Part shown: positions 1 to 36,392 of the stretch, one piece after another
Layout: each line of letters begins with the position of its first letter
Numbering within the stretch: the stretch's first letter is position 1
DNA from: Truepera sp. bin119
GTDB lineage: Bacteria > Deinococcota > Deinococci > Deinococcales > Trueperaceae
Assembly: GCA_002239005.1 (NCBI GenBank)
Contig: MPNL01000032.1
Coordinates: forward strand, 1-36,392
DNA length: 36,392 nucleotides
Reading direction: 5' to 3'
Notes under the pieces: model-generated
Told to the model about the DNA's origin: nothing
The model's database searches: none
What the model saw: only the letters and a program-made list of their open reading frames with translations
Position numbers and translations under genes: made by a program

Positions 1-152
1 TCCAAGATTCTCCTCGGGTGAACACCCTTGCGCCCCATAGCCTTGGGTGGGTCCATCTCCACAATGACTGGGGGAAGCTGCTCCCACAGATCATCCGGGA
101 CTTCCCATATCGTCGGCAGAGTCTCTCCCTTTCCCAGCAGCCACCACCACAC
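1..152 (-). CDS. IS5-like transposase, N-terminal part (runs off left edge)
   Basis: Reading the minus strand from a GTG at 152, preceded by a GGGGAG ribosome binding site about 5 nt upstream, gives a 50-residue start containing IWEVPDDLWEQLPP and then DPPKAMGRKGVHPRRIL. This matches the beginning of IS5-group transposases (the short N-terminal domain reading 'xVPDDLWxxLxPxL...GRKR...RxxLD' that precedes the DDE catalytic core). The rest of the gene lies outside the window, so it cannot be said whether it is intact. No inverted repeat could be checked because only one end is present; the right end of the element should lie between 152 and about 300. Identification is from remembered family resemblance of a short stretch, so moderate certainty. 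Confidence 0.55.
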   Translation of the reverse strand, partial: MWWWLLGKGETLPTIWEVPDDLWEQLPPVIVEMDPPKAMGRKGVHPRRIL

Positions 153-330
153 AGGTCTCCCCTATATTAGCCGAACCGTGCTCCCTTGCCTTTCACACTA
201 CTCCTGTTTTGAACCGGTTTCTAAGGGCACCCCCAGGCACCCGAACACCACGTAATCTGGGCGACTCGACTCCCGACACGGAGAGCCTCCGTCCCTCGCT
301 ACCCGTCCCGGTGGTAGACTCCGAGGACAT

Positions 331-1176
331 ATGGGATCAGAGCCGATTCGCATCGCTTACCAGGGTGTCCCTGGAGCCTTCAGCGAGCAGGCGGCAAAGC
401 AGTTCGCCGCTAACAGCGAGACCGTCGGATTCCCCAACTTCGAGGAGACCTTCGAGGCTGCCGTGAAGGGCGAGTGCACCCACGCCTGCCTCCCCGTTGA
501 GAACAGCCTCGCGGGATCGATCAATCAGACCTACGACCTGCTCACAGACTCGGTCTTACACGTAGTGGGGGAGCAGATCGTTAGGGTCCATCACAACCTC
601 CTTGCCAAACCCGGGGTGAAGCTCGACGAGGTCCACCAGGTCTACAGCCACCCTCAGGCCCTAGCACAGTGCCAGGACTTTATCAGCCGACACCACCTAG
701 AGGCGATCTCGGATTTCGACACCGCAGGTGCCGCCAAGCTCCTCGCAGAGAGCGGAGGCGACGGCCGGGCGGCCATCGCCAGCAAGCAGGCGGCGGAAGC
801 CTACGGACTCGAGATCCTGGTCGAGCGCATAGAGGATCGGTCGTTCAACTACACCCGATTCTTCATCCTCGGGCACGACGAGGCCCCGAAGCTCAAGGGG
901 CGGAATAAAACTAGTCTGGTGCTGGCCACCCGGCACAAGCCTGGCAGCCTCGTCGCCTGCCTTGAGGAGTTCCCGAAACACAGCATCAATATGACCAAGC
1001 TCGAATCACGACCGCGCCGCGACAAGCCGTGGAGCTACCTCTTCTACGTCGACATCGAGGGGCACCTCGAGGACGGGAACGTGGCCGCCGCGGTGACGGG
1101 GCTAATGCGCAAGGCGGCCTTTGTGAAATACCTGGGCTCATACCCGGCGGCACCGGATATCCTGGATCTAGAGTAG
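331..1176 (+). CDS. pheA: Prephenate dehydratase
   Basis: Converts prephenate to phenylpyruvate, the last committed step of phenylalanine synthesis, in the cytoplasm. The 281-residue protein has the usual monofunctional length: a periplasmic-binding-like catalytic domain ([17 protein letters not shown] at the start, [10 protein letters not shown] near residue 55, then the NYTRFFILG segment near residue 175 carrying the conserved Thr-Arg-Phe) followed by a C-terminal ACT domain ([10 protein letters not shown] and the ESRPRR phenylalanine-binding motif near 225-230). The ESRP motif implies feedback inhibition by phenylalanine. The ATG at 331 is preceded by GAGGAC. No chorismate mutase domain is fused. 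carB follows on the same strand after about 200 bp, so the two are probably separately expressed. Confidence 0.93.
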
Positions 1177-1382
1177 ACCGACCGGGACTACGATGCAGCA
1201 GGAGGTCCCGCAGCGCAGCAAGGTCCCGCGTCCCGCCCAACTCCCCCTTAGCGAGAAGCGTCCCGGGCCACCATAGAGGTCGGGGCACTCGGACCCCACC
1301 GGGCGGAGTTAAGCACGGACGCTGTCCCGGCCTCGACCACCACCCATGCTATCCTGCGCTCTTGGAGCGCCGGGAGGCGGCC

Positions 1383-4300
1383 ATGCCCAGACGCGACGAC
1401 ATCAAAACGATCCTGATCCCCGGCTCCGGCCCCATTCAGATCGGCCAAGCCGCCGAGTTTGACTACTCGGGAACCCAGGCTTGCAAGGCCCTCAAGGGGG
1501 TCGGCTACCGGGTCGTACTGATCAACTCGAATCCCGCAACCATCATGACCGACCCCGAAGTGGCCGACCGGACCTACATCGAACCGCTGACCCTCGAAAC
1601 GGCCGAGCAGGTCATAGAGACTGAGCGGCCCGACGCCCTGCTCCCCACCCTCGGCGGACAGACCGCACTGAACCTTGCCAAGGTGCTGCACGATCAAGGT
1701 GTCCTCGAGCGGTTCGGGGTGGAACTGATCGGCGCCCGCTACCAGGCCATTCACAAGGGCGAGGATCGGCAGGCCTTCCAGGAGGCGATGGCCCGCATCG
1801 GCCTCCAGACCCCGCAGGGTCGGATGGCGACCTCTCTCGACGAGGCTACCGACTTCGTGCGGGAGATCGGCTTCCCTGCCATCGTCCGACCGAGCTATAC
1901 CCTCGGGGGAACAGGTGGGGGAATCGCCTATGACGAGGAGAGCTTTAAGCGGGTGGTGACTCAGGGGCTCCACAACAGCCCTGCGACCACCGTCCTCATC
2001 GAGCAGTCGGTGCTGGGCTGGAAGGAGTATGAGCTCGAGGTCATGCGCGACCACAACGATACTGTGGTCATCATCTGCTCCATCGAGAATCTCGATCCCA
2101 TGGGGGTTCACACCGGCGACTCGATCACCGTGGCCCCCGCGCAGACCCTGTCGGACAAGGAGTATCAGCGGCTCAGGGACGACTCCATCGCCATCATCAG
2201 GGAGATCGGGGTCGACACGGGTGGTTCCAACATCCAGTTCGCCGTCAACCCCGAAGACGGGGAGGTAGTGGTCATCGAGATGAACCCCCGGGTATCGCGC
2301 TCATCGGCACTCGCCTCGAAGGCCACCGGCTACCCGATTGCGAAGATCGCTGCACTTCTAGCGGTGGGGTTCCACCTCGACGAGCTACCGAACGACATCA
2401 CCAAGGAGACCAAGGCGGCCTTCGAGCCCTCGATCGACTACGTGGTGACCAAGCTCCCCCGCTTCGCCTTCGAGAAATTCCCCGACACCCCGAACGACTT
2501 AGGGACCCAGATGCGCTCTGTGGGCGAGGTCATGGCCATCGGCAGGACTTTCAAGGAGTCACTCCTCAAGGGGCTCCGCTCGCTCGAGCTCGACGTCCGC
2601 TCCCCAGTCCGCAAGTGCCCGACTGAGCGGCTGGAGGCGCAACTCTCCCCTCACCCGGGCCGGCTACCGGTGCTCCTAGAGCTCCTCAGGCGAGGAAAGA
2701 GTGTACAGCTCCTGTGTGAGAGGACAGGGATCGATCCCTGGTTCATGGCCCAGTTGTGCGAGATCGTAGAGGCCGAGCGGGAGATTGCAACCCTCCCAGA
2801 GCCCGAGAGGTGGGATCAGGAACTGTGGCGCGAGATTAAGCGGGTCGGATTTAGCGATTCCGACCTCGCCGCGATTATCGGCAGATCCCCGGACGAGCTT
2901 CGCCAGCTGCGACTCGCCCAGGGAAGTGCCCCGGTCTACAAGACAGTGGACACCTGTGCAGCGGAGTTCGAGGCCTACACCCCCTACCACTACAGCACCT
3001 ACGAATGGGAGGATGAGGCGGCCCCGTCGACTCGCGACAAGGTGGTCATCCTCGGCTCCGGGCCCAACCGCATCGGCCAGGGAGTGGAGTTCGACTACGC
3101 CACTGTTCACGCTGTTTGGGCTCTGCGCGAGGCCGGCTACGAGACCATCATGGTCAACTCCAACCCCGAGACGGTGTCGACCGACTACGATACCGCCGAC
3201 CGGCTTTACTTCGAACCGATGACGTTCGAGGATGTGCTCAATATTGTGGAGCACGAGCGACCCGCCGGGGTGATCGTACAACTCGGCGGGCAGACCCCGC
3301 TGAAGCTGGCCCGAACCCTGACCGAGGCCGGGGTGCCGATCTGGGGAACACCGGCCGAAGCGATCCATGAGGTCGAGGACCGGGACCGCTTCCATGCTCT
3401 GTGCCTGCGGCTAGGCATCCCCCAGCCGAGGGGCGGCGCGGCCGACCGGCCCGACGATGCAAAGGCCCTTGCGGCCGAGATAGGCTACCCCGTCATGGTC
3501 CGGCCCAGCTACGTCCTCGGAGGGCGCGCCATGAAGGTCATCCGGAACGGTGAAGAGCTTGAGCGCTACCTCGAGGAGGTATACGCCGAACTCTCTGAGG
3601 CGCCCTCGATCCTGATTGACGACTTCATCGAGGGGGCCCGTGAGGTGGACATCGACGCGATCTCGGACGGTGAACTCGTGGTGGTGGCTGGGATCATGGA
3701 GCATATCGAGGGTGCCGGCATCCACTCCGGAGATAGCGCCTGCATCACCCCCTCCGTAGGGTTGAATCCAGGAATTGAGCGCGCCCTCCTCAACTACAGT
3801 GTCCGCCTCACCGAGACGATCGGGGTGCGGGGGCTTATCAACATCCAGTACCTGGTGCGTGACAACGAGGTCTTCATCATCGAGGCCAACCCGAGGGCCA
3901 GCAGGACCATCCCCTATCTGTCGAAGGCGATCGGCCATCCCCTGGCCAAGTATGCAGCGCGGATCGCAGCTGGCTCCCGACTAGCCGACCTAGGTCTGAC
4001 CGAGACGCCTCGACTTCGCCACTACAGTGTCAAGGAGGCGGTCTTGCCGTTCACGAAGTTCACCGGGGTACTCCCCGTCCTGGGCCCCGAGATGCGCTCG
4101 ACAGGTGAGAGCATGGGCATCGACCGCGACCCGGATCTGGCCTACTGGAAAGCCCAACTAGGGGCTGGGGTCAGGCTCCCTTCGGGGGGCAAGGTCCTGC
4201 TCGTCGACGACCCCGATCGGGCTGAGCAACTCGAGCTGCTCGAGCAGGACCTTCACAACGCCGGCTTTGCGGTCGCCAGAACGAGCGGAGCCGCCCCCCC

Positions 4301-4505
4301 TCAGAGCAGCGGCTACGGGTTACTGATCGACACGGTCCACACACCGCTGTTACGCCAGGCCCTCGAGAACGGGATACCATACGCCACCACGGTAGAGGCG
4401 GCCACCTGGACCGTGCGGGCGCTCCAAAAAGCAACCTCAAGCAGACTGGGGGTCACAGCCCTCCAGGACCTGTTTGCGGATGTCGCGGTGACCAATCCAG
4501 ACTGA
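1383..4505 (+). CDS. carB: Carbamoyl phosphate synthase large subunit
   Basis: Makes carbamoyl phosphate from bicarbonate, ATP and ammonia delivered by the small subunit CarA, feeding arginine and pyrimidine synthesis. The start at 1383 is chosen because [30 protein letters not shown]-type N-termini are canonical and GGGAGG lies just upstream; the open frame extends further upstream but without family similarity. The product is 1040 residues, slightly short of the usual 1,060-1,080. Two ATP-grasp halves are visible: the first with GTGGGIAY and [20 protein letters not shown], the second beginning at [17 protein letters not shown] near residue 555 and ending with [19 protein letters not shown]-terminal MGS-like allosteric domain follows. 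carA is not in the window, and no attenuator was recognised in the 206 bp upstream. Confidence 0.96.
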
Positions 4506-4740
4506 ATTACTTCACGGGCGGTGTCAGGAGATCACCCTGCTACTGCCCCGCACACCCCCAGCACAGAAGCCCCTGAGCAGGAGTTGAGCCTTCTACAGGA
4601 GCAGCCTGACGGAGAGGCGACGGTAGGGAAGCTGAGCAAGACCTGTCACCATCACCTACTTCTAAGGGGGTCCCGGCCCCAGACCCTCTAGCTCAGCCGC
4701 GACCAGGAGGGGCAGGGGGAGGGTCACGAGGCCGGCACGA

Positions 4741-6072
4741 CTACCCGCCGCCCTCTACCGTGTGCAGGAACTCTCCCCGTCGACTCGGCAGGTGGCCGCG
4801 CAGTGAAAGGGCATATTCCGAGATCTGCAGGAGGGCGTCGGGAACGGGCCCGCGCAGGAAGAACTCACCACTGTCGACCCTGCTCACGAGGTGGAACGGT
4901 GCGAACTCGAGATACTCGAGGGACTTGAGCAACTGATCGCGCGGGAGATCGACATCCATGACATCCTCGAGGAGGAATAGGGCTGGTGCCTTCAGCGCCG
5001 CAAGCCGGGACAGCAGCGTGGAGAAGGCCCTCCGTTCCTCGATCTTTCGTGTGACAGAGCGTTCCAGCAGTTCGATCCCCGTCTGCAGGAGCCCGTCGCG
5101 TTCCAGGAAGGGTTCTAAATCGAGCGGATTAAGGGGGATCATCTGAGAGAGCTGCAGCGCCCGCTCGAGGCCGGCCCAGGACCACAGAGAGGCGTGCGCC
5201 AGACCCGCAGGGGCGTGGAGCCGCTCGAGATCTTTCATCTCACCGATCACTGTGAGGTAGCGGGTACCGGCCTCCCTCCTTCTCGAGAGCAGGGCCGCCC
5301 AGTCGAGGGGTTCGTCCGGCAGGAGCAGGTGGACGAAGGCCTGATACTGCCTCCTCCCAAGATCTGCCTGCACCAGGAACTGCTGCCCCTGGGCGAGAGC
5401 CTTCACACTGTAGCCAAACTCTTCCAAGACCTCTCGGAGCCGACTCTGCAACGACAGCTCATCGGTCTCCTGTTCGGAATTCAAGGCTACGTCGCCGGGG
5501 AACATCACCCCTTTCGGATAGGGGGTCACCCTGGCGACCCTGGGGCGTTCCGGCGACCCCTCCGAGGCAAGCACCGCTCCTCGAACGCTCTCAACCCCCT
5601 GCCAGCGACCCTCGGCGAACGTGAAGCGCTCATCCCTAGCCAAGGCACCGGCCAGATCGAAATCCTCGGGGATCTCAGGGTAGGTCGCGCGGATTTCCGC
5701 CTCGGACATAGCCGAGCCAGACTGACAGAGGGCAGCGAGCAGGTCGGTGACCCCTTCGGACCCCGCCGACTCCCTGCTCACACCAGGCTTCCTGGAACGC
5801 GGAACGGCGGTGAAGGAGTAGCGGCCATCCTCAAGCGGTTGGAAGTGGATCTCGTCGTTCACCCGGAGCTGATGATCCTCGAAAAAGGCTGTGAGGCCAC
5901 TCACTATCCGTGGGCCCGGAAACGAGAGTTCATACTCCCGATCACCCTCCGAGTCGACAGCGGTCACGGTGCCCGAACTCGGGAACAGTTCAAGCATGCT
6001 CTGGGGCAGGGTCAACTGGCCAGACCGAAGGCAGAACCGCGTCAGAATATACTTGAAAGTCTGGGCCATCAA
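4741..6072 (-). CDS. Uncharacterised 443-residue protein downstream of RNase R
   Basis: I do not recognise this protein. Residues 1-95 look like a compact beta-rich domain (FCLRSGQLTLPQSMLELFP, then a run of short strands ending DGRYSFTAVPRSRKP). This is followed by a winged-helix-like stretch near 108-160 (LLAALCQSGSAMSEAEIRATYPEIPEDFDLAGAL), then a segment near 215-310 (EFGYSVKALAQGQQFLVQADLG... TRYLTVIGEMKDLERL... ASLWSWAGLERAL) whose layout recalls restriction-endonuclease-like folds, although I see no convincing catalytic D...ExK set. The C-terminal third is helical and leucine-rich. No signal peptide or membrane segment. It lies 204 bp downstream of the RNase R gene on the same strand and converges with carB. 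MM at the start gives two nearly equivalent initiation codons (6072 or 6069). Confidence 0.8.
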   Translation of the reverse strand: MMAQTFKYILTRFCLRSGQLTLPQSMLELFPSSGTVTAVDSEGDREYELSFPGPRIVSGLTAFFEDHQLRVNDEIHFQPLEDGRYSFTAVPRSRKPGVSRESAGSEGVTDLLAALCQSGSAMSEAEIRATYPEIPEDFDLAGALARDERFTFAEGRWQGVESVRGAVLASEGSPERPRVARVTPYPKGVMFPGDVALNSEQETDELSLQSRLREVLEEFGYSVKALAQGQQFLVQADLGRRQYQAFVHLLLPDEPLDWAALLSRRREAGTRYLTVIGEMKDLERLHAPAGLAHASLWSWAGLERALQLSQMIPLNPLDLEPFLERDGLLQTGIELLERSVTRKIEERRAFSTLLSRLAALKAPALFLLEDVMDVDLPRDQLLKSLEYLEFAPFHLVSRVDSGEFFLRGPVPDALLQISEYALSLRGHLPSRRGEFLHTVEGGG

Positions 6073-6235
6073 TATCCCCTATTTATAAGCGAACGCGCGC
6101 TCCGAAATCAAATCCCGGACACGACGCCGACTGCGCAAACGACTCGATCATGCCATCCCTACCGATAAGTCTATCACTACCTGCCCCCCCGGTAGCGACC
6201 ACTCCGGCAACACCCTCACAAAGGGGCCAAGGGCT

Positions 6236-6255
6236 CCCCCGGCCGGGCCCGGGGG
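6236..6255 (-). terminator. GC hairpin downstream of RNase R
   Basis: A perfect 7-bp stem (CCCCCGG / CCGGGGG) around a 6-nt loop lies about 20 bp after the RNase R stop codon. It has no following T-run, so it is a weak terminator candidate at best, or an mRNA 3'-end stabilising hairpin between the two minus-strand genes. Confidence 0.3.
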
Positions 6256-6276
6256 GCAGCCGGTCCGGAAGTACGA

Positions 6277-8574
6277 TTAGCGCCGGCGATTCGGATCGCC
6301 GAAGACCAGCACCCGGCGGCGCCGGCTCACCCTCCCCCCTGGAATCGGCTCCAAGCGCTCTGCCCCCCCGCCTGGCTCCGCCCCCCGGCCGAGCGGGGTT
6401 TTCAACCTCTTCGGGCGCGGCTGCACAGTCTCAGCCTCATCGGTCTCGACCCTAGGCAACTCGGCACGACCCAATAGCAGGTCGACCTGCCGCGCCGTCG
6501 GATTGGACTGGGAGATGGTCACCTCAAGCCGGTCCCCGAGTCGGTACCTCTTCCTGGTGTTGCGGCCTATCAGCGTGAGTGAAGCCTCCCGGAACAGGTA
6601 GTAGTCGTCATCGAGATGGGAGATGTGGATCAACCCCTCCACGGCATTGGGAAGGGATACAAAGATACCGAAGTTGGTGACCCCGCTGACCACCCCGTCG
6701 AAGGTTTCACCCCGATGCTCGACGGCCCACCAGGCGTGGAAGTAGCGGGTAAGGTCCCTTTCGGCCTCCTCCGCCAGCCGTTCCCTGCGGCTCGACTGCT
6801 CCGCCAAGTCGGGGAAATCGGCCCGCAGACGCTCCTTCAGCGTCGGGGAGAGGCGGTGCTGCAACACCGCCTTGAGGACGCGGTGCACCACGAGGTCGGG
6901 GTATCTGCGGATCGGGCTCGTGAAGTGAAGGTAGTTCTCAAAGGCTAGGCCGTAGTGGCCCAGGTTGTCGGGGCTGTAACGGGCCTGCTTCAGGCTGCGG
7001 AGCAGCAGTGTGTTGACGAGCTGCGCCTCAGGCTTGCCAGCGGCCTCGATCAGGATCCTCTGCAGATCCTGCGGCTCCAAGTGCTCCAAATCTACGATAT
7101 AGCCGAGCCCGCCTAGCCCTTTCTGAAAGGCCTGGATCCTCTCCGGGTTCAGCCCCTCGTGCACGCGGTAGAGGGTGGGGACATCCCGCTCATTCAACTC
7201 CTGGGCCACCAGTCGGTTCGCGAGCAGCATCAGTTCCTCGATCAGTTGACGGGCCGCGTTCGAACGGACCGGGGTGATGTGCAGAGCTCCCCCTGCGTCG
7301 ACATCCACCCTCGTCTCGGCTAAGTCGAAGTCGAGGGCCCCCTGGGCCTGACGTGACCCCCGCAGGTTCTGGGTCAGCTTGATCAGGAGGCGGATATCCC
7401 CTTCGAGCCTGCGCTTGCCCCTGGGCAATCTCCCGCCATCGACGAAGTCCTGGACCTGGCGGTAGCTAAGCCGGGCGTCGGACTCGATTACGGTCTCCCG
7501 GAACCGGACAGCCCGCACCTCACCGGCCCGAGTGAGGTCGATTAAGGCGGAGAGGGCCAACCGCGGCTCCCCCTCCACCAGCGAGCAGATCCCATTGGAG
7601 AGCTGTTCGGGAAGCATCGGCAGAACCTTGCCTGGGAGGTAGGTGCTAGTGGCCCGCTCGCGAGCTTCCCGGTCTAAGCTGGTCCCCTCAGCAACGTAGT
7701 AGGACACGTCGGCAATATGCACCCCGATTCGGAGCAGACCGTCCTTACCACGACCTGCCAAGCGCTCGACCGAGATCGCGTCATCGAAGTCCTTGGCATC
7801 CTCGCCGTCGATGGTCACGGTGTTGATGTGACGGTAGTCGGTTCTTCCGCCCATCATCTCGCCGGTAACGGTGGGGGGCACCGCAGAGGCCTCGGCCAGG
7901 GTATCCGGGTCGAAGGCATCCTTGAGGTCGTACTTGACAATCACAGCCCGCGTCTCCAGCTCAGGATCTTCCCCCCGCCCCAACACCTCTGTGACCTCGC
8001 CAAAAGGGTCGCGCTCCCCTGAGTCCTCGGGCCAGACCATGCGAGCGATCAGCCGGGTTCCAGCCTCGAGTTGCCCCACCGATTCGGGTACGAGCAGGAT
8101 GCGTTCGTGTAACCTCGGCGAGTCGGGTCGGAGGATGGCGTAACCGCGGGCGTACTCCAGAGTCCCCCCCACCCGGTTGTTGCGCCGCTCCAAGATGCGG
8201 ACCACCTCTCCGCCCGGACGGCCGTTGTCACCTCGAAGGGGGTTGGGACGGACCATAACCCGGTCGCCATCCCAGGCTCCAGCGAGGCCGTCAGCCGGGA
8301 CGAACAGGTCCTTTCCACCCTCGTCGAGGATGACGAAACCGTACCCTCCGGAGGTAACCTGCAATCGTCCCGGTTTCAAGTTCATCTCCTTGGGAAGCCC
8401 GTAGGTCCGCCGACGGGTCCTGATCAGCATGCCACTAGCCACCAAGCCGCCGAGTAGCTGTCCAAGTTCGGCCCGGTCGCTTAGCTTAAGGTGCTTCTGC
8501 ACATCTTGGATGTGCCAAGGCCTCTCCGGGTGATCGACGAAAAAACGGAAGAGTTCATCCCTGTCAATCTCCAT
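6277..8574 (-). CDS. rnr: Ribonuclease R (RNB-family 3'-5' exoribonuclease)
   Basis: Degrades structured RNA processively from the 3' end. The 765-residue product contains, in order: an N-terminal helix-turn-helix region (MEIDRDELFRFFVDHPERPWH), cold-shock OB domains (VTSGGYGFVILDEGGKDLFVP near residue 75), the catalytic RNB domain with the metal-binding acidic cluster (DGEDAKDFDDAISV near residue 260, then VHIADVSYYV), and a C-terminal S1 domain (GVTNFGIFVSLPNAVEGLIHI near 655). A basic tail (RPKRLKTPLG...SRRRR...PNRRR) ends the protein. The start at 8574 is preferred because MEIDRDELF fits the family; 12 further in-frame residues upstream (from 8610) look unrelated. Divergent from RNase PH with a 95-bp shared promoter region, so two exoribonucleases are probably controlled from one intergenic region. 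Confidence 0.95.
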   Translation of the reverse strand: MEIDRDELFRFFVDHPERPWHIQDVQKHLKLSDRAELGQLLGGLVASGMLIRTRRRTYGLPKEMNLKPGRLQVTSGGYGFVILDEGGKDLFVPADGLAGAWDGDRVMVRPNPLRGDNGRPGGEVVRILERRNNRVGGTLEYARGYAILRPDSPRLHERILLVPESVGQLEAGTRLIARMVWPEDSGERDPFGEVTEVLGRGEDPELETRAVIVKYDLKDAFDPDTLAEASAVPPTVTGEMMGGRTDYRHINTVTIDGEDAKDFDDAISVERLAGRGKDGLLRIGVHIADVSYYVAEGTSLDREARERATSTYLPGKVLPMLPEQLSNGICSLVEGEPRLALSALIDLTRAGEVRAVRFRETVIESDARLSYRQVQDFVDGGRLPRGKRRLEGDIRLLIKLTQNLRGSRQAQGALDFDLAETRVDVDAGGALHITPVRSNAARQLIEELMLLANRLVAQELNERDVPTLYRVHEGLNPERIQAFQKGLGGLGYIVDLEHLEPQDLQRILIEAAGKPEAQLVNTLLLRSLKQARYSPDNLGHYGLAFENYLHFTSPIRRYPDLVVHRVLKAVLQHRLSPTLKERLRADFPDLAEQSSRRERLAEEAERDLTRYFHAWWAVEHRGETFDGVVSGVTNFGIFVSLPNAVEGLIHISHLDDDYYLFREASLTLIGRNTRKRYRLGDRLEVTISQSNPTARQVDLLLGRAELPRVETDEAETVQPRPKRLKTPLGRGAEPGGGAERLEPIPGGRVSRRRRVLVFGDPNRRR

Positions 8575-8669
8575 GACCGATCCAGTGTATCGCGCTCGAC
8601 CGCCCTCCAAGGCCCCTTACTAGTGCGGTCGGGGTGGTAAGCTGTCAGTGCGGGTCACCCCGCCCGATC

Positions 8670-9389
8670 ATGAGAGCAAACCGGGCCCCCACCCAGATTC
8701 GACCGATCGTGGTCCGCCGAGGCTACAGCCGCCACGCCGAGGGCTCCGCCCTCATCGAGTGGGGAGACAACCGGGTCCTGGCCACGGTGACGGTGGAGTC
8801 CAAACTCCCCGCTCATCTGAGGGGTCGGGGGCAACGCAGCGGCTGGCTCACGGCAGAGTACTCGCTCCTTCCCCGGAGCACCCACGACCGCACTCCGCGG
8901 GAGCGCCTCTATGCCGGGGGGCGTACCCAGGAGATCCAGCGCCTGATCGGCCGGTCGCTCCGGAGCGTGACCGATCTGACGCTCTTCCCCAACAGGACGC
9001 TGATCGTCGACGTGGATGTCCTCCAGGCCGATGGTGGGACCCGCTGTGCCGGAGTGCTGGCCGGCTATATCGCACTGCATGAGGCGGCCGACCGCCTGAT
9101 CTTCGCGGGCGACATCGACGAGTGGCCCCTCATCCATGAGGTGGCGGCCGTGAGTGTCGGTCTGATCGCTGGAGAGACCTACGTGGATCTGGAGTATAGC
9201 GAGGATGTGAAAGCCGAGGTCGACCTGAACGTGATCGCCACCGGCGATGGCCGCCTCGTCGAGGTGCAGGGGGGGACGGAAGAGCGCCCGCTGCCAACGG
9301 AGCAGTTCGTTCGGCTCGTGGAAACCGGCATGACCTCGGTCGGTCAGATCCTCAACACCATCAGGGCCCAGATGGCCAGACCGGCATGA
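8670..9389 (+). CDS. rph: Ribonuclease PH
   Basis: Phosphorolytic 3'-5' exonuclease that trims tRNA precursors, releasing nucleoside diphosphates. The 239-residue protein has the RNase PH core: RPIVVRRGYSRHAEGSALIEWGDNRVLATVTVE at the N-terminus, GWLTAEYSLLPRSTHDRTPRE with the conserved arginines, GRTQEIQRLIGRSLR, and the phosphate-site segment DVDVLQADGGTRCAG. The start at 8670 (MRANRAP) is chosen because the family begins MRxxGRxxxQLRP; an ATG-less extension upstream to 8634 is unlikely. It overlaps the rdgB start by the tetranucleotide ATGA, indicating translational coupling. Confidence 0.95.
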   Translation: MRANRAPTQIRPIVVRRGYSRHAEGSALIEWGDNRVLATVTVESKLPAHLRGRGQRSGWLTAEYSLLPRSTHDRTPRERLYAGGRTQEIQRLIGRSLRSVTDLTLFPNRTLIVDVDVLQADGGTRCAGVLAGYIALHEAADRLIFAGDIDEWPLIHEVAAVSVGLIAGETYVDLEYSEDVKAEVDLNVIATGDGRLVEVQGGTEERPLPTEQFVRLVETGMTSVGQILNTIRAQMARPA

Positions 9390-10042
9390 CCGTCCGCCTC
9401 GTCGTCGCCACTACAAATCTGGCAAAGGTGGCCGAGTTCCGGAGCGCCCTGTCACCGCTCGGAGCCGGGATTCTCTCGGCCAAGGAGGTGGGTCTCACCA
9501 CCTTCCCCGAGGAGACCGGCAGCTCGTACCTGGAAAATGCCCAGCTCAAGGCGGAACATGCCGCCCTGAAGACCGACCTTCCGGCCCTGGCAGACGACTC
9601 CGGGTTGGAGGTAGAGGCCCTGAACGGTGCGCCTGGAATCTACTCAGCACGCTTCGGTGGCCCCATCTCGAACAGCGAGCGCATCAGCTACCTACTGCAA
9701 CAGCTTAGGGGCGTACCCCGGGGGGCACGGGGGGCACGGTTTGTATGTAGCATCGTGCTCGCCACCCCAGGCGGAGAGGTCGAGTCTTTCCACGGCGAAG
9801 CCGAGGGCGAGATCCTCTTCAGCCCGCGCGGCGAGGGGGGCTTCGGCTACGATCCGGTCTTTTACAGCCCCGAATTGGGGAGGACCTTCGCAGAGGTCTC
9901 CAGAGAAGAGAAACAGCGGGTCAGCCATCGTGGCAAGGCCCTGCAACAGTTCGTGGACTGGGCCCTTACCCCGCCAGCGCTGGCCGCCATATCCACCTGC
10001 TCCCAGAGGGGTCATGAACTTCGACCGCAAGCTGAAGCATGA
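9386..10042 (+). CDS. rdgB: XTP/dITP diphosphatase (RdgB/HAM1 family)
   Basis: Hydrolyses non-canonical purine triphosphates (dITP, XTP, ITP) so they are not built into DNA or RNA. The 218-residue protein shows the HAM1 fold motifs: VVATTNLAKVAEF at the start (the SxNxxK-like substrate loop), FPEETGSSYLENAQLKAEHA, the catalytic/metal segment ALADDSGLEVEALNGAPGIYSARFGG, and GFGYDPVFYSPELGRTFAEVSREEKQRVSHRGKAL with the conserved SHR. It directly overlaps rph (ATGA), a pairing seen in many bacteria. The last ~18 residues (ISTCSQRGHELRPQAEA) are a non-conserved tail. Confidence 0.95.
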   Translation: MTVRLVVATTNLAKVAEFRSALSPLGAGILSAKEVGLTTFPEETGSSYLENAQLKAEHAALKTDLPALADDSGLEVEALNGAPGIYSARFGGPISNSERISYLLQQLRGVPRGARGARFVCSIVLATPGGEVESFHGEAEGEILFSPRGEGGFGYDPVFYSPELGRTFAEVSREEKQRVSHRGKALQQFVDWALTPPALAAISTCSQRGHELRPQAEA

Positions 10043-10119
10043 CCTAACGAATGCTACCGATCGGGCAGCGGCGATGAAGAGTGGAGTTCGCAGTCAGGGC
10101 GGATAGGGGTAACTTCGTC

Positions 10120-10134
10120 GGACTCGTAGAGTCC
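10120..10134. terminator. Small palindrome between rdgB and glpX
   Basis: GGACTC and GAGTCC form a perfect 6-bp stem around GTA about 80 bp after the rdgB stop. There is no T-tract, so termination is only a possibility. The GAGTCC half also resembles the core of the dispersed repeat seen at 27.7-30.1 kb, but six bases are too few to claim relationship. Confidence 0.25.
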
Positions 10135-10232
10135 CTCTTCGACCGTTTCCGTTCTGGGCCCAGATCAGAGAGAAACCGAACTGCCGACGGTCCTTAAGCA
10201 CCAGTGCACATCCAGATAGCCGCTATGGGACA

Positions 10233-11279
10233 ATGCCTACGATGATCGATCCAAATACCACCACCGGAACAGGAGAGCCCGGAGCAACAGGGGCGCCTCA
10301 TATAGATATGGAACGAGCCCTGGTGCTCGACACCGTGCGGGTCACCGAGCAGGCGGCCATCGCCGCGAGCCGGGTCGCCGGCAAGGGGAGCTCGGACCTC
10401 GTGGATCAGGCCGGCACCGACGCGATGCGCCGGGTGCTCAACGAACTCGACATCGACGGGAAGATCGTCATCGGCGAGGGCGAGCGGGACGAGGCCCCGA
10501 TGCTCTACATCGGCGAGAGAGTCGGGAAGGGGGATGACCAGTCTTGGCCCGTGGACATCGCCGTAGACCCGGTCGAGGGGACGGGGATCGCTGCCCGGAT
10601 GATCACCAACGCGGTGACGGTCATCGCGCTCGCGGAGGAGGGCGGGCTGTTCCAGGCTCCGGACACCTATATGGAGAAGCTCATCGTTGGGCCGCCGGCG
10701 GCGAGCAAGGTCGATCTCCTCTGGCCCGTGGCCGCCAACCTAAGGAGCCTGGCCCTGAGCCTCGACCGAGCTGTGGACGACCTCACCGTAGTAATCCTGG
10801 ATCGCCCCAGACACGAAGAGTTGATCCGGAAGGTGCGGCAGGCGGGCGCCCGGGTGAAACTGATCGGTGACGGAGACGTGATCGCCGCGCTAGCGGCGGC
10901 TGTACGAGGCACCAACGTCCACGCCGTGATGGGGATCGGTGGCGCTCCTGAGGGGGTCCTAGCGGCCGCCGCTCTCAAGTGCCTCGGTGGGGAGATCCAG
11001 GGGCGTTTCAAGCCGCGGAACGGCACGGAGCGCCAGCGCCTTGAGGCGATGGGGGCAAGCGTGGACCGGGTCTACACCACAGACGACCTCGCCCCCGGTA
11101 ACCAGATCGTCTTCAGCGCTACCGGGATCACCGACGGCGACCTCCTCAAAGGGGTGAAGTTCTTCAAGAACGGCGCCCGGACCCACACCATCTCCCTAGG
11201 GTTCCAGTCGCGGGTCGTGAGGTTCTCCGACGCGATCCACCTCCTCGGGGAGGGGGCCCGGGTCACGGTTCACATCTAA
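10233..11279 (+). CDS. glpX: Fructose-1,6-bisphosphatase class II (GlpX)
   Basis: Dephosphorylates fructose-1,6-bisphosphate to fructose-6-phosphate in gluconeogenesis. The 348-residue protein has the GlpX signature: [33 protein letters not shown] near residue 35, the metal/phosphate loop [28 protein letters not shown] (the DPxxGT lithium-sensitive phosphatase motif), then [28 protein letters not shown] and the C-terminal [15 protein letters not shown]. The first ~20 residues, rich in Thr/Gly/Pro, are not conserved, so initiation at a later Met (MERAL near residue 26) is possible. It stands alone, followed by a hairpin that may end its transcript. Confidence 0.95.
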
Positions 11280-11281
11280 GG

Positions 11282-11299
11282 TGGGGCCAACATGCCCCA
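11282..11299 (+). terminator. Hairpin just after glpX
   Basis: TGGGGC and GCCCCA form a 6-bp stem around CAACAT three bases after the glpX stop codon. No T-run follows, so this is a candidate terminator or 3'-end stabiliser only. Confidence 0.35.
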
Positions 11300-11437
11300 A
11301 AGACCTGCTCCAAACTTCTGCTCAGGCGAACCCAGGGCTCAACGAAGGTGTATCTCTACCCCCAGAGATTGAGGGTGCTCTTTAAGAATCCGTTCCATAA
11401 GTCGCGAGCGGTCCTTTTCCAAGACATATGGCCCGCT

Positions 11438-11538
11438 AAATCTGGTGAGTGAAACTGCTTGGAATACCACCTCCGAGAGTTCCAGCGCGTCAATAGACCC
11501 CCAAGTCTGGTAGGTGAAACTGCTTGGAGTATCACACC
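11438..11538 (+). repeat. Two tandem imperfect copies of a ~35-bp repeat
   Basis: A 34-bp stretch at 11438-11471 recurs at 11503-11538 with a few substitutions and a two-base insertion; both share the core GTGAAACTGCTTGGA. The copies start 65 bp apart, and the second ends two bases before the decayed tRNA-Lys at 11541. Tandem repeats beside a tRNA are typical of integrase arm-site or att regions, but no function can be shown here. Confidence 0.6.
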
Positions 11539-11540
11539 TT

Positions 11541-11613
11541 GGGCGGCCACTCGATTTATGGAACAGGACTCTTAATCAGCGGGTTATAGGTTCGAGTCCT
11601 ATACGACCCACCA
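11541..11613 (+). pseudogene. Decayed tRNA-Lys (anticodon CTT)
   Basis: The 3' half is a clean tRNA-Lys: anticodon loop CTCTTAA, a perfect 5-bp T-stem (ATAGG / CCTAT) around TTCGAGT, and the 3' acceptor strand ACGACCC-A followed by an encoded CCA. The 5' half does not match: GGGCGGC cannot pair with ACGACCC at three positions, and the 5' anticodon stem has lost about two bases so it cannot pair with TCAGC. Total length is 73 instead of the expected 76. It therefore looks like a tRNA whose 5' half has been replaced or eroded, as happens when an element integrates at a tRNA 3' end. No intact copy is in the window. Confidence 0.65.
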
Positions 11614-11616
11614 AGA

Positions 11617-11635
11617 AATCCCCAGGACGGGGATT
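11617..11635 (+). terminator. Hairpin after the tRNA-Lys remnant
   Basis: AATCCCC and GGGGATT make a 7-bp stem around AGGAC, starting three bases after the tRNA CCA end and followed by an AT-rich tract. It looks like the intrinsic terminator of the original tRNA transcript. Confidence 0.5.
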
Positions 11636-11842
11636 ATTCATTCACACTGGACTCCTCGGGATGGCCTACACCCGCAGTTGTGTGCCTATTATGTGCCAAA
11701 TGACCGAAAGCTTTCCTATATGCTGCTTAACGAATCATGACCAGGCCTCATGCAGAGTGCGAGGAGACTCCAGATTGAGGTCACAACCGGGGTGTAGACA
11801 ACCGTTCCGGTTTCGGTCGAAATCTACCGCCCAGAGGTACAC

Positions 11843-12637
11843 ATGCTAACGGCAGAGCAGGTCGAGCAATACCGGCGCAGCGGGTTTGTCAACGGCGGCC
11901 CGGTCTTGAGCGAGGCGGAGGTCGCGATCCTCCAGGACGAGGTGCTCCACGTCATCGACGACCGCGACAACCCGGACGCGGCGCAGCCGGTGGAGCTCCG
12001 CAACCTGGTCAGCGACGACGCCCACCCGATCTGGCAGATCGTTAACATCTGGGAGGCGAGCTCCGCCTTCCGGCGCCTCATCGACAACGAGAAGGTCCCC
12101 GCCATGGCGGCTCAGCTCAGCGGCGCGAGAGAACTGCGCGTCTGGCACGACCAGGTCCAGTACAAACCCCAGGCGCGGGGCGGCCGCCTCTACTGGCACC
12201 AGGACTCGCCCGCGTGGCCGACGCTGCAGCCGAAGACCGCGCAGATCACTGCCTGGATCGCGCTCGATGACGCCGAGGCCGACAACGGCTACATGTTCAT
12301 GGTTCCCGGCTCGCACAAGTGGGGCAACCAGGAGGCACTGATCGATGAGATGCCCGACGGCGTCGACCTGCCCGAGACCTTCGAGGGCTACCCCCTATAC
12401 TTCATGATGTACCCGGTCAAGAAGGGACACGTGCACTTCCATCACTCGCTTACCTGGCACGGTTCCGGCCCCAACCGTAGCGATCGGCCCCGGCGCGCCA
12501 TCGCCATTCACTTCATGACCGAGGACACCACCTTCGACGCGAGCGGCGAGCACTCTATGAAGCCCTTCATCGAGGTCCCCGACGGCGCGAAGCTGATCGG
12601 GGACAGCTTCCCCCTCGTCTGGTCTGGCCCGTGCTAG
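11843..12637 (+). CDS. Phytanoyl-CoA dioxygenase family protein (PhyH), copy 1
   Basis: Fe(II)/2-oxoglutarate-dependent oxygenase of the PhyH family, cytoplasmic; the substrate cannot be told from sequence. The 264-residue protein starts with a typical helix (MLTAEQVEQYRRSGFVNGGPVLSEAEVAIL) and carries the iron triad: H and D in LYWHQDSPAW near residue 118 and the distal H in TWHGSGPN near residue 208. The 2OG-binding Arg follows in RPRRAIAIHF. DNGYMFMVPGSHKWG between them is the family's central strand. AGAGG precedes the ATG. A second PhyH gene starts 54 bp downstream, and a third, broken one follows, so the three form a cluster; PhyH paralogues commonly act on modified small molecules imported by neighbouring transporters. 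Confidence 0.88.
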   Translation: MLTAEQVEQYRRSGFVNGGPVLSEAEVAILQDEVLHVIDDRDNPDAAQPVELRNLVSDDAHPIWQIVNIWEASSAFRRLIDNEKVPAMAAQLSGARELRVWHDQVQYKPQARGGRLYWHQDSPAWPTLQPKTAQITAWIALDDAEADNGYMFMVPGSHKWGNQEALIDEMPDGVDLPETFEGYPLYFMMYPVKKGHVHFHHSLTWHGSGPNRSDRPRRAIAIHFMTEDTTFDASGEHSMKPFIEVPDGAKLIGDSFPLVWSGPC

Positions 12638-12691
12638 CCCACCACTCGCGGTTGAGCCCAGTCTCTTCAGTCTGTTCCAGGAGGTACCCCG

Positions 12692-13495
12692 ATGCCGACC
12701 GTCGACAGCCCCGCCACCGAACAGGATGTCCGAACCTACCAGGAGCGCGGCTTCATCCGCTACCAGAACTTCTTCTCCAAAGCGGAGATCGAGCGGCTCC
12801 GCTCCGCCATTGACGAGGCCATCGGGGCCAACCGCGACCGCATCCTCGGCGCCGAGGGGGGGGGCCGCCACGGCGAGGAGTACGAGCAAGTTTTCAACCA
12901 GATGGTCAACCTCTGGACCGACTCGCCCGCCGCCAAGGAGTTCGCCTTCTCCGAGCGCCTCGCCGAGACCGCCCGCCGCCTCTCCCGGGCCAGGCACGTG
13001 CGCATCTACCACGACCACGCCATGGTCAAGCCCAGTGGCCAGCAGAGCCGGCAGACGAACTGGCATCAGGACGCACCCTACTGGCCAATGGATCCGGTCG
13101 GCTCGTTCTCCGCCTGGATCGCGGTGGACGACGTCACCGTCGATAACGGCTGCCTCCACTTCGTGCCCGGCTCCCACAAGTTCGGCCGGCTCGATTCGAT
13201 CAGCCTGACCGACGAGAACGACAGCATCGTCGCCAAGATGAGGGAGCGCGGCTACGAGGTTGCTGAGGCCGAAGCGATGGAGATGGAGGCGGGCGGGGTC
13301 ACCTTCCACCACGGCTGCAACTTCCACTACGCTGGCGCCAACCAGACCGACCAACCCCGGCGCGCCTTTGCCATCATCTATATCCCCGACGGCGTCACCT
13401 TCACCGGGGGCTCCGAGGCCGGTGGGGCTGGCGACGAGATGGAGGCGGGCGATCCCTGGGACCACCCGCTGCACCCGATCCTAGCCGGTAATTAG
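12692..13495 (+). CDS. Phytanoyl-CoA dioxygenase family protein (PhyH), copy 2
   Basis: Second Fe(II)/2-oxoglutarate oxygenase of the cluster, 267 residues. Iron ligands are visible in TNWHQDAPYW near residue 126 (HxD) and in the distal CNFHYAGAN near residue 212; the 2OG arginine is in QPRRAFAIIY. DNGCLHFVPGSHKFG is the conserved central strand. A strong ribosome binding site (AGGAGG) lies 8 nt before the ATG. Sequence similarity to copy 1 around the catalytic motifs suggests an old duplication rather than a recent one, as the N-termini differ widely. Probably co-transcribed with copy 1. Confidence 0.88.
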   Translation: MPTVDSPATEQDVRTYQERGFIRYQNFFSKAEIERLRSAIDEAIGANRDRILGAEGGGRHGEEYEQVFNQMVNLWTDSPAAKEFAFSERLAETARRLSRARHVRIYHDHAMVKPSGQQSRQTNWHQDAPYWPMDPVGSFSAWIAVDDVTVDNGCLHFVPGSHKFGRLDSISLTDENDSIVAKMRERGYEVAEAEAMEMEAGGVTFHHGCNFHYAGANQTDQPRRAFAIIYIPDGVTFTGGSEAGGAGDEMEAGDPWDHPLHPILAGN

Positions 13496-13672
13496 GGCGT
13501 GTCGCAGAATTGCTGGTGTGGGTAGAAAAGCTGTCTCAATTCAAATCAGCAGAATAAAGCGAGACTGACGAACTTCTAAATCCAAAGAAACGACTTGAAG
13601 GCTGTTATCTGACGGCCGACAACCTCTGGTGTCACGTCCCGGCATCTGAACTAGCGTAGAAACAGGAGCTTG

Positions 13673-14180
13673 ATGATGAAACCGTTCACAGAATCCAATA
13701 ACCTCCTTAACGATCCACCGGGGCTGCGTAAGCGGCTACGCGACGACGGCTATTTGTTCCTCAGAGGCATCCTTCCCAGAGACGAGGTTTGGACCTGAGA
13801 CGACAAATCCTTGAATTCTGTCAGGAAGCTGGCTGGTTGCGACCGGGCGCCAACCTGATGGATGGCCTGACGGATCATGCCCCGATTATGGAATGGGATG
13901 ACGAATACGTGCCCGTATACGCCCGGGTCCAGGCCCTGGAGGATTTCCACCGGCTGAAGTTTCACGAAAATATCATCAGCATCATGGAAGACATCTTCCA
14001 GGAGCCCGTCATTCCCTTTCCCCAGACAATCAGACGCATCGCCTTCCCCCGGGATAATGCGCGCGGTACACCGGCGCACCAGGACTGGATCTTTGTTGGC
14101 GGCTCAGTGGAGACCATTAGCTGTTGAGCGCCGCTGGGTGGTACGCCGCCAGAAGTAGGCGGACTGAAAATATTGGCCGG
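13673..14180 (+). pseudogene. Broken third PhyH-type dioxygenase gene
   Basis: A Shine-Dalgarno-like AGGAG and ATG at 13673 open a frame (MMKPFTESNNLLND...RDDGYLFLRGILPRDEV) that hits TGA at about 13796. One missing base near 13789 shifts the continuation to the next frame (LDLRRQILEFCQEAGWLRPG ... GTPAHQDWIFVGGSVETISC). That frame meets a TGA at 14125-14127 exactly where the family has the Trp of 'SCWxPLG', and then continues as [19 protein letters not shown]. The similarity ends at about 14180, where permease sequence begins. The HxD pair (AHQD) is present but the distal His and Arg are lost, so no active enzyme can be made. Confidence 0.75.
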
Positions 14181-14260
14181 CAGCCTGGATCGTGGTGACG
14201 GTGCTGATGTTCAACTTCCTGGGCGACGGGCTGCGCGACGCGGCCGACCCCTACAAGTAG
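14180..14260 (+). pseudogene. 3' end of a DppC-type permease gene
   Basis: Twenty-six codons plus stop read [20 protein letters not shown] and then AADPYK, the characteristic C-terminus of DppC/OppC permeases (last membrane helix followed by GDGLRDAxDPR). The rest of the gene is gone; its 5' boundary is the junction with the PhyH pseudogene. The ATPase genes that would follow dppC in a dpp operon do follow, 7 bp downstream, so this is the residue of a complete transporter operon. Confidence 0.75.
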
Positions 14261-14267
14261 GCGAGCC

Positions 14268-15313
14268 GTGACAGACCGGACCTTCAAGCCGCAACCGGAG
14301 CCCGATGGGGATGTCATCCTCGAGGTCGAAGATCTCAAGGTCCATTTCGATCTCGACGACGGGCTGCTCAAGGCGGTCGACGGGATCAGCATCACGGTCA
14401 GGCGGGGCCGCACCCTAGGGTTGGTTGGCGAGAGTGGCTGCGGCAAGAGCGTCACCTCGGAGGCGCTGCTGCGCATCGTGCCCCGGCCCGGCCGGGTCAG
14501 CGGCAAGATCCTGCTCCACCGGCGCGACGGCGGCCAGGTCGACCTGGCCAAGCTCGACCCCACCGGCCGCGAGATCAAGGACATCCGCGACGGGGAGATC
14601 GCCAAGATCTTCCAGGAGCCGATGAAGGCCTTCTCGCCGGTCCACACCATCGGCAACCAGATCATCAAGGGCATCCTGCTTCACGTCACCAGGGACAAAA
14701 ACGAGGCCCGCGACATCGCCGCCGAGATGCTCACCCGCGCCGACGTTCCCAATGCCGCGGAGCGGCTTAGCGCCTACTCTCATGAACTCTCCGGCGGTCT
14801 CAGGCAGCGGGCCATGATCGCCATGGCGCTGTCGTGCCACCCCAGCTTGCTGATCGCCGACGAGCCCACCACCGCGCTGGACGTGACCGTGCAAGCGCAG
14901 GTGTTGCAGCTGATCAAGGACCTGCAAGGCCAGTTCGACATGGCGGTCATCTTCATCACCCACGACCTCGGGGTGATCGCCGAAATGGCCGACGAGGTCG
15001 CGGTGATGTACCTCGGCCGGATCGTGGAGCGGGCGGACGTGGACACCATCTTCTACCAGGCCCACCACCCCTACACCAAGGCGCTGCTGGCCTCGGTCGT
15101 GGACGTGGGCCGGGAGGCGCGCAGCAAGCTCGCCACCATCGAAGGCACCGTCCCCATCCCCCTCAACCTCGGCAAGGGCTGCGGCTTCTACTCCCGCTGC
15201 CCGATCGCCAAAGACGGCATCTGCAACCGCGAAGATCCCCCGGCGGTGGAGGTCGGCGAAGAGCACTACGTCCGCTGCTTCAAGTATGTCTATCCTGACG
15301 AGTGGGGCCAACC

Positions 15314-15317
<4 letters not shown>
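14268..15317 (+). CDS. dppD: Peptide ABC transporter ATP-binding protein (DppD/OppD type)
   Basis: Cytoplasmic ATPase that powers oligopeptide/dipeptide (or opine-like solute) import. 349 residues with Walker A GESGCGKS near residue 55, a Q-loop in KIFQEPM, ABC signature LSGGLRQR, Walker B LLIADEPTTALD, H-loop FITHDLG, and the C-terminal oligopeptide-transporter domain with the cysteine cluster GCGFYSRCPIAKDGICNRE that binds an Fe-S cluster in this family. GTG start at 14268. The stop overlaps the start of the following dppF pseudogene (ATGA). Its own permease gene is deleted and its partner ATPase is broken, so it either is on the way to decay or serves the permeases at 20-22 kb. Confidence 0.93.
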
Positions 15318-16291
<974 letters not shown>

Positions 16292-16504
16292 GCGCGGTCC
16301 CTAGAGCCACCCGTGGGAAGAGCTACCAATGGAAGGGGATGTCGGACGCGACTCGGAACCCGGTCTCCGGGTATCGACTGGTCCAGGCGCTAAATAAAGC
16401 CCACTTTCCGGTCGCTTGCAAGTGGTGAGGAAGCAGCATCAGCGCCCATTCCGCAGGCGGAGACAACGCCTGAGCCAACCTCGTATCCTGGCTGCTTTCT
16501 GACG

Positions 16505-16905
16505 CTAGTTCCATGCCAGCGCGGCGCCATCTCCCCGCTCCTCATAAAGTAGCCTCTCGAGCCGATCCGACGCCTCTTGCTGCATGCTCGGCAGCACATG
16601 ACTGTACGTATCCAGCGTAAGCGTGATGCTGGCATGCCCGAGGCGCTCACTCACCACCTTGGGATGCACGTCCACCTGCAGCAGAAGCGAAGCGCACGTG
16701 TGCCGGAGGTCGTACAGGCGGATGTCCTCCGGCAGTCCCGCACGTTTCAGGACCGCCTTGAAGTCCCGCTTCGGGAAGTTGTTCGGGTACATCAGCGCCC
16801 AGTCCGCTGTCGGGAACAACAGGTTGTGCACGTTCGGAGTCCCGCTCTCCTGCTGGGCCTGCTGGTGCTCGAGCAGGAGAGCACACAGGCTTTGGGGAAG
16901 GGGTG
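16505..16905 (-). pseudogene. Tyrosine recombinase (integrase), C-terminal fragment
   Basis: The minus strand encodes LPQSLCALLLEHQQAQQESG, then LLFPTADWALMYPNNFPKRDF and the catalytic end: LYDLRHTCASLLL (Arg II and His), VSERLGHASITLTLDTYSH (second His and the nucleophilic Tyr). The N-terminal arm-binding half and the first catalytic Arg are missing; upstream the reading frame runs into AbiEii-like sequence. The usual C-terminus (helix EEASDRLERLLYE) is present and ends at the stop 16505-16507. It is a remnant of an integrated element. Confidence 0.8.
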
Positions 16906-17185
16906 TAGGCGTGCAGTTCCTCCGCGAAGTGCGTCTCGAGGGGGTAGGTGAGCACCGTTGGGATCTCGAGTCCGGCGAAGGCGAGATCCACCCGACCCTG
17001 AAGGCGCCCTGGCACTCCGGTCACGCGGTCGCCCTGCCCGATGTCGAGCGGGAACTCGATGAAGCGGCGCCCGTCGAGGCGCGGCAACGCGGTAGCGACT
17101 ACCACCTTGGGGCGGGCCCGCCAGGTCCTCCCGGACGACTTCGATCGTGAACCTGAAGAAGTCGCCCAGCTCCGCTCCTCTGGCC
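16880..17185 (-). pseudogene. AbiEii/AbiGii-type toxin nucleotidyltransferase fragment
   Basis: Two frames read together match the nucleotidyltransferase family that includes the AbiEii toxin of abortive-infection systems. The first frame gives ELGDFFRFTIEVVREDLAG then GGSRYRV. After a frameshift near 17080 the second gives LDGRRFIEFPLDIGQGD, then GLEIPTVLTYPLETHFAEEL and HAYT, which follows the family's 'FxLDVGxGD ... YPxExxxAEKLHAYT' pattern (Lys of AEKL replaced by Glu here). The N-terminal nucleotide-binding part and the C-terminal helical part are absent. It is joined upstream to a dehydrogenase fragment and downstream to the integrase fragment. No cognate AbiEi antitoxin gene is visible. 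Confidence 0.6.
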
Positions 17186-17316
17186 TCACTCCTGCCGCCA
17201 ATAACGTCGACATCGACGCCGCGCTGACCAAGGAGCAAGGCAACAGCCCATCCTATTCCCGAAGTGCCGCCGGTGATTAGAATGCGCGTTCCCAGTTCAC
17301 CCCTTGCCGATTGTCT
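17185..17316 (-). pseudogene. Short-chain dehydrogenase N-terminal fragment
   Basis: Open on the minus strand from a stop at 17317-17319, the sequence reads GELGTRILITGGTSGIGWAV followed by ALLLGQRGVDVDVIGGRS. TGGTSGIG is the Rossmann dinucleotide-binding motif of SDR enzymes (TGxxxGIG) and the following helix/strand match the family. After about 35 residues the frame passes without a stop into AbiEii-like sequence, so only the beginning of the gene is present. There is no ATG/GTG start in frame before the motif. Confidence 0.6.
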
Positions 17317-17473
17317 CTAGCTGGAGTGAAAAGTACCTGGAAATCCTCTCGGTATGACTTATGGAACAGATTCTAACCATATCTCTAACAACGATGCGGG
17401 TCTCGGGGGAGCCCGAGCGCAGGGGACAGGCCAACCTTACCAGGGGGCGAGCACCTCGCGCCCTCTGGCGAGT

Positions 17474-18109
17474 TCAGGAGCGGCCGCCTGTCTTCTCTCG
17501 GTACCGCGCAGCTAAGAGGGTGGCCACCTGCTCGATACGCAACCCCCGCTCGCGCAGCAGCACCACCAGGTGGAAGAGTAGGTCCGCAACCTCCTCCACC
17601 AACTCCTCGTCGCGCTCCTGAAGAGCGGCAACCACACTCTCCCCCGCCTCCTCGATAACCTTCTGGGCCACGTAGCCGACGCCACGATCATGCAGCCGGG
17701 CCACGTACGAGCCCTCGGGCCGGCGCTCCAGGCGATCATCGACAACGCGCTCGAGAAGCGTCATGACCTCCCCAATGGAGGGGATAGCCCCGCCCGTAAC
17801 GCTCCGGTGGAAGCAGCTCCTCTCGCCGGTGTGACAGGCGGGACCCTGGGGATCGACCCGATATAAGAGCGCGTCTGCGTCGCAGTCGTAGCGGACCTCG
17901 AGCACCCGCTGGGTATTGCCGCTCGTCGCCCCCTTGCGCCATAGCTCTTGCCGGGACCGACTCCAGAAGTGGGTCTCGCCCGTCTGCACAGTCCTCTCAA
18001 GCGCCTCACGATTCGCGTAGGCTAGGGTCAACACCTCGCCGCTGGAGGCGTCCTGGACCACCACGGAGACGAGGCCGCGCTCATCAAAGTCGATATCGGG
18101 CAGTGTCAT
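17474..18109 (-). CDS. hisIE: Bifunctional phosphoribosyl-AMP cyclohydrolase / phosphoribosyl-ATP pyrophosphatase
   Basis: Catalyses the second and third steps of histidine biosynthesis. The first ~110 residues are His[50 protein letters not shown] and the zinc/metal-binding [14 protein letters not shown]. The last ~90 residues are HisE: a helical MazG-like domain with [20 protein letters not shown], then [21 protein letters not shown] carrying the acidic metal-binding residues. 211 residues is normal for the fusion. It is the last gene of the minus-strand group hisF - PLP enzyme - hisIE, with a 59-bp gap after the PLP enzyme. Confidence 0.95.
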
Positions 18110-18168
18110 GACCCCCCAGTCTACTCGCTGGAGAGGCCGGGCCCGGAGCCGTGACCCACTAGCAGACT

Positions 18169-19299
18169 TCAGGCCAGCGCCTGCTCGAGGTCCGCTATGA
18201 GATCATCGGGGTGCTCGAGCCCGACCGAGAGGCGCAGCAGATTGTCGGGGGTCGGGCTCTCCGGCCCCTCGATGCTGGCACGGTGTTCGATCAGGGTCTC
18301 GATCCCGCCGAGACTGGTAGCCCGGGTAATGAGTTCGGCCCGGGCCGCAACCCCCAGGGCCGCCTCCTCCCCGCCCGCGACCTCGAAGGAGAGCATGGCC
18401 CCGAACCCGGTCATCTGCCGCCGGGCGACATCGTGCCCGAGGTGGTCGGGAAGCCCGGGGTAGTTGACCCTCTCAACCCGGGAGTGGCCAGCAAGGAAGT
18501 GGGCGATAGCCGAGGCGCCTTCCTGCTGGGCACGGATGCGGTAGGGGAGCGTCCGGATCCCACGCATGGTAAGCCAGCAGTCGAACGGTGCGGGGACCGC
18601 CCCCTCGTTTCTTTGCAAGAACCGGATCCGCTCGAATAACTCGGTGCCCCCCCGTGGGGCGACCACCACGCCCCCGATCAGGTCGCTGTGCCCGGCCAGA
18701 TACTTGGTGGTGGCGTGGACCACGAGGCCGGCACCCAGTTCGAAGGCCGGCTGCAGGGGGGGTGGGGTCCAGGTGTTGTCGCAGGCGACGACCGCCCCCA
18801 CCTCCCCAGCGAGGTCGGCCAGGGCGGCGAGGTCGGTGATACCCAACCGGGGGTTCGAAGGGGTCTCGGCCCAGATGAGTCGGGTCTCCGGGCGCAGGGC
18901 CGCCCTTACCTCGGTCAAGTCGGTCATCTCCACGAAGGTAAGGTCGAGACCCCAAGGGATGAGCGCCTGGAGGAGGAGGCTGCGGATGCCGTGGTACATC
19001 TCTCGGGGTGCCAGGGCGTGGTCGCCCGGCCTGAGCGACCGGAACACGGCCCCGGCGGCGGCCGACCCCGAGGCGAAGGCGGCTGCCTCCTCCCCGCCCT
19101 CGAGTTCGGCTATCAGCCGCTCGAGGGCACGCCGGTTGGGGTTGTCGCTCCGGGAGTAGGAGAAGTCCCGGCGGTAACCGCCATCCGGGTCCCGTTCGAA
19201 AGTGGTAGAGAGGTGGAGGGGCGGCACCAGCGCCCCGGTTTCGGGATCGACCTCCGCGCCGCCGCGGACAGCCAGAGTTTCGAAGTGCCTCTTTTTCAC
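18169..19299 (-). CDS. Cystathionine gamma-synthase-like PLP enzyme (Cys/Met metabolism family)
   Basis: PLP-dependent trans-sulfuration family enzyme (cystathionine gamma-synthase, gamma-lyase, O-acetylhomoserine sulfhydrylase or methionine gamma-lyase; not distinguishable here). From the GTG at 19299, with GGGAGG five bases upstream, it encodes 376 residues, the usual length: FETLAVRGG and PLHLSTTFE at the start, [23 protein letters not shown], the phosphate-contact [36 protein letters not shown], and the Schiff-base lysine in [16 protein letters not shown] near residue 195. The C-terminal [16 protein letters not shown] is typical. The open frame extends upstream to 19482 but that part overlaps the hisF end region and lacks similarity. 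It sits between hisF and hisIE, 31 bp after hisF. Confidence 0.9.
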
Positions 19300-19330
19300 C
19301 GTGCCTCCCGTCCCACCGGACCCGGCGGGG

Positions 19331-20107
19331 TCAGACCACCCGAACGTGGACGCCGGCGGCGGCCAGCACCTGCTTGACCGCAGCGACGGTGGTCTGACCG
19401 CTGTGGAAGATGCCAGCGGCGAGCGCCGCATCCGCCTCGCCCTGCTGAAAGACATCGCGCATATGCTCCGCGCTCCCGGCACCGCCCGACGCCACCACCG
19501 GAATGTCGACCGTGCGGGCGACGGCCCGGGTGGCCTCGAGGTCGTAGCCGGTCTTCATGCCGTCGGCATCGATGCTGTTCAGGACGATCTCCCCGGCACC
19601 GAGCGCCTGCCCCCGCTCGACCCAGGCGAGCAGGTCATAGCCCGTCGCCTTGCGGCCGCCGGCGATGTAGACCTCCCAACTACCCTCTAGGGACCTCCGG
19701 GCGTCGACGGAGAGGACCACAGCCTGCGAGCCGTAGTGATCGGCCGCCTGGCGCACCACTTCCGGGTTGGCGACCGCACCGGAATTAATCGACACCTTGT
19801 CTGCACCGGCGAGGAAGAACTGTCGGAAGTCGGCAAACGCCCGGATCCCGCCACCGACGGTCAGCGGCATGAAGCAGCGCTCCGCCACCACGGTGACCAG
19901 ATCGAGCATCGTGTTCCGCCCCTCGGCGGTAGCGGTGATGTCGTAGAAGACCAGCTCGTCGGCGCCCTGCTCGTTGTACTGCACGGCAAGGGCAACAGGG
20001 TCACCCATGTCCCTGAGTTCGCCCTGCTCAGCACGACCGAACTGCTGCCCGCGGGTAACGCGGCCCGCATGGACATCGAGGCAGGTGATGATCCTCTTCG
20101 CGAGCAC
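19331..20107 (-). CDS. hisF: Imidazole glycerol phosphate synthase, cyclase subunit
   Basis: TIM-barrel subunit that, with ammonia from HisH, converts PRFAR into IGP and AICAR. The GTG at 20107 gives [17 protein letters not shown], matching the invariant HisF start (LAKRIIPCLDVxxGRV); the frame is open much further upstream but without similarity. 258 residues. Visible features: catalytic Asp in CLDV, phosphate loops LTVGGGIR and [12 protein letters not shown], the second catalytic Asp in VVLSVDARR, and [20 protein letters not shown]. Position 2 of the motif is Thr where most have Pro (IITCLDV). First gene of the his/PLP cluster. Confidence 0.94.
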
Positions 20108-20214
20108 CCGGACAGCATACCCCGAGCAGCACCCGCAGCTCGCCTGGAATTCCCCTGATTGTAAGTGTCCCCTTAAACCTTCATGGGTGGACGGTCTTCG
20201 GAGCGTTGAGGTGC

Positions 20215-21141
20215 CTAGCGCTCTCTGGGATCGAAGGCGTCGCGAAGACCATCCCCGAGGAAGTTGATCGCGAGAACCATGAGCGTGATCACGATGCCTG
20301 GCATAGTCGCGATCCACCACGCCTGATAGATATAATCGCGCCCCGATCCGATCATGCTGCCCCAGGTCACCGCAGGAGGGGCGACGCCCAGTCCCAGGAA
20401 ACTCAGGGCCGACTCCGTTAGCAGCAGGAGGGCGGTCGAGAAGGTGGTCATCACCACCACTGAGGAGAGGATGTTAGGCAGAATGTGGGCGAGGGCGATG
20501 CGAGCGGGGTTTGCCCCCAGGGCTCGAGCGGCCTCCACATAGTCGTGCTGGCGTTGACTGAGCGTCGCCGCCCGCACCACCCGTGCGTATCTGGCCCAAT
20601 CCACCAGCCCCAAGACGAGGATCAGGTTGATGAGGCTGGGTCCGGCGACAGCGAGGACGCTCAGCGCGAGCAGAATGACGGGGAACGCCAGCTGCATGTC
20701 CATCAGTCTGGAGATGATGGCGTCTACGGTTGCGCCGTAATAGCCAGCGGCGAGTCCGGCCAGAGTTCCCACGACGGTCGAAATCGAAGCGGCGCTGAGA
20801 CAGATGAGGAAGGTCCAGCGGGCACCGTAGACGATGCGGCTGAAGATGTCGCGCCCCAGTACATCGGTCCCTAGGGGAAACGACCGGGGGTCCAGCGACC
20901 ACGAGGGGGGCTTCAGGCGGTTGATCATGTCGATCTTGGTGGGATCGTGGGGTAACCAGGCGACGGGAATGGCCACCATGATCAGTCCCAACGCGAAGAT
21001 TCCAGCGGCCACCCGGTTCTCAGGGCGTCGCCAGAAACTGCGAAGGCTCTGCAGTGCATGGTGTCGACCCGCTGACAGGCGCTCGGTCTCCAGATCCGCA
21101 GCCGCGGCGGGGTCGGACTGAGGAGGGAGCGACCTAGGCAT
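20215..21141 (-). CDS. dppC: Peptide ABC transporter permease (DppC type)
   Basis: Inner-membrane permease of an oligopeptide/dipeptide importer. 308 residues, with a cytoplasmic N-terminus, a first helix near residue 45 ([19 protein letters not shown]), the conserved [20 protein letters not shown] stretch, further helices, the EAA loop [21 protein letters not shown] contacting the ATPases, and the end [13 protein letters not shown]. It overlaps dppB by 8 bp (dppB ends inside its first codons). It is the last gene of the dppA-M24-amidohydrolase-dppB-dppC group; no ATPase gene follows, as hisF begins 108 bp further on. Confidence 0.94.
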
Positions 21142-22051
21142 ATTGGATCCGCGGATCGACGAAGCCGTAGATCAGGTCCACGATCAGGTTGATCAGCACG
21201 ACCACGCCGGTGATGAGTATCACGGTCGCCTGGACCACCGGGAAATCTCTGCCGTAGACCGCCTGGACCATAAATCGCCCCAGCCCCGGCCATGAGAACA
21301 CCGTCTCGGTCACGATGGCGCCGCTGAAGACCGCCGCGGTCTGAAGTCCGGTGATCGTGACGACCGGGATCAGCGCGTTCTTGAAGGCGTGACGGAGTAT
21401 CACCCGTCGTCGGTACAGGCCCTTGGCCCTAGCTGTGCGGATATAGTCCTGGCCTAGCACATCTCGCAGCGAAGACCTGGTAAATCGGGCGATGAGGGCG
21501 ACCATGAAGGCTCCCAGGGTCACGGTGGGCAGGACTAAGTGCTGGAACCCGCCCCGCCCGCCGGTAGGGAACCAGTGGAGGTGTACGGAGAAGAGCATGA
21601 TCAGCACGATGCCGAGGAAGAAGCCGGGGATGGCCTGACCCAAGAGTGCTAGAGCGCGGATGACAAAGTCTTCGGCGCTCGCAGGGCGGGTCGCCGAGAG
21701 CAGGCCGACGGGCACTCCTACCAGGAGCGAGAACAGGATTGCGGCCAGGCTGAGTTCCACCGTCGCCGGCAGCCGACTGAGTAGCAGCCGCCCCACCGGC
21801 TCCTGGTAGCGCAATGAGTTCCCGAAGTCTCCGGTTAGGGCGCCACGCATGAACTGCAGATACTGCAGGTGCAGCGGCTTATCGAGTCCGTGCTGCGCCC
21901 GGTAGGTCGCTACCGCCTCCCGGGTTGCGGTCTCCCCGAGAACCATGTACGCCGGGTCGCCGCTCAATCTGAGGACCAGGAAGGTGATGACTGTGATGCC
22001 GAGGAGGGTGGGGATAGCCTGCAGCAATCGTTTGACGATGTAGCGGCCCAT
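21134..22051 (-). CDS. dppB: Peptide ABC transporter permease (DppB type)
   Basis: Second inner-membrane permease, 305 residues. Starts MGRYIVKRLLQAIPTLLGIT with a typical first helix, then GDPAYMVLGE, LGLDKPL-like HGLDKPLHLQYLQFM, several transmembrane helices, the EAA motif region TARAKGLYRRRVILRHAFKNALIPVVT, and SGAIVTETVFSWPGLGRFM before the C-terminal [11 protein letters not shown]. It follows the amidohydrolase by 12 bp, so they are one transcription unit. Confidence 0.94.
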   Translation of the reverse strand: MGRYIVKRLLQAIPTLLGITVITFLVLRLSGDPAYMVLGETATREAVATYRAQHGLDKPLHLQYLQFMRGALTGDFGNSLRYQEPVGRLLLSRLPATVELSLAAILFSLLVGVPVGLLSATRPASAEDFVIRALALLGQAIPGFFLGIVLIMLFSVHLHWFPTGGRGGFQHLVLPTVTLGAFMVALIARFTRSSLRDVLGQDYIRTARAKGLYRRRVILRHAFKNALIPVVTITGLQTAAVFSGAIVTETVFSWPGLGRFMVQAVYGRDFPVVQATVILITGVVVLINLIVDLIYGFVDPRIQYA

Positions 22052-22063
22052 CGCGGCTCACCG

Positions 22064-23302
22064 CTAGGAGTGGAGCTCCATGAATAGCGACCAGAAATCG
22101 GTCAGTCCCGGCGGCGGCTCGGTAGGGACGGGCTTGCCACCCTTGAAGACCCGCTTGAGCTTGCGGAGGTGAGCGAGGTCGTCGAGTGGGTTGTCAGCCA
22201 CCACGATGAGGTCGGCGATCTTGCCGACCTCCAGGGTGCCCAAGCGATCGTCTACCCCGCAGAGCTCCGCGCAGGTTCGGGTGGAGGCCATCAGGGCCTG
22301 CAGCGGCGTCATCCCCGCCCTCGCAAGCTGTTCGATCTCAATCAGGGTGTGATCGGCGATCGGACTGGAATCTGCGCCACAGGCGATGCGCACGCCAGCC
22401 TCCAGCGCCTTGGCGAAGCCGGCCCGGTGGGCCTCGGCCGCTCCTTGCGCCTTGCCGATCTGCTCCTCGCTCATCCCCGACTTGCGCATGAACTCTCTAT
22501 CCTGGGTCACGAACAGGGTCGGCACGAAGAAGACCTCGCGCTCCGCCATGAGTTCGATGGCCTCATCGTCCAGGTAGTAGCCGTGCTCGATGCAGTCCAC
22601 CCCCCCACGGATGGCCGCCTTCACCCCGCCGGCTCCACCTGCGTGCACACAGACCCTCTTGCCCTTTTCGTGAGCGACCTCGACCGCGGCGCGGATCTCG
22701 TCGGGGAACAGCTGGGACTCCTCCATCGACTCGCCGGCCGTCGCAACGCCCCCGGTCACGGCCAGCTTGATGTGGTCCACACCCCGTCTGAGCTGTTCAC
22801 GCACGACCTTGCGCATCTCGCTAGCCCCGTCGACCTGCACCGCCCCCGGCCAGTTGTAGCCGTGGCCGCCGGTCGCACAGAGGTAGTGGCCCGAGACGAA
22901 GAGCCTCGGTCCGATCATCAGGCCGCTTGCGAAGGCTCGTTTCCAGGCGACATCGACGAAATCCCGGTCGCCGACGCTCCGGATGCTGGTGATCCCGACC
23001 CGGAGGGCGTCCATGGCGTTTCGGCCGGCGCGGATGGTGTAGTCGGCGACGGATTCCTGCAGCATCAGGTGATTGATATCCGGGAAGATGAAGCCGAGGT
23101 GGCTGTGGACCGACCAGAGACCGGGGGTGACGAAGCCTCCCTGGAGGTCTAGCACCAGATCTTTGTCGCTGGCGTCGGCGGTACCGCCAGGACCGAGCCG
23201 CAGCGCGGCGATCAGGTCACCTTCGATGACGATGGTGCTGTCCCGAGCCGGAGGGTTCCCGGCGCAGTCGATCAGCGTGCAATTGGAGAGAAACGTCCTC
23301 AT
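22064..23302 (-). CDS. Metal-dependent amidohydrolase (imidazolonepropionase/prolidase-like)
   Basis: Cytoplasmic hydrolase of the amidohydrolase superfamily, 412 residues. Metal-site residues are visible in order: GLWSVHSHLGF (HxH near residue 66), HIKLAVTGGV (the bridging Lys), VCVHAGGAGG, CIEHGYYL and CGADSSPI (final Asp). The C-terminal EVGKIADLIVVADNPL closes the composite beta domain. This subgroup includes Xaa-Pro/Xaa-Arg dipeptidases and imidazolonepropionase-like enzymes. Being inside a peptide-transport operon suggests it cleaves what the transporter brings in; the exact substrate is unknown. Confidence 0.9.
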   Translation of the reverse strand: MRTFLSNCTLIDCAGNPPARDSTIVIEGDLIAALRLGPGGTADASDKDLVLDLQGGFVTPGLWSVHSHLGFIFPDINHLMLQESVADYTIRAGRNAMDALRVGITSIRSVGDRDFVDVAWKRAFASGLMIGPRLFVSGHYLCATGGHGYNWPGAVQVDGASEMRKVVREQLRRGVDHIKLAVTGGVATAGESMEESQLFPDEIRAAVEVAHEKGKRVCVHAGGAGGVKAAIRGGVDCIEHGYYLDDEAIELMAEREVFFVPTLFVTQDREFMRKSGMSEEQIGKAQGAAEAHRAGFAKALEAGVRIACGADSSPIADHTLIEIEQLARAGMTPLQALMASTRTCAELCGVDDRLGTLEVGKIADLIVVADNPLDDLAHLRKLKRVFKGGKPVPTEPPPGLTDFWSLFMELHS

Positions 23303-23497
23303 AGCTGCCTCGCTTCCGTGACAAGTCCTGCTGCTCCTAGCCGATGTGCCTTATACGCCTAGTCTCCGGGCGGCCCCACTCGGGCCCTGGTTGGGAGGGC
23401 GGAAGCTGCCGGTCGGGTGAAGGGGCAGCTAGCGATTTGAGGAGACAGCCCCAGCGACCATCGGGACCGCTCCGGGGACCGCCCAGCACCGGAGGGG

Positions 23498-24670
23498 CTA
23501 ATCGAGGATCCTCCACCTGTGCAGGTGCTCTCCCAGGGGCCGGCCGCCCTCTTCGGTGACGACGAAGTTGTCCGGGAGGAAGAGGCTCCATTCGTGCTCG
23601 CTAACGGTCGCGTTCGGGCTGATCATGACGATCATATTCTCAACTATACTGTCGGGCGAATCTGTAAAAGGGGGCTCGACAAGATTCAGACCGATGCCGT
23701 GGAGACCCCAGCCCGGCCCGGCCGTAACGGTCCACCCGGCGTCCAGATAGGTGCCCTCGATGGCTTTGGTAACGTCGGTGCCGTGCGCTCCCGGTTTGAG
23801 CGCTGCCGCTGCCCGCTGAAGCGCCTCCAGGGTCGTCTCGAAGTGGCGCAGCTTCCGCTCCGGTGGTGGCCTGAAAGAGTAGACGCCCGCCAACTCCACC
23901 CAGTAGCCCGCGGGGCCGGCGAACTCGAGCTGGACCTTCAGGATGTCCTCCAGTTCCAGTCTGCGATCGGTTGGCGGGCGGATGTAGGGCAACTCGCCGG
24001 TCGACAGGTGGGCGATCCCGTCGACACAGCCCCGCTCTGCCAGGAAGCCCAGGGTTTGGGCCAGCACCTCCCGCTCTATCTTGCCGGGCTCCAGCAGGCG
24101 AGCCAGTTGATCGAGGGCTCCGGCCACATGACTGTAGGTCTCTGAGGCCTGCGCGATCTCGTAGTCGCTCTTGCTGACCATCGCACTCTGCATGATCGTG
24201 GTGGCGTCGACAATATGAAGGTCGGGCAGGGCGGCCTCGAGGCGGCCCAGGTCGCCGGCAGGCACTTCCACATCCAGGCCGACGACGCCCACCCGGTGCA
24301 GACGCGACGCCGTCAAACTGCGGGCGAGCTCAGCGACCCTGTCGCTAGCTAGCCGCACCCGGTGAAGGGTCGCACCAGCCTCAGCCCAGTGCCCCTCCGA
24401 CCCGGGGCCTAGGAACAGCGTCGGTGCATCCTCAAGCGGCAGCAGGAAGTAGCCGGTACCCATCCACATTCGCCAGTCCGAGACGTAGCGAAGGTAGCCG
24501 CGACTCAGCAACCCGGCGGTGCCGGGCACGATCAGGGCGTCGTGACCGCTAGTGCGCAGCGCCGTACGCAAGCGCTCCAGTCGAGCCTCCAGCTCTTCAG
24601 GCGGAACCAATGTCAACCCCTTCCCAAGCCCGGCTGTGGGGAGGTGCTGAAGGGTCCTACCACCCAGCAA
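23498..24670 (-). CDS. M24 (creatinase/prolidase-fold) protein lacking canonical metal ligands
   Basis: 390 residues with the two-domain layout of the prolidase/creatinase family: an N-terminal creatinase-N domain (ALIVPGTAGLLSRGYLRYVSDWRM) and a pita-bread C-terminal domain. Metallopeptidase members have 'LDxGxxxxGYxxDxxRT'; here the corresponding segment reads LKVQLEFAGPAGYWVELAGV, so both metal-binding aspartates appear replaced. The later HGIGLNLVEPP (His) and TEEGGRPLGE are recognisable. It is therefore more like creatinase-type, metal-independent hydrolases than like true Xaa-Pro peptidases. The true start may be a TTG near residue 19 (LTLVPPEELEARLERL) behind GGGAAGGGG. It lies between dppA and the amidohydrolase in the same operon. 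Confidence 0.82.
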   Translation of the reverse strand: MLGGRTLQHLPTAGLGKGLTLVPPEELEARLERLRTALRTSGHDALIVPGTAGLLSRGYLRYVSDWRMWMGTGYFLLPLEDAPTLFLGPGSEGHWAEAGATLHRVRLASDRVAELARSLTASRLHRVGVVGLDVEVPAGDLGRLEAALPDLHIVDATTIMQSAMVSKSDYEIAQASETYSHVAGALDQLARLLEPGKIEREVLAQTLGFLAERGCVDGIAHLSTGELPYIRPPTDRRLELEDILKVQLEFAGPAGYWVELAGVYSFRPPPERKLRHFETTLEALQRAAAALKPGAHGTDVTKAIEGTYLDAGWTVTAGPGWGLHGIGLNLVEPPFTDSPDSIVENMIVMISPNATVSEHEWSLFLPDNFVVTEEGGRPLGEHLHRWRILD

Positions 24671-24772
24671 CGGGCTGCCCGCTGGCCCCCTCGGTGGCGA
24701 AGGCTTTGCGGGGACCGGGGCCCCCTCCCCCCCAAGCCGGTGGTGTCGCGGGAGGGGCCAACGCCCGGTTCG

Positions 24773-26311
24773 CTACTGCGTCTTGCTGACCATGGTCAGG
24801 TCGACCACTTGGTCGCTACGGGGCACGAAGCCCTCCACTGTCGTCCGGGCCGCATACAGGTCGTTCGGGACGATGAGGTAGATCCCCAGGGGATCGTCGT
24901 TCCAGATCTGGTTCACCTCGTTGTAGATAGCGGCACGCTGCCCCAGATCGGTTTCGCGCAGTCCGGCTGCGAGGAGTTCCTGGATCCGGGGATTGTCGGG
25001 GTAGCGCGCGAAGAAGGTGCCCGGCCTGAAGAGACCGAGGGTGTTATGAGGGTCGGCGGGGGTCAGCAGCCCCCATTGCCAGGCTGGACCCATGGTGGGC
25101 TCTTCGGAGTGTTGGCGGTTGAACTCGACGATATCCAAAGGAATCTGTTCCACCCGGACACCTACCGCCTCCAGGTAGGCCGAAACCACCTCACCCATCT
25201 CGCGGTCGAGGGGGTAGCGCCCCACCGTATACTTCAGGGTCATGCTGAAACCGCCTGAGTAGCCTGCCTCGGCGAGCAGTTCTCGGGCCCGGTCTGGATC
25301 GTAGTTGAAGGGATCGACATCAGGGTTGAAGCCGAGGACTGCCGGTGTCAGATACTGCCCGAACAGCGCCTCCGCCTCCCCTTCGAAGAGGGTGATCAGG
25401 GCCTGCTTATCGACAGCGTAGTTGAGCGCTCGCCTGACCGTCGCGTCCGCCACCGGGTGATCGATACGCATATCGAAGAAGGTGACGAACTGGCGCAGGC
25501 CGGGGCTGGTAATCAGCCGGAGGTCCGAGTTGTTCGTGACGCGACCGCGCGATGCGGGGGTGATGCTGGTAGCGAGGTCGATCTCCCCATTTACCAGGGC
25601 CGAGACGAGTGAAGACTGCTCGGGGATGATCCGCCAGACGATCTCTTGCAGTGCTGGCGGCCCACCCCAGTAATCGGCAAAGGCTTCGAAGGTGACATGA
25701 TCGTCTTTGACCCACTCGACGAACTTGTAGGGCCCTGTCCCTACCGGACTGAGGGCAAAGCCGTCCCCACCCACCTCCTGGTAGTAACCGGGCGGCACGA
25801 TGAAGCCTGCGCGGGCGAGAACGAAGAGCGCGTTACCGGCGGGTGCGGCGAAACGGAGGGCGACCGTGCTCTCACCAAGTACGTCGATGCTGGTAAGACC
25901 TAAGTCTCTGGTGAAGGTGGAGAGGAAGGTAGAGGCCATGAGCTGCTCGATACTGAACTTGGCGGCCTCGGCGTTGAACGGCTCGCCATTATGGAACTGG
26001 ACGCCGGTTTTCAGGTGAAGGGTGAGGACCGTTCCGTCCGCGCTCCACTCCCAATCTTCAGCTAGGCCCGGCATGATCTCGGGAGCGTGGGCGTCGGTAT
26101 AGAGGAGCTTCTCGATGGTTGAGGCCGTTACGCTCTCAAAGATTGCGGAGTTGTGTCCTAGCGGGTTCAGGCCGGGGGGATCGATCGGGTGCCCCACGAC
26201 CAGAGTGGTGGCCGACGGGCCTTGGGCTGCGGCGAAGAAGGCCGAGGTGGCGAGGAAGAGCGCCGCGATCACAGTCGAGAGCGCCTTCTGCATGATCCGG
26301 TTCATCTCCAT
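24773..26311 (-). CDS. dppA: Peptide ABC transporter substrate-binding protein
   Basis: Extracytoplasmic solute receptor (SBP family 5), 512 residues. Begins with a Sec signal peptide (ALSTVIAALFLATSAFFAAAQG, cleavage probably after AAA/AAQ); there is no lipobox cysteine, so it is released or periplasmic rather than a lipoprotein. The mature part has the family hallmarks: LVVGHPIDPPGLNPLGHNSA, LAEDWEWSADGTVLTLHLKTGVQFHNGEPFNAE near residue 90, VGTGPYKFVEWVKDD, and VRRALNYAVDKQALI. A strong AGGAGG lies 6-7 nt before the ATG at 26311. First gene of the minus-strand transport operon; sequence upstream contains no other gene of the operon. Confidence 0.93.
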   Translation of the reverse strand: MEMNRIMQKALSTVIAALFLATSAFFAAAQGPSATTLVVGHPIDPPGLNPLGHNSAIFESVTASTIEKLLYTDAHAPEIMPGLAEDWEWSADGTVLTLHLKTGVQFHNGEPFNAEAAKFSIEQLMASTFLSTFTRDLGLTSIDVLGESTVALRFAAPAGNALFVLARAGFIVPPGYYQEVGGDGFALSPVGTGPYKFVEWVKDDHVTFEAFADYWGGPPALQEIVWRIIPEQSSLVSALVNGEIDLATSITPASRGRVTNNSDLRLITSPGLRQFVTFFDMRIDHPVADATVRRALNYAVDKQALITLFEGEAEALFGQYLTPAVLGFNPDVDPFNYDPDRARELLAEAGYSGGFSMTLKYTVGRYPLDREMGEVVSAYLEAVGVRVEQIPLDIVEFNRQHSEEPTMGPAWQWGLLTPADPHNTLGLFRPGTFFARYPDNPRIQELLAAGLRETDLGQRAAIYNEVNQIWNDDPLGIYLIVPNDLYAARTTVEGFVPRSDQVVDLTMVSKTQ

Positions 26312-26774
26312 GAGTTCCCTCCTAGTTAGCTTCAGTCGTGTCTGTTGGCGGCGAACGCTGGCACTCTACCATGTCCAACTCAGCCAGGACTTCTCTTCAG
26401 GCTCCTACGTGGGACAGCTCAGGTTTCCTAATGTACGTGGGGGGCAGGAGCCGGGATGTCAACGAGTTTACACAGCACTGCAACTCGCCTATGATCCTTC
26501 GTCCATACACCTCGCGTTCGCGAGCTAGCCGCCTTCGCTCATCAGCGATTCCCTTGCGCTCTCTACTCATCCCCGCCGGCCTGCTTCAGAGTGCAGATTC
26601 CTGGATTTAGTGGTAGCCAAGCTTTGAAGAGCACATTATCAGTTCCTTCGATTTGCCCTGACGCGCCGAGGTGCCTTTTGTGCGAGCCGCTGCGTTCTGG
26701 CCCACCTCAGGCTGCAGGCGTGTGGTGGAGAGCCTTACGGTATCTTTGTCGCGAAAAATACCCTTCGGGAAAAC
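26312..26774. other. Gene-free stretch upstream of dppA
   Basis: About 460 bp between the dppA start and the first repeat beside the IS element. No gene is supported: the open frames here lack codon character and recognisable motifs. It must contain the dppA promoter on the minus strand, but I could not pick out a convincing -35/-10 pair. A minus-strand frame around 26400-26570 encodes a short charged helix (RERKGIADERRRLARERE) that could be a fragment of something, without support. Confidence 0.5.
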
Positions 26775-26809
26775 TTCGAGGGAGCTTAGCGGGGCTCTCA
26801 GAGGGTCGG
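26775..26809 (+). repeat. 35-bp direct repeat, left copy
   Basis: Matches 33851-33885 at 29 of 35 positions in the same orientation, sharing an uninterrupted core CGGGGCTCTCAG. The left copy sits 11 bp outside the IS1634 left end; the right copy lies just after the phage terminase gene. They enclose about 7 kb containing the IS, the cupin-globin gene and most phage genes. Confidence 0.5.
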
Positions 26810-27743
26810 ATAATCGTATACCGACTTTCCGCCCCCCCTGTTCGAGCCCAAAGAATAGCCATCTGCCATGCTGGATGGATGGTAGCGAGATACGAAACGA
26901 AAACCGTTGAGCACCTCGGCCTGGTAGCGGGAATGTTCGATGAGCTAGGGATCGGCGAACTCATCGACCAGTTCATCCCCCAGGACAAGGACCAGCGGTT
27001 CGTTACCATCGGGCAAGCTGTCAAGGCGATGGTCATTAACGGTCTCGGGTTCACCAACCGCCGGCTTTACCTTGCCCCCAGGTTCTTCAAGAACAAACCT
27101 ACTGACCAGCTCATCGGGCCGGGGATCAAAGCTGAGCACCTTAACGACGGCGCTCCCAGCAAAGCCCTTGATCGCCTCCATCAGTTCGGCGTTACCGAGC
27201 TGTTCACCATCATCGCTCAACAAGCCGCCACCAGGCTCGAGCTCAACCCGAAGATTGCCCACCTGGACTCGAGTAGTTTCCACCTGGACGGCAGCTACAA
27301 CAGCGGTGACGATGAGCCTGTCGACGGTGTGATCCAAATCAAGCGAGGCTACAGTCGTGATAACCGACCTGACCTGAACCAAGTCATACTTGAACTCATC
27401 GCCGAGAACACTGCAGGCTTGCCCCTGTTGATGCGGCCCTTAAGTGGCAACGCGAGTGACAAGACCAGCTTCCAGGAAGCGGTCTTGAGACAGGCTGGGC
27501 AGCTGCAGAACGCCGGAGTCGAGGTGCTGGTCACCGATAGTGCCGGGTCAGGACACCCTGCAAACCCTGAACCAAACGGACGTTACCTGGGTAATGGGTG
27601 TCCCTGCGACCCTGACGCAGGCGAAGAAGCTGCTTGACGGGTTGGTCGTTTCAGATTTTTCAACTCTTGCCAAGGGGATGGAGCGTAGCCGGGTGGATAC
27701 CGTCTACGCCGGGGTCAAACAGAGGTGGTTGGTGATCCGCTCT

Positions 27744-27765
27744 GACCCGAAGAGTCCGTCCTTGG
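27744..27765 (+). repeat. Dispersed short repeat copy A (inside transposase gene)
   Basis: Contains the shared core ACCCGAAGAGTCCG followed by TCCTTGGC. Translated in the transposase frame it contributes DPKSPSLA after RWLVIRS; without these 24 bases the text would read IRS-ARERARGS, which fits IS1634 relatives as I remember them. Confidence 0.6.
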
Positions 27766-28127
27766 CTGCCCGGGAGAGAGCCCGGGGGTCGGCTGAACGG
27801 CAACTGCTGAAAGGTAGTGAGGAGGAGCGGAAGCGGTTTAATCGCTTGCGAACTCAGGAGTTCAGTTGCGAAGCCGATGCCCGGGCTGCCCTGCTCGCTT
27901 ACCAGGCGTCTTGCCGGGTGCTGGACCTGATCGATCCCAAGGTGCGAGCGAGGAAGCACTACCCGAAGGCTGGGAGGCCCGCTAGGAAGGCTGTTCCCGA
28001 AAGGGTCGGCTATCGGATCGAGGGGTCGGTCGCGGCGAGCACCAAGAGTTTCGAAGAGCAGTTGGAGCGCGCCTCCCGGTTCATCGTGGCTACCAACAAC
28101 ACCACCGGCGAGCAGCTTTCAGATGTT

Positions 28128-28149
28128 GACCCGAAGAGTCCGATCTCGG
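28128..28149 (+). repeat. Dispersed short repeat copy B (inside transposase gene)
   Basis: Identical over 21 bases to copy at 29968-29988. In frame it adds VDPKSPIS between EQLSD and VLQAYKG; family members read 'ELSDxxLLxxYKG' without it. Multiple-of-three insertion keeps the reading frame. Confidence 0.6.
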
Positions 28150-28558
28150 TGCTACAGGCTTACAAGGGTCGGTGGAGCGGGGCTTCAGGTTCTTGAAGGA
28201 CCCGATGTTCCTGGCCTCAACACTAGTTCTTGAAAAAAGCGCAGAGGATCATGGCGTTATTGTTCGTGATGACGCTCTGTCTGCTGGTCTACGCTGCTAC
28301 CTGGTACCGAGTCCGTAAAGGTCTTGGCTGAGAATGGGGAGGTGGTGCCGGATCAGCGAGGCAAACCTACGGAGCGGCCGACGGCCAAGTGGGTGTTTGA
28401 GTTATTCCTGGATGTGCACCTGCTTCTCATCGTTACCGACACGATTCAGGTTATGGCGATGAACCTCGTTGATGAGTTACAGGTGCTGCTGGAGTTGCTC
28501 GGACCGGCCTATTCGGAGGTGTATTCATGATGCCGAACGAGGGGGGGCGGAAAGTCGG

Positions 28559-28842
28559 CTGATGAATAGTACACTTCCTAGACAATACTGTCAAATGTCT
28601 GTAGGGGCAGGCAAAGGGCGATAAGGCGAAGCCGACCAATGGTCCGAGCAGGACCGTACCGCAGAGGGACCTGGATGTCGTCTAGCCTATACGACGCCAC
28701 CATCGTGGCCGATTCCCGCCATCAGTGCCCCTTTCGGAGCTTCCGGCCATAAAATTGGGACCCCCAACTCAGCAGCTATCGCAGGATGGCTAACCCCTGA
28801 ACCACCTTCACCTGGGTGCCTCCTGCACCTCGCCACATCGCC
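28559..28842. other. Gene-free stretch right of IS1634
   Basis: About 280 bp between the IS right end and the channel fragment. No coding frame or recognisable RNA was found. Confidence 0.5.
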
Positions 28843-29079
28843 TCAGCTCACCTTATGTGATCCGCCTACGACTCGGGTGACGCCATCCATACGTCTGACC
28901 ATTACGGTCACCGTCTCTTCCAATCTGGCTACCTGACTGCGCAATGATCGGACCTCCTCCAACAGCTGTTGATCCACATTCACTGGAACCCGGTTGTCGG
29001 ACCCCACAATGAAAGAGGCCAGGTTCGCCGTTAAGGCACCGAAGAGTCCGATTCCAGCAAACATGAGGACGCTGGCCAC
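28843..29079 (-). pseudogene. Two-TM potassium channel, C-terminal fragment
   Basis: The 78 residues begin VASVLMFAGIGLFGALTANLASFIV, the second (inner) helix of ion_trans_2-type K+ channels, followed by a linker and a coiled coil (LLEEVRSLRSQVARLEETVTVMVRRM). The pore loop with the TVGYG selectivity filter and the first helix would lie upstream, but an in-frame TAG occurs a few codons before the GTG start (29079). Only a membrane helix plus cytosolic coiled coil could be made. Divergent from the cupin-globin gene, 57 bp apart. Confidence 0.6.
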
Positions 29080-29136
29080 GATGCCCGGACACTAGACTCG
29101 AGAGGTCATACAATGTCGCCATAAGGAGAAAAACAC

Positions 29137-29847
29137 ATGGACTTCGACAGACTACCGCCCGGGCTTGTTCCGAGCAGCAGCTCACTCATCTTTACAGCAA
29201 ACACGATACCCGATGCGATTCAGAGGGAGCACACGCTGGCCGCTGGACACTGGGGAGTTCTGCATGTATTCGAGGGCAGCATCCGTTTTGTGGACCTTGA
29301 GGCTGCAGACGAGCATGTCATCTCAGCCCCGGACCTCATTACCATTCATCCCCAAGTACCGCACCGAGTGGCTGTGGAAGGCTCCTTGCGTTGCCGCATC
29401 GACTTCTTTCGCGAACCCGAAGCCGACTCCTCAATGCGAACGCCTGGAGCGTTTGCCGACGAGGCAGTGCGACTCAGCTTCGAGCGATGTGAAGCAAATG
29501 GGAACTTTGCGGAAACCTTCTACAACACCTTCTTGGGCTCCTCCCCGGAAATCTCACCATACTTCGCTGCCACGGACTTCGAGAGGCAGCGAAAGGTACT
29601 CCGAGACTCGGTCTACGTGATGGTGACTAAGGACGTGGCAGACCCGGAGATGCGGAGAATGCTGGACAGACTAGGAAAGGCGCACAGCCGGGACAAGAGG
29701 AATGTACTCCCAAAACTGTATGAACTGTGGCTGAACAGCATATGTGATACCGCTGCTGTACTGGACCCGGATTGGAACGACGATCTTGAGAGGAAGTGGA
29801 GAGTGCGTCTACGGGCCGGAATGCAGATCATCATGGCGGCCTATTAG
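29137..29847 (+). CDS. DUF1971 (YeaR/TehB-like cupin) - globin fusion protein
   Basis: 236 residues in two domains. Residues 1-95 match the small cupin-like DUF1971 domain found in YeaR and at the end of TehB-like proteins: LPPGLVPSSSSLIFTANTIP, then HTLAAGHWGVLHVFEGSIRF, then PDLITIHPQVPHRVAVEGSL and the closing RIDFFREP. Residues 105-236 match single-domain bacterial globins: VRLSFERCEANGNFAETFYN with FLGSSPEISPYFAATDFERQ, and the probable proximal haem His in LGKAHSRDKR, ending PDWNDDLERKWRVRLRAGMQ. AAGGAG precedes the ATG at 29137. Inference: a haem protein handling O2 or NO with an attached cupin; YeaR is nitrate/NO-responsive in E. coli. It is intact although surrounded by broken genes. 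Confidence 0.75.
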   Translation: MDFDRLPPGLVPSSSSLIFTANTIPDAIQREHTLAAGHWGVLHVFEGSIRFVDLEAADEHVISAPDLITIHPQVPHRVAVEGSLRCRIDFFREPEADSSMRTPGAFADEAVRLSFERCEANGNFAETFYNTFLGSSPEISPYFAATDFERQRKVLRDSVYVMVTKDVADPEMRRMLDRLGKAHSRDKRNVLPKLYELWLNSICDTAAVLDPDWNDDLERKWRVRLRAGMQIIMAAY

Positions 29848-30186
29848 CGGCCTGCTAACTTGACAGCTACTTGGAAGAGGCTCGTAGAGCCCGGGTGTGA
29901 CCGACCGCACGTTGGCCGAGGCCAAGGTCGGACTCTTCGGGCCTGTGGAACCCACTACCAGCAGTTAACCCGAAGAGTCCGATCTCGGCGCGGTGGTGAG
30001 GTTGCGCTACCGGAGCTAGACTGGGGCAGCGGGGATAGCCCCTATGTGACTGGCTGCCAGTCGGTTCCCCTGCCCCCCTGCTCACCTGTCGCCGGGAGAC
30101 CCGAAGAGTCCGACCTTGCCCGGCCTTCGTTGAGCGTTTGTGGTGAGCAGGAGCTCGAGAGCTCACGCAGCAAGTGTCGCCGGGGT
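29848..30186. other. Gene-free stretch with short inverted and direct repeats
   Basis: About 340 bp after the cupin-globin gene hold three of the five copies of the CCCGAAGAGTCCG repeat plus a second small direct repeat (CCCGGCCTTCGTT near 30116 and 30194). No supported coding sequence. Confidence 0.6.
29922..30118. repeat. Dispersed short repeat copies C, D and E
   Basis: Copy C on the minus strand at 29922-29941, copy D at 29968-29988 and copy E at 30099-30118, both plus strand. C and E are perfect inverted repeats over 19 bp (core CAAGGTCGGACTCTTCGGG at C), so a transcript could form a 19-bp stem closing a ~160-nt loop, or C could pair with the nearer D over a shorter stem. Confidence 0.75.
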
Positions 30187-30482
30187 TCACGCCCCGGCCT
30201 TCGTTAACCGTTGTTCCCGCGTCAGTAGGTCGTGACGGCTCCACACCCCTCTGACCCCGCTACTGCTCACCTGAATGTTCTGTAGGGCCAACTGCTGACG
30301 TGGCCGCAGACAGCCCTGGGTGGGATGCTCCAAGCTGTAGTCCAGAATGGCCTGTTCCACTCCCTCGGAGACCCGATTGGGATGAGCTCCCTTGGCCCCG
30401 GGGATCCGGTCCAACAACCCTTCGGCCCCGTAGAGTTGGTAGTTCCTCCGGATCTCGTAGAACTGTTGGCGGCGGATGCCCG
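30187..30482 (-). pseudogene. HTH-type (IS481-like) transposase fragment
   Basis: Minus-strand frame reads RRQQFYEIRRNYQLYGAEGL, LDRIPGAKGAHPNRVSEGVE, QAILDYSLEHPTQGCLRPRQ, SSSGVRGVWSRHDLLTREQR. This is the second helix-turn-helix segment of IS481-like transposases (typical 'YGLEGLxDxxPxxKxHPxxxxxEVxxxILxLSLEHPxWGCxR...VSSxTVxxILxxHGLxTRxxR'). The first HTH and the DDE core are missing. It is fused at about 30484 to a phage gene. The transposase starting at 36258 belongs to a similar family. Confidence 0.7.
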
Positions 30483-30484
30483 CC

Positions 30485-30667
30485 CCCCGGTTTGAGGTTG
30501 GCCGGATCGGCTACCGGGGCGCTGCGTTCGACAATGTAGGCGACGGGGGCGCCTGAGTAGACATCTGGCAGATAATCGCCGTTGGGAAAGGTTGCACCTT
30601 CGGCGGCTATCAAGTCCACTAGGTTGGCCGGGACTTCACTAACCGTGACCGTGATCGTGTCCGCCAC
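30485..30667 (-). pseudogene. Phage structural-region gene cut by IS fragment
   Basis: Starts with GTG at 30667, overlapping the stop of the gp10-like gene as TAGTG, and encodes about 60 residues (ADTITVTVSEVPANLVDLIA, then DYLPDVYSGAPVAYIVERSA) before running into the transposase fragment. I do not recognise the family; by position it should be a small head-tail or tail protein. The open frame continues beyond but only as out-of-frame IS sequence. Confidence 0.5.
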
Positions 30668-31026
30668 TACTTCACTTCCCGAAGCGGGCCGGGCCTAACG
30701 CCCCGGACCGCCCCGGCTACGTCCCGCCCGAGGGTTCGAGCTTGCAAGTAAGCGGGCGTGGCTAGGTAGCGCCGATCTTCATGCACAATCGCCCCATAAT
30801 CGACGGTTTCGGGATCGCGATAGCCGTAAGCAATCAAAAAGCTGTGAGATCCCGCTTGTTCGACCCGCCCGGATTCTTTGAGCGCCCTGGTATCGACCGG
30901 CACGGCCCGCTGCGTAGCTTGGAATACTCGTCCAACATGGCGGCGCCCCGCCCGTTCGATCCGCCTAACTAGATCGGGGCCTAATCTCGCTTCTAAATCT
31001 AAACCGCGAAGGCTGCCGGTTCTCAT
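30667..31026 (-). CDS. HK97 gp10-like phage protein (head-tail joining)
   Basis: 119 residues, basic, with the pattern of HK97-gp10/minor-structural proteins: a leading helix (LVRRIERAGRRHVGRVFQAT), AVPVDTRALKESGRVEQAG (the family's 'aPvdTGaLrxS' motif), a beta stretch SFLIAYGYRDPETVDYGAIV, and YLATPAYLQARTLGR close to the C-terminus. Such proteins sit between capsid and tail genes in tailed phages. Here it is on the minus strand, back to back with the plus-strand phage genes, and no capsid, portal or tail genes are adjacent, so it is a leftover of a larger module. Confidence 0.65.
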   Translation of the reverse strand: MRTGSLRGLDLEARLGPDLVRRIERAGRRHVGRVFQATQRAVPVDTRALKESGRVEQAGSHSFLIAYGYRDPETVDYGAIVHEDRRYLATPAYLQARTLGRDVAGAVRGVRPGPLREVK

Positions 31027-31242
31027 GCCCCTATTTTAGCAGGGGCCAAGGCTCGTTAATTGCGTCCCTGACGTGTCAAGCCGGATTACAGCATGTTTGC
31101 ATGGTTAGCGAATCGTGAAATAATCGCTTTGAACGCTTCCCATGATTGGGGGAAAGTAGAGAAAGGACTCGCTGCCCTAAGCGGCAATCAAAAAAATGGC
31201 CCCGCCCGGGCCGGGAAGCTTAGGGCGGGAGCCGGGGAAAAC

Positions 31243-31674
31243 ATGAATAGATTAGCACAAACAACGACCGCTGCAACCGTAGCCAAAGCCACAAACCGTC
31301 AATACTCACGCCCCGGTAGGAAGCAAGGCCAGAAGATTCCCTATCAATTCGTAGCGATTCCGGTTTCGTTCTTTGCCACGATGCACGAGCGGTCGAGTAC
31401 CGAGAATGAAGTCTTGCTTAGCATCATGCGCTATACCCTTGGCTACGGTTTCGAGTGGGTAACGCTATCGGTCAAGCGGATAGGTGAGATCATCGGCAAG
31501 GGCGAAAAGACCGCCGATAGGGCACTGGCGAGTCTCAGAAGCAAGGGGCTATTAGAGCAGAAGATAGGGAAGCGAAATAAGCGGCTTAGGAGCCGGCGGG
31601 TAGCGTGGGAATCCTTCGAGCCAGCCCCCGCCGCTGACCCTGATTTCGCCGGATCGGGAACGCGTTTTGGCTGA
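31243..31674 (+). CDS. Phage replication-type winged-helix protein
   Basis: From the ATG at 31243 (behind GGGGAAAAC) the product has 143 residues; the frame is open upstream to 31093 but that part looks non-coding. The central part (YQFVAIPVSFFATMHERSST, ENEVLLSIMRYTLGYGFEWV, TLSVKRIGEIIGKGEKTADR, ALASLRSKGLLEQKIG) has the layout of the winged-helix domain in phage O-type replication initiators ('NGFtxIPNxLLealxxxxLsxxExkVLLxIiRxTyGW...Slsqia...tG...vsraLxxLxekgli'). A basic C-terminus follows. Likely role: phage or plasmid origin binding or regulation; not proven. Confidence 0.6.
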   Translation: MNRLAQTTTAATVAKATNRQYSRPGRKQGQKIPYQFVAIPVSFFATMHERSSTENEVLLSIMRYTLGYGFEWVTLSVKRIGEIIGKGEKTADRALASLRSKGLLEQKIGKRNKRLRSRRVAWESFEPAPAADPDFAGSGTRFG

Positions 31675-31807
31675 CATTACCCGCCGATCCGGTAGCAAGG
31701 CCGCAAGCCGCTTCAAGTGGCGCCTGATCGGCGCCGAACTGAACGCCCGTAGCCGGGCCGGTATCCACCCACCGGAACGCGAAAAGATTAGGGGCTGGAA
31801 ATTATGA
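31667..31807 (+). CDS. Small basic protein, ATGA-coupled (no ATG start)
   Basis: A frame starting with TTG at 31667 encodes 46 residues rich in Arg/Lys (LADITRRSGSKAASRFKWRL, then IGAELNARSRAGIHPPEREK). It overlaps the end of the upstream gene by 8 bp and its TGA overlaps the next ATG at 31804 (ATGA). The tight overlaps on both sides are the main reason for calling it. Function unknown. Confidence 0.4.
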   Translation: MADITRRSGSKAASRFKWRLIGAELNARSRAGIHPPEREKIRGWKL

Positions 31808-32208
31808 GTGAAGCCGAACGCCTGGAAGCATTGTGCGAAAAGGCCGCAACCGATCCAAACAATCTGGATTTCGTGACCGGCATTGTCCGCGACGCTGTGG
31901 GTAACTTCCCGTCCGGCGCCTTGCCAACGGATAGCGAAATCCAATGCGAAGCCCTGCACAGTTTGCTAAACACTTTGCAACTGCGCGAAGAGGCCGCCGA
32001 GGGCTTGCAAGGGTTGATGGATGATGACGATAACCTTGAAGAAATGGGCCGGGCCATAGCCTATATCCGACACGCCCTAGAGGTGCTAGGGCCGAGGCCG
32101 AAGCCAACGGCCAATGAGGCGCTAGGCCTGGCCGCTACCGCCTTCGCTGCCGCCCTAGAGGAGCAGGTATACGAATTGGCCGCGGGCGGTAGAAGCGCCG
32201 AAGCATAG
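31804..32208 (+). CDS. Acidic 134-residue phage protein, unknown function
   Basis: Not recognised. The protein is acidic and largely helical (ERLEALCEKAATDPNNLDFV, LLNTLQLREEAAEGLQGLMD, DEALG-like ANEALGLAATAFAAALEEQV). It lies between the replication-type gene and the terminase large subunit, the place where small terminase subunits are often found, but no DNA-binding motif is visible, so I do not call it TerS. Confidence 0.55.
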   Translation: MSEAERLEALCEKAATDPNNLDFVTGIVRDAVGNFPSGALPTDSEIQCEALHSLLNTLQLREEAAEGLQGLMDDDDNLEEMGRAIAYIRHALEVLGPRPKPTANEALGLAATAFAAALEEQVYELAAGGRSAEA

Positions 32209-32223
32209 CCACGGGCACCCCGT

Positions 32224-33816
32224 GTGGAAATCGACTGTGGAGTCCTAGCAGCGCGGCGAGGGTCGTTCTTTCGCGACCCGAAAGGGGGGGTAAAGCTGAG
32301 CGTGACGAAGGGTAAGCTAATCGCCTTTTTGAGGGGCCTAACCATTACTCAAGGGAGCCGAGCCGGGAGACGATTAACGCTGCTGGATTGGGAACAGAGA
32401 TTTATCCGGGGCGCCTTCGCCCCTAGGGCTACCACCGCAGCCCTATCGCTGGGACGGGGCAACGGTAAGACCACCCTAACCGCCGCGATCGGTGCTGCGG
32501 GGGTAGTGGGACCGCTAGCCCAACCCCGGGGCGAAGTGATCGCCGTCGCTAGCTCATTCGCGCAGGCCCGGATCATCTTCGAGCATTGTCGAGCATTCCT
32601 GCGGCCCTGGATAGCTGAGGATAAGCACCGCTACCGGGTAGTGGATTCCACCGCCGCCGCCCTAATCGAAGATCGGGAAACCGGCGCTAGGTTCCGGGCC
32701 GTCGGTAGCGACCCGCGAAGGGTTCATGGGGTTGCCCCTTCACTGATTTTGGCCGACGAGCCCGCCCAGTGGCCCGGGGGTACCAGTGACGCGATGATTT
32801 CCGCCCTGCTAACGTCCTTGGGCAAGATACCGGGTAGCCGCCTGGTTGCCCTCGGTACCAGGCCCGCCGACGATTTCCACTGGTTTTCTGAGATGCTAGC
32901 CGGGGGCGCTGACTTCATCCTCTGTTACTCGGCCCCCGGCGATGCCGCCCTCTTCGACCCCGAAACCTGGAGGATGGCGAACCCGAGTCTCGGTGCTTTT
33001 CCAGACTTGCGGCGGGCGATCGAGCGGGAAAGCGAAAGGTCCACGGCTAACCCGGCGCTGTTGGCGTCCTTTAAGGCCCTGAGATTAAACATGGGTATCC
33101 CCGATGTCATCGAGGCGGTATTGGTCGAGGCCGACGCCTGGAGGGCTTGCGAAGTCTCCGAACTACCGGAAGCAACCGGCCCGGTGGTGTGGGGGATCGA
33201 TCTAGGGGCAACCGCGGCCATGTCGGCGCTTGCCTGCTACTGGCCTGCTACCGGGCGCCTGGAGTGCTTCGCCGCTTTTCCGAGTGTTCCCGACCTAGAG
33301 GCCCGCGGGCGCCGTGATGCGGTCGGAAGTCTCTACCGGGAGATGGCGGGGCGGGGTGAGTTGATCCAGGTCGGTGGGAATGTCGTTAGCGTCTCCGAAC
33401 TGCTAGCCGAAGCCCTGGAGCGTTACGGCCCCCCCGCGGCAATAGCTTGTGATCGTTGGCGACAGGGTGAGCTTATCGACGCCTTGGAAGCCGGGCCTAT
33501 CTCACCCTGCGATATCGAGTGGCGGGGGCAAGGGTTCAAGGATGGCGCCGAGGATGTCCGGGGCTTCCGGGCCGCGGTCCTGGAACGCAAGGTAGCCGTT
33601 CGACCTTCGCTGCTACTTCGAGCCGCCCTAGCCGAAGCCCGTACCGTCTCCGATCCGGCCGGTAACGCGAAATTGAGCAAGGGCCATCACGGCGGCCGCC
33701 GATCCAGGGGCCGGGATGATGCTGCCGCGGCCGCCATCCTAGCGGTAGCCCTCGGTGGCCGGTTACCGACCCCCGATCCGGTAGCCGATCGGCCCCGCTA
33801 TCTGATCGCGGGCTAG
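32224..33816 (+). CDS. terL: Phage terminase large subunit
   Basis: ATP-driven DNA packaging motor with nuclease. 530 residues from the GTG at 32224; an internal GTG at 32302 (VTKGKLIAFLRGLTITQG) is a better match to family N-termini ('xxGexvxxFix...') and may be the true start. ATPase domain: LSLGRGNGKTTLTA (Walker A), then SSFAQARIIFEHCRAF, HGVAPSLILADEPAQWPG (Walker B with catalytic Glu) and LVALGTRP. Nuclease domain: VVWGIDLGATAAMSAL (first Asp), IACDRWRQGELIDAL (second Asp), and SRGRDDAAAAAILAVA (final Asp). Full length and free of lesions. HK97-like packaging type. Confidence 0.88.
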   Translation: MEIDCGVLAARRGSFFRDPKGGVKLSVTKGKLIAFLRGLTITQGSRAGRRLTLLDWEQRFIRGAFAPRATTAALSLGRGNGKTTLTAAIGAAGVVGPLAQPRGEVIAVASSFAQARIIFEHCRAFLRPWIAEDKHRYRVVDSTAAALIEDRETGARFRAVGSDPRRVHGVAPSLILADEPAQWPGGTSDAMISALLTSLGKIPGSRLVALGTRPADDFHWFSEMLAGGADFILCYSAPGDAALFDPETWRMANPSLGAFPDLRRAIERESERSTANPALLASFKALRLNMGIPDVIEAVLVEADAWRACEVSELPEATGPVVWGIDLGATAAMSALACYWPATGRLECFAAFPSVPDLEARGRRDAVGSLYREMAGRGELIQVGGNVVSVSELLAEALERYGPPAAIACDRWRQGELIDALEAGPISPCDIEWRGQGFKDGAEDVRGFRAAVLERKVAVRPSLLLRAALAEARTVSDPAGNAKLSKGHHGGRRSRGRDDAAAAAILAVALGGRLPTPDPVADRPRYLIAG

Positions 33817-33850
33817 GGGCCGATCCTGCTAGATCAATATTCGGCCGATT

Positions 33851-33885
33851 TTCGAAGGGCCTTAACGGGGCTCTCAGCGCGTCGG
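33851..33885 (+). repeat. 35-bp direct repeat, right copy
   Basis: Right partner of the repeat at 26775-26809 (29/35 identical), lying 35 bp after terL and 27 bp before the holin-like gene. Confidence 0.5.
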
Positions 33886-33911
33886 TTTCCGGCAAGTGCT
33901 AGGGTGACGGT

Positions 33912-34118
33912 ATGAATAGCGAGACTTGGGCTGTAATCGGGGTGGGGGCAACGTTACTGGGGGTGCTGGTACCGCTGCTGCTGAGCTTGCGCAGTGAAGT
34001 CTCACAGGTACACCGCGACTTAAACGGCTTGGCCGAGCGCGTCGCACGGATTGAGGGGGCTCTGAGCGGGCCTTATCGTCTACCCGTACATGAGGCTGGA
34101 TTAGAGAAGCTGCAATAG
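33912..34118 (+). CDS. Small membrane protein, holin-like
   Basis: 68 residues: one N-terminal transmembrane helix (WAVIGVGATLLGVLVPLLLS) followed by a charged coiled-coil helix (EVSQVHRDLNGLAERVARIE). This is a common layout of small phage membrane proteins annotated as putative holins or of unknown role. The start has no strong ribosome binding site, but the gene lies in the correct orientation directly after terL. Confidence 0.55.
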   Translation: MNSETWAVIGVGATLLGVLVPLLLSLRSEVSQVHRDLNGLAERVARIEGALSGPYRLPVHEAGLEKLQ

Positions 34119-34455
34119 CTCCCGCCGCCGATCCCTGATTAACTCCACAGCCGTTGCGGTCGAACTGGTAGACTGGAAGTGCATCACCGGGTACCCCTTT
34201 CACCGCGGGGGCGACCCTTATGACCCGGCCAACCTGGAGCCGCTATGCTGCGGTTGCCACATCGACAGACACCGGCACCGCCCTACTTCGGCATGGGATG
34301 AGATGGTTAAAGAATTGCGCCCGCCCTTGACAGACGGTGCTGATTGGAGCGGGGGAGTACGTGCCGGAAGGGACGCTACTGCGAAGCGCAGAAGGGCAGC
34401 GTTATCGAGACCGCGTCGCCGCACTTGTGGAGGCTGGCTACCAAGCCCAGGGTAA
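34105..34455 (+). CDS. HNH endonuclease-like protein without a clear start
   Basis: A frame open from 34105 and ending with TAA at 34453-34455 contains AVAVELVDWKCITGYPFHRG, then GDPYDPANLEPLCCGCHIDR and HRHRPTSAWDEMVKEL. 'GGDPYDPxNLxPLCxxCH' is the C-terminal half of phage HNH nucleases, which are typically coded next to terminase. The first catalytic His, normally in 'VDHI', is a Trp here (VDW). There is no ATG or GTG; CTG at 34126 would be the only unusual start, and the frame overlaps the holin-like gene's end. Likely a fragment or decayed gene. Confidence 0.5.
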   Translation, partial: RSCNSSRRRSLINSTAVAVELVDWKCITGYPFHRGGDPYDPANLEPLCCGCHIDRHRHRPTSAWDEMVKELRPPLTDGADWSGGVRAGRDATAKRRRAALSRPRRRTCGGWLPSPG

Positions 34456-34528
34456 GAAGGCAGCCCCGGCTGGCGACACGGTGGAGATCTGGAGATCGTG
34501 AGGGTCGTCAAAGGGTCTCGCTGGCGGG

Positions 34529-34735
34529 ATGGGCGAGATGATGAGGTATGAGGTATACCGTGAGCACCTGATCGAGGCCGAGCGGGGCGGGTTCTGGGCG
34601 ACGTTCTATGGGCCGAGCAGCGAGCAGCAGCTGAGCTCGGGGCCGTTCGCCGACGAGCACGCCGCGCTGAGCGCCGCCCGGGAGCACATCGATCATGAGG
34701 TCGAGTTGCTCGAGCTCGAGGCCGAGAACAGCTGA
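34529..34735 (+). CDS. Small acidic protein, unknown
   Basis: 68 residues (MRYEVYREHLIEAERGGFWA, then EHAALSAAREHIDHEVELLE). Looks like a small alpha/beta protein with a charged C-terminal helix. Starts at 34529, 34538 and 34541 are all possible. Its stop is followed immediately by a GAGGAGG site for the next gene, so the two are coupled. Not recognised. Confidence 0.5.
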   Translation: MGEMMRYEVYREHLIEAERGGFWATFYGPSSEQQLSSGPFADEHAALSAAREHIDHEVELLELEAENS

Positions 34736-34744
34736 GGAGGTCGT

Positions 34745-35086
34745 ATGGACCGTAGCGGGGACGCACCGAATGGGCCGAATCGAGCCGCCTTGTTGAAGGC
34801 TGCATTTCGCAAGGGATACGTGAGGCTACGTGTTGGCAGCGAGATCGAGGCGGGACTCTTGCGCCGGCGAGGCAAGATAACGTTGCGACCGAAGCACGAA
34901 GTATGGCAGAAGCTAAGGGAGGTGCTCGCGCCGTACATGATGAGCGCGACACAGTTCAAGTACCTGGGGTTTCAAGAGCTGCTGAATCTGGGGATGCGCT
35001 ACGGCGTGATCGCGACGGTGGTGATGCAGACGCAGCCAGGGAATCCCGACCTGATGATCGGGCTCGACCCGGACCCGTTCGCATGA
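34745..35086 (+). CDS. Hypothetical protein, unknown
   Basis: 113 residues, ATG at 34745 with GAGGAGG 5 nt upstream, which is the best ribosome binding site in this zone. Contains VRLRVGSEIEAGLLRRRGKI and RPKHEVWQKLREVLAPYMMS. No family recognised and no membrane segment. The downstream restriction-like fragment may once have belonged to the same unit. Confidence 0.5.
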   Translation: MDRSGDAPNGPNRAALLKAAFRKGYVRLRVGSEIEAGLLRRRGKITLRPKHEVWQKLREVLAPYMMSATQFKYLGFQELLNLGMRYGVIATVVMQTQPGNPDLMIGLDPDPFA

Positions 35087-35105
35087 GGATGAAGGCGTAT
35101 CCTGA

Positions 35106-35465
35106 ATGGGAAGGGCGAGACAAGAGAGGCAGGGCTTAGGGGGGCATGGCGACCTGCACAGTATGGCCATCGAGGTCAAGGGGGGTAAGAACGTCTCTAT
35201 CGAAGCGCTACGGGCACTCAGAGGCGTCCTGGATAGTGACGCGGCAGTTATGGCCGGCCTGATTGTCATGGAACCTCTAGGCCCCACGAAGGCGTGCGAC
35301 TTCCACAGGTTCATGGCCGATGCGGGCGACCTGGATGTACTCGGGATGCAGTTTCCGAGGATGCAGATGTTGACGGTACCGGAAATCCTCGAGGGCAAGC
35401 GGTTTGACACGCCTGGGGTGGCGGGTCGGGTCTTGGCTCAGCAGAAGATACTTAGTCCGTTCTGA
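35106..35465 (+). pseudogene. C-terminal domain of a DNA methylase / Mrr-like protein (fragment)
   Basis: From about 35163 the frame reads MAIEVKGGKNVSIEALRALRG, then VLDSDAAVMAGLIVMEPLGP, MADAGDLDVLGMQFPRMQML, TVPEILEGKRFDTP. This matches the C-terminal extension of some site-specific DNA methyltransferases ('VKGGxxVxxxxIRDLxGVLxREKAxxGVxITLxxPTxxM...A...G.....P+lQILTIEELLxGKxxxxP'), a restriction-endonuclease-fold segment in which VKGG is part of the ExK region. The methylase part is absent. The 18 residues before MAIEVKGG are probably not original. Either a stand-alone Mrr-like domain or, more likely, a gene tail. Confidence 0.55.
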
Positions 35466-35540
35466 ACTTTACACAAGCCAGCCCCTTTCAGGTCGTAACG
35501 TGAGATTATCTCTGCCCCCCGCCCGGATAAGTAGGTGAGC

Positions 35541-36021
35541 GAATCCAGCGAATCCGTCCTTGCAACTCTGGCACACTCTAAATCCGATCAGTTAACCCCG
35601 CAGCCATCGCTGGAGAGCGTCTCTCATATAGCTGCCGGCCCCGAGGTTGGGATAGTGGCCGCTTGAGTGATCTACACTCCCGGGCCCAGTTGTAGACCAG
35701 CACCCCCCAAGCTCCCAGAACCCGCTTAGTCTCGGTAGTCCTGGCGAAGGCTAGGCTCTAAGGCTGGGGTCCCCCCCTGGGGGTACGGATTCGCTGGATC
35801 AGCGATAGCACTGGCCTTGCCCTCCCTAATCTTGCCATCCCAGACCCGTAGCAAAAACGGACTCTACGGGTCCAACGAAGCCGTCCTTGTCCGCCTTTAG
35901 GGAGTGCTCTTGCGTTCGCTGAACTCGCTCTGGCAACTCAGGCAGCGAATCCAGCGAACCCGTCCTTAGTAACGGATCCGGTCTGGTCCGTAGCTCTTGC
36001 GGGTCCAGCGAACCCGTCCTT
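35541..36021. repeat. Interspersed ~21-bp repeats within the element
   Basis: Four plus-strand copies at 35541-35561, 35868-35888, 35947-35967 and 36001-36021 share TCCARCGAAnCCGTCCTT; a fifth, partial and inverted, lies at 35786-35801 (ACGGATTCGCTGGATC). The CGAA...TCCGTCCTTG portion also resembles the dispersed repeat at 27744-27765. Spacing is irregular (327, 79 and 54 bp between starts), unlike a CRISPR; no cas genes are near. Confidence 0.75.
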
Positions 36022-36115
36022 CTCTGAGGTTGCCTTGGCCTGCCCGGCCGTAGCTGGGGCACTCATGATTGGTGCAGGCTAGACTTGCTAGGGGAGGTCG
36101 GTCTGTATTTTCCAT

Positions 36116-36158
36116 CTGGTGCAGAATGCACCAGGACTGGCCTCCCCCCCTTGGGGGG
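36116..36158. repeat. Two adjacent hairpins near the right end of the element
   Basis: CTGGTGCA-GAA-TGCACCAG (36116-36134) is a perfect 8-bp stem with a 3-nt loop; CCCCCC-TT-GGGGGG follows at 36145-36158. They could act as transcription barriers or as structural ends of the element. No T-tract follows either. Confidence 0.55.

Positions 36159-36392: not shown

Follow-up and report, generated by a model that had tools for sequence, protein, structure and literature searches.

Does the short sequence that recurs in and beside a transposase gene of this DNA represent a mobile element, and if so, what is the mobile unit and how does it come to lie where it does? In the 36,392-nt stretch analysed here (the window), the initial annotation had listed five copies of a core sequence and had proposed that a small mobile palindromic element entered the transposase gene in frame, twice. 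All five core copies were confirmed as placed, at 27744 and 28128 in the transposase, at 29922 in inverted orientation, and at 29968 and 30099 in non-coding DNA. With up to two mismatches allowed, the window contains 13 matches to the core as compared with 2.4 expected, which exceeds the number in all of 100 shuffles, and a second cluster of elements, absent from the initial annotation, is located at 35544-36021 (Table 1). The non-coding copies form an inverted pair that had been described as perfect over 19 bp; the uninterrupted match covers no more than 14 bp (CCCGAAGAGTCCGA), and 17 of 20 positions agree overall. A search of the window and four loci against Rfam yielded no match.

A near-copy at 29038-29050, unmentioned in the initial annotation and located in an open reading frame on the minus strand (28853-29185), matches the core with a single mismatch and reads GIGLFGALTA, similar to an ion-channel segment. 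It lacks the 3′ end of the element and was rejected; it is probably ordinary coding sequence, and the match probably a coincidence. A further stretch following the element (CGGTGGTGAGGTTGC...) is shared between the window (29968-30029) and L120 (L120:1799-1861) and is apparently another dispersed repeat.

Table 1. Elements, target site and host transposase in the window
Feature	Position	Strand	Remarks
IS1634-family transposase pseudogene	26882..28534	+	hosts elements 1 and 2; PF14104 DUF4277, E=1.5e-39
Target CTGA directly 5′ of element 1	27742..27745	+	G, A (and C) complementary to element TCCG
Element 1 (18 bp), CCCGAAGAGTCCGTCCTT	27746..27763	+	in transposase frame; adds six residues, reads DPKSPSL; covariance-model score 39.4 bits
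Element 2 (18 bp), CCCGAAGAGTCCGATCTC	28130..28147	+	diverged 3′ end; same transposase frame as element 1, reads DPKSPIS
Element 3 (18 bp)	29924..29941	-	non-coding; inverted relative to element 4; empty counterpart in stretch L058
Element 4 (18 bp), CCCGAAGAGTCCGATCTC	29969..29986	+	non-coding
Element 5 (18 bp), CCCGAAGAGTCCGACCTT	30100..30117	+	non-coding
Element of TCCAGCGAATCCGTCCTT subfamily	35544..35561	+	
Element TCCAGCGAATCCGT-CCTT	35760..35798	-	split by nested hairpin element of 21 bp (35764-35784), which elsewhere is inserted as exactly 21 bp
Element CCCGTAGAGTCCGTTTTT	35853..35870	-	abuts element at 35871 (nested insertion)
Sister-family element TCCAACGAAGCCGTCCTT	35871..35888	+	internal GC replacing TC
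Element TCCAGCGAACCCGTCCTT	35950..35967	+	CC variant
Element TCCAGCGAACCCGTCCTT after CGGG	36004..36021	+	target-side G and element-side C both changed, complementarity kept

The Element Is Inserted as a Precise Unit of 18 bp

The transposase pseudogene extends over three frames, with the N-terminal part reaching to approximately 27634, the middle part at 27594-28193, and the remainder in the third frame. The middle part is 57% identical to an intact transposase frame of 551 amino acids in the relative G016 (L129), in which exactly six residues are missing at both element sites, and in more distant IS1634 relatives the residues are likewise missing where the sites can be aligned. Both octapeptides noted at these sites in the initial annotation are absent from the relatives in other genomes wherever an alignment is possible; their presence as ordinary sequence in close homologues, one of two refuting outcomes named there, was thus not observed. 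While the in-frame insertion into the transposase was thus borne out, the inferred size of 24 bp was not, because the gap in IS1634 relatives measures exactly six residues at either site, corresponding to 18 bp or six codons. As the transposase is already a frameshifted pseudogene, it demonstrates insertion and not tolerance. Its two inserts are now free of frame constraint.

For a comparison of filled and empty sites, strict copies in 80 stretches (338 kb including the window) were grouped by their flanks, resulting in 176 copies at 102 independent loci. At 24 independent loci we observed near-identical paralogous DNA of the same genome, with the same flanks, that lacks the element. The filled and empty versions differ by exactly 18 bp, YCCNNNGARTCCGNYYTT, at 22 of these loci, and at the other two the alignment left 19 bp. 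Neither duplication nor loss of target sequence was observed in these comparisons. The dinucleotide preceding the element is the same in both versions at 13 of the 22 loci (GA-GA at eight, TA-TA at two, CA-CA at two and AA-AA at one); however, at the remaining nine the best empty paralogue carries a different dinucleotide, which counts against the explanation favoured below. A further limitation is that this evidence comprises paralogues within one genome and alignments with proteins of other genera, without any close strain. Parsimony favours insertion as the direction of change, given that the flanks belong to paralogous IS copies or genes and that the same dispersed sequence recurs as the insert in every case. 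The empty sites at 24 independent loci show precise insertion, in support of the small mobile element entering genes that was initially proposed. In addition, elements are inserted into one another, forming composites of 36 bp. We infer from the near-identical filled and empty paralogues, together with the copy number, that the element has been mobile and copied recently.

The Element Is Abundant in a Single Genome

The family comprises at least 150 copies in the genome of 3.2 Mb. The 12-mer CCGAAGAGTCCG has 99 matches (52 forward and 47 reverse) as compared with none for the reversed control, and the wider motif GAYCCNNNGRRTCCG has 269 as compared with seven in the control. Copies are dispersed genome-wide and not confined to the IS1634 element, a possibility that the initial annotation had named as a refutation of its proposal. 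The strict 20-mer motif GAYCCNNNGARTCCGNCCTT, consisting of the target GA and the element, occurs 130 times in this genome; no match was found in 110 other genomes of the phylum or in the reversed control. A covariance model based on 100 different copies yielded at least 152 matches in this genome and at most one weak match in each other genome of the family. Likewise, the exact 20-mers of the two main subfamilies were not found in genome and viral contig collections, from which this genome and very near ones were possibly excluded. A 400-kb sample of the relative G016, screened for comparable dispersed short hairpins, yielded mostly compositional GCTCGAGC words. Among the genomes compared, the element is therefore confined to one. 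Many copies lie within 100 bp of contig ends (e.g. G000 C14:2, C43:14, C78:36, C8:76 and C60:76), suggesting that the assembly breaks at element-bearing repeats and that the true copy number is probably higher.

The Target Is Complementary to an Internal Segment of the Element

Over the 102 loci the consensus reads C(64%)-N-G(84%)-A(97%) ^ [Y C C N N N G A R T C C G t c c T T] ^ G(64%)-G(58%). Position -1 is an A at 99 loci, position -2 a G at 86 and position -4 a C at 65, and a G is present at +1 in 65 and at +2 in 59. The segment R-TCCG of the element is complementary to the target CNGA together with the first base of the element, Y. Correspondingly, the target tetranucleotide matches the complement of TCCG at a mean of 2.83 of four positions in register, as compared with 0.8-1.25 when slid. 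The inner pair Y1-R9, which lies wholly within the element, is CG in 72 and UA in 28 of 100 rows and broken in none, and its covariation score was not reached by any of 500 shuffles; one further row, outside the aligned set, carries CA. The switch between CG and UA was observed with no fewer than four different loops (GAA, AGC, AAC and GGA). No fold is predicted for the 18-mer alone, and CGGA plus the element is predicted to form a hairpin of 5 bp with a loop of 7 nucleotides. Two observations count against this model: position -3 shows almost no preference, and for an element preceded by CTGA the hairpin is not predicted. As CNGA is complementary to the TCCG of the element and the adjacent inner pair shows covariation, target and element are linked by the pairing, and since the structure is formed jointly by the two, a guide-like role of the pairing is favoured.

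Sister families provide a further view of this pairing. Copies with an altered internal dinucleotide frequently retain complementarity to their flank (GG with CC, GC with GC, GA with TT). At one locus both GA/TC and GG/CC versions exist and the empty paralogue carries GA, which indicates that some of the covariation arose after insertion, either by selection or by hairpin-templated correction. Part of the covariation may thus result from hairpin-mediated correction and not from the choice of target. Moreover, we observed a second hairpin family, ACCCCCAGCGGGGGACCCCAG, which is inserted as exactly 21 bp after GT and has AC following its hairpin; those of its copies for which an empty version was seen are located within 18-mers or adjoin them. 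The complementarity in register, the covarying sister families and the GT/AC family do not by themselves establish that the pairing determines specificity; pairing as the targeting step is inferred and is the best model, though an unproven one.

Possible Mechanisms of Mobility

We consider it likely, though by no means settled, that the repeat is a very small non-autonomous mobile element, of which an exact unit of 18 nucleotides is copied to new sites by an enzyme acting in trans, with pairing choosing or positioning the site. The unit YCCNNNGARTCCGNYYTT would be copied directly 3′ of a C-N-G-A-like tetranucleotide, usually before GG, without duplication or deletion of the target. In the inserted state, the target CNGA and the first base of the element would pair with the internal R-TCCG around a loop of 7 nucleotides. 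The inference that this pairing selects or positions the insertion site would make it resemble the pairing of cleavage site and guide in IS200/IS605 single-strand transposition. The reaction is attributed to an enzyme in trans by inference only, as none was identified. A search for the Y1 transposase (PF01797) had no match in the element's own assembly, which is 97% complete, and the same profile was positive in five of 14 controls. An RVT_1 search of the genome for reverse transcriptases revealed one truncated fragment of the group-II type only, with no elements beside it. This fragment, at a contig end in L158 (G000:C22:1-1000), is followed by domain-V-like sequence. More tentatively, and with the balance of our judgement leaning against it, the element might be self-addressing, in that its internal TCCG pairs with the target, and families with another segment (AC in the 21-bp family, CC and GC in sister families) go to, or stay matched with, other sites complementary to it.

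Several other explanations have to be weighed against this proposal. The possibility that the repeat is ordinary sequence, i.e. a conserved peptide motif, a sequencing adapter or chance, could draw on the near-copy at 29038, which looks like a chance coding match, but we give it practically no credence: it is refuted by the empty sites, and is likewise at odds with the 99 exact 12-mers as compared with none in the control, the copies in all frames and in non-coding DNA, and the covariation. An RNA intermediate is conceivable, in which a small RNA enters transcripts at CNGA^GG by a pairing-guided, splicing-like reaction and is then reverse-transcribed into the genome. Recognition of the target by a short pairing immediately upstream of where the element enters, and the lack of a target duplication, would fit reverse splicing as well, and the genome does contain the one group-II-type reverse-transcriptase fragment. 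However, this gene is single, truncated and at a contig end without adjacent elements, a ribozyme cannot fit into 18 nucleotides, and both orientations relative to genes are common, where transcript-borne insertion should favour the sense orientation. With orientations so balanced and only a single truncated reverse transcriptase, we regard this route as less likely, and on the whole as improbable.

Alternatively, no dedicated mobility may exist, and host polymerases may copy the hairpin by template switching during replication or repair, with the flanking GA and GG as microhomology to an existing copy. This explanation remains possible, even if we likewise assign it a low probability: donor and target share their flanking bases (GA on the 5′ side, GG on the 3′ side), nested copies are abundant, and correction within the hairpin would account for double changes such as GA/TC to GG/CC. 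Yet exactly 18 bp are inserted at most sites, also with TA, CA or AA before the element, whereas copying by microhomology is usually less precise, and no such burst was found in any of 110 other genomes. Finally, the element could be a REP mobilised by a RAYT transposase or belong to the CGTC-REP/RPE elements, since it is a repeat with a short hairpin, an unpaired stretch resembling CGTC beside the stem and some inverted pairs, and the CGTC repeats RPE-4 and RPE-6 likewise enter genes (PMC3733652). We deem this very improbable, as membership already fails on the defining features. No Y1_Tnp gene was found; the pairing of 5 bp with a loop of 7 nucleotides (3 when a C-G pair is counted) differs from stems of 8-9 bp with loops of 4-5 nucleotides; the CGTC stretch is on the 3′ side of the stem; and the element has no stem in the absence of its target. 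Thus, the suggestion of a mobile palindromic element like the Rickettsia RPEs holds for the behaviour, but membership in the RPE/CGTC-REP group does not by the published definition (PMC3733652). The non-autonomous element copied as an exact unit by an enzyme in trans remains our preferred reading.

Comparison with Known Small Repeats

The closest known kind are the cyanobacterial small dispersed repeats (SDRs): the element works like an SDR, but stands outside the described SDR families. In Nostoc and relatives, SDRs are reportedly 21-27 nucleotides in length (Elhai et al. 2008, Genome Res. 18:1484), and an RNA route is said to have been proposed for them. Among SDR-type features, the element has the high copy number of a dispersed repeat of approximately 20 nucleotides, the precision at empty sites and the compensatory changes (Y1-R9); sequence homology, judged by the lack of exact 20-mer matches in the genome and viral contig collections, and a cyanobacterial host are missing. 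Both are mobile units of approximately 20 nucleotides with a shared secondary structure and compensatory changes, are restricted to a lineage, occur in several families per genome with nested insertions, and have no known enzyme. In contrast to SDRs, the element comprises 18 nucleotides, slightly below that range, differs in phylum, sequence and target (CNGA^GG), pairs with the target itself, and is often inserted in protein-coding genes. To our knowledge, mobile units of about 20 nucleotides have been described in detail only once, for these cyanobacterial repeats, and their mechanism has been open since 2008. The element adds an independent, smaller and very active case in another lineage, for which the exact target and product sequences are available. 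With exact sequences, a second family and a rule of pairing that can be tested, the mechanism therefore becomes accessible to experiment. A new targeting principle among very small mobile repeats is possible; if the self-addressing reading were true, the element would be among the smallest known mobile DNAs, with base-paired target choice and an undescribed enzyme.

The Nostoc SDRs (Elhai et al. 2008) are cited in PMC3116915 and PMC3733652. CGTC REPs have stems of 8-9 bp, loops of 4-5 nucleotides, a terminal CGTC tag and a CCA tail (PMC3733652). Like Rickettsia RPE-4 and RPE-6 and other CGTC REPs, the element is a small palindromic repeat found in frame within genes without a known dedicated transposase; unlike these, it has a target-element pairing of 5 bp, a loop of 7 nucleotides and a YYTT end, and no tag in such a position. 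REP/REPIN elements with RAYT transposases carry a GTAG tag and short imperfect hairpins (PMC3116915). The element shares with them the short imperfect hairpin and the dispersal as singletons and inverted pairs, but it lacks the GTAG tag, no RAYT is present in the genome, and single units are mobile and occur in coding DNA. In the logo of the 102 independent loci, the GTAG tetranucleotide is absent at the foot of the hairpin.

In IS200/IS605 elements, a single strand is inserted 3′ of a short target tetranucleotide, to which an internal guide is complementary, without duplication of the target. The element likewise inserts 3′ of a defined short target without duplicating it, but comprises 18 nucleotides in total and has neither a TnpA (Y1 HUH) nor a pair of left and right ends. 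Transposition of this single-strand type thus serves as the best formal analogue, by analogy only. Mitochondrial GC clusters, double-hairpin elements and byps are likewise very small hairpins that invade genes as well as one another. Unlike the element, these are organellar, longer and unrelated in sequence, and bypassing is unnecessary for the element, since its length of 18 is divisible by three.

Elements in Protein-Coding Genes

Elements in open frames occur in both orientations and in all three phases. The loop variants GAA, AGC and GGA are open in all six frames, and the GTA variant contains TAG in one. Being 18 nucleotides long, and with no stop codon in any of the six frames of its most frequent variants, the unit lengthens a protein by six residues without a frameshift and thereby survives inside genes. 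Six-residue insertions can thus be seeded into many kinds of protein without a frameshift, and annotators should be aware that peptides such as DPKSPSL, DPANPSL and TRRVRPW are derived from the element. An interpretation of D-P-x-S/N-P-S-L as a conserved protein motif was rejected, since copies are found in each of the six frames as well as outside coding DNA; the covariation of bases 1 and 9 (CG/TA), which a protein motif would not require, likewise speaks against it.

The host genes encode IS transposases, HsdM, Type ISP and other DNA methyltransferases, a Fic protein and a TAXI binding protein, and include intact restriction-modification genes. One Type ISP restriction-modification gene has an open frame of at least 1317 residues, and those encoded by the element are absent from four relatives. 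In dnaX (DNA polymerase III tau/gamma; L055:337-2115, + strand), normally an essential gene, an antisense element lies in the proline-rich tau linker. Alignments to PDB entries provide weak context only: a short gap coincides with the element in the Fic gene, and the best alignments of the TAXI and HsdM genes do not cover it.

Elements were observed in several restriction-modification or DNA methyltransferase genes (L069, L127, L112, L061 and L080), apparently out of proportion to the usual number of such genes; the elements may persist mainly in DNA acquired by horizontal transfer. In addition, a CRISPR-like array with at least 17 repeats of GTTTCCGATCCCCATGAGGGGTAATGAG is located at L098:26-1074 (G000:C41 near 60.3-61.4 kb), approximately 0.7 kb from element insertions.
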